Below, piece after piece: positions 1-64,000 of a DNA stretch of 64,000 nt. The first letter of the stretch is position 1. Each line of letters starts with the position of its first letter. The notes beneath the pieces were generated by a model. The model searched no databases. It was not told the DNA's origin and saw only the letters and a program-made list of their open reading frames with translations. Location: assembly GCA_002551355.1 (NCBI GenBank), contig NTHE01000012.1, forward strand, positions 62,001 through 126,000, read 5' to 3'. Made by a program: the position numbers and the translations under genes. The stretch is from Streptomyces sp. man185. GTDB taxonomy: Bacteria > Actinomycetota > Actinomycetes > Streptomycetales > Streptomycetaceae.

Positions 1-1
1 C

Positions 2-1507
2 GACTGGCTCAACGTCGAGTCCACCGTCAACCGTCACCAGGGCGGCCTCCTGCTCAACAGCCGGGACGTCACCGAGCGGGTCAGGCTCCAGGCCCAGTTG
101 CAGCACAACGCCGAGCACGACCCGCTCACCGACCTGCCCAACCGGGCCCTGTTCACCTCCCGGGTCCGCCAGGCGCTCGGCGGCCGGCGCGCGAGCGACC
201 CCGGCACCGCCGTCCTCTTCATCGACCTGGACGGCTTCAAGCAGGTCAACGACACCATCGGCCACCAGGCGGGCGACGAACTGCTCATCCAGGCCGGCCG
301 CCGCCTCCAGGACTCCGTCCGGGCGGGCGACACCGCCGCCCGGCTCGGCGGCGACGAGTTCGCCGCGCTCATCATGGGCGACGGCACCCGCGACCAGGGC
401 GCCCGGGAGTACCAGGTCCACGAGATCGCCGACCGGCTGCGCCTCACCCTCTCCCAGCCCTACCGGATCGGCCCCAGCGAGGTCCGGGTGGCCGCCTCCA
501 TCGGGGTGGCCTTCGCCGAGCCCGCAATCAGCCCCACCGACCTCATGCGCAACGCCGACCTCGCGATGTACCGCGCCAAGGCCGGCGGCAAGGACCGCGT
601 CGAGCTGTACGCCCCGCAGATGCAGGCCGACGTCGTACGCCGCTCCGAGCTGGCCACCCGGCTGCGCACCGCCCTGCGCGACGGCGAGTTCGCCCTGCTG
701 CACCAGCCCGTGGTCCACCTCGCCAGCGGGTCCGTCGCCGCCGTCGCCGCCCAGGCCCGCTGGCGCTCCGCCCAGGGCATCCTGTTCACCCCCGCCGAGT
801 TCCTCCGGGTCTCCGGCGACGACGACCGCACCGCCGAGCTGGGCCGCTGGCTCCTGGAGGAGGCGGTGGCGCAGGCCGCCGACCGGGCCAGGGCCGGGCA
901 TCCCGTCGCCGTCTCCGTCCGGCTCTCCGCGGCCCGGCTGCTGGACGCGGCCCCGCCCCTCGGCTCCATCGAGGCGCTGCTGACCCGCCACGGCCTGCCC
1001 TCCGGCGCCCTGATGATCGAGGTCGCCGACAGCGACCCACGCGTCTCCTTCGACGCCCTGGAGCAGCGCCTCGTGGCCCTGCGCCGACTCGGCGTACGAA
1101 TCGCGCTCGACGGCTTCGGCAGCGGTTTCGCGGCGATCAACGCGCTGCGCCGGCTCCCCATCGACGTACTGAAGCTCGACCGGAACCTGGTGGAGGGGGT
1201 GGTCGAATCGGCCAGGCTGCACAAGATCACCAGTGGCCTCCTGCGGATCGCCTGCGACCTCGGCCTCCAGTCCGTCGCCGACGGCGTCGACGTCCCCGAG
1301 CAGGTCCTCGCCCTGCGCGCCATGGGGTGTACCCACGGTCAGGGAATGGCCTTCTCCGGCCCGCTCGACGAGTACCGGCTGCGACGCGCCCTGGTCCGCG
1401 GGGAGTTCCCCGTACCGGGCATCCCGAGCCCCCGGCCGGTGCTGGCGGGCGGCTCGATCCCGCTGCTCACCGGATCACATGCTGAGACGCCCGTCCCACC
1501 CACTTGA
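2..1507 (+). CDS. PAS(end)-GGDEF-EAL cyclic-di-GMP signalling protein, 5' truncated
   Basis: The reading frame is open from base 2, so the N-terminus lies outside the window. The first visible residues (DWLNVES..., ending SRDVTERV) look like the end of a PAS/PAC sensor domain. A GGDEF diguanylate cyclase domain follows, with LGGDEF intact at about 348-366. An RAGD I-site sits exactly five residues before GGDEF, as in product-inhibited cyclases. The C-terminal EAL phosphodiesterase fold (about 655-1400) is recognisable, but its signature is degenerate: the EAL triad reads AAQ (VAAQARW), DDFG reads DGFG, and the later EGVE-type motif reads DGVD. I infer a c-di-GMP synthase with a non-catalytic EAL domain that may bind ligand or protein. 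A TTGACA sequence (1504-1509) overlaps the stop codon. Confidence 0.9.
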   Translation, partial: DWLNVESTVNRHQGGLLLNSRDVTERVRLQAQLQHNAEHDPLTDLPNRALFTSRVRQALGGRRASDPGTAVLFIDLDGFKQVNDTIGHQAGDELLIQAGRRLQDSVRAGDTAARLGGDEFAALIMGDGTRDQGAREYQVHEIADRLRLTLSQPYRIGPSEVRVAASIGVAFAEPAISPTDLMRNADLAMYRAKAGGKDRVELYAPQMQADVVRRSELATRLRTALRDGEFALLHQPVVHLASGSVAAVAAQARWRSAQGILFTPAEFLRVSGDDDRTAELGRWLLEEAVAQAADRARAGHPVAVSVRLSAARLLDAAPPLGSIEALLTRHGLPSGALMIEVADSDPRVSFDALEQRLVALRRLGVRIALDGFGSGFAAINALRRLPIDVLKLDRNLVEGVVESARLHKITSGLLRIACDLGLQSVADGVDVPEQVLALRAMGCTHGQGMAFSGPLDEYRLRRALVRGEFPVPGIPSPRPVLAGGSIPLLTGSHAETPVPPT

Positions 1508-1540
1508 CACGTCGTGCGTGCTGGAGAGAGGGTCAATGCC

Positions 1541-1582
1541 ATGCGCACCCGAATTCTCGTACTTGGAAAGCGCGTCGGCTGA
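1541..1582 (+). CDS. Branched-chain leader peptide of the ilvB attenuator
   Basis: This 13-codon ORF encodes MRTRILVLGKRVG. It starts 9 nt after a purine-rich Shine-Dalgarno (GGAGAGAGG, 1523-1531) and contains a run of Ile-Leu-Val-Leu codons (ATT CTC GTA CTT). Three of these are unusual in a high-GC genome. It lies 45 nt upstream of a hairpin with a T-run and 144 nt upstream of ilvB. Ribosome-mediated attenuation of ilvBNC by branched-chain codon leader peptides is established in actinobacteria such as Corynebacterium. The inference here is that starvation for charged Ile, Leu or Val tRNAs stalls the ribosome and disrupts the terminator. An alternative ATG at 1536 in another frame has no such codon cluster. 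Confidence 0.8.
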   Translation: MRTRILVLGKRVG

Positions 1583-1627
1583 AGCAGAGTCACTCCACGA
1601 CACTCTGCGGACCGCACCCGGCGCGCT

Positions 1628-1661
1628 CCCCTCGCTTGCCTCACGGCACGAGGGGTTTTTT
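1628..1661 (+). terminator. Attenuator hairpin upstream of ilvB
   Basis: A 7-bp perfect stem (CCCCTCG at 1628-1634 with CGAGGGG at 1649-1655) is followed by six T residues, a classic Rho-independent terminator. It lies between the leader peptide and ilvB rather than after a gene, so it acts as the attenuator. An inner GCC/GGC pairing (1638-1647) could extend it. Confidence 0.8.
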
Positions 1662-1725
1662 GTTGCACTGACACCTCTCAAAACGCTGCAAAACACCCGC
1701 GAAAACCCTCAGCTTCGAGAAGAGA

Positions 1726-3582
1726 ATGCCGATGACCGAGCAGGCCACCGGGGCCCACCACCCGCAGCCGCGCGCCCGTACCGGCGGACAGCCGTCCGTC
1801 ACCGTTGAGCACGTCACGGGCGCGCAGTCCCTCATCCGTTCTCTCGAGGAAGTCGGCGCCGACACGGTATTCGGCATCCCCGGCGGTGCGATCCTCCCCG
1901 CCTACGACCCGATGATGGACTCCACCCGGGTCCGCCACGTCCTGGTCCGCCACGAGCAGGGCGCCGGTCACGCCGCCACCGGGTACGCGCAGGCCACCGG
2001 CAAGGTCGGCGTCTGCATGGCCACCTCGGGCCCCGGCGCCACCAACCTGGTCACCCCGATCGCCGACGCGCACATGGACTCCGTGCCGCTCGTCGCGATC
2101 ACCGGCCAGGTCGCCTCCAAGGCGATCGGCACCGACGCCTTCCAGGAAGCCGACATCTGCGGCATCACGATGCCGATCACCAAGCACAACTTCCTGGTCA
2201 CCAAGGCCGAGGACATCCCGCACACCATCGCCGAGGCCTTCCACATCGCCTCCACCGGCCGCCCCGGACCGGTCCTCGTCGACATCGCCAAGGACGCCCT
2301 CCAGGCGAAGACCACCTTCAGCTGGCCGCCCACCCAGGACCTGCCCGGCTACCGCCCGGTGACCAAGCCGCACGCCAAGCAGATCCGCGAGGCCGCCAAG
2401 CTGATCACCCAGTCCAAGCGCCCCGTGCTGTACGTCGGCGGTGGCGTCCTGAAGGCCGGGGCCACCGCCGAGCTGAAGGTCCTCGCGGAGCTGACCGGAG
2501 CGCCCGTCACCACCACCCTGATGGCGCTCGGCGCCTTCCCCGACAGCCACCCGCTGCACGTGGGAATGCCGGGCATGCACGGTGCGGTCACCGCCGTCAC
2601 CGCGCTGCAGAAGGCCGACCTGATCGTCGCCCTCGGAGCCCGCTTCGACGACCGCGTCACCGGCAAGCTGGACAGCTTCGCCCCGTACGCCAAGATCGTC
2701 CACGCCGACATCGACCCGGCCGAGATCGGCAAGAACCGCGTCGCCGACGTGCCCATCGTCGGAGACGCCCGCGAGGTCCTGGCCGACCTGGTCCAGGCCG
2801 TCCAGGCCGAGCACACCGAGGGCAACACCGGCGACTATGCCGCCTGGTGGAAGGACCTCAACCGCTGGCGCGACACCTACCCGCTCGGCTACGACCTGCC
2901 CGAGGACGGCAGCCTCTCGCCGCAGCAGGTCATCCAGCGCATCGGGCAGCTCGCCCCCGAAGGCACGATCTTCGCGGCGGGCGTCGGCCAGCACCAGATG
3001 TGGGCCTCCCACTTCATCGACTACGAGCAGCCCGCCACCTGGCTCAACAGCGGCGGCGCCGGAACGATGGGCTACGCGGTCCCGGCCGCGATGGGCGCCA
3101 AGGCCGGCATGCCCGACCGCACGGTCTGGGCCATCGACGGCGACGGCTGCTTCCAGATGACCAACCAGGAACTGACCACCTGCGCGCTCAACAACATCCC
3201 GATCAAGGTCGCCGTCATCAACAACGGAGCCCTCGGGATGGTCCGCCAGTGGCAGACCCTCTTCTACAACCAGCGCTACTCCAACACCGTGCTGCACTCC
3301 GGCGCGGACACGGACGGCAACGCCGCCAAGGGAACCCGCGTCCCGGACTTCGTCAAGCTGTCCGAGGCCATGGGCTGCCACGCCATCCGCTGCGAGGACC
3401 CGGCCGACCTGGACAAGGTCATCGAAGAGGCCAACTCCATCAACGACCGCCCCGTCGTGATCGACTTCATCGTCCACGAGGACGCCATGGTCTGGCCGAT
3501 GGTCGCCGCCGGCACCTCCAACGACGAGGTCCAGGCCGCGCGCGGCGTCCGCCCCGACTTCGGCGACAACGAAGACGACTGA
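1726..3582 (+). CDS. ilvB: Acetolactate synthase, large catalytic subunit
   Basis: This 618-residue protein is the usual length for the family. It condenses two pyruvates, or pyruvate with 2-ketobutyrate, using thiamine diphosphate, in the first common step of valine, leucine and isoleucine synthesis. The N-terminal pyrimidine-binding domain carries the conserved glutamate in [10 protein letters not shown] central FAD-binding domain follows. The C-terminal TPP domain has [10 protein letters not shown] and the distal NN of the GDG-x(26)-NN motif. Start: ATG at 1726 (MPMTEQ) follows GAGAAGAG closely; ATG at 1732 (MTEQ) is an equally plausible start with better spacing. First gene of ilvBN, controlled by the upstream attenuator. 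Confidence 0.97.
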
Positions 3583-3605
3583 GAGACAGAGAGAGAACGA
3601 CTCCC

Positions 3606-4133
3606 ATGTCCGAAAAGCACACGCTCTCCGTCCTGGTCGAGAACAAGCCCGGTGTCCTCGCCCGGATCACCGCCCTGTTCTCCCGACGCGGCTTCAACAT
3701 CGACTCGCTCGCGGTCGGTACCACCGAGCACCCCGACATCTCCCGCATCACCATCGTCGTGAATGTCGAGGGCCTGCCCCTGGAGCAGGTGACCAAGCAG
3801 CTCAACAAGCTGGTCAACGTCCTGAAGATCGTCGAACTCGAGCCCGCCGCTGCGATCCAGCGGGAGCTCGTCCTGGTGAAGGTCCGCGCCGACAGCGAGA
3901 CCCGCTCCCAGATCGTCGAGATCGTCCAGCTGTTCCGCGCCAAGACCGTCGACGTCTCCCCGGAGGCCGTCACGATCGAGGCGACCGGAGGGGCCGACAA
4001 GCTGGAGGCGATGCTCAAGATGCTGGAGCAGTACGGCATCAAGGAGCTCGTCCAGTCCGGCACCATCGCCATAGGGCGCGGCGCGCGCTCGATCACCGAC
4101 CGGTCCCTGCGCGCCCTCGACCGCTCGGCCTGA
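3606..4133 (+). CDS. ilvN: Acetolactate synthase, small regulatory subunit
   Basis: This 175-residue protein is the regulatory partner of the large subunit encoded 23 bp upstream. It activates the catalytic subunit and confers valine feedback inhibition. An N-terminal ACT domain (about residues 5-78: HTLSVLVENKPGVLARITAL, GFNIDSLAVG) is followed by a second ACT-like domain (about 84-160), as in standard IlvN/IlvH. ATG at 3606 follows a purine-rich GAGAGAGAACGA. After the stop there is no ordinary terminator but a long near-palindromic element before ilvC. Confidence 0.96.
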   Translation: MSEKHTLSVLVENKPGVLARITALFSRRGFNIDSLAVGTTEHPDISRITIVVNVEGLPLEQVTKQLNKLVNVLKIVELEPAAAIQRELVLVKVRADSETRSQIVEIVQLFRAKTVDVSPEAVTIEATGGADKLEAMLKMLEQYGIKELVQSGTIAIGRGARSITDRSLRALDRSA

Positions 4134-4147
4134 GCGGACGGACCCCG

Positions 4148-5425
<1,278 letters not shown>

Positions 5426-5432
5426 GCCTCGG

Positions 5433-5469
5433 GGAGCGGGGCGGGTCCGTCACGGGCCCGCCCCGCTCC
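5433..5469 (+). terminator. Terminator after ilvC
   Basis: An 18-bp stem with one G-U pair begins GGAGCGGGGCGGG (5433) and ends CCCGCCCCGCTCC (5469) with a one-base spacer. It has no T-run, as is common in Streptomyces. Confidence 0.8.
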
Positions 5470-5587
5470 GCAAGACCGCGGAGCCGCTCCGCAGCGGGGT
5501 TCCGGAGGGGCGTTCCGTACGGGTGTACACCACGTCCACCCTCGTGCGGGTGATCCTTCCACGGGGGCGCGGTACACAGCCCATCGC

Positions 5588-5653
5588 ATGACTACACTGC
5601 TCAACACAACACGCGTCAGGGCCCACAGTGTCGTGCGTCTACCACGCGGCTAG
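5588..5653 (+). CDS. Possible 21-codon leader ORF upstream of serA
   Basis: ATG at 5588 opens a 21-residue peptide beginning MTTLLNTTRVRAHSVV, ending 59 bp before serA. TACACA at 5573-5578 could be a -10 element, placing the ATG near the transcription start, so it could be a leaderless ORF. A CGGCCGTC/GACGGCCG inverted repeat (5669-5686) lies between it and serA. It has no strong serine codon run, so a classical serine attenuator is not supported. The function is unknown, and this may simply be chance. Confidence 0.3.
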   Translation: MTTLLNTTRVRAHSVVRLPRG

Positions 5654-5712
5654 CCCCTCCACCGCCTGCGGCCGTCGGGACGGCCGTCCGCACTGGACTT
5701 GTGAGGACTCAC

Positions 5713-7305
5713 GTGAGCTCGAAACCTGTCGTACTCATCGCTGAAGAGCTGTCGCCCGCCACGGTCGACGCCCTGGGTCCGGATTTCGAGATCCGGCACT
5801 GCAACGGCGCGGACCGCGCCGAGCTGCTCCCGGCGATCGCCGACGTCGACGCCATCCTGGTGCGCTCCGCCACCAAGGTCGACGCCGAGGCCCTCGCCGC
5901 CGCCAAGAAGCTCCGGGTCGTGGCCCGCGCGGGCGTCGGCCTGGACAACGTCGACGTCTCCGCGGCCACCAAGGCCGGCGTGATGGTCGTCAACGCCCCG
6001 ACCTCCAACATCGTCACCGCCGCCGAGCTGGCCTGCGGTCTGCTGGTGGCCACGGCGCGCAACATCCCGCAGGCCAACACCGCCCTCAAGAACGGTGAGT
6101 GGAAGCGCTCCAAGTACACCGGCGTCGAGCTCAGCGAGAAGGTCCTCGGCGTGGTCGGCCTCGGCCGCATCGGCGTCCTGGTCGCGCAGCGCATGTCGGC
6201 CTTCGGCATGAAGATCGTCGCCTACGACCCCTACGTCCAGCCGGCCCGCGCCGCGCAGATGGGCGTCAAGCTCCTCAGCCTGGACGAGCTGCTGGAGGTC
6301 GCCGACTTCATCACCGTGCACCTGCCCAAGACCCCGGAGACCGTCGGTCTCATCGGGGACGAGGCGCTGCACAAGGTGAAGCCCTCGGTGCGCATCGTCA
6401 ACGCCGCGCGCGGCGGGATCGTCGACGAGGAGGCGCTGCACTCCGCCCTCAAGGAAGGCCGCGTCGCCGGAGCGGGCCTGGACGTCTACGCGAAGGAGCC
6501 CTGCACGGACTCCCCGCTGTTCCAGTTCGACCAGGTCGTCTGCACCCCGCACCTCGGCGCCTCCACCGACGAGGCGCAGGAGAAGGCGGGCATCGCGGTC
6601 GCCAAGTCGGTGCGCCTCGCGCTCGCCGGTGAGCTGGTCCCGGACGCGGTCAACGTCCAGGGCGGCGTCATCGCCGAGGACGTACGCCCCGGTCTGCCGC
6701 TCGCCGAGAAGCTCGGCCGGATCTTCACCGCGCTCGCGGGCGAGGTCGCGGCCCGCCTCGATGTCGAGGTGTACGGCGAGATCACCCAGCACGACGTGAA
6801 GGTGCTGGAGCTCTCCGCGCTCAAGGGTGTCTTCGAGGACGTCGTCGACGAGACCGTCTCCTACGTCAACGCCCCGCTCTTCGCGCAGGAGCGCGGTGTC
6901 GAGGTCCGCCTCACCACCAGCTCCGAGTCGCCCGACCACCGCAATGTGGTCACCGTGCGCGGCACGCTCTCCGACGGCCAGGAGGTCGCGGTCTCCGGCA
7001 CGCTGGCCGGCCCGAAGAACCTCCAGAAGATCGTCGCCATCGGCGAGCACGACGTCGATCTGGCGCTCGCCGACCACATGGTCGTCCTGCGCTACCAGGA
7101 CCGTCCCGGTGTGGTGGGCGCGGTCGGCAAGATCCTTGGCGAGGCCGGGCTGAACATCGCGGGCATGCAGGTGTCGCGGGCCGCGGAGGGCGGCGAGGCG
7201 CTGGTCGTCCTCACCGTCGACGAGACGGTCCCGCAGCCGGTGCTGACCGAGATCGCCGAGGAGATCGGCGCGTCCTCGGCCCGCTCGGTGAACCTCACCG
7301 ACTGA
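5713..7305 (+). CDS. serA: D-3-phosphoglycerate dehydrogenase (ACT-domain type)
   Basis: This 530-residue enzyme makes 3-phosphohydroxypyruvate from 3-phosphoglycerate using NAD+, the first committed step of serine synthesis. The N-terminal 2-hydroxyacid dehydrogenase domain has the nucleotide motif VVGLGRIG and the catalytic Arg (NAARGG), Glu (DVYAKEP) and His (TPHLGAS). An intervening allosteric-substrate-binding domain (about residues 320-450) and a C-terminal ACT domain (VVLRYQDRPGVVGAVGKILG) mark the long actinobacterial type that is feedback-inhibited by serine. GTG at 5713 is preferred over GTG at 5701, because GAGG (5703-5706) then sits 6 nt upstream and the protein begins MSSKPVVLIAEEL. 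Confidence 0.96.
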   Translation: MSSKPVVLIAEELSPATVDALGPDFEIRHCNGADRAELLPAIADVDAILVRSATKVDAEALAAAKKLRVVARAGVGLDNVDVSAATKAGVMVVNAPTSNIVTAAELACGLLVATARNIPQANTALKNGEWKRSKYTGVELSEKVLGVVGLGRIGVLVAQRMSAFGMKIVAYDPYVQPARAAQMGVKLLSLDELLEVADFITVHLPKTPETVGLIGDEALHKVKPSVRIVNAARGGIVDEEALHSALKEGRVAGAGLDVYAKEPCTDSPLFQFDQVVCTPHLGASTDEAQEKAGIAVAKSVRLALAGELVPDAVNVQGGVIAEDVRPGLPLAEKLGRIFTALAGEVAARLDVEVYGEITQHDVKVLELSALKGVFEDVVDETVSYVNAPLFAQERGVEVRLTTSSESPDHRNVVTVRGTLSDGQEVAVSGTLAGPKNLQKIVAIGEHDVDLALADHMVVLRYQDRPGVVGAVGKILGEAGLNIAGMQVSRAAEGGEALVVLTVDETVPQPVLTEIAEEIGASSARSVNLTD

Positions 7306-7334
7306 CGCAGGCGCACAGCAGTACGATCCCGCTC

Positions 7335-7388
7335 CGTACCCGGTAGCCGGGCCGCTCGTATCCACGAGAGGCCCCGCTGGCGGGTACG
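7335..7388 (+). terminator. Branched hairpin after serA
   Basis: The outer stem CGTACCCG/CGGGTACG (7335-7342, 7381-7388) encloses GGGCC/GGCCC and CTCG/CGAG pairings. It lies 30 bp after the serA stop and before the toxin gene, so termination is the simplest role. Confidence 0.55.
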
Positions 7389-7529
7389 TTGCGTTTCGCG
7401 CGAGCTGACGCCGTTCAACGCGCCGGGATGGGCCCGGGGTTGGGTCCTGGGGCCCACGACGTGAGCGGCCGCCGACCCTAGGGTGACCGGTTGTCATGTC
7501 ACTCATGGGCACCGGGGGTCGGTTCACGT

Positions 7530-10043
7530 ATGTCTGCTGTCGGTGGCATACCCGTAGCGGGAGGCCCGGCTCCGGCCGTCGCCCCGCGGCGTGAACTCCC
7601 GCGCCCGCTCGCCGTGGTGCGGGTGGCTCTCCTCGTGCTGTTCGGCGCGACGGTGCTCGGCGCGATCGGCCTGTCCGGCTCGGCCCTCGCCGCGGACGCG
7701 ATGGGTGCCGAGGTGCTCGGCATCGTGCTGTACGCCTCGGCGCCCGGGGTGTTCGCGGCGCTGTTGGCCCGGCATGTGCGGACCGGCTCCACACGGGTGC
7801 GGTGGGGCATCGTCGCCGTCCAGGTGTGGCTGATCCTGGGCGGCCTCGCCAACCTGGGCGACGGGTCCCCGGACGGGTTCACCCAGCTGGTCCTGCCCAT
7901 CCTGATCATCGTCCTGATCAACCGTGAGGGCAGCCGGGCGTGGTTCCGGCTGCCGGCCGCCGAGCGCGGGCAGCCGCCGAAGTTCTCGCTCCCGCACATG
8001 ATCACGTGGAAGCGCGACCGGGGGCAGACCGCCCTGGAGTACCTGGGTCTGGTCCTGATCGTCGTCGCGCTGATCGGGGCCCTGACGGTGGGCGGTCTCG
8101 GCGGCCGGATCACCGAGGGCCTCCAGTCCGCGATCTGCTCGCTGACCGGCAGCTCCTGCCCGGTCTCCCCGGGCAGCGGCTCCGTGGAGGCGGGCGACCG
8201 CCCGGGCGGCGGCACGGGCGGCGGCACGGACGGCGGCACGGACGGAGGCGTCGACGGGGGAGCCGACGGCGGTTCGTCGGGGAGCGCGGACGGGGGTGCC
8301 GACGGCGGTACGACGACCACGGGTGGCGCCACCGGAGGCGACGCGACGAGCGGCACGGGAGGCCCAGGCGGCACCGAGGGCTCGGGCGGCACCGAGGGCT
8401 CGGGTGGTCCAGACGGCTCAGACGGCTCAGACGGCTCAGGCGGTTCGGAAGGCTCAGGGGGCTCCGAAGGCTCCACCACGACCGGCGGCGGCACGGGCGG
8501 ACCCGACGGCACCGGGCTCCCCGGCACCGGCGAGGACACCTACCCCGAGGACAGCGAGGAGCCCGAGGCCGCCTACGACGTACAGCCGACGTCCGGCGAC
8601 GGCGAGGGCGAGGACGGCGGTGAGCAGGCCGAGGAGAAGGAGGACTGCGGCGGCTGGGGCTTCTTCGGCTGCGCCTGGGACCGTACGACGCAGGTCTTCA
8701 AGGGGCTCGTGGTCGACGGGCTCTGGGGCGACATCACCGGGATCATCGACCTGTTCAAGCCGGAGACCTGGTCGGGCCTCGCCGACTACGGCAAGCAGCT
8801 CGGCGACCAGTGGGTCAAGGACTCCGAGGGCGCGGGCGACAAATGGGACGACGGTGACTACCTGGGTGCGGTCTGGGACTGGGGCAAGGCCTCCGTCAGC
8901 ACCGTGGTCACGGTCGGCGACGACGTCTTCGTCGGGGACGAGGTCCGCGAGCGCTGGAACAACGGGGAGAAGACCCGAGCGGTCACCGATGTGATCTGGA
9001 ACATCGGCTCGATCTTCATCCCCGGCTACAACGTCGGGAAGGTCGTCGGCAAGGTCGGCAAGCTCGGGGTGCTGGGCAAGGTCGCCGGAGCCGTGACCCG
9101 CGCTGCCGACGACGCCGGGGCCGCGGCCCGCCGGGCCCGCGCGGCTGCTCAGGCCGGCGACCTCGACGGCGTACGGAAGGCGGCGAAGGAGGCCGACGAA
9201 GCGGCGGACACCGCCGAGGACGCGGCCCGCCGCACCGGCTGCGTCATCGCCTCGGGCCCGCCGACGGTGCGGTACGGCGGGGGCGGGGGCACGGGTGTCC
9301 CGGGCCCGGGCACCGGAGTGCTGGCGGGCGGCTCCCCGGGCCGGATCGTCCTTGCGAACGACGGATGCGACGAGGCGGCCAGGAAGGCGGCCCAGGATGC
9401 CAGGGCCGCGGAGCGGGCCGCCCATCTGGAGCAGAAGCGGCTGGAGGAGCCGGAGCGGGCGCGCAGGGCGGCGGCGGAGAAGAAGCAGTACCCCGAACCG
9501 AAGCGCAACGACACCTCCGACCCGCGCAACTACACCCCGCCCTCCTGGGCCGAGGACCTCGTCGACCGCAAGCTCGGCGACGCCGACGGGGGAGACGGCT
9601 ACTGGGCGAGCCGCGACCGCAACCCCGCGCCCAACTGGAAGCGGAACGAGCCCTGGCTCCGCTACCAGGAGCAGGTGACCGGCACCAAGCGGGGCCAGGA
9701 GTACGTCGTACCGCATCCCGAGGAGGGCAGGCCGGCGGTGGAGTACGACGGCTGGGACTCCTCCCGGCAGACGTTCCTGGAGGCCAAGAACGGTTACGAC
9801 AGCTATCTGTCCACGTCCGACAAGGGCACCCTCACCCCGTCCGGCAAGGACAAGTTCGTCAAGGAGGCCCGCGCCCAGGTGCAGGCTTCCGGCGGTCGGA
9901 CCGTGGAGTGGCACTTCTCCGACCCGAACGTGGCCAAGGCCGCGCGCAAGGCGTTCCGCGAAGACGGACTGCCGATCAAGGTGGTGCACAGCCCGACGAA
10001 GCCCAACGACAGCAAGAGGAAGCCGGGCGCCTTCGACGAGTAG
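7530..10043 (+). CDS. Membrane-anchored polymorphic toxin with pilin-like segment and Tox-REase-5-like nuclease domain
   Basis: An 837-residue protein. Residues about 25-132 contain four hydrophobic segments. Residues 164-195 (RGQTALEYLGLVLIVVALIG) resemble the N-terminal helix of Flp/TadE-type pilins. Residues about 217-370 are a low-complexity Gly/Ser/Thr/Asp linker. A middle region (WGDITGIIDLFKPETWSG..., Ala-rich coiled segment at about 515-570) follows. The last 165 residues match what I know of Tox-REase-5, a PD-(D/E)xK nuclease toxin family: YQEQVTGTKRGQEYVV, then D740, E751 and K753 (VEYDGWD ... FLEAK). An Imm52-like immunity gene follows, the pairing expected for this toxin class. 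Start: ATG at 7530; TTG at 7491 is possible. There is no cleavable signal or WXG/LXG domain, so the export route is unclear. Confidence 0.8.
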   Translation: MSAVGGIPVAGGPAPAVAPRRELPRPLAVVRVALLVLFGATVLGAIGLSGSALAADAMGAEVLGIVLYASAPGVFAALLARHVRTGSTRVRWGIVAVQVWLILGGLANLGDGSPDGFTQLVLPILIIVLINREGSRAWFRLPAAERGQPPKFSLPHMITWKRDRGQTALEYLGLVLIVVALIGALTVGGLGGRITEGLQSAICSLTGSSCPVSPGSGSVEAGDRPGGGTGGGTDGGTDGGVDGGADGGSSGSADGGADGGTTTTGGATGGDATSGTGGPGGTEGSGGTEGSGGPDGSDGSDGSGGSEGSGGSEGSTTTGGGTGGPDGTGLPGTGEDTYPEDSEEPEAAYDVQPTSGDGEGEDGGEQAEEKEDCGGWGFFGCAWDRTTQVFKGLVVDGLWGDITGIIDLFKPETWSGLADYGKQLGDQWVKDSEGAGDKWDDGDYLGAVWDWGKASVSTVVTVGDDVFVGDEVRERWNNGEKTRAVTDVIWNIGSIFIPGYNVGKVVGKVGKLGVLGKVAGAVTRAADDAGAAARRARAAAQAGDLDGVRKAAKEADEAADTAEDAARRTGCVIASGPPTVRYGGGGGTGVPGPGTGVLAGGSPGRIVLANDGCDEAARKAAQDARAAERAAHLEQKRLEEPERARRAAAEKKQYPEPKRNDTSDPRNYTPPSWAEDLVDRKLGDADGGDGYWASRDRNPAPNWKRNEPWLRYQEQVTGTKRGQEYVVPHPEEGRPAVEYDGWDSSRQTFLEAKNGYDSYLSTSDKGTLTPSGKDKFVKEARAQVQASGGRTVEWHFSDPNVAKAARKAFREDGLPIKVVHSPTKPNDSKRKPGAFDE

Positions 10044-10200
10044 GCCGCGCCAGGACGGAAGGCTGCGCAGGAAATGCCACGTACCGAACGCCGCGTACGG
10101 AAGGCCACGAGCCGAGTAGCCTGCAACGCGTGGTGATCCCGGCCGCCGTCCGGCCGGGACAACCGCGGGCAGCGGGCCGGCCGACGGAGGAGAGACGAGC

Positions 10201-10899
10201 ATGCGACGTGTAGTGCGGGGCTTCTGGGGTCCCCGGCCGGAGCCGGTCGAGACCGTGGCCGACCGGTGGCTGCGGACCCTCGACGGACTCGCCGAGCTGG
10301 TCCCGCAGGCGGCCGACGCCTGGAGCCAGGTCCACGGGAACGGTCCCGCCACGGCCATCACCGCCGACGGGGACGCCCTGCTCGACGCGCTCCGCAACGC
10401 CCGCAGCGCGACCGACTGGTCGGACATCACCGGCACCGGGCTGCGGCTCGTCGGCACCGGGGCGCCCGGCTGGCAGGCCGAGGTCAGCGGACTGGCCGGG
10501 GGCGCACCGGACTTCCTGCTCCAGTCGCTCGCGATCATCCTGCACGCCCCGGACGAGGCCGCGGTCCCCGAGGAGGCCCTTCTCACCCTGGTCGCCCGGG
10601 TGTGGGAGCCGGACTTCGGCGATGTGAGCGACGACGACGTCCTGGACGCGCTGGAGGACGACGCCGGGTACTCCGTCGGCGACCCCGTCGTCGGGCGCGC
10701 CGGCTATCTCTCCCCGGCCCGCGCCGCCCTCGTCCCCGACGACCTGGAGACGGCCCGTGAACCCCTGCCCGGCGGCGGGGAGTTGCTGAGTATCGCGGCC
10801 CCGGGCGACAGTGCGACCGTGGTGCGCGTGTACGAGCGGCTGCGCGAGGCGGGGGCGCTGGCTCCGCTGCCCCGCCCGATGGACCGGGCGGCCCTGTGA
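10201..10899 (+). CDS. Imm52-like immunity protein to the adjacent toxin
   Basis: A 232-residue soluble acidic protein beginning MRRVVRGFWGPRPEPVETVADRWLRTL. The FWGPRPE...ADRWLRTL opening and overall length fit the Imm52 family as I remember it. That family is found next to Tox-REase-5 toxins and is thought to bind and block the nuclease in the cytoplasm. Good GGAGGAGAG Shine-Dalgarno 7 nt before ATG. It lies 157 bp after the toxin gene, so it may have its own promoter, which would make sense for constitutive protection. The assignment rests on sequence feel and context, not on a search. Confidence 0.75.
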   Translation: MRRVVRGFWGPRPEPVETVADRWLRTLDGLAELVPQAADAWSQVHGNGPATAITADGDALLDALRNARSATDWSDITGTGLRLVGTGAPGWQAEVSGLAGGAPDFLLQSLAIILHAPDEAAVPEEALLTLVARVWEPDFGDVSDDDVLDALEDDAGYSVGDPVVGRAGYLSPARAALVPDDLETAREPLPGGGELLSIAAPGDSATVVRVYERLREAGALAPLPRPMDRAAL

Positions 10900-11426
10900 C
10901 CTCCCGGGCGGGCGAGGCCTTCGACGCGGAGCGTGCCGCGGCGGAGGTCACCGAGCTTCTCGCCGCCCCCGTACCGGCCGACGGCCCCACCACCGCCGAG
11001 GGCGACCCGGTCACCGGCGAGTGGACGGTCACCGTCGGGGAGGGCTTCCGGATCGTGCCGCTCTGGGAGGGCGACTCGCTCACCGGCGTGTACGCCCCCG
11101 AGTGGAACGACGCCGAGGAGGCCGCCGAGTCCCATCTCGCCGAGGCGGCACGGGTGTTGGGCGAGCACTGGGGCCCACACCGGACGGTGCGGCTGGACGG
11201 GCCGCTGATGCGGCGGCAGGGCGGTTCCCCGGTGGAGCCTCTGTTCGAGGCGCTGTTCGCCGAGGACCTGTACGGGGACCTGGAGGTCTGGGGACCCGTC
11301 GGCTCCGGCGGCCGGTGGATCGCCCTGATCGTCGGCCACAGCGACGGGGACGCGCCGTTCGTGCTGGCCGCCCTGGTCAGCGACCGACCGGTCCCCGAAC
11401 CGGCCCCTTTCGACGGTCCGTTGTGA
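10896..11426 (+). CDS. Hypothetical protein coupled to the immunity gene
   Basis: A 176-residue acidic soluble protein. Its GTG start (10896) overlaps the immunity-gene stop as GTGA, so translation is coupled. It has no membrane segment or signal peptide. Visible features are WTVTVGEGFRIVPLWEGDSLTGVYAPEWNDAEEAAESHLAEA and a W-rich centre (HWGPHRTVRL, LEVWGPVGSGGRWIALIVGH). I do not recognise the family. Context suggests a second immunity factor or an accessory to the toxin cassette. Codon use is like its neighbours. Confidence 0.8.
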   Translation: MTSRAGEAFDAERAAAEVTELLAAPVPADGPTTAEGDPVTGEWTVTVGEGFRIVPLWEGDSLTGVYAPEWNDAEEAAESHLAEAARVLGEHWGPHRTVRLDGPLMRRQGGSPVEPLFEALFAEDLYGDLEVWGPVGSGGRWIALIVGHSDGDAPFVLAALVSDRPVPEPAPFDGPL

Positions 11427-11518
11427 GGTCCGCCCGGCTCCGCCAGGATCCGGCAGGCGGCGGCCGGAGCCGCTGATAAGGTCCCTCGACATCAGCTGTC
11501 CCGTGCTGGAGAAGGTTC

Positions 11519-12301
11519 ATGAAACTGCTCCCCCTGTTCCTCCGGCGGCCGATCGAAGCGGTGTACGAGCGTCGGCTCGCCGCCACCCTGGTGGGCCTGC
11601 CGCGCCCCCAGCACGTCGGGATCATGGTCGACGGCAACCGGCGCTGGGCCCGCAAGGCCGGGCACACGGACGTCCGGGAGGGCTACCGGGCGGGCGGCGC
11701 CAAGGTGACCACGTTCCTGGGCTGGTGCACGGCCGCAGGGATCGCACACGTGACCCTCTTCATGCTCTCCGACGACAACCTGGGCCGCCCCGCGGAAGAA
11801 CTCGGCCCGCTGATCGAGGTCATCGAGGACACCGTCCGCGACATCACCGCCGAGGGCCGGGACTGGGAGGTCCGGGCGATCGGCTCGCTCGACATGCTGC
11901 CCGGCACCAGCGCCCGGGTGCTCAAGGAGGCCACCGCCGCCACGACCGGGCGCGGCGGCCTCAAGGTGGACGTGGCGGTCGGTTACGGCGGCCGGCGCGA
12001 GATCGTCGACGCCGTGAAGAGCGCCTTCGAGGAGCACATCGCGGCCGGGGGCGACCCGGCCGAACTGGTCGCCCGGTTCGGGATCGACGACATCTCCCGG
12101 CACCTCTACTCGCCCGTCGCCGACCACACCGACTTCATCATCCGCACCTCCGGCGAGCAGCGCCTGTCCGGCTTCCTGCTCTGGCAGTCCGCGTACGCCG
12201 AGATGCACTGGGTGGACTGCTACTGGCCGGCGTTCCGGCACGTGGACTTCCTGCGCGCGCTGCGCTCGTACGCGAACCGGGAACGCCGCTTCGGCAAGTG
12301 A
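11519..12301 (+). CDS. cis-Prenyltransferase (undecaprenyl/isoprenyl diphosphate synthase family)
   Basis: This 260-residue protein adds isopentenyl units in cis to an allylic diphosphate. The Mg2+/substrate P-loop HVGIMVDGNRRWARKAG contains the catalytic aspartate. The C-terminal RTSGEQRLSGFLLWQSAYAE is the family signature. Streptomyces have several paralogues making undecaprenyl- or shorter diphosphates, and which product this one makes cannot be read from sequence. ATG at 11519 follows GAGAAGG at the right distance. It stands alone, downstream of the toxin cassette and on the same strand, with no obvious terminator between. Confidence 0.93.
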   Translation: MKLLPLFLRRPIEAVYERRLAATLVGLPRPQHVGIMVDGNRRWARKAGHTDVREGYRAGGAKVTTFLGWCTAAGIAHVTLFMLSDDNLGRPAEELGPLIEVIEDTVRDITAEGRDWEVRAIGSLDMLPGTSARVLKEATAATTGRGGLKVDVAVGYGGRREIVDAVKSAFEEHIAAGGDPAELVARFGIDDISRHLYSPVADHTDFIIRTSGEQRLSGFLLWQSAYAEMHWVDCYWPAFRHVDFLRALRSYANRERRFGK

Positions 12302-12363
12302 TCCGGCCGGGCGGGTGCGGGAACCGTGTCCCGGAGCCGGCGGGGCCACGGCAGAGTGTGGGC

Positions 12364-13077
12364 ATGGACGTACTCGATCTTGCCCGCGCCTTTGTGCTGG
12401 AGCGTCACCCCGACGCCCGCGCCGCCTTCCTCGGCGGCAGTGTCCTGACGAGCCGGCGCACCGCCCGGTCCGACCTGGACGTCGTCGTGCTGCTCGACGG
12501 CCCGCCCGCTCCGTACCGCGAGAGCCTGCGGTACGGGAATTGGCCGGTGGAGCTCTTCGTGCACACCGAGGACTCCTGGCACAGCTTTGTCACCCCGGAG
12601 ATCGTGCAGCGGAACTCGGCCCTGTTGTGGATGTGCGCCGACGGGGCGCTGCTGCTCGACGCCGACGGGACAGGAGCACGGATCGCGGAGAAGGCGAAAC
12701 GCCTCGCGGCCGAAGGCCCGCCCCCGGTCACCGGCGCGGCGCTCGAAGACGCCCGGTACGCGCTCACGGACCTGCTCGACGACTTCGCCGTCGTCACGGA
12801 TGCGGGGGAGCGGCTGTTCGTCGTGGCCGAACTCGTCCGGCGGACCGGCGAGCTGGCGCTGCTGACCCACGGCACGTGGCTCGGCGGCGGCAAGTGGCTG
12901 GCCCGGCGCCTCGAATCCGTCGTGCCGGACTTGGCCGCGCGCCTGGACGAGGCGGCGCAGGCCGCGCTGCGCGGTGCACCGGAGGGCCTCACCTCCCTGG
13001 TCACGGAGGTCCTGGACGCGGCGGGCGGCCCGGTGTGGGAGGGGTACCGCCGCAGCGGACCGCGTAAGAGGGCCTGA
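12364..13077 (+). CDS. Nucleotidyltransferase-fold protein
   Basis: A 237-residue protein with the pol-beta nucleotidyltransferase motif near the N-terminus: AAFLGGSVLTSRRTARSDLDVVVLL, i.e. GGS...SDLDVVV, with two metal-binding Asp residues. A third acidic residue may be E in GNWPVELFV. The C-terminal half is helical. Such proteins transfer a nucleotide to a small molecule (aminoglycoside adenylyltransferase-like) or to a partner protein; the substrate is not evident. It starts 62 bp after the prenyltransferase. Its short spacing to the convergent regulator gene suggests it ends the unit. Confidence 0.75.
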   Translation: MDVLDLARAFVLERHPDARAAFLGGSVLTSRRTARSDLDVVVLLDGPPAPYRESLRYGNWPVELFVHTEDSWHSFVTPEIVQRNSALLWMCADGALLLDADGTGARIAEKAKRLAAEGPPPVTGAALEDARYALTDLLDDFAVVTDAGERLFVVAELVRRTGELALLTHGTWLGGGKWLARRLESVVPDLAARLDEAAQAALRGAPEGLTSLVTEVLDAAGGPVWEGYRRSGPRKRA

Positions 13078-13105
13078 ACCGGCCGCCCCGCGAAACCCAC
13101 CGGTG

Positions 13106-14269
13106 TCACAGCCGGGCCCGCTTCACCGCCATGTGCAGCAGCAGCCGGTCCTCCCCGTCGTTCAGGTCGAGGCCGGTGATCTGCTGGATGCGGGAGAGCC
13201 GGTAGTACAGCGTCTGGCGGTGGATGCCGAGCGCGGCGGCCGTCCGGCTCGCCTGGCCCGCGCAGTCCAGGAACACCTCCGCGGTGTGCGCCAGCTCCCG
13301 GTGCAACGGGGTGAGCAGCGAGGCGACGGCCGGGTCCCCGGGGTCCGTGCCGGTGCCCGGGAGGGCGGTCAGCAGGCGGTACGGGCCGATCGCCGACCAC
13401 CGGGCGACCGGGCCGAAGCGGGTCTCGGCCCGGGCAGCGCGGGCCGCCGCCGTGGCCTCGCGCCAGGAGACCGTCAGCCTGTCCAGGCCCCGGCGCGGCG
13501 TGGCGATCCCCCCGGTGGCGGCCGGGGCCGCGCCGGTGCGCAGCCGGTCCGCTGCGCTCAGGGCCGGGTCCAGGCGGTCCGGCGAGCGCAGCCGGACGAG
13601 CGCGGCCAGCGACAGGTTCCCGGCGGCCCCCGGCGCGGCGACCGTCGCCAGCGCGGCCGCCGAGGGCACGCCCCGTACCGACGGCGTGTCGTCCGCCCAC
13701 GGGGTCACGCACACCACCGTGTGCAGCCCCTCCGCGTCCCGGCCCAGGGCCTCGCCCAGCGCGGCGACGGCGGTGTCGTGCTGCCGGCCGGGACCCGCCG
13801 TGAGGACAGCGCCGAACTCCCGCGAGAGGTCGGCGCCGGCCCGCGCCTCGTCGGAGAGCAGGGCCCCGATCCGGGCGGCGACCTCCATCGCGGCGGTCAG
13901 CCGTTCCTCGGTCGGGCCCGGGTCGGCGTCGAGCAGCCAGACGTATCCGAGGACGACGCCCCGATGGCGTACCGGAAGGCAGATGCGGTCCCGGAACACC
14001 CCGGCCTCGGGGGCGGCGGGGATCCGGACGGGCCCGGTCGCCCGGGTGATGCCGAACCCCTCGAACCAGGCGCGCACGGCCGGTGTGGAGCGGCGGGTCA
14101 GGATCGAGCGGGTGCGGACCGGGTCCATCGCGGTGTCGTCGTCGCTGTCGTGGGCTCCGAAGGCGACCAGGCCGAAATCCCGGTTCTCCAGGGTGGCCGG
14201 GGCGTCGAGGAGGGCCGAGATCTCGTCGACCAGTTCCTGGTAATCGCCTGTCACCCCGCCATTCTGCAC
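13106..14269 (-). CDS. PucR-family transcriptional regulator, probable activator of proline catabolism
   Basis: A 387-residue protein. The C-terminal PucR helix-turn-helix is clear: [20 protein letters not shown] followed by [17 protein letters not shown]. The N-terminal GAF-like sensory part ([15 protein letters not shown]) is typical. It is divergent from the proline dehydrogenase and P5C dehydrogenase genes, the usual arrangement for a regulator responding to proline, and the 176-bp gap holds both promoters. GTG at 14269 follows GAAGAAGG. GTG at 14254 ([11 protein letters not shown]) is a close alternative. Confidence 0.85.
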
Positions 14270-14445
14270 CCCCTCACGGCCTTCTTCATACAGATGTCTG
14301 AGATGGCGGCCACGGATGCGTGACAGGTGTCGATGGCACAGCCTGCACGGGGTACCTAGATTTCACAGTGGTTATCCGTGCCGTACCGGTCCGTTCATGT
14401 TCGTACCGTTACGGCCCCTCGTCCGTACATTCGTGGAGGTGCCCC

Positions 14446-15372
14446 GTGCTGGGTCCCGTGATTCTCGCGGCATCGCGCAGCGACAAGATGCGCCGGTTCG
14501 TCTCGGCCGCGCCCGGCACCAAGCAGGTCGTCGACCGCTTCATCGCCGGCGAGACCGTCGACCAGGTCGTCCCGATCGTCGTGGACGCCGCGGACAAGGG
14601 CCTGGAGGTCACGCTCGACGTCGTCGGCGAGGACATCACCACCCCCGCGCAGGCCGAGGCCGCCCGCGACGCGTACCTGGAGCTCATTGAGCGCCTGAAG
14701 GACCTGGACCTGGGCCCCCGTGCCGAGATGTCCGTGAAGCTGTCGATGTTCGGCCAGGCGCTGGAGAACGGCCACGAACTGGCTCTCGCCAACGTCCGCC
14801 CGGTCGTCGAGGCGGCGGCCGCCATCGGCACCACGGTCACCCTGGACGCCGAGGACCACACCACCCTCGACTCGATGTTCGCCATCCACGAGGAGCTGCG
14901 GAAGGACTTCCCGCAGACCGGCTGCGTCATCCAGTCCTACCTCTTCCGCACAGAGGACGACGCCCGCCGCCTCGCCGCCGCCGGCAGCCGCGTACGCATC
15001 GTGAAGGGCGCCTACAAGGAGCCCGCCTCCGTCGCGTACCAGGACAAGGCCGAGATCGACAAGGCGTACGTCCGCATCACCCGCATCCTGATGGAGGGCG
15101 CGGGCTACCCGATGATCGGCTCGCACGATCCCCGTCTCATCGCCATCGCCCAGGAGCTGGGCCGCCAGGCCGGGCGCAAACTGGACGAGTACGAGTTCCA
15201 GATGCTGTACGGCATCCGCAGCGACGAGCACGTCCGGCTCGCGGCCGAGGGCCACCGGATGCGCGTCTACACGGCGTACGGCACCGACTGGTACGGATAC
15301 TTCATGCGCCGCCTCGCGGAGAAGCCGGCCAACCTGCTGTTCTTCGGCCGCTCGATCCTCACCAAGGGCTGA
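14446..15372 (+). CDS. putB: Proline dehydrogenase
   Basis: A 308-residue monofunctional FAD-dependent proline dehydrogenase, the first step of proline breakdown to glutamate. Family features: AEMSVKLSMFGQAL, the TLDAEDHTTLDS and VRIVKGAYKEP barrel strands, and the C-terminal YGIRSDEHVRLAAEGHRMRVYTAYG with the arginine pair that binds substrate carboxylate. GTG at 14446 is chosen over upstream starts because GGAGG (14434-14438) lies 7 nt before it and the protein then begins MLGPVILAASRSDKMRRFV. It forms an operon with the P5C dehydrogenase 53 bp downstream. In Proteobacteria the two activities are fused as PutA. Confidence 0.93.
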   Translation: MLGPVILAASRSDKMRRFVSAAPGTKQVVDRFIAGETVDQVVPIVVDAADKGLEVTLDVVGEDITTPAQAEAARDAYLELIERLKDLDLGPRAEMSVKLSMFGQALENGHELALANVRPVVEAAAAIGTTVTLDAEDHTTLDSMFAIHEELRKDFPQTGCVIQSYLFRTEDDARRLAAAGSRVRIVKGAYKEPASVAYQDKAEIDKAYVRITRILMEGAGYPMIGSHDPRLIAIAQELGRQAGRKLDEYEFQMLYGIRSDEHVRLAAEGHRMRVYTAYGTDWYGYFMRRLAEKPANLLFFGRSILTKG

Positions 15373-15425
15373 GCAGCCCCCGGGCTGACCCACACCCCCG
15401 CCGACACCAAGGAGACAAGGCAACC

Positions 15426-17057
15426 ATGGACGCCGTCACCCAGGTCCCCGCGCCGGTCAACGAGCCGGTCCACTCCTACGCCCCGGGCTCCCCGGAGCGC
15501 GCCCGCCTGGAGGTGAAGCTCAAGGAGCTCGCCGACAACCCGATCGACCTGCCGATGACCATCGGCGGCGAGAAGCGGATGGGCGGCGGCGAGCGTGTGA
15601 ACGTCGTACAGCCGCACAACCACCAGGCCGTCATCGGCACCTTCGCCGGCGCCACCGAGCAGGACGCCCAGGACGCCGTCGACGCGGCCCTCGCCGCCGC
15701 TCCGGCCTGGCGCGCGATGGCCTTCGACGACCGCGCCGCGATCATCCTGCGCGCTGCCGAGCTGCTGTCGGGCCCCTGGCGCGAGACGCTGGCCGCCTCC
15801 ACCATGCTCGGCCAGTCCAAGACCGCCCAGCAGGCCGAGATCGACACCCCCTGCGAGCTCATCGACTTCTGGCGCTTCAACGTGCACTACGCGCGCCAGA
15901 TCCTCGCCGAGCAGCCCCCGGCCAACTCCCCGGGCGTGTGGAACCGCATGGACCACCGCCCGCTGGAGGGCTTCGTCTACGCGATCACGCCGTTCAACTT
16001 CACGGCCATCGCGGGCAACCTCCCCACCGCCCCCGCCCTCATGGGCAACGTCGTGGTGTGGAAGCCGTCCCCGACCCAGACCCACGCCGCCGTGCTGCTG
16101 ATGCAGCTTCTGGAGGAGGCCGGTCTGCCCAAGGGCGTCATCAACCTGGTCACCGGCGACGGCAAGGCCGTCTCCGAGGTGGCGCTGAACCACCGCGACC
16201 TGGCCGGCATCCACTTCACCGGCTCGACCCCCACCTTCCAGCACCTGTGGAAGACGGTCGGCAACAACATCGCCAACTACCGCACCTACCCGCGGCTCGT
16301 CGGCGAGACCGGCGGCAAGGACTTCGTCGTCGCGCACCCCAGCGCCGACCGCGCCATCCTGAAGACCGCGCTGACCCGCGGCTCCTTCGAGTTCCAGGGC
16401 CAGAAGTGCTCCGCGTCCTCGCGGGCGTACGTCCCCGCCTCCATCTGGAACTCCGGTTTCCAGGAGGAGTTCGCGGCGGAGGTCGACTCCATCACGATGG
16501 GTGACGTCACCGACCTGAGCAACTTCATCGGCGCCGTCATCGACGAGCGCTCGTTCGCCAAGAACAAGGCCGCGATCGACCGCGCCAAGTCCGACCCGAC
16601 CTGCACGGTCGTCGCGGGCGGCACCTACGACGACTCGGTGGGCTACTTCGTCCGCCCGACGGTCATCGTGTGCACCGACCCCGAGAACGAGGTCTTCACG
16701 ACCGAGTACTTCGGCCCGATCCTCGCGATCCACGTCTACGAGGACGAGAAGTACGACGCCATGCTGGAGCAGATGGAGTCGGTCTCCGACTACGCGCTGA
16801 CCGGCTCGGTCATCGCGGGCGACCGCGCGGCCGCCGCGCACACGATGGACAAGCTCCGCTATGCCGCGGGCAACTTCTACATCAACGACAAGTCGACCGG
16901 CGCCGTCGTCGGCCAGCAGCCCTTCGGCGGCGGCCGTGCCTCCGGCACCAACGACAAGGCGGGCGCCCCGCAGAACCTCCAGCGCTGGACCCTGACCCGG
17001 GCCATCAAGGAGACGCTGGTCCCGCCGACCGACTACACCTACCCCCACCAGGGCTGA
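15426..17057 (+). CDS. pruA: L-glutamate gamma-semialdehyde (P5C) dehydrogenase
   Basis: This 543-residue aldehyde dehydrogenase oxidises glutamate semialdehyde (from P5C) to glutamate with NAD+, completing proline catabolism. The catalytic cysteine is in GQKCSASSRAY and the general-base glutamate in VGETGGKDF. FTGSTPTFQHLWK and the C-terminal YFGPILAIHVYEDE are typical of the P5CDH subfamily. AAGGAG is 10 nt before ATG. It is the second gene of the proline operon, and the hairpin downstream ends the unit. Confidence 0.95.
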   Translation: MDAVTQVPAPVNEPVHSYAPGSPERARLEVKLKELADNPIDLPMTIGGEKRMGGGERVNVVQPHNHQAVIGTFAGATEQDAQDAVDAALAAAPAWRAMAFDDRAAIILRAAELLSGPWRETLAASTMLGQSKTAQQAEIDTPCELIDFWRFNVHYARQILAEQPPANSPGVWNRMDHRPLEGFVYAITPFNFTAIAGNLPTAPALMGNVVVWKPSPTQTHAAVLLMQLLEEAGLPKGVINLVTGDGKAVSEVALNHRDLAGIHFTGSTPTFQHLWKTVGNNIANYRTYPRLVGETGGKDFVVAHPSADRAILKTALTRGSFEFQGQKCSASSRAYVPASIWNSGFQEEFAAEVDSITMGDVTDLSNFIGAVIDERSFAKNKAAIDRAKSDPTCTVVAGGTYDDSVGYFVRPTVIVCTDPENEVFTTEYFGPILAIHVYEDEKYDAMLEQMESVSDYALTGSVIAGDRAAAAHTMDKLRYAAGNFYINDKSTGAVVGQQPFGGGRASGTNDKAGAPQNLQRWTLTRAIKETLVPPTDYTYPHQG

Positions 17058-17124
17058 CGCCCTCCCGGGGCGCCGCAGCACGGCGACCCGGACCCAGAGG
17101 TCTCCCCCGGGAGATCCCCTGAGC

Positions 17125-17167
17125 ACCGCCCCCCGACCGGCCCCCCTGCCGGGCGGGGGGCGGTTTC
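17125..17167 (+). terminator. Terminator of the proline operon
   Basis: ACCGCCCCCC...CCGGC pairs with GCCGG...GGGGGGCGGT (17125-17164) with a small internal loop, followed by TTT. It lies 68 bp after the P5C dehydrogenase stop. Confidence 0.75.
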
Positions 17168-17230
17168 CATGTGCGGGGCGGCTCCCAGGTGTGCGCGGGT
17201 CGGTCCAGGCGGCCCCGGGGTCACGCGGTC

Positions 17231-17296
17231 TTGTGGATTAGGTAATGGGCATGTCAAATTCCTTCTCGGTACGTCCCCACACGTCACCCGAGAAGG
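17231..17296 (+). promoter_or_regulatory. Promoter-like sequence and inverted repeat before the secreted protease
   Basis: TTGTGG (17231-17236) and TCAAAT (17254-17259) are 17 bp apart and could be -35/-10. Just downstream CCTTCTCGG (17261-17269) and CCGAGAAGG (17288-17296) form a 9-bp inverted repeat with an inner ACGT/ACGT pairing. The right arm overlaps the GAAGGAG Shine-Dalgarno. If transcription starts further upstream, this is an RNA hairpin masking the RBS. If it starts near 17266, it is more likely a DNA operator. Confidence 0.5.
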
Positions 17297-17306
17297 AGTT
17301 CCCCCC

Positions 17307-18374
17307 ATGAGACGCAACTCCCGCGCGCGCTTCGGCGTTTCCCTGCTGCTCGTCGCCGGCGCCCTCGGCCTCGGAGCCGCCCCCTCCACCGCCGCCGACA
17401 CCCCCTCGCCCGCCCCCTCGGCGATCCCCGCCCCGTCCGCGTACGCGCTCGACGCCGAGGTTGACCGCGCGCTCGGCGCCGCCACCGCCGGAACCTACCT
17501 CGACGCGAAGACCGGGAAGCTCGTCGTCACCGTCACCACCGACCGGGCCGAGGAGCAGGCCCGCGCCACCGGCGCCACGGTCCGCCGGGTGGCCCGCAGC
17601 GCCGCCGAGCTCGACGCGGCGATGGAGACCCTGGAGGCCGAGGTGAAGATCACCGGCACTTCCTGGGGCATCGACCCGCGCACCAACCGGGTCGCCGTCG
17701 AGGCCGACTCCTCCGTCTCCGCCCGGGAGATGGCCCGCCTCGAAGCCGTCGCCGAACGGCTCGACGGCGCGGTCGGCATCAAGCGCGTCCCCGGTGAGTT
17801 CCGCCGCGAGGTGCTGGGCGGCGGCGCGATCTACGGCGGCGGCAGCCGCTGCTCGGCCGCCTTCAACGTCACCAAGGGCGGGGCCCGCTACTTCGTGACC
17901 GCCGGACACTGCACCAACATCTCCGCCAACTGGTCGGCCAGCTCCGGCGGTTCGGTCATCGGCGTCCGGGAGGGCACCAGCTTCCCGACCAACGACTACG
18001 GCATCGTCCGTTACACCGACGGCTCCTCGCCCGCCGGAACCGTCGACCTCTACAACGGCTCCACCCGCGACATCGCCTCCGCGGCCAACGCCGTCGTCGG
18101 CCAGGCGATCCAGAAGAGCGGCTCCACTACCAAGGTGACCTCCGGCACGGTCACCGCGGTCAACGTCACCGTCAACTACGGCGACGGGCCGGTCTACAAC
18201 ATGGTCCGCACCACCGCCTGCTCGGCCGGCGGCGACAGCGGCGGCGCGCACTTCGCCGGATCCGTCGCCCTCGGCATCCACTCCGGCAGCTCCGGCTGCT
18301 CGGGCACCGCGGGCTCGGCCATCCACCAGCCGGTGACCGAGGCACTCTCCGCGTACGGCGTGACGGTGTACTGA
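17307..18374 (+). CDS. Secreted chymotrypsin-like serine protease with propeptide (S1E, streptogrisin type)
   Basis: A 355-residue prepro-protein. Signal peptide (about 1-31, ending PSTAA), alpha-lytic-type propeptide (about 45-165, LDAKTGKLVVTVTT), then the mature domain from about AIYGGGSRCSAAFNV. The catalytic triad is visible: His in VTAGHC, Asp in NDYGIV, Ser in GDSGG. Paired cysteines (RCSAAF/GHC and TACSAGG/SSGCSG) fit the streptogrisin disulfides. The propeptide acts as an intramolecular foldase and inhibitor in this family. GAAGGAG lies just upstream of ATG inside a hairpin arm. Single-gene unit, probably controlled in late growth like other Streptomyces exoproteases, though the sequence does not show that. 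Confidence 0.94.
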   Translation: MRRNSRARFGVSLLLVAGALGLGAAPSTAADTPSPAPSAIPAPSAYALDAEVDRALGAATAGTYLDAKTGKLVVTVTTDRAEEQARATGATVRRVARSAAELDAAMETLEAEVKITGTSWGIDPRTNRVAVEADSSVSAREMARLEAVAERLDGAVGIKRVPGEFRREVLGGGAIYGGGSRCSAAFNVTKGGARYFVTAGHCTNISANWSASSGGSVIGVREGTSFPTNDYGIVRYTDGSSPAGTVDLYNGSTRDIASAANAVVGQAIQKSGSTTKVTSGTVTAVNVTVNYGDGPVYNMVRTTACSAGGDSGGAHFAGSVALGIHSGSSGCSGTAGSAIHQPVTEALSAYGVTVY

Positions 18375-18409
18375 GCCGCGACGGGCACGGCGTGAGGGTG
18401 TACTGAGCC
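18357..18409 (+). repeat. 21-bp near-perfect duplication at the protease 3' end
   Basis: GGCGTGACGGTGTACTGAGC plus one more C (18357-18377), which includes the protease stop codon, recurs at 18389-18409 with one mismatch (C to G). It is a recent local duplication of the last codons. Confidence 0.8.
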
Positions 18410-18457
18410 ACCCCCCGTCGCCGATCGCCCCAACCGCCCAACCGCCCGACCGCCCGA

Positions 18458-18492
18458 CCCGCCCGGACCGCCGCGCCCCCGGTCCGGGCGGG
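18458..18492 (+). terminator. Hairpin after the protease
   Basis: CCCGCCCGGACCG (18458-18470) pairs perfectly with CGGTCCGGGCGGG (18480-18492), a 13-bp stem. It is preceded by a pyrimidine-rich run of CCAACCGC/CCGACCGC units (about 18429-18457). Confidence 0.75.
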
Positions 18493-18556
18493 CCCGCGCG
18501 TGCGGCGGCGCGATAACGCGCTGTCGGGCGGGGAAGCGGCCTGGAAAGCTGACCCC

Positions 18557-19108
18557 ATGGCCCAGCCTCCCGCAGTGCGCATCGCCCACACCTTCGAGCT
18601 CACCCCCGCCGAACTGGCCCGGATCCGTGATCTGCTCGACACCGCCTTCGACGACGACTTCGCCGACGAGGACTGGGAGCATTCCCTCGGAGGCGCCCAC
18701 GCCCTGATCCGCGACGCGGACGGTCTCCTGATCGCCCACGGCTCCGTCGTCCGGCGCCAGGTCCGGCACGCGGACCGCTCCTACCGGGTCGGCTACGTCG
18801 AAGCCGTCGCCGTCCGCGCGGACCGCCGCCGCGAGGGCCTCGGCCACCTGGTGATGGACGCCCTGGAGCGCGTCATCGACGGGGCGCACGACTTCGGGGC
18901 CCTGTCCGCCTCCGACGCCGGCGCGGCGCTCTACGTGGCGCGCGGCTGGCAGGTGTGGCCGGGCCGGCTCGGGGCCCTCGGTCCGGCCGGACCCGTGCCG
19001 CTGCCCGAGGAGGAAGGCAGCACCTATGTCCGCCCTGCGGCCGGGCGGCCCTTGCCGGCGCCCGGTGACCCGCTCCACTTCGACTGGCGGGACGGCGACC
19101 TGCTCTGA
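18557..19108 (+). CDS. AAC(2')-type GNAT acetyltransferase
   Basis: A 183-residue acetyl-CoA-dependent N-acetyltransferase. It follows the mycobacterial AAC(2')-I pattern along its length: AFDDDFADEDWEHSLGGAHALI, then YVEAVAVRADRRREGLGHLVMDALE (acetyl-CoA binding R-x-x-G-x-G/A type loop), LSASDAGAALYVARGW, and the C-terminal FDWRDGDLL. These enzymes acetylate the 2'-amine of aminoglycosides, but in mycobacteria the chromosomal copies are intrinsic and their physiological substrate is debated. ATG at 18557 has only a weak Shine-Dalgarno (GGAAAG). Stands alone between two hairpins. Confidence 0.8.
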   Translation: MAQPPAVRIAHTFELTPAELARIRDLLDTAFDDDFADEDWEHSLGGAHALIRDADGLLIAHGSVVRRQVRHADRSYRVGYVEAVAVRADRRREGLGHLVMDALERVIDGAHDFGALSASDAGAALYVARGWQVWPGRLGALGPAGPVPLPEEEGSTYVRPAAGRPLPAPGDPLHFDWRDGDLL

Positions 19109-19446
19109 GGTGGTCGGGTTGTTCCGCGTCTGCGGGCCTGCTCGTGGGTCGACTCGCTCCGACGCTGTGACCTGCAGCGATCCCTCGGGCCGTCTCAGAT
19201 AGTAGGAAGTCCGACTAACTGTAGAGACAGAGCGGCCCGACTGTCCTAGCTTTGTAGGAGCCGAACGAATCGCTCGATCGAGCGACTGTGGCGGTTGCGG
19301 GCGCACGCCCCGAAGCAGGTAACCCCTGCGGCGTACGCTCCCCGCTCCTTCCGGCGCCTCGGAATCCGATCCCGGCCCGGCCCCCGCGCCGCACCGCGAT
19401 GTGCGGCCCGCCCGGCACCCACGCGATCTCAAGGAGTCGATCCACC
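19109..19446. other. Intergenic region with a 16-bp perfect palindrome
   Basis: No convincing ORF. TCGCTCGATCGAGCGA (19270-19285) is a perfect palindrome and a possible operator. Upstream, about 19201-19260 is AT-richer than its surroundings and carries GACAG...CTGTC. This is probably the promoter region of the small gene at 19447. Confidence 0.5.
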
Positions 19447-19575
19447 ATGGCCCCCACCACCGCCCGCCGCGTCCGTCACGCTCCCCGCCCGTCCGAGTCG
19501 GACCGCAAGAACGCCGCCGCCGCTCTCCAGCGCGCTCTGGACCGCCGTGACAACGGCGGCTCGACCGGCCACTGA
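19447..19575 (+). CDS. Small basic protein, 42 residues
   Basis: Starts MAPTTARRVRHAPRPSESD and ends RRDNGGSTGH. Basic and Ala/Arg-rich, no membrane segment, with a probable helix in KNAAAALQRALDRRD. A good AAGGAG lies 10 nt before ATG, and codon third positions are nearly all G/C, so I think it is real. I recall similar tiny proteins next to leuB in Streptomyces. Function unknown. Confidence 0.65.
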   Translation: MAPTTARRVRHAPRPSESDRKNAAAALQRALDRRDNGGSTGH

Positions 19576-19772
19576 GCCAGGGCGCATCGCTGCCCGTCCG
19601 CAGACCGGCGGCCGGCGCGTCAGCGGCCCCCGTGCCGCCCGCTCGCACCCGTCCGTGAACGGCGTTCGAGCGGCCCCGCGCACTGCCCGCCCGTACACCC
19701 GAACACCCTTGCTCCCGTCCGTATGGTGGACGCCGGATGTCATGGGGTGGGACGCACCGTTAGGCTTCCGGC

Positions 19773-20816
19773 ATGTCTCGCAGCATCGATCTCGCAGTGA
19801 TCCCCGGTGACGGAATCGGCCAGGAAGTCGTGGCCCAGGGCCTCAAGGTCCTCAACGCTGTCCTCCCGCAGGATGTGAAGCTGGAGACCAGGGAGTACGA
19901 CCTCGGCGCCCAGCGCTGGCACCGCACCGGCGACACCCTCCCGGACGCGGAGCTGGAGGCGCTCAAGAACCACGACGCCATCCTCCTCGGCGCGATCGGC
20001 GACCCGTCGGTGCCGTCCGGCGTGCTGGAGCGCGGGCTGCTGCTGAAGCTGCGTTTCGCCTTCGACCACTTCATCAACCTGCGCCCCTCCAAGCTCTTCC
20101 CGAACACCGCGACCCCGCTCGCGGGCCGCCCCGACATCGACTTCGTGGTCGTCCGCGAGGGCACCGAGGGCCCGTACACCGGCAACGGCGGCTCGCTGCG
20201 CACCGGCACCCCCGCCGAGGTCGCCACCGAGGTCAGCCTGAACACGGCCTACGGCGTCGAGCGCGTGGTCCGGGACGCCTTCGAGCGCGCGGCGGCCCGC
20301 CCGCGCAAGAAGCTGACGCTGGTCCACAAGAACAACGTCCTCGTCTACGCCGGCCACCTGTGGAAGAACACCTTCGACCGGGTCGCCGCCGAGTATCCGC
20401 AGGTCAGCACCGACTACCTGCACGTTGACGCCGCGACGATCTTCTTCGTCACCCAGCCGGAGCGCTTCGACGTCATCGTCACCGACAACCTCTTCGGCGA
20501 CATCCTCACCGACCTCGCCGCCGCTGTCTCCGGCGGCATCGGCCTGGCCGCCTCCGGCAACATCAACCCGACGGGCGCGTTCCCGTCGATGTTCGAGCCG
20601 GTCCACGGCTCCGCCCCCGACATCGCGGGGCAGGGCAAGGCCGACCCGACCGCCACGATCCTCTCCGTCGCCCTGCTGCTGCGCCACCTCGGCTACGAGG
20701 CCGAGGCCACGCGCATCGAGGACGCCGTCTCCGCCGATCTCGCGGAGCGCGACGGGGCCGTCACGCGCACGACCGACGAGATCGGCGACGCGCTCGCGGT
20801 ACGCGTAGCGAGCTGA
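19773..20816 (+). CDS. leuB: 3-Isopropylmalate dehydrogenase
   Basis: This 347-residue enzyme oxidatively decarboxylates 3-isopropylmalate with NAD+ in leucine synthesis. Features: N-terminal [14 protein letters not shown], the substrate-binding [17 protein letters not shown], catalytic Tyr/Lys region ([17 protein letters not shown]), Mg2+-binding [10 protein letters not shown] and C-terminal [18 protein letters not shown]. The length fits the short actinobacterial form. It lies 256 bp upstream of ilvE with a strong hairpin between, so they are probably separate transcripts. Confidence 0.96.
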
Positions 20817-20833
20817 CCCGACGACTCCACTTC

Positions 20834-20869
20834 GAAGCCGCCGGGTCGCACTCAGCGCCCGGCGGCTTC
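20834..20869 (+). terminator. Terminator after leuB
   Basis: A perfect 12-bp stem: GAAGCCGCCGGG (20834-20845) with CCCGGCGGCTTC (20858-20869), 12-nt loop, 17 bp after the leuB stop. Confidence 0.85.
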
Positions 20870-20928
20870 ACCTGTGCGGCCCCCGGGTGCCACCATCGAC
20901 CCCTGGACCGTATTCACCCCGTTTCGTG

Positions 20929-20967
20929 CACGGCCCCCCGCAAGCGATAATCGAACGCGGGGCCGTG
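20929..20967. promoter_or_regulatory. Inverted repeat around a -10-like GATAAT upstream of ilvE
   Basis: CACGGCCCC (20929-20937) pairs with GGGGCCGTG (20959-20967); the GATAAT between them (20946-20951) resembles a -10 element. If that promoter is used, the arms would be a DNA operator flanking it. If a promoter lies further upstream, this is an RNA hairpin. No good -35 is seen. Confidence 0.35.
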
Positions 20968-21072
20968 GCTCGCGGTAAAGCTCGGACGTCCTGGGACCTG
21001 ACCGAAAACGTCGGGCAGAGGCGGGCGTGAGCGCGGTCCATCACACACAAGACCGGTGAAGGACACGCACTC

Positions 21073-22176
21073 ATGACGACGCCCACGATCGAGCTCAAGC
21101 CCTCCTCGAACCCGCTGTCCGACGCGGAGCGCGAGGCGATCCTGGCCAACCCGGGATTCGGCCGCCACTTCACCGACCACATGGTGACGATCCGCTGGAC
21201 CGAGGGCCGCGGCTGGCACGACGCCGAGCTGGTTCCCTACGGCCCGCTGTCCCTGGACCCGGCCAACATGACCCTGCACTACGCGCAGGAGATCTTCGAG
21301 GGGCTGAAGGCCTACCGCCAGCCCGACGGCACGGTCGCCTCCTTCCGCCCCGACGCCAACGCCCGCCGCTTCCAGCGCTCTGCCGCCCGGCTCGCCATGC
21401 CCGAGCTGCCCGTCGAGACCTTCATCGCGGCGTGCGACGCGCTGGTGCAGCAGGACAAGGCGTGGGTCCCGGCGCACGGTGGCGAGGAGTCCCTCTACCT
21501 GCGCCCGTTCATGATCGCCACCGAGGTCGGCCTCGGCGTGAAGCCGGCCAACGAGTACCTCTTCCTGGTCATCGCCTCGCCGGCCGGCGCCTACTTCCCC
21601 GGCGGAGTGAAGCCGGTCTCCATCTGGCTCTCGGAGAACCGCGTCCGCGCCGTCCCCGGCGGCATGGGCGACGCCAAGACCGGCGGCAACTACGCCGCCT
21701 CCCTCCTCGCCCAGGCCGAGGCCGCCGCGCACGGCTGCGCCCAGGTCGCCTACCTCGACGCGGTCGAGCACAAGTGGGTCGAGGAGCTCGGCGGCATGAA
21801 CCTCTACTTCGTGTACGCCCAGGCGGACGGCTCGAAGAAGATCATCACGCCCGCCCTCACCGGCTCCCTCCTCGCGGGCGTCACCCGCGACTCCCTCCTC
21901 AAGGTCGCCCGCGACCTCGGTTACGGCTCCGAGGAGGGCCGGGTCTCCATCGACCAGTGGCGCGACGACACCGCCAAGGGCACCCTCGTCGAGGTCTTCG
22001 CCTGCGGCACCGCCGCCGTCATCACCCCCGTCGGCCTGGTGAAGTCCGAGGGCGGCGAGTGGACCCAGAGCGAGGGCGAGCCCGGCGAGGTCACCATGAA
22101 GCTGCGGGAGCGCCTGCTCGACATCCAGCGCGGTGTCGTCGAGGACACCCACGGCTGGATGCACCCGCTCGGCTAG
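21073..22176 (+). CDS. ilvE: Branched-chain amino-acid aminotransferase
   Basis: This 367-residue PLP enzyme (fold type IV) carries out the last step of Leu, Ile and Val synthesis and the first step of their catabolism. Visible: [18 protein letters not shown], the catalytic PLP lysine in [14 protein letters not shown], and the C-terminal [15 protein letters not shown]. The length is typical of the longer actinobacterial/eukaryotic-like BCAT. Pathway partner of ilvB, ilvN, ilvC, leuB and cimA in this window, though not in one operon with them. Good context start, ATG after GTGAAGGACACGCACTC. Confidence 0.96.
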
Positions 22177-22193
22177 GACGTCCCGCCCGCGTG

Positions 22194-22233
22194 CGCACCG
22201 GCCCCCGCCCCTGTCCGGGCGGGGGCCGGTGCG
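22194..22233 (+). terminator. Terminator after ilvE
   Basis: A perfect 17-bp stem: CGCACCGGCCCCCGCCC (22194-22210) with its complement at 22217-22233, 6-nt loop, beginning 18 bp after the stop. Confidence 0.9.
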
Positions 22234-22328
22234 TAATCGGTCTTCCGGAGGACGGGATCCAGCGGTGGCTGCTGCAACTCGCCGACCACATCAAGCAGAG
22301 CGCCGAGGAGGGCCGCGTCCCACCACCG

Positions 22329-22673
22329 GTGGCGGTGCCCGAGACCCTCTGGGAGTGGCGCGCCCGCTTTCCCGAGCTTCACCAGTTCCTGGGCGGCCGG
22401 TTCTCGCAGGACATGCCCGATGAGTTCGAGGATCACACCTCCGCCGTACGGGACCACGCGGGGTCGGTCGCTCCGACTGTGCCGGCGGGCCTCGCCGGAG
22501 AGGTGGCCGAGCTGCTCGCTCTCGGCCTGGAAGAGGTCGACTGCGCCGTCGCCGTTGCCGAGCGGGGCATGGAGGTAGAGCCTCCGGACCCGTACACGGC
22601 GAGCGGCCGGCCGGCCGTCGTCGCCGGGCTCCTGGCCGGGCCGCGCGCCGAGTACGACCGAGGAGGCGAGTGA
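22329..22673 (+). CDS. CdiI-like contact-dependent-inhibition immunity protein (orphan), start uncertain
   Basis: A 114-residue protein containing WRARFPELHQFLGGRFSQDM followed by PDEFEDHTSAVRDHA. This is the pattern I associate with the CdiI_2 family of CDI immunity proteins (PELxQFLGGYFxQDW...). No toxin gene is adjacent, so it would be an orphan immunity gene. GTG at 22329 is the first sensible start; GTG at 22335 is also possible. Neither has a well-spaced Shine-Dalgarno. The same frame stays open and codon-biased upstream to about 22240 without a start codon outside the ilvE terminator, so the gene may be a 5'-truncated remnant. Confidence 0.5.
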   Translation: MAVPETLWEWRARFPELHQFLGGRFSQDMPDEFEDHTSAVRDHAGSVAPTVPAGLAGEVAELLALGLEEVDCAVAVAERGMEVEPPDPYTASGRPAVVAGLLAGPRAEYDRGGE

Positions 22674-22739
22674 CTCCGGTCGAATGGAGTGCTGCTCGAA
22701 CGCGGCGTGAACGACTTCCCCACAAGGCTCCCAGCACGG

Positions 22740-22756
22740 TTAGAGTGGCATTCTAA
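22740..22756. promoter_or_regulatory. Palindromic operator before the agmatine deiminase gene
   Basis: TTAGAGTGGCATTCTAA is a 17-bp palindrome with one mismatched pair (TTAGA...TCTAA arms). It sits 23-39 bp before the agmatine deiminase start and overlaps a possible -10 (TAGAGT). The TetR gene just downstream of the enzyme is the obvious candidate binder. Confidence 0.6.
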
Positions 22757-22778
22757 AGTCGCCGTCCCAGGAGCACTC

Positions 22779-23810
22779 ATGCCCGCCACCCCCGCCCCCT
22801 TCCGCATGCCGCCCGAGTGGGCCCCGCACGAGCGCACCTGGATGGCCTGGCCGGGGCCCAACCCCACCTTCGCCTCCGACGCCGAGCTGGACGAGGCCCG
22901 CCGCGCCTGGGCCGCCGTCGCTCGGGCCGTACGCCGTTTCGAGCCGGTCACCGTGGTCGTCGGGCCCGGTCAGGAGGAGGGGGCGGCGGCGCTGCTCGGG
23001 CCCGACGTCGAGCTGGTCGTCCGGTCGCTCGACGATGCCTGGATGCGGGACATCGGGCCCACCTTCGTCACCGACGGCCGCACCCTCGCCGCCGTCGACT
23101 GGACGTTCAACGGCTGGGGCGCCCAGGGCTGGGCCCGCTGGGAGCACGACCAGCACATCGCCCGGGCCGTCGCCGAGCTGACCGGGACCCCCGTGCACTC
23201 CTCCCCGCTCGTCAACGAGGGCGGCGCGATCCACGTCGACGGCGAAGGCACCGTCCTGCTCACCGAGACCGTCCAGCTCGGCAAGGAGCGCAACCCCGGC
23301 TGGAGCAAGGAGCAGGTCGAGGCCGAGGTCCACGCCCGCCTGGGCACCGAGAAGGCCATCTGGCTGCCCCGCGGGCTGACCGGCGACTACGGGACGTACG
23401 GCACGCTCGGCCATGTCGACATCGTCGCCGCCTTCGCCCGCCCGGGCACCGTCCTCGCGCACGTCCAGCCCGACCCGGCCCACCCCGACCACGAGGTCAC
23501 CCGGGAGAACCTGGCCGTCCTGCGCGCCGCCACCGACGCCCGGGGCCGCGCCCTGGAGGTCGTCGAGGTGCCCGCGCCCACCGTGCTGCGCGACGAGGAC
23601 GGCGAGTGGGTCGACTACTCCTACATCAACCACTACCTCTGCAACGACGCCGTGATCCTCTGTGCCTTCGACGACCCGCGCGACGAGGAGGCCGCAGCGA
23701 TCTTCCGGAGCCTCTTCCTCGACCGTACGGTGACCCTCGTCGACGCCCGTACGATCTTCGCCGGCGGTGGAGGCATCCACTGCATCACCCAGCAGCAGCC
23801 GAAGATCTGA
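22779..23810 (+). CDS. aguA: Agmatine deiminase (peptidyl-arginine deiminase family)
   Basis: This 343-residue enzyme hydrolyses agmatine to N-carbamoylputrescine, feeding polyamine metabolism. Family features: N-terminal MPPEWAPHERTWMAWPG, MRDIGPTF, NEGGAIHVDGEGT, the catalytic His region GTYGTLGHVDIVAAF, and the nucleophilic Cys near the C-terminus in GGGGIHCITQQQP. ATG at 22779 is fixed by AGGAG (22769-22773) five bases upstream; the open frame before it lacks a better start. A TetR gene follows 39 bp downstream on the same strand. Confidence 0.93.
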   Translation: MPATPAPFRMPPEWAPHERTWMAWPGPNPTFASDAELDEARRAWAAVARAVRRFEPVTVVVGPGQEEGAAALLGPDVELVVRSLDDAWMRDIGPTFVTDGRTLAAVDWTFNGWGAQGWARWEHDQHIARAVAELTGTPVHSSPLVNEGGAIHVDGEGTVLLTETVQLGKERNPGWSKEQVEAEVHARLGTEKAIWLPRGLTGDYGTYGTLGHVDIVAAFARPGTVLAHVQPDPAHPDHEVTRENLAVLRAATDARGRALEVVEVPAPTVLRDEDGEWVDYSYINHYLCNDAVILCAFDDPRDEEAAAIFRSLFLDRTVTLVDARTIFAGGGGIHCITQQQPKI

Positions 23811-23849
23811 GCCCCGGGCCCGAGAGCCCCCTGCCGAAAGTCCGGTCCC

Positions 23850-24497
23850 ATGACCCCCGCCCCCCGCCGCACCCACCACGCCGCCCCGCCCCGCGAGGAC
23901 GTCCTCGCCGCCGCCATGGCCACCGTCGCCGAGCGCGGGCTCGACGGGCTGACCATGGCCGGGCTCGGGCGGGAGGTGGGAATGAGCAGCGGGCACCTTC
24001 TCTACTACTTCCGCACCAAGGACGAACTGCTCCTCCAGACCCTGGAGTGGAGCGAGCGGCGCCTCGGGGCCGAGCGAAGCGGCCTCCTCGCCCGGCCGGG
24101 GACGGCCCGGGAGCGGCTGGAGGCGTACATCGACCTCTACCTCCCCGCCGGTCACCGGGACCCCCACTGGACCCTCTGGCTGGAGGTCTGGGGTCGCTCC
24201 CAGAACGCCGACGACGACGCCCGCGCCCGGCAGGCCGCCATCGAGGGGGTCTGGCACCGCGACCTGGTGGCGCTGCTCGCCGAGGGCATGTCGCGCGGCG
24301 AGTTCCGGCCGGTGGACGCCGACCGGTTCGCGGCCCGGCTGCGGGCGCTGCTCGACGGGTTCAGCATCCACGTGACGGTCGGGATCCCGGGGACGGGCCG
24401 GGAACAGGTGCTCGCCCAGGCGGCGGAGTTCCTGGACGAGACGCTGACGCCGGGGTCCGCGAAGAGCGATGCGACCAGCGTCACGACCGCATCCTGA
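23850..24497 (+). CDS. TetR-family repressor, BetI-like
   Basis: A 215-residue protein. The N-terminal helix-turn-helix reads LAAAMATVAERGLDGLTMAGLGREVGMSSGHLLYYFRTKDELL. The C-terminal ligand domain has the W-rich WTLWLEVWGRSQ typical of the BetI_C branch. It is cotranscribed with agmatine deiminase (39 bp apart) and probably represses that operon through the TTAGA...TCTAA palindrome at 22740. The gene end is duplicated: ACCAGCGTCACGACCGCATC near the stop recurs with two changes at 24501-24520. Confidence 0.88.
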   Translation: MTPAPRRTHHAAPPREDVLAAAMATVAERGLDGLTMAGLGREVGMSSGHLLYYFRTKDELLLQTLEWSERRLGAERSGLLARPGTARERLEAYIDLYLPAGHRDPHWTLWLEVWGRSQNADDDARARQAAIEGVWHRDLVALLAEGMSRGEFRPVDADRFAARLRALLDGFSIHVTVGIPGTGREQVLAQAAEFLDETLTPGSAKSDATSVTTAS

Positions 24498-24539
24498 GAC
24501 ACCGGCGTCACGACCGCGTCACTGTGCGAGACTTCTGCC

Positions 24540-24590
24540 GTGTCCTCGTTCGTCATGATTATTGGCAGCAGGCGCGCCGGTCCGCAGTGA
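24540..24590 (+). CDS. Ile-codon leader peptide of the cimA attenuator
   Basis: GTG at 24540 opens a 16-residue peptide, MSSFVMIIGSRRAGPQ. An internal ATG at 24555 would give MIIGSRRAGPQ. Two consecutive ATT isoleucine codons are striking, because ATT is rare in this genome (ATC is nearly universal in the neighbouring genes). GAGACT (24528-24533) could be a -10 element that would make the GTG transcript leaderless. The peptide ends 54 nt before a perfect terminator hairpin and 183 nt before cimA, whose product feeds isoleucine synthesis. This fits ribosome-mediated attenuation sensing Ile-tRNA. Confidence 0.7.
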   Translation: MSSFVMIIGSRRAGPQ

Positions 24591-24644
24591 CCGCCCGTAC
24601 CACCCCGTACGGCGCGGCCATCGTGCCCCAGACCCGCGCGCAGA

Positions 24645-24670
24645 CCTCTCGCACCCGCGAGGGGTTTTTT
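24645..24670 (+). terminator. Attenuator hairpin upstream of cimA
   Basis: An 8-bp stem, CCTCTCGC (24645-24652) with GCGAGGGG (24657-24664), one G-U pair, a 4-nt loop and six T residues. Nearly the same architecture as the ilvB attenuator (CCCCTCG...CGAGGGG TTTTTT). Confidence 0.85.
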
Positions 24671-24773
24671 CGTTTTCCGGCCCGCACCCGGGCCGGGGCG
24701 GCGCGCGCGGGATGATGGGGGCAAGTGGAACCCGATCGTCCGGATCCACTCATCCGACAGGAGCCAGATCAGC

Positions 24774-26381
24774 ATGACCACCAAGGCCAACGCCACCGAC
24801 GACAGTTTCCATGTCTTCGACACCACACTGCGCGACGGTGCTCAGCGTGAGGGCATCAACCTGACGGTCGCCGACAAGCTGACCATCGCCCGTCATCTGG
24901 ACACCTTCGGTGTGGGGTACATCGAGGGCGGCTGGCCGGGGGCCAACCCCCGCGACACCGAGTTCTTCGCCCGAGCCCAGCAGGAGATCGAGTTCGAGAA
25001 CGCCCAGCTCGTGGCGTTCGGCGCGACCCGCAGGGCCGGCGGCAGCGCGGCCGAGGACCCCCAGGTGAAGGCGCTCCTGAACTCCGGCGCCCCGGTGATC
25101 ACACTGGTCGCCAAGTCCCATGACCGCCATGTCGAGCTTGCCCTGCGCACCACCCTGGACGAGAACCTGGAGATGGTCCGCGACACCGTCTCCCACCTGC
25201 GCGAACAGGGCCGCCGCGTCTTCGTGGACTGCGAGCACTTCTTCGACGGCTACCGCGCCAACGCCGAGTACGCCAAGGCCGTGGTGCGTACCGCGTACGA
25301 GGCAGGCGCCGAGGTCGTCATCCTCTGCGACACCAACGGCGGCATGCTCCCCGCCCAGGTCCAGGCCGTCGTCTCCACCGTCATCGCCGACACCGGCGCC
25401 CGCCTCGGCATCCACGCCCAGGACGACACCGGCTGCGCCGTCGCCAACACCCTGGCCGCCGTCGACGCCGGTGCCACCCACGTCCAGTGCACGGCCAACG
25501 GCTACGGCGAGCGGGTCGGCAACGCCAACCTCTTCCCCGTCGTCGCCGCCCTGGAACTCAAGTACGGCATGAAGGTGCTGCCCGAGGGCGCACTCGCCGA
25601 GATGACCCGCATCTCGCACGCCATCGCCGAGGTCGTCAACCTCACCCCCTCCACCCACCAGCCGTACGTGGGCGTCTCGGCCTTCGCCCACAAGGCCGGG
25701 CTGCACGCCTCCGCGATCAAGGTCGACCCCGACCTGTACCAGCACATCGACCCGGAGCTGGTCGGCAACACCATGCGGATGCTGGTCTCCGACATGGCCG
25801 GCCGCGCCTCCATCGAGCTGAAGGGCAAGGAGCTCGGCATCGACCTCGGCGACGACCGCGCCCTGGTCGGCCGGGTCGTGGAGCGGGTCAAGGAGCGAGA
25901 ACTCCAGGGCTACACCTACGAGGCCGCCGACGCCTCCTTCGAACTCCTGCTGCGCGGCGAAGTCGAGGGCCGGGCCCGGCGCTACTTCCGTACGGAGTCC
26001 TGGCGGGCGATCGTCGAGGACCGCCCCGACGGCACCCACGCAAACGAGGCCACCGTGAAGCTCTGGTCCAAGGGCGAGCGGATCGTCGCGACCGCCGAGG
26101 GCAACGGCCCGGTGAACGCGCTGGACCGGGCGCTCCGCGTCGCCCTGGAGCGGATCTACCCGCAGCTCGCCAAGCTGGAGCTGGTCGACTACAAGGTCCG
26201 CATCCTGGAGGGCCGCACCGGCACCGAGTCCACCACCCGGGTGCTCATCACCACCGGGGACGGCACCGGCGACTGGGCGACCGTGGGGGTCGCCGAGAAC
26301 GTCATCGCCGCCTCCTGGCAGGCGCTGGAGGACGCGTACACCTACGGACTGCTGCGCGCGGGCGTCGAGCCCACGGAGTAG
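24774..26381 (+). CDS. cimA: Citramalate synthase
   Basis: A 535-residue member of the isopropylmalate/citramalate synthase family. It condenses pyruvate with acetyl-CoA to (R)-citramalate, giving 2-ketobutyrate for isoleucine without threonine. DTTLRDGAQREGINLTVADK, the metal-binding HAQDDTGCAVAN, and FAHKAGLHASAI are present, and a C-terminal LeuA-like dimer domain (about 400-530) carries feedback control in this family. The QREG form of the DGxQxxG motif and the length favour CimA over LeuA. The upstream leader with Ile codons supports an isoleucine role. Often annotated as a second LeuA. Confidence 0.88.
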   Translation: MTTKANATDDSFHVFDTTLRDGAQREGINLTVADKLTIARHLDTFGVGYIEGGWPGANPRDTEFFARAQQEIEFENAQLVAFGATRRAGGSAAEDPQVKALLNSGAPVITLVAKSHDRHVELALRTTLDENLEMVRDTVSHLREQGRRVFVDCEHFFDGYRANAEYAKAVVRTAYEAGAEVVILCDTNGGMLPAQVQAVVSTVIADTGARLGIHAQDDTGCAVANTLAAVDAGATHVQCTANGYGERVGNANLFPVVAALELKYGMKVLPEGALAEMTRISHAIAEVVNLTPSTHQPYVGVSAFAHKAGLHASAIKVDPDLYQHIDPELVGNTMRMLVSDMAGRASIELKGKELGIDLGDDRALVGRVVERVKERELQGYTYEAADASFELLLRGEVEGRARRYFRTESWRAIVEDRPDGTHANEATVKLWSKGERIVATAEGNGPVNALDRALRVALERIYPQLAKLELVDYKVRILEGRTGTESTTRVLITTGDGTGDWATVGVAENVIAASWQALEDAYTYGLLRAGVEPTE

Positions 26382-26405
26382 CACGGCCCGATCGCGTACG
26401 CCCAG

Positions 26406-26440
26406 GAGCCGCCGCCCGTCATCGGGCGGCGGTTCCTTCG
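26406..26440 (+). terminator. Terminator after cimA
   Basis: GAGCCGCCGCCCG (26406-26418) pairs with CGGGCGGCGGTTC (26423-26435) over 13 bp with one wobble, TCAT loop, then CCTT. Confidence 0.85.
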
Positions 26441-26462
26441 CGTTCCAGTAGCGACCCTGAAC

Positions 26463-26603
26463 CGTTCAAGAGATGAACGCACAACGCCGCCTGTCCGCCC
26501 GGCAGATGAGACCCACCCAATCTCGGCGTGAAGTATTGACGGCCCTGTGTCCGCGCGGTTAACTCACGCCGCAACGCCGGTACCGGTTCCGGAACCGGTA
26601 CCG
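26463..26603 (+). promoter_or_regulatory. Promoter and 26-bp perfect palindrome before the LacI regulator
   Basis: The region holds CGTTCA-N5-TGAACG (26463-26479), a possible TTGACG...TTAACT promoter (26536-26541 and 26559-26564, 17-bp spacer) and a perfect 26-bp palindrome at 26578-26603 whose half-site is CGGTACCGGTTCC. The palindrome lies just downstream of the promoter and 76 bp before the LacI start. This is the expected place and form for an autoregulatory LacI operator, although it is longer than the usual 14-18 bp. Confidence 0.65.
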
Positions 26604-26679
26604 AAGCACCTCTCCCCGCATGCCCCCGCCCTACCCCCGCCTGCCCTCTTCCGCTCTGCCCGGCCCCCTGGAGGCCCAG

Positions 26680-27654
26680 ATGCGCGTCACCATCGCCGAT
26701 GTCGCCCGCGAGGCCGGCGTCAGCAAGACGACCGTGTCGCGGGTCATCAACACCAAGGGCGAGGTGGACCGCTCCACGGCCACCCGCGTTCGTGAAGTGA
26801 TCGCACAGCTCGGCTACGTACCCAGCTCCGGAGCCGTCGGCCTCGCCCGCGGCTCCAGCCGTACGGTCGGCATGCTCGTGCCCTCGCTGACCTGGCCGTG
26901 GATGGGCGAACTGCTCCAGGGCGTCGTCGACACCGTCGAGGCCGCCGACTACGGGCTGCTGCTGTTCACCTGCAACCGCGGGGCCGAGTCCGTCCAGCGC
27001 TTCACCAGCCAGGTGTCGGCGCGCGCCTTCGACGGGCTCGTCGTCGTGGAGCCCGAGAACACCCTCGGCCACCTCACCGAACTGCACCGCGGCGGCCTGC
27101 CGATCGTGCTCATCGACGACCGCGGCCACCACCCCGCATTCCCCTCCGTCGTGACCACCAACCACGAGGGGGGCGCGTCCGCGGCCCGCCACCTGCACGC
27201 CGCCGGACGCTCCCGGCCCCTGGTCCTGACCGGCCCCCAGCACTTCGGCTGCGTACGGGACCGGCTGGGCGGATTCCGCTCGGTCCTGCCCACCGATCTC
27301 GTCGTCGAGGGGGACTTCACCGAACGCGGCGGCCGGCTCGCCGTCGAGGAACTCCTCGCGCGCGGCGTGGCGTTCGACTCCGTCTTCGCGCACAACGACA
27401 TCAGCGCGGCGGGCGTGCTCCGCGCCCTGCGGGCGGCCGGACGCCGGGTCCCGGACGACATCGCCGTCGTCGGCTTCGACGACATCCCGATGGCCGAACA
27501 CACCGAACCGCCGCTGACCACCGTGCGACAGCCCACCCGCCGCATGGGCGAGACGGCGGCCCGGATGCTGCTCTCCCACCTCGGCGGCACGCCCGTACCG
27601 GACGGACCGGCCGTGCTGCCCACCGAACTGGTCGTGCGCCACTCGGCGCCGTGA
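26680..27654 (+). CDS. LacI-family regulator of the glycan-uptake operon
   Basis: A 324-residue protein. The LacI headpiece is clear: VTIADVAREAGVSKTTVSRVIN at residues 2-23. A periplasmic-binding-protein-like sensor domain follows (TVGMLVPSLTWPWMGELLQG, FDGLVVVEP, VFAHNDISAAGVLRALRAAG, DDIAVVGFDDIPMAEH). ATG at 26680 has GGAGG 5 nt upstream; upstream in-frame codons are Pro-rich and unlikely to be translated. No terminator separates it from the ABC transporter genes 88 bp downstream, so it probably heads the operon and represses it until a beta-glucoside inducer binds. Confidence 0.9.
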   Translation: MRVTIADVAREAGVSKTTVSRVINTKGEVDRSTATRVREVIAQLGYVPSSGAVGLARGSSRTVGMLVPSLTWPWMGELLQGVVDTVEAADYGLLLFTCNRGAESVQRFTSQVSARAFDGLVVVEPENTLGHLTELHRGGLPIVLIDDRGHHPAFPSVVTTNHEGGASAARHLHAAGRSRPLVLTGPQHFGCVRDRLGGFRSVLPTDLVVEGDFTERGGRLAVEELLARGVAFDSVFAHNDISAAGVLRALRAAGRRVPDDIAVVGFDDIPMAEHTEPPLTTVRQPTRRMGETAARMLLSHLGGTPVPDGPAVLPTELVVRHSAP

Positions 27655-27742
27655 CGGACCCGGCCGCCCGGCCGCGCCCCGCCCCCGCACCCTTCCGCCC
27701 GCCGGGATCTCCCAGACCCGGCAGCCCCTTCCTGGAGTCGCC

Positions 27743-29419
27743 ATGCCCGTACGCCGCCGCACCACCCTCAGAGCGGTCGCCGCAGCCACCGTCGTGGTGG
27801 CGCTCGCCGCCGGCTGCTCGAACGCCAACTCGGGTGCCAAAAAGGGCGGCGGGGCCGCCGGGGTGCTGACCCTGGGCAAGCCGGACGGGCCGCAGACGAA
27901 CAACAGCAACCCCTTCCTCACCACCTCGGCCGGAGCGGTCCTCGGCTACCGCCACATGATCTACGAGCCGCTCGCGATGACGAACATGATCAGGCCCACC
28001 GAGAAGGCCGACCCCTGGCTCGCCACCGAATGGGCCTGGGAGGACAACTTCACCGAGGTCACCTTCACCCTGGACGACCGGGCCAAGTGGGCCGACGGCA
28101 AGCCCCTGACCGCCGCCGACGTGGAGTTCACCTTCAACCTGCTGAAGAAGCACCCGGCGCTCAACGGCGACGGGGTCCCCTTCGACGGGGTCGCGGTGAA
28201 GGGCAAGCAGGTCGTCCTGACCTTCAAGGAGAGCCAGTTCGTCAACCAGAACAAGATCATCCAGACCTTCATCGTGCCCAAGCACATCTGGGAGAAGGTC
28301 GACAACCCGGAGACCTGGCCCAACCGCACCCCGGTCGGCTCCGGACCGTACAAGCTCAAGACGTTCACCCCGCAGACCACCACCCTGACCGCCACACCGA
28401 CGTACTGGAACGGCGACACCAAGGTCAAGGAGCTGCGCTACACCGCCTACAACGACAACAGTGCCGCCACCACCGCGCTGGCCACCGGCAAGATGGAGTG
28501 GTCCTTCGTCTTCATGCCCAACCACAAGCAGCTGTTCATCGACAAGGACCCCGAGAACCACCAGCTCTGGTTCCCCTCCGGTCTCGGCATCCACGGCCTG
28601 TGGTTCAACACCACCCGCAAGCCGTTCGACAACCCGGCCCTGCGCAAGGCGATGGCGATGGTCGTCGACCGCAGGGCCATCCACGTCCAGGCACAGGCCA
28701 CGCTCTACCCGGAGATCACCAACCCCACCGGCATCCCGCTGCCCGCCGGTGAGCCCTTCCTCGCCCCCGAGTACGAGGACGCCACCACCAAGCCCGATGT
28801 CGCCGGGGCCAAGAAGCTGCTCGCCGAGGCCGGGTTCACGCTCAGCGGCGGCGTGCTCAAGGACCCGGGCGGCAAGCCGGTGAAGCTCACCTTCACCGAC
28901 CCGGCCGGGTGGAACGACTACATCACCGGGCTCGCGATCATCAAGGACAACATCAAGGAGATCGGCATCGAGGCCAAGGTGAAGACCCAGACCGCCGAGG
29001 CCTGGGGCACCGACGTGGCCAACGGCGACTTCGACGCCACCCTGCACTGGACCAACAGCGGCGCCACCCCCTACGACATGTACCAGAACATCATGGACGG
29101 GGCGATCGTCCAGCCCATCGGCAAGAGCTCCCAGGCGGGCAACTTCGGGCGCTTCAAGAACCCCGAGGCGACGGCCGCGCTGAAGGAGTACGCCAACGCC
29201 ACCGGGGACGCCGCCCGCACCAAGGCCCTCAACACCCTGCAGAAGATCTTCGTCGAGCAGGCCCCCATGATTCCGACGGCCGCCGCGCCCATCGGGGCCG
29301 AGTACTCCACGAAGAACTGGATCGGCTGGCCCACCGAGGCCAACCCCTACGCCCCGCCGCAGCACACCCAGCGGACCGCGCTGGAGATCGTGCTCAACCT
29401 CAAGCCCTCCACCAAGTAG
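27743..29419 (+). CDS. ABC transporter substrate-binding lipoprotein (family 5, Opp/Dpp type)
   Basis: A 558-residue lipoprotein. The signal peptide ends in the lipobox LAAGC (Cys about residue 25). The mature SBP_bac_5 domain follows: PFLTTSAGAVLGYRHMIYEPL, DDRAKWADGKPLTAADVEFTFNLL, PVGSGPYKLKTF and ALRKAMAMVVDRRAI. Family 5 proteins bind oligopeptides, nickel or, in several bacteria, cello- and xylo-oligosaccharides. The beta-glucosidases at the operon end suggest an oligosaccharide (cellobiose-like) ligand. This is context, not a motif. Confidence 0.9.
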   Translation: MPVRRRTTLRAVAAATVVVALAAGCSNANSGAKKGGGAAGVLTLGKPDGPQTNNSNPFLTTSAGAVLGYRHMIYEPLAMTNMIRPTEKADPWLATEWAWEDNFTEVTFTLDDRAKWADGKPLTAADVEFTFNLLKKHPALNGDGVPFDGVAVKGKQVVLTFKESQFVNQNKIIQTFIVPKHIWEKVDNPETWPNRTPVGSGPYKLKTFTPQTTTLTATPTYWNGDTKVKELRYTAYNDNSAATTALATGKMEWSFVFMPNHKQLFIDKDPENHQLWFPSGLGIHGLWFNTTRKPFDNPALRKAMAMVVDRRAIHVQAQATLYPEITNPTGIPLPAGEPFLAPEYEDATTKPDVAGAKKLLAEAGFTLSGGVLKDPGGKPVKLTFTDPAGWNDYITGLAIIKDNIKEIGIEAKVKTQTAEAWGTDVANGDFDATLHWTNSGATPYDMYQNIMDGAIVQPIGKSSQAGNFGRFKNPEATAALKEYANATGDAARTKALNTLQKIFVEQAPMIPTAAAPIGAEYSTKNWIGWPTEANPYAPPQHTQRTALEIVLNLKPSTK

Positions 29420-29461
29420 GCACGGGAAAGGACCGGACGGGAAGAAGACGGGAAACCGGCC

Positions 29462-30658
29462 ATGACCAGCGATCAGCCCGAGCACGCGCGGACCGGCTCC
29501 GAGACCATGCGGACCGGCTCCGAGCCCGCGCCCACCGGCACCGACGTGGTGCTGGAAGCGCGCGGAGTCACCAAACACTTTCCCTTGCGCCGCACCGCCC
29601 GCGACCTGTTCGCCCGCGAGCGCCGCAACGTCCACGCCGTCGACGACGTCTCGCTCCGGCTGAGACGCGGCACCGTCACGGCCCTGGTGGGGGAGTCCGG
29701 CTCGGGCAAGTCCACCGTCGCCCGGCTGCTCGCCCAGCTCCATCCGCTCACCTCGGGCGAGATACGGCTGGGCGGGGAACCGGTGGTGGCCGGTCGTGGC
29801 CGGTCCTTCCGCCGTTACGTCCGCCGGGTCCAGCTCATCTTCCAGGACCCCTTCGCCTCGCTGAACCCGGTGCACACCGTGCGCTACCACCTGACCCGCG
29901 CCCTGAAGATCCACGGCCGGGCGGGCAGCGGGGAGGCGGAGCTGGAGGAGAACCTGGCCGCCCTGCTGACCCGGGTCCAGCTGACCCCTCCGCAGCAGTT
30001 CCTGGACAAGTTCCCCCACGAGCTCTCGGGCGGGCAGCGCCAGCGGGTCGCCATCGCCCGGGCGCTCGGCGCGGATCCTCAGGTCCTCCTCGCCGACGAA
30101 CCCGTCTCGATGCTCGACGTGTCGATCCGGCTCGGCGTCCTCAACCTCCTGCGCGACCTCAAGGAACGCCTCCACCTGGCGATCCTCTACATCACCCACG
30201 ACATCGCCTCGGCCCGCTACTTCGCCGACACCACCCTCGTGATGTACGCCGGCCGGATCGTCGAGGGCGGCGAAAGCGAGCGCGTCACCCAGCACCCCGC
30301 CCACCCCTACACCCAGCTCCTGATCGCCTCCGCGCCCGACCCGGACCGGATCGTCGCCGAGGAGGGACAGGAGGAGACCGGCACCGGCGAGCCGCCCTCG
30401 CTGATCACCCCGCCCGCCGGCTGCCGCTTCCACCCCCGCTGCCCGCAGGCGATGGAGCGCTGCCGCACCGAACTCCCGCCCCGCTTCGACCTGCCCGAGG
30501 GCCAGTGGGCGGCCTGCTGGCTGTACGACGGCGCGGCGGCGCACCCCACGGACCGGCCCGGGGGCGTCAGCGGCACGGCAGCAGCGGCGGCAGCGGACGA
30601 CCCGGCAGCGGGCGACCCGACCGCCGGCCACCCGACCGCGAAGGAGGCCACCCGGTGA
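29462..30658 (+). CDS. Opp/Dpp-type ABC transporter ATPase (DppF-like)
   Basis: A 398-residue ATPase. Walker [11 protein letters not shown]-loop [14 protein letters not shown], signature LSGGQRQR, Walker [14 protein letters not shown]-loop ITHD. The C-terminal oligopeptide/oligosaccharide domain has the [14 protein letters not shown] cysteines typical of the family. The N-terminus has a short repeat (ARTGSE, MRTGSE) and the C-terminus an Ala/Thr/Pro-rich tail; both are probably disordered. Encoded 42 bp after the binding protein. Its stop overlaps the next gene start (GTGA). Confidence 0.92.
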
Positions 30659-31635
30659 AGTACCTCCTCCAGCGCCTCGCCTTCTACGCCGTCACCGCGT
30701 GGGCCGCGATCACCATCAACTTCCTCATCCCCCGGCTCATGCCCGGCGACCCCATCCAGGCCCTCCTCAGCCGCTACCAGGGGCAGCTCGACACCAAGGC
30801 CATCGACTCGCTCAAGGCCCTGTTCGGCCTCGACGAGCAGCAGTCGATGTGGCAGCAGTACACCGACTACTGGGCCCACCTCCTCGACGGCGACCTCGGC
30901 CTCTCCTTCACCTTCTTCCCCACCCCGGTCAGCGAGGTCATCGGCCAGTCCCTGCCCTGGACGCTGGCGCTGGTCGGCACGACCACGCTCATCAGCTTCG
31001 TCCTCGGCACCGGCATCGGCGTCTACAGCGGCTGGAAGCGCGGGTCCTGGCTGGACGGGTTGCTGCCGGTCACCACCTTCATCTCCTCCATCCCGTACTT
31101 CTGGCTGGGCCTCGTCGCCATCGCCGTGTTCGCCGAGAAGTGGTCGCTGTTCCCCAACTCAGGCGGCTACGACAACGCGCTCGTCCCGGCCTTCGACTGG
31201 CCGTTCATCTCCAGCGCCCTCTACCACGCGGTCCTGCCCGGCGTGACGATCGTCCTCAGCGCGGTGGCCGGCTGGATCCTCGGGATGCGGAACATGATGG
31301 TCACCGTCTCCTCCGAGGACTACGTGATGGTGGCGCAGGCCAAGGGCCTGTCCGAGCGGCGGGTGATGTTCGGCTACGCGGCCCGCAACGCGGTCCTCCC
31401 CAACATCTCCGGCTTCGCCCTCTCCCTCGGCTTCATCGTCGGCGGCACCCTGCTCGTGGAGATGGTCTTCACCTACCCGGGCATCGGCTTCCAGCTGCTC
31501 CAGGCGGTCGGGGCCAAGGACTACCCCCTGATGCAGGGCGTCTTCCTCATCATCACGCTCTCCGTCCTCGCCGCGAACCTGCTGGCCGACCTCGTCTACG
31601 CCGCCCTCGACCCCCGTACCCGGAAGGAGGCATAG
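30655..31635 (+). CDS. Opp/Dpp-type ABC transporter permease (DppB-like)
   Basis: A 326-residue permease with about six membrane segments, starting [33 protein letters not shown], the DppB/OppB N-terminal pattern. The EAA loop region [29 protein letters not shown] contacts the ATPase. GTG at 30655 overlaps the preceding stop by 4 bp, with AAGGAGG 7 nt upstream, so translation is coupled. Confidence 0.93.
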
Positions 31636-31638
31636 GGC

Positions 31639-32651
31639 ATGTCCATCACCGCCACCGACGTCGCCGTCGTGGACGGCGCGCCCCCACCCGTGGCCCCCAC
31701 CCGCCGGGCCCGGCTCCGGTTCCTGCGCGGCGGCAAGACCCGTACCGGCCTGATCCTGCTGGCGTTCTTCGTCCTGCTGGCCATCGCCGGACCGTGGCTC
31801 GCCCCGTACGACCCCGACGCCATGAGCGACCAACTGCTCCAACCGCCCTCCGGCGAGCACTGGTTCGGCACCACGCACACCGGGCAGGACGTCTTCTCGC
31901 AGATCCTCGTCGGCACCCGCGGGGTCCTCGTCGTCGGGCTGCTCGCCGCCGTCATCGCGACCGCCCTGTCCGTCCTCATCGGGGTCAGCGCCGGATTCCT
32001 CGGCGGGGCCGTCGACGAGATCCTCTCGGCGCTCTCCAACATCTTCCTGGTGCTGCCGGGACTCCCGCTGATCATCATCGTCGCGAGCTTCGTCCCCGAC
32101 ACCGGCGACATCGTCATCGCCGTGGCCATCGCCCTGACCTCCTGGGCCTGGGGATCGAGGATCCTGCGCGCCCAGACCCTGTCGCTGCGCCGCCGCGACT
32201 ACGTGGAGGCCGCCCGCGCCACCGGCGAGTCGACCCCGCGCATCATCCTCTTCGAGATCCTGCCGAACCTCACCGCCGTCATCGCCTCCGGATTCGTCGG
32301 CACGGTCATCTTCGCCGTCCTCACCGAGATCACCCTCGCCTTCATCGGCGTCGCCGACATCTCCCACTGGAACTGGGGCACCGTCCTCTTCTGGGCCCAG
32401 TCCAACCAGGCTCTCGCCCAGGGAGCCTGGTGGTGGTTCGTCCCGGCCGGCCTGTGCATCGCCCTGCTGGGCACCGCGCTCGCCCTCATCAACTTCGGCA
32501 TCGACGAGTTCGTCAACCCCCGCCTGCGCACCGCCACCGGATCCTCCCGGAAGGTGAAGATGCGCGTCGGTTTCACCCCCGTGGCCCGGAAGTCCACCGG
32601 CGACGGACCCCGCGAGCAGAGCCGCGGGCACAGCAGCAAGGAGCCGCGTCC

Positions 32652-32655
<4 letters not shown>
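31639..32655 (+). CDS. Opp/Dpp-type ABC transporter permease (DppC-like)
   Basis: A 338-residue permease. The N-terminal cytoplasmic part is followed by a first membrane helix (TGLILLAFFVLLAIAGPWLAPY), the WFGTTHTGQDVFSQIL segment typical of DppC, and an EAA loop RRRDYVEAARATGESTPRIILFEILPN. Three bases after the DppB-like gene, with AAGGAGG in the end of that gene. It forms the transmembrane channel with the DppB-like subunit. Confidence 0.93.
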
Positions 32656-33638
<983 letters not shown>

Positions 33639-33671
33639 CCGGGCCCCTGCCCTCCCTACGGACGGAGACCG

Positions 33672-35084
<1,413 letters not shown>

Positions 35085-35152
35085 CGCGCCGGCACCACGC
35101 GATGCGCCAACACCTCTGATCCGTAACGACGTTCGGCACCCCGCCCCCAAAC

Positions 35153-35166
35153 AGAGAGCGCTCCCA
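35153..35166. promoter_or_regulatory. CebR-like box before the GH3 gene
   Basis: AGAGAGCGCTCCCA matches 12 of 14 positions of the CebR/cellobiose operator TGGGAGCGCTCCCA when read on the minus strand. It is followed by AAAAATG, the ATG being the GH3 start, so the box lies over the translation-initiation region. A related box is at 60283. Confidence 0.6.
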
Positions 35167-35169
35167 AAA

Positions 35170-38100
35170 ATGTTCCGCACCCCGTACCTCCGCCCCCGAA
35201 GGGGCAGAAGCAGACCCGCGACCGCCGCTTTCGCCGCCGCGGCCGTCCTGGCCACCCTGCTAGCCGGATCGGCCACCGGCCCCGCCGCCGCCGCCGACGA
35301 ACCCGCCCCCGTCCTGATCGACCGCTTCGAGGGCGAGGTGCCGCTCGGCGGCACGCCGCCCGCCGACGCGATCTTCACCTGGGGCGGCGACGCGGACGAC
35401 CACCCGCGGCTGAAGCTGGCCGAGCGCGCGGACGCCCCCGAGGGCGAGCAGGTCCTCGAAGGCTCCTACGACATCAGCGCGTACGGCGGGTTCAGCCACG
35501 AGTTCGCCGTGGCCACCCCGCCGCAGAACTGGACCGCCCACCGGGGCATCCGCTTCTGGTGGTACGGCCAGAACACCGCACCCCTGCCGCCCGGCTCCGG
35601 CAAGAAGATCAACTTCGAGATCAAGGACGGTGGCGCGAACGGCGGCGCGTCCGAGCTGTGGACCACCTCGTTCACCGACGACTGGGAGGGCTGGCACCTC
35701 GTCGAGATCCCGTTCGCGAACTTCGTCTACCGGGCCGACTACCAGCCCGTCGGCGGCATCGACCAGGTGCTCGGCCTGAACGAGATGTGGGGCTACGCCG
35801 TCACCCTGCCCGGCGGTGCGCCCGGCGAGTTCGCGATGGACGCCGTCGAGCTGTACGGCAAGGCGGACCCCGCGCTCACCGCGAGCCTCGTCACCGACAC
35901 GGCCGTCCGCCCGGTGAAGAACGGCGCCGGCGCCGACATCACGCTCTCCGTCGCCACCACCGGCTCCGTCCCGACCGAGGAGCCCGTCACCGTCACGTAC
36001 GCCACCGAGGGCGGCACGGCCGAGGCGGGCAAGGACTACACCCCGGTCACCGGCAGCCACACCTTCCCGGCGGGCACCGCCTCGGGTACCACCCACAAGG
36101 TCACCGTCCGCACCGCGAAGGCGTCGAAGCCCTCCGAGGCGAAGACGATCCCGCTGGAGCTGACCGTCACCGGGGCGAAGGCCCCCCGGGAGAACCCGCA
36201 GGTCGTCATCGACGCCCACGGACTCCCTTACCAGAACGCCAAGTTGCCCGTGAAGCAGCGGGTGGCGGACCTGCTGGGTCGCCTCTCGCCGGCCGAGAAG
36301 GCCGGCCAGATGACCCAGGCCGAGCGCAACGCGCTCCGCACCCCCGGGGACATCGCCGCCTACGACCTCGGCTCGCTGCTCTCCGGCGGTGGCTCGGTCC
36401 CCACCCCCAACACGGCTGCGGCCTGGGCCAAGATGGTCGACGCCTACCAACTGCGCGCCCAGGCGACCCGCTTCCAGATCCCGCTGATCTACGGCGTGGA
36501 CGCGGTGCACGGCCACAACAACGTCGTCGGCGCGACGATCATGCCGCACAACATCGGCATCGGCGCGGGCCGCGACCCGAAGAGCGCCGAGAAGACCGGC
36601 GCGATCACCGCGAAGGAAGTCCGCTCCACCGGCGTCCCGTGGGACTTCGCGCCCTGTGTCTGCGTCACCCGTGACGAGCGCTGGGGCCGCTCTTACGAAG
36701 CGTTCGGCGAGGACCCGGCGCTGGTCGAGGCCATGGAGACGGTCATCCAGGGCATGCAGGGCAGCCCGTCCGGCAAGGACCTGCACCGCAACGACAAGGT
36801 GCTCGGCAGCGCCAAGCACTTCGTCGGCGACGGCGGCACGGAGTTCGGCTCCTCGACCACCGGCTCGTACACGACCGACCAGGGCATCACCAAGGTCACC
36901 CGCCAGGAGCTGGAAGCCGTCCACCTGTCGCCGTTCGAGGAGTCGGTGAAGCGGGGCGTCGGCACGGTCATGCCCTCGTACTCGTCCCTCGACATCCTGG
37001 GCGACGACCAGGGCCCGGTGAAGATGCACGCCCACGCCGAGATGATCAACGGCGTCCTCAAGGACCGGATGGGCTTCGAGGGCTTCGTCATCAGCGACTG
37101 GCAGGCCATCGACCAGATCCCCGGCGACTACCCGAGCGACGTCCGTACGTCCATCAACGCCGGACTCGACATGATCATGGTCCCGACCGCGTACCAGGAC
37201 TTCACCAGGACCCTGAAGGACGAGGTCGCGGCGGGCCGGATCGGCCAGGCCCGCATCGACGACGCGGTCGCCCGCATCCTCACCCAGAAGTTCCGCCTCG
37301 GCCTCTTCGAGAAGCCGTACGCGGACACCACCCACCTCGGCAAGGTCGGCTCGGCCGAACACCGCGCGGTGGCCCGCGAGGCGGTCGCCAAGTCCCAGGT
37401 CCTGCTGAAGAACGGCGACAAGGACACGGGTGCGGTCCTGCCCCTCAAGCCGAGCCAGAAGGTGTACGTCGCCGGGTCCAACGCCGACGACATCGGCAAC
37501 CAGGCCGGCGGCTGGACCATCAGCTGGCAGGGCTCCTCCGGGAAGACCACCACCGGCACCACGATTCTGGAGGGCATGAAGAAGGCGGCGAAGACCCCGG
37601 AGGCAGTGACGTACTCGCGCGACGCCTCGGCCGCCACGGACGGCTACGACGTCGGGGTGGTGGTCGTCGGCGAGACCCCGTACGCCGAAGGCATCGGGGA
37701 CGTCGGCAACGGCCACGACCTGGAGCTGACGGCCGCCGACCAGGCAGCCGTGGACAAGGTCTGCGCGGCCATGAAGTGCGCGGTCCTCATCGTCTCGGGC
37801 CGCCCGCAGCTCATCGGGGACCGGCTCGGGAAGATCAACGCCCTGGTCGCCTCCTGGCTGCCGGGCTCCGAGGGCGACGGCGTGGCCGACGTGCTCTACG
37901 GCAAGCGCGCCTTCACCGGGCAGCTCCCGGTCACCTGGCCGAGGGCGGAGGCCCAGCTCCCGATCAACGTCGGGGACGCGGCCTACGACCCGCAGTTCCC
38001 GTACGGCTGGGGCCTGACCACCCTGAAGAAGCCCCCGGCCGGCGGCGAGCTGACCCTCGCGGCCCTCGCCGTCGCCGCCCAGGTCGCCGAGAAGGCGCAC

Positions 38101-38283
38101 CTGGGGAAGACCCCGGCGGGCAAGGCGATCGTGGACCGGGCCCGGCTGCTGGTCCAGCAGAAGATCGCCGGGAAGTTCTCCCAGAAGGTCTCCCAGCCCT
38201 TCGCGGAAGCGGACCACCTGCTGCTCACCGGTGATCTGACCGGAGCCGTGGCCAGGCTGCGCACGGCGTACCGAGCCGCGTAG
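35170..38283 (+). CDS. Secreted modular GH3 beta-glucosidase with N-terminal carbohydrate-binding domain
   Basis: A 1037-residue secreted enzyme. Long Arg-rich signal peptide ending about PAAAA (residue 38). Then a CBM11-like beta-sandwich (about 45-210, VLIDRFEGE... to MDAVELYGKA), a Calx-beta-like domain (about 215-310, TVTYATEGGTAEAGKDYTPV), and the GH3 N-domain (about 330-670) with the nucleophile Asp in GFVISDWQA and substrate-binding SAKHFVGDGGTEFG. The GH3 C-domain (about 700-950) and a helical extension end the protein. It should release glucose or short oligomers from extracellular beta-glucans for the importer upstream. ATG at 35170; the open frame before it is not preceded by an RBS. 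Confidence 0.92.
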   Translation: MFRTPYLRPRRGRSRPATAAFAAAAVLATLLAGSATGPAAAADEPAPVLIDRFEGEVPLGGTPPADAIFTWGGDADDHPRLKLAERADAPEGEQVLEGSYDISAYGGFSHEFAVATPPQNWTAHRGIRFWWYGQNTAPLPPGSGKKINFEIKDGGANGGASELWTTSFTDDWEGWHLVEIPFANFVYRADYQPVGGIDQVLGLNEMWGYAVTLPGGAPGEFAMDAVELYGKADPALTASLVTDTAVRPVKNGAGADITLSVATTGSVPTEEPVTVTYATEGGTAEAGKDYTPVTGSHTFPAGTASGTTHKVTVRTAKASKPSEAKTIPLELTVTGAKAPRENPQVVIDAHGLPYQNAKLPVKQRVADLLGRLSPAEKAGQMTQAERNALRTPGDIAAYDLGSLLSGGGSVPTPNTAAAWAKMVDAYQLRAQATRFQIPLIYGVDAVHGHNNVVGATIMPHNIGIGAGRDPKSAEKTGAITAKEVRSTGVPWDFAPCVCVTRDERWGRSYEAFGEDPALVEAMETVIQGMQGSPSGKDLHRNDKVLGSAKHFVGDGGTEFGSSTTGSYTTDQGITKVTRQELEAVHLSPFEESVKRGVGTVMPSYSSLDILGDDQGPVKMHAHAEMINGVLKDRMGFEGFVISDWQAIDQIPGDYPSDVRTSINAGLDMIMVPTAYQDFTRTLKDEVAAGRIGQARIDDAVARILTQKFRLGLFEKPYADTTHLGKVGSAEHRAVAREAVAKSQVLLKNGDKDTGAVLPLKPSQKVYVAGSNADDIGNQAGGWTISWQGSSGKTTTGTTILEGMKKAAKTPEAVTYSRDASAATDGYDVGVVVVGETPYAEGIGDVGNGHDLELTAADQAAVDKVCAAMKCAVLIVSGRPQLIGDRLGKINALVASWLPGSEGDGVADVLYGKRAFTGQLPVTWPRAEAQLPINVGDAAYDPQFPYGWGLTTLKKPPAGGELTLAALAVAAQVAEKAHLGKTPAGKAIVDRARLLVQQKIAGKFSQKVSQPFAEADHLLLTGDLTGAVARLRTAYRAA

Positions 38284-38291
38284 GAAGCGTG

Positions 38292-38330
38292 ACTCCGGAC
38301 GGGCGACGGCGTTCGTCGCCCGTCTGGAGT
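38292..38330 (+). terminator. Terminator after GH3
   Basis: ACTCCGGACGGGCGACG (38292-38308) pairs with CGTCGCCCGTCTGGAGT (38314-38330) over 17 bp with one wobble. It ends the glycan-uptake locus. Confidence 0.9.
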
Positions 38331-38340
38331 AGCGTTAAGT

Positions 38341-39720
38341 ATGAGGAAAAGGCTTTTTCCCGCGCTGCTGGCGGGCCTGCTGCTCATCCTCGCAGCGGCG
38401 GCTCTCGCCCTGACCTCCCCCGCGTCGGCCGCGCCCGCCGCGACCCCCCAGGAAGCCGCCCAGGCCCTGCGCGACGACCCGGTCTATGTGGACCCGGGCG
38501 CTCGCGATCAGCTCTCCGTCGCCGACGAGAAGGCCCTGGAGGGCAAGATCACGGACGCGGACAAGCCGGTGTTCGTGGCCGTCCTCCCCGATACCGCCGC
38601 CTTCCCCGAGGAAGGCCTGCTCCAGACGCTGCGCAGCGACACCGGCATCACCGGCGTCTACGCGATACGCCTCGGCGACGGCTTCGACGCGGGCGCGGAC
38701 CCGCAGGTCATGCCCACCCGGGCGGTGGAGAACCTCACCGCCGCCGTGGAGAATCCCACCACCGCCGGCAACGCCGACGCCCAGCTCAACGCCTTCGTCG
38801 ACCGCGCCGTCGAACAGGCCCGGGGCACCGCCCCCGCCTCCTGGTCCGGCGGCGGAGGCGCGGCCGACGAATCCGGGGCACCGGTCGGCGGCCTGATCAC
38901 GCTCGGCGCACTCGTCGCCGCGGGCGGCGCGGGCGCGTACGCGATCTCCCGCCGCAACAAGCTCCGCAAGGAGGAAGAGGAGCGCGCCGCCCTCGACAAG
39001 CTCCGGGTCGTCGTGGACGAGGACATCACCGCGTACGGCGAAACCCTGGAGCGCCTGGACTTCCACCCCGCCGAGAAGGGCGCGGACGACACCATGCGCG
39101 CCGACTACGAACGGGCCCTGGACTCCTACGAGAGCGCCAAGACCAAGATGGACCGGGCCACGCACCCCTCGGACGTACGCGGAGTCACCCAGTCACTGGA
39201 GGACGGCCGCTACTCCCTCGCGGTCCTGGAGGCCCGCCGCGCCGGCACGGCGATCCCGGCCCGCCGCCCGCCGTGCTTCTTCGACCCCCGCCACGGCCCC
39301 TCGGTCGCCGACGTGCTCTGGACCCCGTCCGGCGGTGCGGCCCGCGAGGTCCCGGTCTGCGGCGCGGACGAGGTCCGGCTCGGCCAGGGCGAGGACCCCA
39401 TGAGCCGTACGGTCGACGTCGGAGACGGCAACCGCCGCCCCTACTGGGAAGCGGGCCCGGCGTACGGCCCCTGGGCCGGTGGCTACTTCGGCGGCGGCCT
39501 GCTCCCCGGCCTCCTCGTCGGCACCATGCTCGGCTCGATGCTCGCCACCCCGGCGTACGCCTCCGAGTACGGCGGCGGTGACTTCGGCGGCGGCGCGGGC
39601 GGCGACTGGGGCGGCGGCGACTTCTCCGGCTCCGACTTCGACTCCTCCGGCTTCGGCGGGGGCGGCTTCGGCGACGGCGGAGGCTTCGGGGGCGGCGGCT
39701 TCGACGGAGGCGGCTTCTGA
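38341..39720 (+). CDS. Membrane-anchored hypothetical with extracellular domain and Gly-rich tail
   Basis: A 459-residue protein. Signal peptide (1-30, ASAAP), an alpha/beta extracellular domain (about 40-160), a transmembrane helix (about 183-203, GGLITLGALVAAGGAGAYAI), a charged coiled stretch (RRNKLRKEEEERAAL), then a domain with CFFDPRHGPSVADVLWTP. A second hydrophobic patch (GGLLPGLLVGTMLGSMLA) is followed by about 60 residues of Gly/Phe/Asp/Ser repeats (GGGGFGDGGGF). The tail resembles the glycine-rich ends seen on TPM-domain membrane proteins, but I cannot name the family. Confidence 0.8.
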   Translation: MRKRLFPALLAGLLLILAAAALALTSPASAAPAATPQEAAQALRDDPVYVDPGARDQLSVADEKALEGKITDADKPVFVAVLPDTAAFPEEGLLQTLRSDTGITGVYAIRLGDGFDAGADPQVMPTRAVENLTAAVENPTTAGNADAQLNAFVDRAVEQARGTAPASWSGGGGAADESGAPVGGLITLGALVAAGGAGAYAISRRNKLRKEEEERAALDKLRVVVDEDITAYGETLERLDFHPAEKGADDTMRADYERALDSYESAKTKMDRATHPSDVRGVTQSLEDGRYSLAVLEARRAGTAIPARRPPCFFDPRHGPSVADVLWTPSGGAAREVPVCGADEVRLGQGEDPMSRTVDVGDGNRRPYWEAGPAYGPWAGGYFGGGLLPGLLVGTMLGSMLATPAYASEYGGGDFGGGAGGDWGGGDFSGSDFDSSGFGGGGFGDGGGFGGGGFDGGGF

Positions 39721-39806
39721 GCGACCCCGGCGCCCCGCTCCTCCCTCAGCGCCCCGGGTTCCGGTGGATCCCCTCAGCCGGGGCCCGGGGTCCGTACGCG
39801 CCCTGG

Positions 39807-40817
39807 CTAGGCCGCGTACCAGGCGGCCACCCCGCCGAGGACGATGATCACGCACATCGCCGCGTTGCTCTGCCGGTAGTCCACGAGGATCGCGGTGAAC
39901 TCGCGGAGCATCGCGTTGGGCCAGAAGTAGGCGGCGGTGGGGGAGCCCACCACCTGTCCCCGGATACCGACCCGCCGTGCGGTGAGCGCGGCGCGGAAGG
40001 CGTGGTAGTTGTTGGTGACGACGACGCACCGGTAGCCGGGCTTCGCTTTCTCCATGATCGCCTTGCTGAACCGCAGGTTCTCCTCGGTGTTCGTCGACCG
40101 GTCCTCCCGCTCGACGAGGTGTGCGGGGAACCCCTGCGCGACCAGGTGGTCGGCCATGGCGTGGGACTCCGGCAGATCCTCGTCGGGCCCCTGACCGCCC
40201 GAGGTGATGAGCACGGGAGACCCACCGCGCTTGGCGAGCCGCGCGTGGACCGCCTGCCCTCGCTTCAGCCGGCTCGCCAGCAGCGGCGGCACGGTGGAGC
40301 CGCCGACCAGACCCGAGCCCAGCACCACCACGAAGTCGGCCTTGCGGCGCACCCGCAGCCGCCCGTAGAGGAACGCGTAACAGACGAAGCACAGGAACAG
40401 GAACGCGAAGTAGAGCGCCAGCCCGCCGGCCGCCGTCGCCAGCCCGATCAGCACCGGAGTCCGCACGACGGCGGCGGCGGCCAGCAGGGCGACGACGCCG
40501 AGAATCGCCAGGGCCGCCAGCAGGGAGAGCAGATTGGACGGGCTCCGGCCCTCCTTGCGCAGCATGCGTACGCCGTTGAGGAACAGGAAGCACACCAGCA
40601 CGAGCAGGGCCACCGCCCCCAGTGCTGCCAGAGCCCCGACGACGTAGGGCACCGCCGGCGATCCGGAGCCGATCAGCCGGTACAGCAGGGCCCCCAGCGC
40701 GCAGAGCACGGCGAGTCCCAGCACCACGGCGTTGCTGAATTTTCGGCGCTCGCGCAGCACGCTCACGCAGAAGACGAGGAAGAGGAGCGCCGCGGGGGCG
40801 TAGGCCAGCATGCGCAC
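39807..40817 (-). CDS. YdcF-family (DUF218) membrane protein
   Basis: A 336-residue protein. Four or five N-terminal membrane segments (about 1-150), then a DUF218/YdcF domain (FVVVLGSGLVGGSTVPPLLASRLKRG, LITSGGQGPDEDLPESHAMADHLVAQG, DRSTNTEENLRFSKAIM, VTNNYHAFRAALTARRVG), then a last hydrophobic helix. Related proteins (SanA, ElyC) act in envelope integrity; the activity is unknown. The start is GTG at 40817 or ATG at 40811. Convergent with the gene at 38341. Confidence 0.88.
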   Translation of the reverse strand: MRMLAYAPAALLFLVFCVSVLRERRKFSNAVVLGLAVLCALGALLYRLIGSGSPAVPYVVGALAALGAVALLVLVCFLFLNGVRMLRKEGRSPSNLLSLLAALAILGVVALLAAAAVVRTPVLIGLATAAGGLALYFAFLFLCFVCYAFLYGRLRVRRKADFVVVLGSGLVGGSTVPPLLASRLKRGQAVHARLAKRGGSPVLITSGGQGPDEDLPESHAMADHLVAQGFPAHLVEREDRSTNTEENLRFSKAIMEKAKPGYRCVVVTNNYHAFRAALTARRVGIRGQVVGSPTAAYFWPNAMLREFTAILVDYRQSNAAMCVIIVLGGVAAWYAA

Positions 40818-40961
40818 AGACTAGGCAGTGGGCCGGAGCCCGCCGACGGCGAGGTGGGGTGGCCGTGCGCCGCCTCGGTTCTCGCCTCCGCCGCACGGGG
40901 CCGTGGCGGTGATCGCCGATCGGGGCGTGCCCTTTGTGGGGTCTCGGCCGTTGAACGGGGC

Positions 40962-41195
40962 ATGAAGAAGCGAAGCGTACTCGCCGCCGTCACCCTCGCC
41001 ACCGGAGCGGTCATCGCCGCCATCGCCCCGCACCCGGGCGGCGGGGACACCGCACACGCCGCCGAGCCGGCCGTCTCGCTGGGAGCGCTGGACGACGTCG
41101 GCGACCTCGGCAAGCTGGTCGACGGCGCGGCCGGGGCGACCACCTCCACCGCGGGCACCGTCACCAGCACCGTGGAAGACGCCAAGCTCAGCTGA
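40962..41195 (+). CDS. Small secreted protein, 77 residues
   Basis: MKKRSVLAAVTLATGAVIAA is a signal peptide with cleavage near AHAAEP. The 45-residue mature part (LGALDDVGDLGKLVDGAAGATTSTAG...) is acidic and lacks cysteine. Preceded only by a weak GGGG, but followed by a strong hairpin, and codon bias is good. Resembles the many small exported proteins of Streptomyces. Function unknown. Confidence 0.6.
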   Translation: MKKRSVLAAVTLATGAVIAAIAPHPGGGDTAHAAEPAVSLGALDDVGDLGKLVDGAAGATTSTAGTVTSTVEDAKLS

Positions 41196-41202
41196 ACCGG
41201 CT

Positions 41203-41242
41203 GGGAACGGACAGGGGCGGCCCTTCGGCCGCCCCTGTTCCC
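41203..41242 (+). terminator. Terminator after the small secreted protein
   Basis: ACAGGGGCGGCC (41211-41222) pairs perfectly with GGCCGCCCCTGT (41227-41238), loop CTTC, flanked by GGGAAC/TTCCC. Confidence 0.85.
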
Positions 41243-41325
41243 GTTTCCGGCGCCCTGCCGACGGCCCCCGCGGACCGTGCGCGCCGGAGTGCCGAGGTCG
41301 GAAAACCCGGTAGCCCGGCCGCCTC

Positions 41326-41913
41326 TCAGCGGCCGGCCACACCGATCCCGTACGACCTGATGAGGCGGGCCAGTTGGCGTCCCGTCGCCAGCAGGGGTTC
41401 CTCGCTCCGGTTGACCTGGGCGGTGACCTCGGCGCCCTCCACGGCGCTGATGACGGTGGTCGCCAGCTCGTGGGCGTCCTGTGCCGGGAACCCGCAGCTC
41501 AGCAGCTTGTCGAGGACGAGCCGCTGCCAGCCGCTCAATGCGTCGGCGCACGCCTGCTGGAGGTCGGATTCGGCGCCGAGCGTCTCCAGGGCCGCCGCCG
41601 TCACCGGGCAGCCGTCCACCCAGCCCGACTCCTTGAGCCCGGCCGCCAGCTGACGGGTGCAGGAGACCACCGCGTCCGCGGGGTCCGGCTCGCTGTCCAG
41701 CGCTTCCTTCAGGAGCGCCGCGAACTCCTGCTCACCGTGCCGGATCGCGGCGACCGCGACGGCTTCCTTGCCGCCCGGGAAGAAGTGGTAGATCGAGCCG
41801 AGCGTGGCCTGCGACTCCGTGGCGATCTGCTTGATGCCGGTGCCGACGTACCCCTGTCGCTGGAGGAGGCGCGCGGTCGCCACGACGATCCGGTCCCGCG
41901 TGCTGGTCTGCAT
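41326..41913 (-). CDS. TetR-family repressor (LmrA/YxaF-like)
   Basis: A 195-residue protein. HTH: RIVVATARLLQRQGYVGTGIKQIATESQATLGSIYHFFPGGKEAV. The YHFFPGGKE form and the C-terminal LKESGWVDGCPVTAAALET are characteristic of the LmrA/YxaF branch. It is divergent from an oxidoreductase gene, and the gap contains two copies of a palindromic operator, so it most likely represses itself and that gene. Confidence 0.9.
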   Translation of the reverse strand: MQTSTRDRIVVATARLLQRQGYVGTGIKQIATESQATLGSIYHFFPGGKEAVAVAAIRHGEQEFAALLKEALDSEPDPADAVVSCTRQLAAGLKESGWVDGCPVTAAALETLGAESDLQQACADALSGWQRLVLDKLLSCGFPAQDAHELATTVISAVEGAEVTAQVNRSEEPLLATGRQLARLIRSYGIGVAGR

Positions 41914-41937
41914 GGCGTCACTGTAGCGGGCACTGAG

Positions 41938-42001
41938 TAGAGCGTTCGTTCTAGAGCTGTGCTAGTTTCGCGGCACGCTCTGGATAGAGCGTTCGTTTTA
42001 G
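41938..42001. promoter_or_regulatory. Duplicated TetR operators
   Basis: TAGAGCGTTCGTTCTAG (41938-41954) and TAGAGCGTTCGTTTTAG (41985-42001) are direct copies of a near-palindrome (one difference), 47 bp apart, in the divergent promoter region. This is the classic form for an LmrA-type repressor, with one copy for each promoter. Confidence 0.8.
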
Positions 42002-42060
42002 TCGGGAGCAGGGCGGGGGAGCGGCTTCCGCCTGCCCCGGCCGACCCGTTGGAGGCAGCG

Positions 42061-43008
42061 ATGAGCAGGACAGCGACGGAGTACCCGGGCGCCGTGACCG
42101 TCATCGGGCTGGGGCCCATGGGCCGGGCGATGGCCGCGGCCTTGCTCGACCGCGGTTACGGGGTCACCGTGTGGAACCGCACCGCCTCCCGCGCGGACGA
42201 CCTGGTGACCCGGGGCGCGGTCCTCGCGTCGAGCCCCGCCGACGCGGTCGCGGCGAACGAAGTGGTCATCCTCAGCCTCACGGACTACGCGGCGGTCCGC
42301 GCCGTACTGGAGCCGGCCGCGCGGGCCCTGAACGGCAGGGTCCTGCTCAATCTCACCTCGGCCACGCCCGAGGAGGCTCGCGACGGAGCCCGCTGGGCGG
42401 CCGAGCGCGGTGCCGTACAGCTCACCGGCGGGGTCAACTCGTCGCCCACGGGGATCGGGCAGCCCGAGTCGGCCACCTTCTACAGCGGGCCGCGTGAGGC
42501 GTTCGACCGGCACCGGCCGGTGCTCGAAGCCCTGACGGGCCGGGTCGAGCACCAGGGCGAGGACCCGGGGCTCGCCGCGCTGTACTACCAGCTCGGCATG
42601 GTCATCTTCTGGACCTCGATGCTGAGCTTCTGGCAGGCTGCCGCCCTCGCCCGCGCGAACGGTCTGACGGCGGCCGACATCCTGCCGCACGCCGAGGAGA
42701 CGGCGAGCTCGCTCGCCGAGTCCTTCGCCTTCTACGCCGAACGCATCGACGCCGGAGCGCACGACGGCGACGTCGACCGCCTGGCCATGGGGTTGGCGAG
42801 CGCCGAGCACGTTCTGCACACCAGCGCCGAAGCGGGCGTCGACACGACCCTCCCGGCCGCGGTCGTCGACCTGTTCCGGTGTGGCACGGAAGCGGGCCAC
42901 GCCGAGGACAGCTTCTCGTCCCTGGTGGAGCTGATGGCGAAGCCCGGGGGCCCGACCGAACCGGGCACGGACGGTCGGGTCCGGCAGAGTGGCTCCTCCC
43001 TACGGTGA
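42061..43008 (+). CDS. NAD(P)-binding oxidoreductase, imine reductase-like
   Basis: A 315-residue protein. N-terminal Rossmann fold with TVIGLGPMGRAMAAALLDRGYGVTVWNRT (NADPH-type Arg after the beta2 strand). The C-terminal helical dimerisation domain is as in 6-phosphogluconate/beta-hydroxyacid dehydrogenases. LTGGVNSSPTGIGQPESATFYSGP and LYYQLGMVIFWTSMLSFWQAAAL fit the imine-reductase branch better than hydroxyisobutyrate dehydrogenase, since the catalytic Lys of the latter is absent. GGAGG precedes ATG. Probably induced when the adjacent TetR binds a small molecule. Confidence 0.8.
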   Translation: MSRTATEYPGAVTVIGLGPMGRAMAAALLDRGYGVTVWNRTASRADDLVTRGAVLASSPADAVAANEVVILSLTDYAAVRAVLEPAARALNGRVLLNLTSATPEEARDGARWAAERGAVQLTGGVNSSPTGIGQPESATFYSGPREAFDRHRPVLEALTGRVEHQGEDPGLAALYYQLGMVIFWTSMLSFWQAAALARANGLTAADILPHAEETASSLAESFAFYAERIDAGAHDGDVDRLAMGLASAEHVLHTSAEAGVDTTLPAAVVDLFRCGTEAGHAEDSFSSLVELMAKPGGPTEPGTDGRVRQSGSSLR

Positions 43009-43032
43009 ACGGGCAAGGGAAGGAGTCAGGAG

Positions 43033-43905
43033 TTGCTGGAACGGCTGAACGACGCGATGGAGCACATCGAGGCGCACCTCGGTGAGCGCATCGAGGCGGC
43101 GGACCTCGCCCGCATCGCGATGACCTCGGAGTACCACTTCCGCCGGATGTTCTCCGCGCTCGCGGGCCTCCCGCTGGGGGAGTACGTCCGCCGCCGTCGC
43201 ATGACGGTCGCGGGAGCCGAGGTCCTCGCCGCCCCCGACCGGACGCTGCTGGAGGTGGCGGTGCGGTACGGCTACGACACGGGGGAGGGCTTCGCCCGCG
43301 CCTTCCGGGCCGTGCACGGCGTCGGCCCCGGCGAGGCCCGCCGAACGGGTGCGGTGCTGCGGTCCCAGCAACGCCTGACCTTCCGACTCGTCGTCGAAGG
43401 GAGTAGCGCCATGCGCTACAGGCTGGTGGAGAAGAACGCGTTCCGGGTGGTCGGGAAGAAGACCCGTGTCCCACTCATCCACGAGGGGCCGAATCCGGCC
43501 ATCGCGCAGTTCATCCGGGGCATCGGCCGGGAGGCGCTGGAGCGCATCGCGACCCTCTCGGACCAGGAGCCGGCGGGCATCGTCGGGGTGAGCGACCAGC
43601 TCGACCCGAGCCGCGCGGAGGGCACCGAACTCGACTACTACCACGGGGTGGTGAGCGGCGCGGAGCCTCCGGGGGACCTGGACGCCCTGGACGTACCGGC
43701 GGGGACATGGGCGGTCTTCGAGAACGAAGGCGAGTTCCCGCAGGCCCTCCAGTACCTCTGGCGGGACGTGTTCACTCAGTGGTTCCCGTCGAACCCGTAC
43801 GCGTCCAGGCCCGGCCCGGAGATCCTGCGGGTGCGGCTGTCGGAGGACGGGAAGCGGGCGGACGCGGAGCTGTGGATCCCGGTGGAGCGGTCGGCCGAAA
43901 GCTGA
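43033..43905 (+). CDS. AraC-family regulator with GyrI-like effector domain
   Basis: A 290-residue protein. Two helix-turn-helix motifs at the N-terminus (DLARIAMTSEYHFRRMFSAL; LLEVAVRYGYDTGEGFARAF) and a C-terminal GyrI/Rob-like ligand-binding domain (YRLVEKNAFRVVGKKTRVPL, DYYHGVVSGA, WAVFENEGEFPQALQYLWRDVF). This Rob/SoxS-like order usually senses drugs or small lipophilic molecules. The TTG start is chosen because GGAAGGAG lies just upstream. It is 24 bp after the imine-reductase-like gene, so probably cotranscribed. Confidence 0.88.
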   Translation: MLERLNDAMEHIEAHLGERIEAADLARIAMTSEYHFRRMFSALAGLPLGEYVRRRRMTVAGAEVLAAPDRTLLEVAVRYGYDTGEGFARAFRAVHGVGPGEARRTGAVLRSQQRLTFRLVVEGSSAMRYRLVEKNAFRVVGKKTRVPLIHEGPNPAIAQFIRGIGREALERIATLSDQEPAGIVGVSDQLDPSRAEGTELDYYHGVVSGAEPPGDLDALDVPAGTWAVFENEGEFPQALQYLWRDVFTQWFPSNPYASRPGPEILRVRLSEDGKRADAELWIPVERSAES

Positions 43906-43907
43906 CC

Positions 43908-44009
43908 ATGCTGTGCGAAATATGCGGCAGGGCAGAGGTTTACGGCCATGGGGCATATGCGACGCCTTATTGGTCCAGACCTATTGTGCGGGTGTGCCCG
44001 GCTCGCTAG
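43908..44009 (+). CDS. Possible 33-residue Cys-containing peptide in an AT-rich patch
   Basis: ATG two bases after the AraC stop opens a 33-codon ORF starting MLCEICGRAEVYGHG and ending VCPAR. It has a CxxC and a distal Cys, suggestive of a zinc knuckle, but codons such as ATA, TAT, TTT and ATT are foreign to this genome and there is no Shine-Dalgarno. More likely an AT-rich remnant than a gene. Confidence 0.2.
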   Translation: MLCEICGRAEVYGHGAYATPYWSRPIVRVCPAR

Positions 44010-44103
44010 CTTTCTCCTGGCGGCGCGCGCTGTTCGGATCGGCTCGACTCATTCATTCACTGACGCATAGTCATGTGCGTTGACTGAAAACGGAGTTACC
44101 GAC

Positions 44104-44346
44104 ATGCGCAGACGTATCGCCGCACTCGCGGTGACCGTGGCGACCGCCGGAGCGATGCTCCTCGGCACCGCCTCGACCGCCTCCGCCACAGGCCCCGGGT
44201 TCTGGCTCCGCAGCCACCACGCCAGCCTGGCGGAGTGCCAGGCGGTGGGGAACGCGGGCGCTGACAACGCCCTCTGGAGCCGGGTCTTCATCTGCAACCC
44301 GTTCGCCGGGAAGCCGGGCGTGTACGAGTTGTGGATCCGCTACTGA
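44104..44346 (+). CDS. Small secreted two-Cys protein, 80 residues
   Basis: The signal peptide MRRRIAALAVTVATAGAMLL... ends near SASA. The mature part (about 52 residues) contains AECQAVG and VFICNPF, two cysteines likely to form one disulfide, and ends YELWIRY. GGAG precedes ATG. It resembles the protein encoded at 46858-47091 on the other strand (C[QE]A[VI] ... F-x(1-2)-C), so the two may be one family. Function unknown. Confidence 0.75.
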   Translation: MRRRIAALAVTVATAGAMLLGTASTASATGPGFWLRSHHASLAECQAVGNAGADNALWSRVFICNPFAGKPGVYELWIRY

Positions 44347-44357
44347 GGTAGCGGGCG

Positions 44358-44405
44358 GACAGTGAACCGCCCCGGCCGCCGCCGCGGCCGGGGCGGTTCA
44401 CTGTC
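44358..44405. terminator. Strong hairpin after the small secreted protein
   Basis: A perfect 22-bp stem from GACAGTGAACCGCCCC (44358) to GGGGCGGTTCACTGTC (44405), loop CGCC. Works in either direction. Confidence 0.92.
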
Positions 44406-44422
44406 GGGCTGCTCGAAGGGCG

Positions 44423-44798
44423 GTGCCGCTGCTGTGGACGAAGGCGCTCCGGGCGGCGGGCTCGACGGTGAGGACGGGACCGTCGGTCACCTTGGAGTCG
44501 CGGATGTGGACGGGGGCGGGGTGGGTGGCTGCCGAGCTGGCGACCAACGCGCTCCTGGCACGGCGTGCCCCCGGGGCGTGGCTTCAAGGTCCACATCTAC
44601 CGGGAGCGTGTCGAGGGCATGACCCGCGTCGAGCTGCACGACAGCGGCGACGGTGAGGTGCGCGGGGCGGACGGGCCGCCGGATGTCGACGACGAAGGCG
44701 GGCGCGAGCTGCTGCTCGTCGCGGCGCTGGCGGGCAAGTGGGGCGTGGCCGAGCGGAACCCCGGCAAGGTCGTGTGGTGCGAGTTCGGTGTCGCATGA
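44423..44798 (+). pseudogene. RsbW-like anti-sigma/HATPase protein, frameshifted
   Basis: The start frame from GTG 44423 gives ...WVAAELATNALL, the N-box of the RsbW/SpoIIAB HATPase family, then runs out of homology. The next frame continues it at once: HGVPPGRGFKVHIY ... TRVELHDSGDG (G1 box) ... DDEGGRELLLVAALAGKWGV ... GKVVWCEF. One extra G at 44557-44558 (CTCCTGGCAC for expected CTCCTGCAC) explains the break and would restore NALLHG. Both parts are codon-biased, so the mutation is recent or a sequencing error. If read through it would be a 125-residue serine kinase/anti-sigma regulator of the kind Streptomyces has in dozens. Confidence 0.8.
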
Positions 44799-44907
44799 CT
44801 TGCTGTTCTGGCAAGGATGTTTGTCGTTTCGGCCGCATGGGCGCACTCTCGTCATCGACGGGAGGCGTGCGGAGATGATCCGCAGCCGGTGACGAAGGAG
44901 GAGCGAC

Positions 44908-45879
44908 ATGAAGCAGCAGCGGTACGACGTGGTGATCGTGGGCGGCGGGGCCGCCGGCCTGAGCGGGGCGCTGGCCCTGGCGCGGGCCCGGCGCCCGGTT
45001 CTGGTGATCGACGCGGGCGAGCCTCGCAATGCTCCCGCCTCGCACGTGCACAACTACCTGGGCCGCGAGTCGACCCCGCCCGGCGAGCTGCTGGCGATCG
45101 GCCGGGGCGAGGCTGCCGGGTACGGGGCGGAGATTATCGAGGGCCGGGTGGCCTCGGCCGAGCGGCTGCCCGGGGACGGGGCCGAGGGACAGGGCTTCCG
45201 GGTGGTGACCGAGGACGGCCGGAGCGTCGAGGCGCGCAGGCTCCTGGTGACGACGGGGCTCGTCGACGAGCTGCCGCCCGTGCCGGGGCTGGCGGAGCGG
45301 TGGGGGCGCGAGGTGCTGCACTGCCCGTACTGCCACGGCCACGAGGTGGCGGACCGCCCGATCGGGGTGCTCGCCACCGGCCCGCTCGCCGTGCACCAGG
45401 CGCTGATGTGGCGGCAGTGGAGCGAGGACGTGACCCTCTTCCTGCACACGGGGCCGGAGCCCACGGAGGAGGAGTACGAGCAGCTGGCGGCCCGGGGTGT
45501 CGCGGTCGTGGACGGCGAGGTGGCGGGGCTGGAGGTGGCGGACGACCGGTTCACCGGCGTCCGGCTGGCGTCCGGCCGGGTCATCCCGCGCGAGGCGCTG
45601 GTGGTGCAGGCCCGGTTCACCGCCCGCTCGGCGGTCCTGGAGTCGCTGGGGCTGGAGCCGGTGGCGCAGGAGATGGGCGGGGTGGTGATCGGTTCGTACA
45701 TCCCGACCGACCCGACCGGCGCGACGGAGGTCCCCGGGGTCTGGGCGGCGGGCAACGTCACCCGCCTCACCGAGCAGGTGATCGGCGCGGCTGCGGCGGG
45801 CCTCATGGCGGCGGGCGCGGTCAACGGCGACCTGATCACCGAGGACACCCGGCTGGCGGTGGCGGCCCGGCGGAAGTAG
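44908..45879 (+). CDS. Thioredoxin-reductase-like FAD/NAD(P) oxidoreductase
   Basis: A 323-residue flavoprotein. FAD motif VVIVGGGAAGLSGALALARARR, a redox pair in HCPYCHGHE, an NADP domain whose GxGxxx motif is degraded (VLATGPLAVHQAL), and the C-terminal GVWAAGNVTRLTEQVIGAAAAG. The C-P-Y-C arrangement and overall pattern are those of the actinobacterial thioredoxin-reductase-like proteins that work on small substrates or unknown partners; no thioredoxin gene is adjacent. GAAGGAGGAG precedes ATG. Confidence 0.88.
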   Translation: MKQQRYDVVIVGGGAAGLSGALALARARRPVLVIDAGEPRNAPASHVHNYLGRESTPPGELLAIGRGEAAGYGAEIIEGRVASAERLPGDGAEGQGFRVVTEDGRSVEARRLLVTTGLVDELPPVPGLAERWGREVLHCPYCHGHEVADRPIGVLATGPLAVHQALMWRQWSEDVTLFLHTGPEPTEEEYEQLAARGVAVVDGEVAGLEVADDRFTGVRLASGRVIPREALVVQARFTARSAVLESLGLEPVAQEMGGVVIGSYIPTDPTGATEVPGVWAAGNVTRLTEQVIGAAAAGLMAAGAVNGDLITEDTRLAVAARRK

Positions 45880-45913
45880 CGGCTCTTCGCTGTGGAGAAC
45901 CGAACGGTCCGAT

Positions 45914-46000
45914 GAGTTCATGGCCCGAGGCCGGTCCAAGTTCATGACACCCAGGTTCATGACGCCCGAGGTTCATCACACCCGAGGTTCATGACATCCG
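45914..46000 (+). repeat. 16-bp tandem repeats (about five copies) upstream of the RibD/DHFR-like gene
   Basis: AGGTTCATGACGCCCG (45953-45968), AGGTTCATCACACCCG (45969-45984) and AGGTTCATGACATCCG (45985-46000) are head-to-tail. A 15-bp copy lies at 45938-45952 and a diverged one near 45914-45928. The unit core GTTCATGAC is partly palindromic. The array ends 16 bp before ATG 46017 and merges into the RBS, so it lies in the promoter/5' UTR. Confidence 0.85.
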
Positions 46001-46016
46001 AGGAAAGGGCAGCGCC

Positions 46017-46622
46017 ATGTCGGAACTTCTCGTCGACTTCATCACCTCCCTCGACGGCTGTGCGTCGGGAGAGGGCTGGCCCGGGTTCTGGGGCCTGGAG
46101 GGCCCGGAGTACCTCGCCTGGCTCGGTGAGCAGCCCGAGGTCACCTACCTCATGGGAGCCAACACCTACCGCCTGATGTCCGGCTTCGCCGCCGGGGAGG
46201 TCCCGAGCGGCCAGGACGAGTTCAGGCCTGAGGAAGAGGCGTCCGTCGACGAGCTCACGCGAGCGCCCAAGGTGGTGTTCTCCTCCTCGCTGGAGGCCCC
46301 GCTGCCGTGGGCCAACACCACGCTCGTCCGCGACGACGCCGTCGAGACGGTCCGCGCGATGAAGGAGAACGGCTCGGGGCTCCTCAGCACGATCGGCAGC
46401 CTCAGCCTGTGCCGGTCCCTGCTGCGGGCCGGGCTCGTCGACCGCTTCCGGGTCGTGATGTTCCCCGTGATCACCGGAGCCACGGGCGCGGAACGCATCT
46501 ACGACGGCTATCCGGACGTCGCCCTCGACATGATCGAGCACCGCACCTTCGACGGCCGCATCCAGCTCGTCGAGTACAAGCCCCGCGTGCTGGAACACCC
46601 ACCGCTCGCTGCCCCCGCGTGA
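46017..46622 (+). CDS. Dihydrofolate-reductase-family (RibD C-terminal domain) protein
   Basis: A 201-residue protein. The opening LLVDFITSLDGCASG and YLMGANTYRLMSGFA, followed by LLSTIGSLSLCRSLLRAGLVDRFRVVMFPVITG, match stand-alone RibD_C/DHFR-like reductases common in actinobacteria. These probably use NADPH; the substrate is unknown. AGGAAAGGG (46001-46009) sits before ATG. A 16-bp tandem array lies immediately upstream, and a hairpin 168 bp downstream. Confidence 0.88.
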   Translation: MSELLVDFITSLDGCASGEGWPGFWGLEGPEYLAWLGEQPEVTYLMGANTYRLMSGFAAGEVPSGQDEFRPEEEASVDELTRAPKVVFSSSLEAPLPWANTTLVRDDAVETVRAMKENGSGLLSTIGSLSLCRSLLRAGLVDRFRVVMFPVITGATGAERIYDGYPDVALDMIEHRTFDGRIQLVEYKPRVLEHPPLAAPA

Positions 46623-46789
46623 CGTCGCCCACCCGCAGGCGCGAACGCCACCCTCGCCGCCTTTTCCGGATGCCCCTCGTGGCGGACTTCTCCAGCGATA
46701 GTCGTGCATCACTGAACCGGATGGCCTGTGCCTCGGCCGGCGGTGCGGAGGAGATATCCCGGATGCTCGAAAAGGGCCTGGATGCGAGG

Positions 46790-46823
46790 AGACGCCCCGG
46801 GGTGTCTGCCCGGGGCGTCTTTC
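46790..46823 (+). terminator. Rho-independent terminator
   Basis: A perfect 12-bp stem AGACGCCCCGGG (46790-46801) with CCCGGGGCGTCT (46809-46820), then TTTCT. The 46623-46789 stretch before it has no convincing ORF and may be a long 3' UTR or a small RNA. Confidence 0.85.
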
Positions 46824-46857
46824 TCACGTCAATTCATCGACAGAAACCAAAGCTGGG

Positions 46858-47091
46858 TCAACCCTTGGAGGCCTTCCAGTAAAGGCATGCCTTGAAGCGG
46901 GCGTCGGACATGGGATACGTGCGCAGGATCGCTTCGCAGCTCGTCCTGGTGGGCACCCAGTGCGAGACGCACTGGCCGGCCTGCTTGGTGTAGTTGCAGT
47001 CTGCGGCGGCAGCCGGTCCGGCGCTCAGAACGCCCAGCCCGGTCGCTGCGATTCCGACGGTGAGGGCAGCCGAGGCCAGTCTCTTCAGCAT
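46858..47091 (-). CDS. Small secreted four-Cys protein, 77 residues
   Basis: MLKRLASAALTVGIAATGLG... is a signal peptide cleaved near AAAAD. The mature part (about 46 residues) holds four cysteines (DCNY, GQCVSHW, TSCEAIL, KACLYW), probably two disulfides. The start is fixed by AGGGGAAA upstream. The SCEAI...F-x-x-C pattern resembles AECQAV...FIC in the protein at 44104. Convergent with the gene at 46017 across a terminator. Confidence 0.75.
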   Translation of the reverse strand: MLKRLASAALTVGIAATGLGVLSAGPAAAADCNYTKQAGQCVSHWVPTRTSCEAILRTYPMSDARFKACLYWKASKG

Positions 47092-47539
47092 GTTCAATTT
47101 CCCCTGATTTTTGCGTGGTCGATGCTGCTGGTCGTGGCGGCTGTTCGTGAGAATGCCGCCGCAGCAAGGGAGACATGAGGCCAGGCGGGGAAGGATCTTG
47201 CTGGATCTGAGCAAAATATGGGGATCTTGGAGTCCGCAATGTGCTCATCCGGCAGCGAGTTATCGGATCGCAGGCCGTTTCGAGAGCTCTGATGATCCTG
47301 ATGCCGCATTGCGTGCACCTCCGTCCGCTGCCCCGGCCCCCGCGTGACGCCGTTTTGTCCCGCAGGCGGGCAGCGCGGCAGTCCGCGCCCGTCCGGCGTA
47401 ACGAAGGCGGGCGGATGGCGGGTCGCGGGGGTGACGAACCTCGTGCGGCGGATGTGTGAGCTCCGGTTACGGGGATACGCGGAGGGTGCCCGGGGCAACG
47501 AGGACGCCGGGAGCCGGAATCACCAGAGGGAGACTTTTC
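47092..47539. other. Long intergenic region
   Basis: About 450 bp without a supported gene. Part (about 47100-47300) is AT-richer than average and should hold the promoter of the leftward small secreted gene. The end contains GTTACGGGGATACGC (about 47463-47478), which could be part of a stress-type promoter for the gene at 47540, but I cannot define -35/-10 with confidence. Short open frames on both strands lack RBS and codon bias. Confidence 0.5.
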
Positions 47540-47806
47540 GTGGGCATCATCGCCTGGATTCTCATCGGCCTGCTCGCGGGCGCCATCGCCAAGGCGCTGA
47601 TGCCGGGCAAGGATCCGGGAGGCTGTCTGATCACCATGGCGATCGGGATCGTCGGCGGGCTGCTCGGCGGCTGGCTCGGCAAGGTGATCTTCGGCGTCGA
47701 CTCGATCGACGGGTTCTTCAGCCTGTCGACGTGGATCGCCGCCGTCGTCGGTTCGGTGATCGTGCTCGCCCTCTACCGCGTGGTCACGGGGAACAGGTCC
47801 CGCTGA
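47540..47806 (+). CDS. GlsB/YeaQ/YmgE-family stress-associated membrane protein
   Basis: An 88-residue protein with three hydrophobic segments. The glycine-zipper pattern is typical: GIIAWILIGLLAGAIAKALMPGKDPGGCLITMAIGIVGGLLGGWLGKVIFG. The family is induced by stress in many bacteria, with unclear function. GTG at 47540 is chosen for the GGGAGA seven bases upstream; the frame is open further 5' but without family similarity. It lies 134 bp before catalase, consistent with a stress island. Confidence 0.88.
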   Translation: MGIIAWILIGLLAGAIAKALMPGKDPGGCLITMAIGIVGGLLGGWLGKVIFGVDSIDGFFSLSTWIAAVVGSVIVLALYRVVTGNRSR

Positions 47807-47940
47807 CCCTGCTGGCTGTGACAGCTCGACGGGACGATTCGTCCGCATATGCCTACATTGGCAGAGGCGCGACAGGGTAGCCGTGGGGCAGAGCCGAAGG
47901 CCTCTACGCCCGCGCAGGACCGACAAGAGGACATGAGGAC

Positions 47941-49464
47941 ATGACGGACACCACCCGCAAGCCGACCACCTCCGACTCCGGTGCCCCGGTGGAGAGCGAC
48001 GAGCATTCGCTCACCGTCGGCCCGGGCGGGCCGATCCTGCTCCAGGACTCCTACCTGATCGAGCAGATGGCCCAGTTCAACCGCGAACGCATCCCCGAGC
48101 GCCAGCCGCACGCCAAGGGCAGCGGCGCGTTCGGGAAGTTCGAGGTCACCGCGGACGTCTCCGCGTACACCAAGGCCGCGCTCTTCCAGCCCGGCACCAC
48201 CACCGACCTGGTGATCAGGTTCTCCACCGTCGCCGGCGAGCGGGGCAGCCCGGACACCTGGCGGGACCCGCGCGGATTCGCGGTGAAGTTCTACACCAGC
48301 GAAGGCAACTACGACATGGTGGGCAACAACACCCCCGTGTTCTTCGTGAAGGACCCGATGAAGTTCCAGCACTTCATCCGGTCCCAGAAACGTCGGGCGG
48401 ACAACAACCTCCGCGACCACGACATGCAGTGGGACTTCTGGACCCTCTCGCCGGAGTCGGCGCACCAGGTCACCTGGCTGATGGGCGACCGGGGCATCCC
48501 GCGCAGCTGGCGGCACATGAACGGCTACACCTCGCACACGTACATGTGGATCAACGCCGAGGGCCAGCGGTTCTGGGTGAAGTACCACTTCAAGACCGAC
48601 CAGGGCGTCGAGACGTTCACCCAGGACGAGGGCGACCAGATGGCCTCGGCGGACACGGATTACCACACGCGTGATCTCTTCGAGCACATCCGGGACGGGG
48701 AGTACCCGAGCTGGACGCTGAAGGTCCAGGTCATGCCGTACGAGGACGCGAAGGACTACCGGTTCAACCCGTTCGACCTGACCAAGGTGTGGCCGCACGG
48801 CGACTACCCGCTGATCGAGGTCGGCCGGATGACGCTGGACCGCAACCCCACGGACAACCACGCCGAGATCGAGCAGGCGGCCTTCCAGCCGAACAACTTC
48901 GTCCCCGGCATCGGTCCGAGCCCGGACCGGATGCTGCTGGCGCGACTGTTCAGCTACGCGGACGCGCACCGCTACCGCATCGGAACCAACTACCAGCAGC
49001 TGCCGGTCAACGCCCCCGTCGCGCCGGTGCACACGTACTCCAAGGACGGGGCGATGGCCTACCGGAAGACCTCCGACCCGGTCTACGCCCCGAACTCCAA
49101 GGGCGGCCCGGAGGCCGACACGGCGCGCTACGGGACCCCGCCGAGCTGGTACGCCGACGGGGACATCACCCGCGCGGCCTACGTCGACCACGCGGAGGAC
49201 GACGACTGGGGCCAGGCGGGCACGATGGTCCGCGAGGTTCTCGACGACGCGGCCCGGGACCGGCTGGTGGACAACGTGGTCGGCCACCTCCTGAACGGCG
49301 TGACCGAGCCGATCCTCCAGAGGGCGTTCCAGTACTGGACGAACATCGACCGCAAGATCGGCAAGCGCATCGAGGAGGGCGTCCGCGCGAAGGCCGGCGA
49401 GAAGGACCCGAAGGCGGGCGAGCAGGGCAACCCGGCCCGCTCGTCGATGCAGCACAAGGCGTAA
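47941..49464 (+). CDS. katA: Monofunctional haem catalase (clade 3-like, small subunit)
   Basis: This 507-residue enzyme converts H2O2 to water and oxygen. Catalytic His in [18 protein letters not shown], Asn in [12 protein letters not shown], proximal haem-ligand Tyr in [14 protein letters not shown]. The [20 protein letters not shown] opening and lack of a C-terminal flavodoxin domain mark the small-subunit type. The TACATT of the upstream region could be a -10, but the regulator (CatR/Fur type) cannot be told from sequence. Confidence 0.94.
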
Positions 49465-49480
49465 GTGCGCGAGCCCCTGA

Positions 49481-49524
49481 GGCCCGGCCGCCGGCTCCCC
49501 TTCCGGGGGGCCGGCGGCCGGGCC
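49481..49524. terminator. Bidirectional terminator between catalase and Nudix gene
   Basis: GGCCCGGCCGCCGGC (49481-49495) pairs perfectly with GCCGGCGGCCGGGCC (49510-49524). It serves two convergent genes. Confidence 0.9.
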
Positions 49525-49529
49525 CGTCC

Positions 49530-50003
49530 TCAGTGCCGGACCGGACCGCCCACCGGGACGGGGTCGACGTGCCCGGTCGGCGGGAGCGTCTGCGCCAGGG
49601 CGAGGCCGACGTCCACCAGGGACGACCGGCGCAGGCGGGCGACCTCGGGCAGTGGGGTCCACACCGACTCGGCGGTGTCGCCGTTCGGCTCGGGGCGGAG
49701 CGTGCCGCCGGTGACGCGGACGCGGTAGAAGACGCCGACGTTCTGCAGTTCGGGCGCACCGGGCCGACGGCGCTCGCCCGCCGGAACCACCCGCGAGTCC
49801 ACACCGAGCAGGCGCTCGACCACGGCCCGGAGACCGGTCTCCTCGGCGACCTCCCGGACCACCGCGTCGTACGGGTTCTCCGCGTGCTCGACCCCGCCGC
49901 CCGGAAGTGTCCAGGTGCGGTCGCCGTCCGGGCCCACGGCCAGCGCCAGCAGCACGCGCCCGTCCTCGATGCACACCGCGTACGCCGCCAGTCGTCGATC
50001 CAT
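49530..50003 (-). CDS. Nudix hydrolase
   Basis: A 157-residue protein with a perfect Nudix box: GGGVEHAENPYDAVVREVAEETGL (G-x5-E-x7-R-E-x2-E-E-x-G) around residues 36-59. Nudix enzymes hydrolyse nucleoside diphosphates linked to another group; the substrate is not predictable. The C-terminus is Pro/Val-rich. Divergent from the GNAT gene, convergent with catalase. Confidence 0.9.
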   Translation of the reverse strand: MDRRLAAYAVCIEDGRVLLALAVGPDGDRTWTLPGGGVEHAENPYDAVVREVAEETGLRAVVERLLGVDSRVVPAGERRRPGAPELQNVGVFYRVRVTGGTLRPEPNGDTAESVWTPLPEVARLRRSSLVDVGLALAQTLPPTGHVDPVPVGGPVRH

Positions 50004-50089
50004 TGCGCGAGGCTATCCCCGGAGTCGCCGGTGTCCCCGTGTGGGGAGGCCAGGACCCCGCCGACCGGTCAAGATCATCAACGTGCAGA

Positions 50090-50698
50090 ATGACCCTTAT
50101 GTCGATAACGAACACTCCGCAGGCGGCCACACTCGACGACGCCCCGGAGATCAGCCGCACCCTGGCCCGCGCCTTCGCCGACGACCCGATGATGGGGTGG
50201 TTCTTCCCCGGCGGGCCCGCGCGCGAGGCCGACCTGGTCCGCTACTTCACCACGATCTTCACCCGGCAGTACGGCCGCCACGGGGTGTGCGAGCGCACCG
50301 CGTCGGCGGCCGCGTTCTGGGTGGCGCCGGAGGGGCACGAGAAGACCGTTCCCGACGCGGACACGGTCGCGGAGCTGGAGCAGATCCTCGGAGACCGGGC
50401 GCCGTTGTTCCGGGCGGCGGTCGTGGCGGCCGCCGAGCAGGGGCCCAAGGAGCCGCACTGGTACCTGGCGGTCGTCGGCGCGGACCCGGCCGCCCGGGGC
50501 CAGGGGCACGGGGCGGCGCTGCTGCGTTCCGGGCTGGCCAAGGCCGACGCGGCGGGGCTGCCGGTCTACCTGGAGTCCTCCAAGCCGGACAACCTGCCGT
50601 TCTACGAGCGCTTCGGCTTCGCGGTGCTGGGCGAGGCGCGGCTGCCGGGCGACGGGCCGCTGCTGTGGGTGATGCGACGCGAGCCGCGGGCCGCCTGA
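50090..50698 (+). CDS. GNAT-family N-acetyltransferase
   Basis: About 202 residues. GNAT motif A WYLAVVGADPAARGQGHGAALLRSGLAKAD (acetyl-CoA R/Q-x-x-G-x-G/A loop) and motif B LPVYLESSKPDNLPFYERFGFAVLGE. Substrate unknown. Start: ATG at 50090 or 50099; neither has a clear Shine-Dalgarno, so the transcript may be leaderless. Divergent from the Nudix gene with an 86-bp gap. Confidence 0.85.
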   Translation: MTLMSITNTPQAATLDDAPEISRTLARAFADDPMMGWFFPGGPAREADLVRYFTTIFTRQYGRHGVCERTASAAAFWVAPEGHEKTVPDADTVAELEQILGDRAPLFRAAVVAAAEQGPKEPHWYLAVVGADPAARGQGHGAALLRSGLAKADAAGLPVYLESSKPDNLPFYERFGFAVLGEARLPGDGPLLWVMRREPRAA

Positions 50699-50787
50699 CC
50701 GGATGGGTCAAGGAGCGCTCCCCCGGATGCGGGAACGTTTCTTCAGAGTCTCGGCCGAGCAGGAAGCGCGGTCGGTCGGGGGCGCGG

Positions 50788-51084
50788 TCAGTCGGGGAGC
50801 GCGGTGAAGAATGCTTTCTCCGGGCGGGGGTGTCCTCCTGGTCCGTCCGCTCGCCCGACCGGTGAACGGCGGGCGTCGGCCCAGATGGCTTCCAGCCCGA
50901 GGGGTCGCCGCACGTCGTGACTGCCCCAGGTCTGCCAGGGGTCTGCCGTCGCACAGGAGTCGCCGTGCGGCGGCGCCCCCGGCGGGGCGTCGCGTCCGAT
51001 GCCGTCGAGCCGCCGCTCGAACTCCGCCTGCAGGCGGTTCATCGTGGCGAGGAAGTCCCTGAGCAGGATGGTTTCTTCATTCAT
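50788..51084 (-). CDS. Hypothetical protein, 98 residues
   Basis: Starts MNEETILLRDFLATMNRLQAE (helical, acidic), then a Pro/Gly-rich middle and a Trp-containing stretch (DPWQTWGSHDVRRPLGLEAIW). Third-position G/C bias is good in the first two-thirds. An upstream in-frame ATG (51096) is an alternative; the RBS is poor in both cases. No family recognised. Confidence 0.45.
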   Translation of the reverse strand: MNEETILLRDFLATMNRLQAEFERRLDGIGRDAPPGAPPHGDSCATADPWQTWGSHDVRRPLGLEAIWADARRSPVGRADGPGGHPRPEKAFFTALPD

Positions 51085-51251
51085 GGGTCGGCACATTTCT
51101 CTGCGAGACTTCGGCTGTCACATCCCGACAACGACCGGACCGGGTCGAGGGGACGCGGCATTCGGGTGACCGCGCGGGGGTGACGTACCGGCGCGTATCC
51201 ACGGCCGGTACCTCAAGTGCCTTGGGGCGCGAAAACGGAATGAGGGACCGC

Positions 51252-51488
51252 GTGGCCACCAGGTACGCCGTCGAGCGCTACCGCAAGGGCGAGGACCGCC
51301 CCGAGGGGGAAACGGACGTGACCGCCGTCGGCAGCCGGTCCCTGGCGGAGCTCTTCGGATGTCCCCATGACCAGTTCGTCGACGTCTACCCGGTCCAGCC
51401 GAGGCACGCCGAAACGCTCGCCGCCTTGACGGGGCTGGGTTTCGACCTCGACGGGTTCGAGTACTTCCTGTCCGTCACCGCCGACTAG
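51252..51488 (+). CDS. Small hypothetical protein, possibly immunity-like
   Basis: A 78-residue protein: ATRYAVERYRKGEDRPEGE, then LAELFGCPHDQFVDVYPV and GLGFDLDGFEYFLSVTAD. GTG at 51252 has GAGGG six bases upstream; ATG at 51240 is the alternative. The ending (FDLDGFEYFL) and size recall a group of small proteins encoded with polymorphic toxins (DUF7683-like as I remember it), but no toxin is adjacent. Low confidence in that relation. Confidence 0.6.
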   Translation: MATRYAVERYRKGEDRPEGETDVTAVGSRSLAELFGCPHDQFVDVYPVQPRHAETLAALTGLGFDLDGFEYFLSVTAD

Positions 51489-51557
51489 AGCGAGTGGACG
51501 TCCGCGCTTCCGGGGGAGGCCGAGGACGGGATGCCTGCACAGCGGATCACCGACCGG

Positions 51558-52127
51558 TCACTCCGCCGCTTCCGCCCCCGCCCACGTCTCCGGAGCCCAC
51601 ACCCCCGACCGCTTCAGCGACGCCGCGCAGTGGCGGAAGATCTCGTCGATCTCGACCACCAGGGCCAGCTTCGGGCGCTGGCCCTTCACCGTCATCGCGT
51701 CGAAGAACCGGGCGTCCGTGAGGATGCGGGCGCGGCCGTTGACGCGCAGGACGTCCATCGCGCCCGGTATCAGGTAGAGCAGGCCCACGCGCGGGTTCGC
51801 CAGGATGTTGTGGAAGCTGTCCGCGCGGCGGTTCCCCGGGCGGTCCGGCAGGGCGATGGTGCCCCGGTCCAGGACGTGGGTGAAGCCGGGGGTGTCGCCG
51901 CGCGGGGTGGAGTCGCAGTTGCCGTCCGCGTCGGACGTGGCCATGGTGCAGAACGGCGAGCGGGCCAGCAGGTCCAGGTCGTCGTCGGTGAGCCGGTCGT
52001 GCACCTTGTCGATGACGATCGGGTGCGGGGTGCCCAGCAACTCCCGCAGTTCGTCCGCCGAGCCCAGGGGCACGGCCCCGGCCAGCGGACCGGTGACGGG
52101 GGCGGTGGAGTCGGCGGCGTACGACAA
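51558..52127 (-). CDS. PPOX-class FMN-dependent flavoprotein (pyridoxamine 5'-phosphate oxidase-like)
   Basis: A 189-residue split-barrel flavoprotein. SPFCTMATSDADGNCDSTPRGDTPGFTHVLD and RRADSFHNILANPRVGLLYLIPG are typical of the MSMEG_1061-type PPOX family, which bind FMN or F420. The TTG start at 52127 is chosen because CCGGAG lies 7 nt upstream; the frame runs on 5' without family similarity. It is divergent from the iron-siderophore importer, and the iron box between them may control both. A role in releasing iron or modifying a siderophore is possible but unproven. Confidence 0.8.
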   Translation of the reverse strand: MSYAADSTAPVTGPLAGAVPLGSADELRELLGTPHPIVIDKVHDRLTDDDLDLLARSPFCTMATSDADGNCDSTPRGDTPGFTHVLDRGTIALPDRPGNRRADSFHNILANPRVGLLYLIPGAMDVLRVNGRARILTDARFFDAMTVKGQRPKLALVVEIDEIFRHCAASLKRSGVWAPETWAGAEAAE

Positions 52128-52180
52128 GGCAGTGCTCCGGAGCTCGTGGGGTGCGGCAGCGCACGGTCGAACAGGCGCTG

Positions 52181-52194
52181 TTAGGGTGACCTTA
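52181..52194. promoter_or_regulatory. Iron box (DtxR/DmdR-type) core in the divergent promoter
   Basis: TTAGGGTGACCTTA fits the TTAGG-N4-CCTAA core of actinobacterial DtxR-family sites with one mismatch. It lies 54 bp before the PPOX start and 144 bp before the first FecCD permease. Confidence 0.6.
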
Positions 52195-52337
52195 CTTTGG
52201 GGTCCCTTCTGTGCTCCGCCCGGGGTGGACCGGCGACGAGGGCGTCTCCCGTGCCCAGGGGCGCCCCGGCGCCGACGAGACAAGTGTGAGGAACCGACAG
52301 TGCACCACCGCATTCCGGCTGCCCCGGCGGCCGGGTC

Positions 52338-53405
52338 GTGAGCGGCTCGGCCCTCCTGGAGAAGGAGGAGCCGACGGGCGACGGCAGGGAGACGCGGCGC
52401 AAGCGCAGCCGGCCCGTCCTCGCCCTCGGGCTGCTCGCCGCCGTCGCCGTGCTCTTCCTCACCGTGGTCGCCAGCCTCGCCGTCGGCTCGGGCGACGTGC
52501 CCTTCCGCGATGTCGTCGACGGTGTCCTCGACCCGGACACCGCGGTCAAGGGACAGCTCATCGTCCAGGAGGTCCGCATCCCGCGCACCGTCGCCGGGCT
52601 GCTGGCCGGTGCGGCGCTCGGCCTCGCCGGCACGGTGATGCAGGGCGTCGCCCGTAACCCCCTCGCCGACCCCCAGCTCCTCGGCATCAACGCCGGCGCG
52701 TCCGTGGCCGTCGTCTGCTCGATCACCCTGTTCGGGTTCACGGTCGCCACCCAGTTCATCTGGTTCGGCTTCCTCGGCGCGCTGCTCGCCGCCCTCCTCG
52801 TGTACGGGGTCGGCTCGCTCGGGCGGGAAGGCGCGACGCCGGTGAAGCTGGCCCTGGCCGGGGCCGCGACCGCCGCCGTCCTCACCTCGGTCACCAGCGC
52901 GATCCTGCTCCAGGACCGGGGCAGCTACGACCAGTTCAGGTTCTGGCAGCTCGGCGCGCTGACCGCCCGCAGCTCCGAGGTGCTGTGGCAGGTCTCGCCG
53001 TTCATCCTGGTCGGCACCGTTCTCGCCCTCGCCCTCGGACCGCAGCTCAACGCCCTCTCCCTCGGCGACGACCTGGCACGCGGCCTGGGCCAGCGCGTCG
53101 GGGCCATCCGCATGGTCTCCGCCCTCGCCGTCGTGATCCTCTGCGGCGCGGCCACCGTCGTCGCCGGGCCCATCGGCTTCGTCGGGCTCGCCGTACCGCA
53201 CGCCGCCCGCCTCATCACCGGCCCCGACTACCGCTGGGTGCTCCCGTACAGCATGGTGCTGGCCCCGGTCATGCTCCTGGTCGCCGACATCGTCGGCCGG
53301 GTCATCGCCCGCCCCGGAGAGGTGCAGGTCGGCGTGGTCACAGCCGCGATCGGCTGCATCCCCTTCATCTGGCTGGTCCGGCGCAGGAAGCTGGTGGAAC
53401 TGTGA
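52338..53405 (+). CDS. Iron-siderophore ABC transporter permease (FecCD family), first
   Basis: A 355-residue permease with about nine or ten membrane helices. FecCD signatures: IRIPRTVAGLLAGAALGLAGTVMQGVARNPLADPQLLGINAGAS, RFWQLGALT, and VAGPIGFVGLAVPHAARLITGPDYR (ATPase-contact region). Its GTG start is in a region without a strong RBS. The first gene of the operon, repressed by iron if the box at 52181 is functional. Confidence 0.93.
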   Translation: MSGSALLEKEEPTGDGRETRRKRSRPVLALGLLAAVAVLFLTVVASLAVGSGDVPFRDVVDGVLDPDTAVKGQLIVQEVRIPRTVAGLLAGAALGLAGTVMQGVARNPLADPQLLGINAGASVAVVCSITLFGFTVATQFIWFGFLGALLAALLVYGVGSLGREGATPVKLALAGAATAAVLTSVTSAILLQDRGSYDQFRFWQLGALTARSSEVLWQVSPFILVGTVLALALGPQLNALSLGDDLARGLGQRVGAIRMVSALAVVILCGAATVVAGPIGFVGLAVPHAARLITGPDYRWVLPYSMVLAPVMLLVADIVGRVIARPGEVQVGVVTAAIGCIPFIWLVRRRKLVEL

Positions 53406-54550
53406 CCGCGCCCCGCCCCGAGGGCCCGGCCCCGGCGACCGGCCCCCGCGCCGACAGCCCGGCCCCGGCGACCGCGCCCGACCTCAAGGAGGGCCCCGCC
53501 GCCCCGGACGCCCTCCTCGCCGACGCCGTACGCCAGGTCTCCGCCGTACGCGGCCGGGGCCTGCGCCGCTCCGTCCTCGTCGGCACAGGCCTGCTGGCCG
53601 CCGTCGTCGTCGTGTTCGGCGTCTCGCTCGGCTTCGGCGACATGGTGATGCCGATCGGGAAGGTCGTCGCCACCCTGTTCGGCGGCGGCGACGGCGGATC
53701 GCAGTTCGTCGTGCTGGAACTGCGGCTGCCCCGCGCCCTTCTCGCGATCCTCGTCGGCGTGGGCTTCGGCCTCTCCGGAGCCGTCTTCCAGACCGTGCTG
53801 CGCAACCCCCTCGCGAGCCCCGACCTCATCGGCATCAGCGCCGGGGCCAGCGCCGTGGCGGTCACCGCCGCCCTGCTCTTCCAGGTCAGCGGACTCGCCC
53901 TCTCCGCGAGCGCCCTCGTCGGCTCCCTCGCCGCCGGGGTGGGCATCTACCTGCTCGCCTGGCGCCAAGGCGTCGCCGGGCAGCGCCTGGTCCTCATCGG
54001 GATCGGCGTGGGCATGGGGCTGTCCAGCATCGTCTGGTACGTGATGGCCCGCTCCGAGGTCACCGATGCGCAGGAGGCGTTCCGCTGGCTCGCGGGCAGC
54101 CTCAACGGCCGTTCCTGGAGCCAGGTGTGGCCGCTGCTCATCGCCCTCGGCGTCCTCGTGCCGCTGACCGTCCTCGCCGCCCACGCGCTGCGCCCCCTCC
54201 AGCTCGGGGACGACGCCGCCGCCGGGCTCGGCGCGAAGGTCGAGAGCGGCCGGCTCGCGCTGCTGGCCTGCGCGACCGCGCTCGCCGGGGTCGCGACCGC
54301 CGCCGCCGGACCCGTCGGGTTCGTGGCCTTCGTCGCCGCTCCGATCGCCCGCCGGCTGGTCCCGGGCCGGGGCGCGGCCCTGCCGCAGGCGGCCCTGACC
54401 GGGGCGCTGATCGTCCTGGTCGCCGACTTCGCCGCGCAGCACGCGCTGCCCTCCGTACAGCTGCCGGTGGGCGTGGTCACCAGCATCATCGGCGCGCCGT
54501 ACCTGCTCCTGCTCCTGGCCCGCGCCAACCGTGTGGGCAGCGGGGGCTGA
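53402..54550 (+). CDS. Iron-siderophore ABC transporter permease (FecCD family), second
   Basis: A 382-residue permease. LRLPRALLAILVGVGFGLSGAVFQTVLRNPLASPDLIGISAGAS, FRWLAGSLNGRSW and AAGPVGFVAFVAAPIARRLV are the FecCD motifs. The N-terminus has a 45-residue Pro/Ala tail with a partial repeat (EGPAPATGPRADSPAPATAP). GTG overlaps the preceding stop (GTGA), so translation is coupled. Confidence 0.93.
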   Translation: MTAPRPEGPAPATGPRADSPAPATAPDLKEGPAAPDALLADAVRQVSAVRGRGLRRSVLVGTGLLAAVVVVFGVSLGFGDMVMPIGKVVATLFGGGDGGSQFVVLELRLPRALLAILVGVGFGLSGAVFQTVLRNPLASPDLIGISAGASAVAVTAALLFQVSGLALSASALVGSLAAGVGIYLLAWRQGVAGQRLVLIGIGVGMGLSSIVWYVMARSEVTDAQEAFRWLAGSLNGRSWSQVWPLLIALGVLVPLTVLAAHALRPLQLGDDAAAGLGAKVESGRLALLACATALAGVATAAAGPVGFVAFVAAPIARRLVPGRGAALPQAALTGALIVLVADFAAQHALPSVQLPVGVVTSIIGAPYLLLLLARANRVGSGG

Positions 54551-54551
54551 G

Positions 54552-55421
54552 ATGGAGAAGTCCCCGGACATGGCGACGTATCGAGAAGACGACGAAAGGC
54601 GTGGCCCTGTCGTGGCCGAACACACTCTGGAAGCCCGGGACGTCCGGCTCGGCTACGGCGAACGCGAGATCGTCCCCGGTCTGAGCGTGGCCGTGCCCCC
54701 CGGGAAGATCACCGTCATCGTCGGCCCCAACGCCTGTGGGAAGTCGACCCTGCTGCGGGCGATGGCCCGGCTGCTGGCCCCCTCATCCGGTGCGGTGCTC
54801 CTGGACGGCCGGTCCATCCAGGAGATGCCGACCAAGGAGGTCGCCTCCGTGCTCGGCATCCTGCCGCAGAGCCCCACCGCCCCGGAGGGCATCACCGTCT
54901 CCGACCTCGTCGGGCGCGGCCGCTACCCGCACCAGGGCTGGTTCCGCCGGTGGAACCGCGAGGACGACGAGGCGGTCGCGCAGGCGCTGCTCTCGACCGA
55001 CGTGCTCGAACTCGCCGACCGGTCGGTGGACGAGCTGTCCGGCGGCCAGCGCCAGCGGGTGTGGATCGCCATGGCGCTCGCCCAGCGCACCGACATCCTG
55101 CTGCTCGACGAGCCGACCACCTTCCTGGACGCCAGCCACCAGCTGGACGTCCTGGACCTGCTCACCGACCTCAACCGCGAGCAGGACGTCACCATGGTGG
55201 CCGTGCTGCACGACCTGAACCTGGCCTGCCGGTACGCGGACCACATGATCGCGATGAAGGCGGGGCGGATCGTCGCGGAGGGGCGGCCGGTCGACATCGT
55301 GACGCAGGGACTGGTCGGCGAGGTCTTCGGCATGCGCTGCTCGGTGATCGAGGACCCGGCGTCGGCCACCCCGATGGTCGTGCCACTGGGCCGCCACCAC
55401 GTGAAGGACCCGGCCGCCTGA
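54552..55421 (+). CDS. Iron-siderophore ABC transporter ATPase (FepC-like)
   Basis: A 289-residue ATPase. Walker A GPNACGKST, signature [18 protein letters not shown], Walker B ILLLDEPTTFLD, H-loop AVLHDLNLACRYAD. GRGRYPHQGWFRRW is typical of FepC-like siderophore transporter ATPases. Starts one base after the second permease stop, with GGGGG upstream. Confidence 0.93.
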   Translation: MEKSPDMATYREDDERRGPVVAEHTLEARDVRLGYGEREIVPGLSVAVPPGKITVIVGPNACGKSTLLRAMARLLAPSSGAVLLDGRSIQEMPTKEVASVLGILPQSPTAPEGITVSDLVGRGRYPHQGWFRRWNREDDEAVAQALLSTDVLELADRSVDELSGGQRQRVWIAMALAQRTDILLLDEPTTFLDASHQLDVLDLLTDLNREQDVTMVAVLHDLNLACRYADHMIAMKAGRIVAEGRPVDIVTQGLVGEVFGMRCSVIEDPASATPMVVPLGRHHVKDPAA

Positions 55422-55475
55422 GCCTCGTGCGTACGCGGGGGTCCCGGATCGGCCCACCCGCTGGCACCGTTGTCA

Positions 55476-55494
55476 TTAGGTGAGGCTAACCTAA
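55476..55494. promoter_or_regulatory. Iron box before the siderophore-binding protein
   Basis: TTAGGTGAGGCTAACCTAA is a nearly perfect 19-bp DtxR/DmdR/IdeR consensus (TTAGGTTAGGCTAACCTAA with one change). It ends 5 bp before the ATG and overlaps the RBS position, so occupancy would block transcription start or translation of the binding-protein mRNA. Confidence 0.92.
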
Positions 55495-55499
55495 AGGGT

Positions 55500-56531
55500 A
55501 TGAACGCTTCCGCTCCTCGCGCCCGGCGCGCCCGCCGCACCCCCGTCCTCGTGGCCGGGGCCGTCGCCGCCCTGCTCGTCGGCCTCTCGGCCTGCGGCTC
55601 GTCGGACGGCTCCGACAACTCCGCGTCCTCCTCCGCCTCCGGCGGCGCGTCCGAAGGCGCCTTCCCCGCGAAGGTGGCGACCAAGTTCGGCGAGATCACC
55701 GTCGACGAGCAGCCCAAGCGCATCGTCGCGCTCGGCTGGGGCGACGCCGAGACCGTGCTCGCGCTCGGCGGCCAGCCGGTCGGGGCCAGCGACTGGCTGC
55801 CGTTCGGCGGCGAGGGCGTCGGCCCGTGGGCCAAGGGCATGTACGACAAGAAGCCCGAGATCATCGGCACGATGGAGCCGGAGTTCGAGAAGATCGCCTC
55901 GCTCCAGCCCGACCTGATCCTGGACACCAAGTCCAGCGGCGACCAGACCCGCTACGACACCCTGAAGAAGATCGCCCCGACCGTGGGCGTGCCCAAGGGC
56001 GGCGACCAGTACAAGCTCTCGTGGGAGCAGCAGACCACGATGATCGCCGCCGCCATGGGTGTGCCGGAGAAGGGCAAGGAGCTGATCGCGGAGACCGGCA
56101 AGAAGTTCGAGGCCGCCGCGAAGGCCCACCCCGAGTTCAAGGACAGGACCATCACGGTCGGTTCGCGTACGTCCGAGGGCTTCGGCGTCTACGTCGGCGG
56201 CACCGGGCGCATCGACTTCGTCGAGCGGCTCGGCTTCAAGAACAACCCGAAGGCCGAGGCCCAGGCCGGCGAGGGCTTCTCCGTGTCCGTCTCCAAGGAG
56301 AACCTGGACATGCTCGACGCCGACCTGACGGTGATGACCCCGATCGGCATCCCGGCCACGGACATCAGCGGCGACCCGCTGTACAAGGCGGTCCCGTCGG
56401 TGAAGGCCGGCAACGACATCGTCTTCGACGACAAGGACATCTCGCAGGCGTTCGCCACGGACTCGGTCCTGTCCGTCTCGTACGCGCTGGAGAAGGTCGT
56501 CCCGCTCTTCGCGGAGAAGGTCGCGAAGTAA
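55500..56531 (+). CDS. Iron-siderophore-binding lipoprotein
   Basis: A 343-residue lipoprotein: signal peptide with lipobox VGLSAC (Cys about 36), a Ser/Asp/Ala linker, then the Fe3+-siderophore-binding (FhuD/FepB-like) domain: PKRIVALGWGDAETVLALGGQPVG, LQPDLILDT and DADLTVMTPIG. It delivers ferric siderophore to the permeases encoded just upstream. Its own iron box implies separate but coordinate iron control. The ATG lies about 5 bp after the box with only AAGGG as RBS. Confidence 0.93.
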   Translation: MNASAPRARRARRTPVLVAGAVAALLVGLSACGSSDGSDNSASSSASGGASEGAFPAKVATKFGEITVDEQPKRIVALGWGDAETVLALGGQPVGASDWLPFGGEGVGPWAKGMYDKKPEIIGTMEPEFEKIASLQPDLILDTKSSGDQTRYDTLKKIAPTVGVPKGGDQYKLSWEQQTTMIAAAMGVPEKGKELIAETGKKFEAAAKAHPEFKDRTITVGSRTSEGFGVYVGGTGRIDFVERLGFKNNPKAEAQAGEGFSVSVSKENLDMLDADLTVMTPIGIPATDISGDPLYKAVPSVKAGNDIVFDDKDISQAFATDSVLSVSYALEKVVPLFAEKVAK

Positions 56532-56539
56532 CCGGCCGA

Positions 56540-56602
56540 CGTACACACGCGCAGCGCCCCGCACCCGGGAGATCCGGGTCCGGGGCGCTGCGCGTGTGTA
56601 CG
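56540..56602. terminator. Long bidirectional terminator
   Basis: A perfect 22-bp stem beginning CGTACACACGCGCAGC (56540) and ending GCTGCGCGTGTGTACG (56602), with an inner CACCCGG/CCGGGT stem. It serves both the binding-protein gene and the convergent yceI. Confidence 0.95.
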
Positions 56603-56609
56603 GAGGAGG

Positions 56610-57230
56610 TCAGGCCGCGGGAGCGGCGGCCTTGATCGCGGAGATGTCGAAGGTCAGCTTCACCTTGTCGCTGACCATCACGCCGCCGGTCTCCAGCGCC
56701 GCGTTCCAGGTCAGGCCCCAGTCGGAGCGCAGGATGTCGGCGCTGCCCTCGAAGCCGACGCGCTCATTGCCGTAGACGTCGGTGGCGGAGCCGTTGAACT
56801 CCAGGTCGATGGAGAGCGGGCGCGTGACGTCCTTGATGGTCAGGTCGCCGGTGATCCGGTACACATCGCCGCCCAGCTGCTCGGCCTTGGTCGAGCGGAA
56901 CGTCATGAGCGGGAACTTCTCGGCGTCGAAGAAGTCGCCGCTGACCAGGTGGCCGTCGCGGTCGGCGATGCCGGTGTCGACGCTGGCGATCCTCACGTCG
57001 ATGGAGGCGGAGGAGTTCGCCGGGTCCGTGCCGTCCACCACCAGGGTGCCCTCGTGCTCGCCGAAGGAGCCGCGCACGTTCGTGACCATCGCGTGGCGCA
57101 CCGTGAAGCCGATGCTGCTGTGTGCCGGGTCCAGCGTGTAGGTGCCGGTGAGGGCGGCGAGCGCCGGGTCCACCGCGGGGGCCTCGGTGACGGTGGTGGC
57201 GGCGGTCGACTTGCGGTTGAACAGAGCCAT
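56610..57230 (-). CDS. YceI-family protein
   Basis: A 206-residue protein. Lipocalin-like YceI domain: GTYTLDPAHSSIGFTVRHAMVTNVRGSF, DRDGHLVSGDFFDAEKFPLMTFRST, GDLTIKDVTRPLSIDLEF. Family members bind polyisoprenoids. There is no signal peptide; the first 25 residues are Ala/Thr/Val-rich. GAGGAG before ATG. A promoter/operator is visible upstream. Confidence 0.92.
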   Translation of the reverse strand: MALFNRKSTAATTVTEAPAVDPALAALTGTYTLDPAHSSIGFTVRHAMVTNVRGSFGEHEGTLVVDGTDPANSSASIDVRIASVDTGIADRDGHLVSGDFFDAEKFPLMTFRSTKAEQLGGDVYRITGDLTIKDVTRPLSIDLEFNGSATDVYGNERVGFEGSADILRSDWGLTWNAALETGGVMVSDKVKLTFDISAIKAAAPAA

Positions 57231-57300
57231 GGCTCCTCCTCGGGGATGCGCTGCGGGGACGGGGTCGAGCGGTGCGGAAGGAGTTGTTTAACCTTCAACG

Positions 57301-57335
57301 AGATTGACTGTAGCGCAATCTAGTTCAATGTTCAA
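57301..57335 (-). promoter_or_regulatory. yceI promoter with overlapping inverted-repeat operator
   Basis: On the minus strand TTGAAC (57335-57330), a 17-bp spacer and TACAGT (57312-57307) form a good -35/-10. AGATTG (57301-57306) and CAATCT (57316-57321) form an inverted repeat centred on the -10, the usual position of a MarR-type operator. A TTGAACATTGAAC direct repeat adds a second possible half-site. Confidence 0.7.
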
Positions 57336-57511
57336 CATCTGCGCTCCGGGTTCCCTCGATCAGGGGTGCGGGCACTGGGGGCGCCCCGCGCGCCCGGTCG
57401 CGTCGCCCTCTGGCGGACGCGCGTAGAACTCGGGCACTATCTCCCTGCCCGGCGTACGCGGCCCCCGCGTCCGTACCGCCCTTGTTTTGTCATGAGCAGG
57501 AGGAAAACCTC

Positions 57512-58036
57512 ATGGTGACCCGTCCACGACTCCGCTCCGCCCTCACCGCCCTGGCCCTCGTCCTCGGCGCGCTCTTCGTGCCCGGGATCGGCGTCCTCGG
57601 CGGCGGCGCCACCGAAGCGCACGCCGTGACCAAACTGACCCACGCGCAGGCGACCTCCCGGTTCCGCTCGTCCGGGATCACCTGGTCCTCCTCCGGTGGC
57701 TGCTCGAACCGGTCCAACCCCACCTGCACGTCCTTCGACCAGCTCAACCTGGCAAGCGCCCAGGGCGCGCAGACCCTCAAGAGCGCCACCGGCTGCGCGC
57801 TCAGGATCACCGGAGGCACGGAGACCGGGCACGCCGGCGGCACGTACTCGCACTGGAACGGCTACAAGCTCGACTTCGCCAAGAGCACCTGCGTCAACAA
57901 CTACGTCACCGGCACCTTCACCTACATCGGCACCCGGGGCGACGGCGCCCGCCAGTACCAGTCGGGGTCCGGCAACATCTACGCGGACGAGGGCAACCAC
58001 TGGGACGTCACGTACTACAACTGCGGCGGCTGCTGA
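57512..58036 (+). CDS. Secreted M15-like (D-Ala-D-Ala peptidase-type) protein
   Basis: A 174-residue secreted protein. Signal peptide (1-38, EAHA). The mature part has GHAGGTYSHWNGYKLDF (pattern S-H-x(2)-G-x(3)-D, the zinc His/Asp of M15/VanX-type peptidases) and EGNHWDVTYYNC (second zinc His). Four to six cysteines (GGCSN, PTCTSF, TGCAL, STCVNN, YNCGGC) suggest disulfides. I infer a zinc peptidase acting on peptidoglycan stem peptides; the catalytic Glu would be the E in DEGNHW. AGGAGG before ATG. Confidence 0.75.
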   Translation: MVTRPRLRSALTALALVLGALFVPGIGVLGGGATEAHAVTKLTHAQATSRFRSSGITWSSSGGCSNRSNPTCTSFDQLNLASAQGAQTLKSATGCALRITGGTETGHAGGTYSHWNGYKLDFAKSTCVNNYVTGTFTYIGTRGDGARQYQSGSGNIYADEGNHWDVTYYNCGGC

Positions 58037-58049
58037 CAGCCGCCGCCCA

Positions 58050-58077
58050 GGGGCCGCCCCGCACCGGGGGCGGCCCC
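58050..58077. terminator. Bidirectional terminator
   Basis: GGGGCCGCCCC (58050-58060) pairs with GGGGCGGCCCC (58067-58077), followed by CTT, between two convergent genes. Confidence 0.85.
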
Positions 58078-58086
58078 CTTGCGCGC

Positions 58087-58764
58087 TTACGGGATCGGGT
58101 CGGCGTCCGGGCCCTCCTGCTCCAGCAGGTCCCGGGCGAAGTCCTCCCACTGCGCGTACCGGTCCGGATGTGCGGACCGCTGGACCGCCTGGCACACGTC
58201 ACCCGGCTCCATCGACTCCCAGCCGTCGATCTGGAGCAGCCCCGGGTTGGCGCTGGGCGAGGGCAGCCCGTAGAAGGACTTGGACGCGGTCGGCACATGG
58301 GTGATCTGCGCCGGCGTGCCCCAGCCCATGCTGGGGCGCTGCTGGAAGACGCCGAGCGAGTCGTGGTCGACCGCGGACGTGTAGTTGACGAACTTCGACT
58401 CCTGCATGGCCGTCATCAGGGCGATGACCTGGGCCTCCTTGGAGAGCTCCGCCCCCTTCCCGACGCCGATGACCGTCCGGGCGTGGGCGAGCTGCTCCGC
58501 GCCGAGGTCGGACGGGGCGGCGAAGAACGTCCGCAGTTCGCTGTCCGGGGCCGCCCTGAGCAACCGCGCGGTGGCGGTGTCCACCCGACCGGTCGGGGTC
58601 AGGCCGTAGCTCTGCTGGAAGGCGCGCAGGCCGTGCGCGCCGGAGGCCTGCGGGGCGGGTGACGGCGGCGGGGCGGGGTCCGCGTGGGCCGGGGCCCCGG
58701 CGGTCAGCAGGAGCCCGGCGGCGACGGCCGTGAGCAGCCGGTGGGGGAGTCGGTTCATTCGCAT
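58087..58764 (-). CDS. Secreted peptidoglycan-associated protein (lysozyme-like fold suspected)
   Basis: A 225-residue secreted protein. Signal peptide (1-28, AHADP), Pro-rich linker, a short peptidoglycan-binding-like segment (GLRAFQQSYGLTPTGRVDTATARLL), then MTAMQESKFVNYTSAVDHDSLGVFQQRPSMGWGTPAQI. The ES...N...DHDSLGVFQQRPS...WGTPAQ pattern is found in actinobacterial transglycosylase-like proteins that anchor at cell wall. The likely catalytic Glu is that in MQESKF. ATG at 58764 or 58758. Confidence 0.8.
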   Translation of the reverse strand: MRMNRLPHRLLTAVAAGLLLTAGAPAHADPAPPPSPAPQASGAHGLRAFQQSYGLTPTGRVDTATARLLRAAPDSELRTFFAAPSDLGAEQLAHARTVIGVGKGAELSKEAQVIALMTAMQESKFVNYTSAVDHDSLGVFQQRPSMGWGTPAQITHVPTASKSFYGLPSPSANPGLLQIDGWESMEPGDVCQAVQRSAHPDRYAQWEDFARDLLEQEGPDADPIP

Positions 58765-58866
58765 ACGGCACCGTCCCGGGGCGGTGGGACGAAGTCAAGA
58801 ACGCCGCACATCGTGTCAATTGATGAGGTATCGGGTCTGCGGAGCAGACAAGGGGGAGCGGCCGGA

Positions 58867-58907
58867 CCTGCGCGTGCCCCCGCCGGACGGGCGGGGGCAC
58901 GCGCAGG
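58867..58907 (-). terminator. Terminator after the GH64 gene
   Basis: A perfect 18-bp stem from CCTGCGCGTGCCCCC (58867) to GGGGGCACGCGCAGG (58907), 5-nt loop, 15 bp beyond the GH64 stop. Confidence 0.92.
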
Positions 58908-58922
58908 CTCACCGGGCGGGCG

Positions 58923-60149
58923 TCAGGAGCCCACGCTCACCGTGAAGCGGCGCGGGTTCCCGTCGTGCGCCGCGCCCGAGACGTCCGGCTCCCCGTCCGG
59001 ACGGACGTCGTCGTACGGGAACGCGTAACCGATCGGGCTGTTCGCGTGGACCACCCGGGACCAGTGGTTGGTGACCGGGGTCCTGTAGTAGTCCGCCGTG
59101 GACGTGCCGTTCGGCTGGCTCGGGTGGCTCAGCATGATCGAGCGGTTGAATCCCGCCGCCAGCCGGGCCAGGATCGCCTTCTTGTCGTCGGAGTCGCCCG
59201 GGTTGTTCGTGAACGGGCCGTGGTTGCAGGTGAAGATGTCCTTCGTCTCCGGCCTGGTGAAGCTGTGGCCGCCCTCGAAGGTCAGAGTGTCCCCGCTGAC
59301 ACGGCCCGCCAGCGTGCCCCGGCCGCCCTGGAGGTCGATGCGCAGGTCCTCGGAGCGGTACTTCTCCCAGACCTCGTCGATCTGCGCGGTGAACAGGTCC
59401 CGGAACGGCATCTCGGCGGGCCGGTCGAAGTACGGGGCCATGATGTTCTGCGGCGAGACGACCCGCAGGACGCTGCCGTCGTCGCCCCGTGTGATCAGCT
59501 TGTCCCACGGCTGCCCGTCGGCGGCCGCCTGGGCGGTGAGGTCCTCCGCGATCCGCTCCGCCGCGCCCTCGGGGTGCGGCTCCACGACGTGGGTGCCGTC
59601 CCCCTCCAGCGTGATGCCGATCGGGAGCGCGGTGATCAGGTCCACGTAGCTGATGTTGGAGTACAGCTGCTCGGTGTTGAAGGTGAACTCGGCGAACGCC
59701 CAGGTCCGCCCGTAGTTCGGGTCCGTCGGCGTCGCGAAGGCGGGCTCCACCAGGGACGGGCCCGGGTTGAGGAAGAAGTCCAGCTTGTCGTCGCGGACGA
59801 AGTAGACCCGCGCTCCGTACATCTGCGGCAGGGTCAGCACGACCGGACCCTCGCCCGCGCCCTTGAGCGGGATGGCGCAGTCGACGGGCAGCGGGGTCTG
59901 CGGGGCGCCGGGGGAGTCGGGGCGGTAGACGCCGCCGTCCGGCTTCAGCAGCACCCAGCGGTCGGTGCCCAGTTCGTGGCCGGTCACATACGCGTGCACC
60001 GTGCCCGGCAACGACTTGTTCTCCAGGGCCAGTTCGCAGGTCGCGGGGGCAGCGGAGGCGCGGGGGCTCAGAGCGGTGCCCCAGGCGGGGTACGTCAGCG
60101 CCGCGGCCGTGGCAGCGGTGCCGGTCAGGAACATTCTGCGCGAAATCAC
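58923..60149 (-). CDS. Tat-exported GH64 endo-beta-1,3-glucanase
   Basis: A 408-residue enzyme. The N-terminus ISRRMFLTGTAATAAALTYP is a twin-arginine signal (SRRMFL). The GH64 domain follows: VHAYVTGHELGTDRWVLLKPDGGVYRP, GARVYFVRDDKLDFFLNPGPSLVEPAF, WAFAEFTFN. These laminarinases cleave beta-1,3-glucan to pentasaccharides, with a Glu/Asp pair in the GxW..AEF and NISYVD regions. GTG at 60149 is fixed by GGGAG seven bases upstream and by the Tat signal; the frame stays open to 60272 without sense. A CebR-like box lies 134 bp upstream. Confidence 0.88.
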   Translation of the reverse strand: MISRRMFLTGTAATAAALTYPAWGTALSPRASAAPATCELALENKSLPGTVHAYVTGHELGTDRWVLLKPDGGVYRPDSPGAPQTPLPVDCAIPLKGAGEGPVVLTLPQMYGARVYFVRDDKLDFFLNPGPSLVEPAFATPTDPNYGRTWAFAEFTFNTEQLYSNISYVDLITALPIGITLEGDGTHVVEPHPEGAAERIAEDLTAQAAADGQPWDKLITRGDDGSVLRVVSPQNIMAPYFDRPAEMPFRDLFTAQIDEVWEKYRSEDLRIDLQGGRGTLAGRVSGDTLTFEGGHSFTRPETKDIFTCNHGPFTNNPGDSDDKKAILARLAAGFNRSIMLSHPSQPNGTSTADYYRTPVTNHWSRVVHANSPIGYAFPYDDVRPDGEPDVSGAAHDGNPRRFTVSVGS

Positions 60150-60282
60150 GAGGGGACTCCCGAGGTGGTGGGGGGCCGCAGACAGGCTGTGGGGGGTGAC
60201 GCGGGGGAGGGACAGGGACGTGGGGGTGCCTGCGGTGCGCACCACTCTCGCGAGGCCCGGCACGAGCGTCAAGACTTGTGAC

Positions 60283-60296
60283 TGAGAGCGCTCTCA
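60283..60296. promoter_or_regulatory. CebR-like palindromic box between GH64 and GH101
   Basis: TGAGAGCGCTCTCA is a perfect 14-bp palindrome, 12 of 14 matches to the CebR site TGGGAGCGCTCCCA, followed by AAAAATT as at 35153 (CCCAAAAATG). It could regulate both divergent glycosidase genes. No other motif is evident in the rest of the 396-bp gap, apart from a TTGACG (minus strand, near 60270) that may be a -35 for GH64. Confidence 0.65.
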
Positions 60297-60545
60297 AAAA
60301 TTCCGGGTCTTCACAACTCGACGCCCCGAAGCGGTACTTGCCGGAACCGAGCGGGTGCGAACCGTGACCGTGCAGGGGAGGTTCCGGTCAAGAGGTGAAC
60401 AAGGGGATGTCCGACCGTTCCCCGGAACTCCGGGATGCCCCGCCCGCTCCCGACTTGGACTAACGCACCGGGGTTGTTGGACGGAGTCGGCCCCCGGGCA
60501 CGAAGTTCGTTGACGGTGTCCGGACACGGCGACTACTCAGGGGCC

Positions 60546-63500
60546 ATGTCGCCAAGATTCCCTCGCCCCGGCCTGGTCGCCGCGGCCTCCGCAGCCGTCC
60601 TGGCGCTCGTGGGGGCCGCCCTCCCCGCCGCAGCAGCCGATCCGTCACCCGCCCCGGCCGGGGCGGCGGAGTCCGACCGGTCCGCCGTCATCGGCTCCGA
60701 CCGGCTCGCCGTCGCCGTCGCCGACGACTTCCCGCGCGTCCTGTCCTACACCGACCGGTCGAGCGGCGAGCAGCTGCTCGGCTCCACCCGGCCGGTCACC
60801 GCCGTCACCCTCAACGGGACCGCCCACCCGGTGAAGCTCAAGGGCAAGCCGAAGGTCACCCGCACCGCCGCCCGCTACACCCTCGCCTTCGGCTCCCTCC
60901 CGGGCGTCGAGATCGACGCCTCGCTCACCGTCTCCGGGCGGGCGACCACCTTCAAGGTGACCGGCGTCCGCGACACGCCCGCCTTCCGGGTCGGGACCAT
61001 CGACATCCCCGGGCACGACCTGATCTCCGTCGGGTCCACCGAGGCCGGGGCCGCCACCGCGTTCACGAAGCTCGATCCCGACTCCACCCGCACCGCCGAC
61101 GTCTTCGCGAAGGTCACCGGGGAGACCAAGCCCGACTCCGCACCCGTCGGGGCCGGTTACGCGATCCTCAACACCGGCTCGCTGGCCGCGGCGATCGAGT
61201 CCAACTCCTCGTACGACAAGCCCTCCGGGGCCACCGGCGGCGACGACGCGCGCTTCTGGCACCAGGCGCGCACCGAGGAGGGCGGCGGAGTCCGGGTCGG
61301 CGTGTGGTCGGGCCAGTGGACCTACCGGGGCGAGGGCGCCCCGAAGCCGGAGAGCGGCGAGAACCTGCCGTGGGCCAAGGTCGTCGTCACCCCGGACGCC
61401 AACGCCGACAAGGCCGTCGACTGGCAGGACGGAGCCGTGGCCTTCCGGTCCATCGGCGTCACCGCGCCGGGCAGCGAGGACACCGCGAACCGGGTCGTCA
61501 CCCACATCCCGTTCAACTTCGCCAGCCAGGCCACTCACCCCTTCCTGCGCACCCTGGACGACGTCAAGCGGATCTCGAAGGCCACCGACGGCCTCGGCCA
61601 GCTCGCCGTCCTCAAGGGGTACGGCTCCGAGGGCCACGACTCCGCCCACCCCGACTACGGCGGCAACTACAACAAGCGGGCCGGCGGGCTGAAGGACCTC
61701 AACACCCTGCTCAAGCAGGGCGGGAAGTGGGGCGCCGACTTCGGCGTCCACGTCAACGCCACCGAGTCCTACCCGGAGGCCAAGGCCTTCTCCGAGCAGC
61801 TCGTCGACAAGTCCAAGCCCGGCTGGAACTGGCTCAACCAGAGCTACTACATCGACCAGCGCCGCGACATCAACAGCGGCGACCTGGAAAAGCGCTTCCG
61901 GCAGCTGCGCGACGAGACCGACGAGAACCTCGACTTCCTCTACATCGACGTCTACTACAGCCACGGCTGGATCGCCGACAAGACCATCCAGGCCGTGCAG
62001 AAGCAGGGCTGGACCGTCGGCACCGAGTGGGCCGACAAGTTCGAACGCGCCTCGCTCTGGTCGCACTGGGCGAATGACCTCAACTACGGCGGGGCCACCA
62101 ACAAGGGCCTGAACTCGCAGATCATCCGGTTCATCCGCAACGGCGAGAAGGACATCTGGAACAACCACCCGGTCCTCGGCCAGAGCGCCCTGGAGGACTT
62201 CGAGGGCTGGACCGGTGAGACCGACTGGACCGCCTTCACCGCCAACATCTGGCAGAAGAACCTCCCCGCCAAGTACCTCCAGCAGCAGCGGATCACCCGC
62301 TGGGACGGCAACGACATCACCTTCACCGGCGGGGTGCGCGGCACGGTCGAGGACGGTGAGCGGACCTTCTACGACCAGGGCCGCAAGGTGCTCAGCGGCA
62401 CCGACTACCTGCTGCCGTGGGACGGCGGGAAGAAGCTCTACCACTACAGCGAGACCGGTGGCACCAGCACCTGGGAGGTGCCCGGCAAGGGCGCGTACAC
62501 CCTCTACAAGCTGACCGACAACGGCCGCGAGAAGACCGCCACCGTCCGCCCCTCCGGCGGGAAGATCACGCTGACCGCCGCCGCCGGACAGGCCTACGTC
62601 CTCTACCCCGACCGCGCGCCGAAGGAGCGCGACGCCGACTGGGGCAAGGGAACCGGGCTCACCGACCCCGGCTTCAACGACCGGGACCTGAAGGGATGGA
62701 CGAAGACCGGCGCCGCCGTCCGCGGCACCGACGAGCAGGGCCGCAACAGCGCCGAACTCTTGGGGACGGCCAAGGCCGCGCTCTCCCAGACCGTCACCGG
62801 CCTCAAGCCCGGCAAGCGCTACACCGCCTCCGCCCTGATCGAGGTCGAGCCCGGCGCGAGCCGGCGTACGGTGCTCAGTGCCGGCGGGAAGTCCGTCGCC
62901 GTCGAGCGCTCCACGGCCGAGGACTTCGTCGCCGCCTCCGACTGGCACGGCACGTCCTTCCAGCGCGCCAAGGTCAACTTCACCGCCCCCGCGAACGGCC
63001 GCACCACCCTGCGCGTCGAGGCGGCGGCGGGCTCCACGGCGAAGGTCCGCGCCGATGACGTACGGATCGTCGAGAACGCCCCCGCCACCCGGTCCGGCAC
63101 GGTGGTGTACGAGGACTTCGAGGCCGTCGACCAGGGCTGGGGCCCCTTCCTCAAGGGCAACGCGGGCGGCTCCACCGACCCCCGCACCCACATCTCCCAG
63201 CTGAACGCCCCGTACACCCGGTCCGGCTGGAACGGGAAGCTGATCGACGACGTGCTCGGGGAGAAGGAGTCCCTGAAGTCCCACGAGGAGAACACCGGCC
63301 TCGTCTACCGCACCGCGCCCTGGACCGTACCGATGAAGGACGGCCACCGGTACCAGGTGGAGTTCGACTACCAGTCCAGCCACGCCGGGGCCTACAGCTG
63401 GGTGGAGGGCTACGACCGGGTCGCCGGCGGCAAGGCCTCCTCGACCGAGACCCGGGCCACCCCGATCGGGCAGCAGCGCACCACCGGGCGGTTCAGCCGG

Positions 63501-64000
63501 ACGCTCACCGCGGGCTGCGGCGACACCTGGACCGGGCTGCGCAAGCTCGCCGGAGCACCCGAGGGCGCGGACTTCGTGCTCGACGGCTTCACCGTGACCG
63601 ACCTCGGCCCGGCCCCGGCGGGCGAGGAGGCCGTCTGCGGCACCCTCGGCGTGGCCGCCGACGCCGAGACCCTGGAGCCCGGGGCGCCGAACACGGTGAA
63701 GGCGACCTTCGGCAACGACGAGGCGAGCCCCGCCACCGGCGTGAAGCTCGCGCTGACCGTGCCCGAGGGCTGGCAGGCCGAGCCTGCTGGCCCGGTCGCC
63801 TTCGACTCGGTCGCCCCGGGCGCGAAGGTCACCGGCAGCTGGCGGGTCACCCCGCCGGTGGACGCCCCCTACGACACGTACGCGCTGGACGCGAAAGCCA
63901 CGTACGCCGTCCAGGGAGCCGGTCGCACGCTCGGCGCGGGCACCTCGGTCCGTACGCTCCCGCCGCCGCCCACGGCGGACAGCTGGGCCGGTGACCTGGA
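60546..64000 (+). CDS. Secreted GH101 endo-alpha-N-acetylgalactosaminidase, 3' truncated by the window
   Basis: At least 1151 residues, frame still open at the window end. Signal peptide (1-33, AAAAD). The GH101 barrel follows an N-terminal beta-domain: nucleophile Asp in LDFLYIDVYYSHGW and acid/base Glu in VGTEWADKFERASL, with THIPFNFASQATHPFLRTLDDVKRI upstream. Beta-sandwich domains follow (KGWTKTGAAVRGTDEQG..., FEAVDQGWGPF...). The visible C-terminus begins a NEW3/NPCBM-associated domain (EPGAPNTVKATFGNDEASPATGVKL). The family releases core-1 O-glycans from mucin-type glycoproteins. ATG at 60546 with a close AGGGG. Divergent from GH64. Confidence 0.9.
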   Translation, partial: MSPRFPRPGLVAAASAAVLALVGAALPAAAADPSPAPAGAAESDRSAVIGSDRLAVAVADDFPRVLSYTDRSSGEQLLGSTRPVTAVTLNGTAHPVKLKGKPKVTRTAARYTLAFGSLPGVEIDASLTVSGRATTFKVTGVRDTPAFRVGTIDIPGHDLISVGSTEAGAATAFTKLDPDSTRTADVFAKVTGETKPDSAPVGAGYAILNTGSLAAAIESNSSYDKPSGATGGDDARFWHQARTEEGGGVRVGVWSGQWTYRGEGAPKPESGENLPWAKVVVTPDANADKAVDWQDGAVAFRSIGVTAPGSEDTANRVVTHIPFNFASQATHPFLRTLDDVKRISKATDGLGQLAVLKGYGSEGHDSAHPDYGGNYNKRAGGLKDLNTLLKQGGKWGADFGVHVNATESYPEAKAFSEQLVDKSKPGWNWLNQSYYIDQRRDINSGDLEKRFRQLRDETDENLDFLYIDVYYSHGWIADKTIQAVQKQGWTVGTEWADKFERASLWSHWANDLNYGGATNKGLNSQIIRFIRNGEKDIWNNHPVLGQSALEDFEGWTGETDWTAFTANIWQKNLPAKYLQQQRITRWDGNDITFTGGVRGTVEDGERTFYDQGRKVLSGTDYLLPWDGGKKLYHYSETGGTSTWEVPGKGAYTLYKLTDNGREKTATVRPSGGKITLTAAAGQAYVLYPDRAPKERDADWGKGTGLTDPGFNDRDLKGWTKTGAAVRGTDEQGRNSAELLGTAKAALSQTVTGLKPGKRYTASALIEVEPGASRRTVLSAGGKSVAVERSTAEDFVAASDWHGTSFQRAKVNFTAPANGRTTLRVEAAAGSTAKVRADDVRIVENAPATRSGTVVYEDFEAVDQGWGPFLKGNAGGSTDPRTHISQLNAPYTRSGWNGKLIDDVLGEKESLKSHEENTGLVYRTAPWTVPMKDGHRYQVEFDYQSSHAGAYSWVEGYDRVAGGKASSTETRATPIGQQRTTGRFSRTLTAGCGDTWTGLRKLAGAPEGADFVLDGFTVTDLGPAPAGEEAVCGTLGVAADAETLEPGAPNTVKATFGNDEASPATGVKLALTVPEGWQAEPAGPVAFDSVAPGAKVTGSWRVTPPVDAPYDTYALDAKATYAVQGAGRTLGAGTSVRTLPPPPTADSWAGDL

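Follow-up and report, generated by a model that had tools for sequence, protein, structure and literature searches.

The window analysed here is a 64,000-nucleotide stretch of the genome of Streptomyces sp. man185 (contig NTHE01000012.1, positions 62,001 to 126,000 of the forward strand). It contains cimA, the gene for citramalate synthase, which begins with the ATG at 24774, and a TetR-like gene that ends at 24497. Between the two lie a short leader ORF, two nested helices and an intrinsic terminator (Table 1). The leader ORF consists of 16 codons and a stop codon (GTG TCC TCG TTC GTC ATG ATT ATT GGC AGC AGG CGC GCC GGT CCG CAG TGA). Among the isoleucine codons of 12 genes in the window (ilvC is not in the count), 203 are ATC, two are ATT and one is ATA. 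Both the 16-codon leader with its adjacent ATT pair upstream of cimA and the near-exclusive use of ATC in the neighbouring genes had been pointed out in a first-pass annotation of this DNA, and both are confirmed.

Table 1. Features of the cimA upstream region, given in positions of the window.
Feature	Position	Strand	Remarks
Putative extended −10-like promoter element TG-C-GAGACT	24525..24533	+	6 nt 5′ of the leader start
Leader ORF MSSFVMIIGSRRAGPQ	24540..24590	+	GTG start; probably leaderless; start conserved
Candidate sensor codons ATT ATT (Ile-Ile), codons 7-8 of the leader	24558..24563	+	sequence and conservation
P1 5′ strand GCGCGCCGGTC	24572..24582	+	begins 8 nt past the second Ile codon
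Hairpin P2 within P1	24583..24625	+	covariation and fold; family feature
P1 3′ strand GACCCGCGCGC	24631..24641	+	adjoins the terminator directly
Intrinsic terminator hairpin AGACCTCTCGC-ACCC-GCGAGGGGTTT	24642..24667	+	T run to 24670
cimA, citramalate synthase	24774..26381	+	TIGR00977 equivalog, 640.6 bits (cut-off 450)

The putative −10 element reads TG-n-CAGACT in many relatives. Among 93 distinct Streptomyces sequences, 80 have the pattern TGnYAnnnT 6-7 nt 5′ of the leader start; outside Streptomyces, 65 of 83 loci have it 6-8 nt 5′ of the start codon. The hexamer of the window itself, GAGACT, fails this pattern. Because such an element is found a short distance 5′ of the start codon, transcription probably starts at the leader itself, which would make the transcript leaderless. 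The ATG at codon 6, directly in front of the Ile codons, was also considered as the start of the leader. This codon is ATG in 91 of 96 haplotypes and ACG in the other five, it is CTG, CTC or GTG in other genera, and the GTG start is kept where the ATG is replaced. It was therefore rejected as the start.

The sequence upstream of the promoter and the one between terminator and cimA also contain conserved stretches. GCATCCTGAGAC at 24489-24500 overlaps the stop codon of the tetR gene and is well conserved 5′ of the leader promoter in Streptomyces; its TGAGAC is also kept in other genera of the family. The sequence GCATCNTGAGAC just upstream was considered as a regulon motif and discarded, as the genome holds two exact copies, the second of them among ORFs without identification. 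A site for NdgR in the same stretch was discarded as well, since it differs from the published motif as given in the accessible text of PMC4340878. Downstream of the terminator, the stretch 24711-24770 contains GATGATGGGGGCAAGTGGA and, ahead of AGGAG, a possible hairpin (GTGGA..TCCAC), both of them conserved in many of 45 sequences. This stretch is possibly a second promoter or a structure of the 5′ UTR. At four loci (L003, L024, L035 and L049) palindrome-like inserts of varied lengths occupy nearly the same position in the cimA 5′ UTR, past GTGGAGC or GTGGAAC.

The long-range helix P1 is formed by part of the leader ORF and the nucleotides immediately before the terminator (GCGCGCcGGUC pairs with GACCcGCGCGC). 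The hairpin P2 enclosed by it is replaced by a shorter loop in most of the other families read. The terminator follows with a stem of 11 bp and six T residues at 24665-24670. The first-pass annotation had reported a perfect stem with a T6 tail before cimA; the T6 tail and its position hold, whereas the stem contains one U·G and one G·U pair and is not perfect. P1 and the P2 hairpin inside it had been missed in that reading. The RNA from 24540 to 24670 (131 nt) has a folding energy of −63.0 kcal/mol compared to −45.6 ± 3.6 kcal/mol for shuffled sequences (z = −4.9), and none of 200 dinucleotide shuffles was as low as the native sequence.

P1 and the terminator are directly adjacent, with a linker of 0 nt in 75 of 93 loci, and 78 of 83 loci have the start of P1 5-8 nt past the last Ile codon. 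The stop codon of the leader is located before P1 in 35 of 83 loci and within or past the P1 5′ strand in the remaining 48. Thus, the spacing between the Ile codons and P1 is kept, but the position of the stop codon is not.

Covariation was analysed in an alignment of 79 hand-chosen leaders that was fitted to the structure, and in this alignment 98.0% of the cells of P1 and the terminator are paired. Changes on both sides occur in 15 of the 21 pairs and affect 139 cells, compared to 27 expected from shuffles. The covariation score is 0.315; shuffled alignments reach 0.153 and slid ones at most 0.100. One of the five measures, the number of pair types, is unremarkable, since 54 of 500 shuffles were as high. 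P1 was in addition analysed without a structural model, with the strands anchored on the four outer bases only (five of 93 loci were dropped because the anchors were missing). In 31 distinct strand pairs, drawn from 20 families, positions 5-10 pair in register at 4.87 of 6 positions, while 1,000 cross-family swaps averaged 3.79 and never exceeded 4.29. An unaided P1 finder picked another helix in several loci of the family (for instance L151, L158 and L159).

Within the genus and its nearest relatives we compared 110 loci (30 + 80, with some genomes represented twice), which correspond to 95 distinct leaders. All 110 loci have a start codon precisely 18 nt upstream of the first Ile codon; it is GTG in 109 of them and ATG in one. 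The codon pair is ATT-ATT in 64 loci, ATT-ATC in 40, ATT-ATG in five and ATT-ACC in one, all of them recovered with a search pattern that required ATTA[TC] and that every one of the 110 loci passed. Codons 2-5 of the Streptomyces leaders vary in sequence. In one Streptomyces clade a deletion of one nucleotide past the Ile codons shifts the reading frame, so that conservation in this clade does not extend to the downstream peptide. At the RNA level, 38 diverse Streptomyces sequences have a P1 that is invariant on both strands, including a constant C·C mismatch; P2 covaries in these sequences, and one terminator pair switches from C-G to U-A.

A covariance model (R1), trained on the Streptomyces Ile leaders, was then used to follow the element through the family and the class. 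At E ≤ 1 it matched all 249 genomes of the family, covering all 17 genera; the weakest match, with an E value of only 0.2, comes from an incomplete genome (G326). At E ≤ 0.01 matches were found in 142 of 296 class genomes and in 64 of 114 genera; cimA is present in 236 of these 296 genomes. Two of the 199 genomes of the genus (G081 and G177) are the only ones without a cimA match at 1e-100; they are rated 100% complete, yet consist of 700 and 620 contigs. From the class we fetched 80 matches, hand-picked from the score list, of which 71 are located 5′ of cimA, five 5′ of ilvB and two 5′ of genes that we take to be leuS (L208 and L209). The remaining two precede a gene for threonine ammonia-lyase and an ORF of 107 amino acids, respectively. 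The latter locus (L213, 1324-1424, minus strand) has the leader MFALVIIM, and its ORF has no NCBIfam match; the same genome also contains an Ile leader at cimA (L212).

Altogether, cimA upstream regions with the element were read from 27 of the 46 families sampled, and the end of the element is −11 to 99 nt away from cimA in all 40 class loci measured. Leaders with Ile-Ile were found at 20 of 20 cimA loci of the family and at 64 of 71 of the class, the other seven carrying an unpaired Ile; these counts are biased in favour of Ile-Ile by the training of R1 and by an ORF rule that favours an ORF with Ile-Ile where one exists. The bias is offset by the result of this rule at ilvB and by the Ile leaders recognised by eye in five cimA upstream regions without an R1 match, both given below. 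Typical leaders are VLAASIIT, VHRTAIIIN, MFYGLLIIGRRAG, MPSQVLIIVRRAG and VQSALIIT, with two or three consecutive Ile codons shortly 5′ of P1. In 86 of 88 leaders one or more codons of the Ile run are ATT. The length from the start codon to the Ile codons varies by whole codons only (20 family loci), and the Ile codons are kept across the 27 families although the rest of the leader peptide drifts. The element also remains with cimA where the upstream gene is IlvE-like rather than TetR-like. Among 20 cimA upstream regions from genomes without an R1 match, 15 lack the element on inspection by eye and five (L268, L271, L276, L280 and L287) show an Ile leader, a GCGC helix and a terminator. The 15 regions without the element include eight of family f18, and small f25 genomes with ilvE-like sequence up to cimA. 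The leader, its Ile codons and the hairpins are thus conserved well beyond Streptomyces and with compensatory changes, which is what the first-pass annotation had wanted to see in an alignment of cimA upstream regions. We conclude that an Ile leader with two covarying, abutting hairpins is real and widely conserved.

Leaders with other sensor codons precede other genes. In the window itself the ilvB leader at 1541-1582 reads MRTRILVLGKRVG and thus contains Ile, Leu and Val, and it likewise has a long-range helix adjoining its terminator. The likeness of the cimA leader to this ilvB attenuator had been recognised before; it is correct and extends to the helix that abuts the terminator. None of the five ilvB matches of R1 has Ile-Ile according to the same ORF rule. 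In the window's own genome R1 also finds a Leu leader (CTT CTG CTT) upstream of a leuS-like gene (L208, 1317-1433, minus strand; C135:5116-5232), which has the same layout of helix next to terminator. In family f18 an Ile leader is located at ilvA, where it was found at 22 of 24 loci (L290-L313, for instance L297, L298 and L306). These leaders (VPQHLMIIN, VPQHLMVIT, VTVHEMAIT and others) have one or two Ile codons, followed by the GCGCG start of a helix and a terminator. No such leader was seen in about 230 nt read upstream of each of eight f18 cimA genes (L272, L273, L274, L277, L279, L282, L284 and L285), all from genomes already without an R1 match. At six of these loci (L272, L273, L274, L277, L279 and L282) another GC-rich stretch (for instance GTCGCGCGTTCCGGTCGCTGACCC) recurs before cimA; an Rfam search of the conserved f18 stretch 5′ of cimA gave no match. 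Conversely, the 5′ sequence inspected at the ilvA-like gene in the genome that contains the window showed no Ile leader. The absence of Ile-Ile from the ilvB matches and the presence of Ile codons at f18 ilvA show that the sensor codons follow the product of the pathway. The leader is located at one or the other entry of the isoleucine pathway, at ilvA in f18 and at cimA in most families read. That families differ in which of the two genes carries the module suggests a placement at the carbon-committing step of isoleucine synthesis.

From the leader, its codons and the adjoining hairpins we infer that the element is an Ile-specific, ribosome-mediated transcription attenuator of cimA, a reading that has good comparative support and to which we assign a probability of about 0.78. 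Judging from the spacing of the −10 element, RNA polymerase would start at or next to the GTG, and the ribosome would load on the leaderless start codon. With the first Ile codon empty in the A site, the front edge of the ribosome would be near the start of P1; decoding of the Ile codons and moving on would carry it onto P1. The charging of Ile-tRNA would thus decide whether P1 forms, with P1 as the ribosome-gated hairpin and the next hairpin 3′ as the terminator. With plentiful Ile-tRNA the ribosome would pass, P1 would be disturbed and the terminator would halt transcription before cimA. The assumption that P1 acts against the terminator is borrowed from the model proposed for ilvBNC of Corynebacterium glutamicum and may apply here by analogy; together with the antiterminators described for the leuS leaders, we regard that model as the most useful guide, although our folds do not indicate how P1 would weaken the terminator.

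The switching step was approached by folding the leaders with a ribosome placed at different positions, assuming a front edge of 11 nt (83 of 93 loci; ten were dropped because anchors were missing). The mean probability of P1 is 0.92 in the free RNA and 0.65 when the first Ile codon occupies the A site; with the last Ile codon there it is 0.06, and with the stop codon 0.00. According to the drop from 0.65 to 0.06, decoding of the Ile codons moves the ribosome onto P1, as a sensor needs. The terminator is part of the predicted folds in each of the four ribosome states, with means of 0.98-1.00 and a lowest single value of 0.15 (one locus, last Ile codon in the A site), and it forms in every masked fold of six sequences. 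The predicted folding does not make P1 and the terminator mutually exclusive, and P1 is blocked as well while the ribosome stands at the last Ile codon, so that the switch could work in either direction.

These equilibrium folds, which do not include kinetics, revealed no conserved antiterminator that would compete with the terminator. Two candidates were rejected. Pairing of the P1 3′ strand with the 3′ arm of the terminator (CGCG with CGCG) is lost where the terminator reads CTCGT..ACGAG; pairing of the 5′ end of the leader (CTCTCG) with the terminator is possible in part of Streptomyces and absent in the clade starting with GTGCTTGCT. As far as predicted folds can tell, the element would therefore not be a classical three-segment attenuator of the trp/his type. 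It does have the sequence features of a leader-peptide attenuator in the broad sense, namely an ORF with pathway codons that is presumably translated, a peptide that drifts around its conserved Ile codons, and an intrinsic terminator. Its layout is the actinobacterial one with two hairpins, a helix a few nucleotides past the sensor codons and a terminator abutting it. A more far-reaching version, which we put forward tentatively and with some doubt, is that a class-wide Ile module guards the gene that opens the pathway, that the position of the ribosome on the Ile codons gates the hairpin next to the terminator, and that this stacked pair of hairpins, rather than a refolding, sets termination without a competing antiterminator. 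If true, such a stacked-pair switch would explain the non-classical behaviour of the same layout at ilvB of Streptomyces coelicolor.

The direction of the switch might be the reverse, with Ile-tRNA still being the signal. P1 would then stack on the terminator and strengthen it; a ribosome on the Ile codons would keep P1 open and allow read-through, and after its release P1 would close and transcription would stop. The missing linker between the two hairpins fits this reading, as does the low probability of P1 with a ribosome at the last Ile codon compared to the free RNA. However, the terminator folds on its own with a probability near 1, P1 is still largely formed with a ribosome at the first Ile codon (0.65), and the hairpin in the same place at C. 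glutamicum ilvBNC has been proposed to be an antiterminator (PMC11857589, accessible text). We consider a reverse switch unlikely, but it is the strongest competitor of the Ile-specific attenuator in which P1 acts against the terminator.

It is less probable again that the leader is real and its codons are not the sensor, regulation being exerted by ribosome loading on the leaderless start, by ppGpp or by another factor acting on P1 and the terminator. For the ilvB leader of S. coelicolor, which has the same layout, the accessible text of PMC1262725 reports that changes of the candidate codons left regulation unaffected. Among published results, this one gives most reason for caution about the simple model. 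In addition, the invariant P1 of the 38 Streptomyces sequences and the frame change in one clade indicate that the RNA is conserved beyond coding needs. Against this, the Ile codons persist in 27 families despite the drift of the peptide, and the identity of the codons tracks the product of the gene.

The length and strong structure of the leader would also suit a riboswitch, a T-box or a protein-binding RNA with an incidental ORF. This is very improbable, as no Rfam family reaches its gathering score in the whole window and a local search found no T-box at E ≤ 1, its sole weak match being an unrelated sRNA on the other strand. Moreover, the start codon, the length changes by whole codons and the Ile codons are conserved, and the short loop that P1 encloses in most other families leaves little room for a ligand pocket. 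That the element, located 3′ of the tetR-like gene, is merely the ordinary terminator of that gene next to a chance ORF can be set aside almost completely, because it stays with cimA where the upstream gene is IlvE-like, ends close to cimA in all 40 loci measured and has a conservation of Ile codons that would not be expected.

In actinomycetes cimA provides the threonine-independent entry into isoleucine. Branched-chain keto acids are, in addition, a source of starter units for fatty acids and polyketides. If cimA had an Ile switch of its own, this would be a missing control point at that entry and a simple handle for engineering. As a compact, widespread and Ile-only element, it would also be a clean system for studying whether and how leaders of the ilvB, leuS and cimA type attenuate in Streptomyces, in which the published result for ilvB points the other way. 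The cimA gene of S. coelicolor is presumably SCO5529. Lowered expression of SCO5529 is mentioned in the accessible text of a study of Lon protease (PMC13033682). Eight attenuators of Streptomyces lividans are given in the accessible text of PMC8079986, and cimA is not among them. Neither cimA nor citramalate is mentioned in the accessible main text of PMC11109978, in which some of the new RNAs come from Streptomyces, and both words are absent from that of the survey of Actinobacteria in PMC1262725. A search of the open-access literature on cimA and ilvA leaders and on premature termination in Streptomyces, covering titles and the beginnings of abstracts, found no cimA attenuator. This agrees with the initial impression that attenuation of cimA is undescribed in Streptomyces, and an Ile-coded cimA leader is apparently unreported.

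The element can be compared with several known systems, each as described in the accessible text of the paper cited. The ileS T-boxes of Actinobacteria (PMC1262725) are also Ile-related 5′ RNAs, but they inhibit the initiation of translation; the cimA element has an ORF and a terminator, and no T-box match was found in the window. With the ilvB1 leader of Mycobacterium tuberculosis (PMC13236596) it shares a short ORF with codons for branched-chain amino acids and a terminator. With the codons of that leader replaced, the reporter remained low and unresponsive; its sensor is LVVI and, in contrast to the cimA leader, a mutually exclusive antiterminator and terminator have been described for it. 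The Streptomyces leaders of ilvB (ilvL) and leuS (leuL2) resemble the cimA leader in their sensor codons and in a long-range helix that is followed immediately by a C-rich/CUCG terminator; their short peptide is leaderless, as that of cimA probably is (PMC8079986, PMC1262725). R1 cross-matches the leuS leader in the window's own genome and ilvB leaders in other genomes. These leaders differ in the sensor, which is Ile/Val/Leu or Leu, and in the genes that follow, and the leuS leaders have been called classical, with antiterminator hairpins (PMC1262725). The attenuator of C. glutamicum ilvBNC (PMC11857589) differs from the cimA leader, which senses Ile only and precedes cimA, in that its two hairpins overlap by a GCC trinucleotide and an additional hairpin before them has been proposed, whereas the cimA leader has no conserved overlap. 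The effect of mutations in ilvBNC is mostly explained by the stability of the terminator. The two leaders have in common the control codons shortly before a hairpin and the base of this hairpin lying against the terminator; the leader peptide is leaderless in ilvBNC and probably so at cimA.
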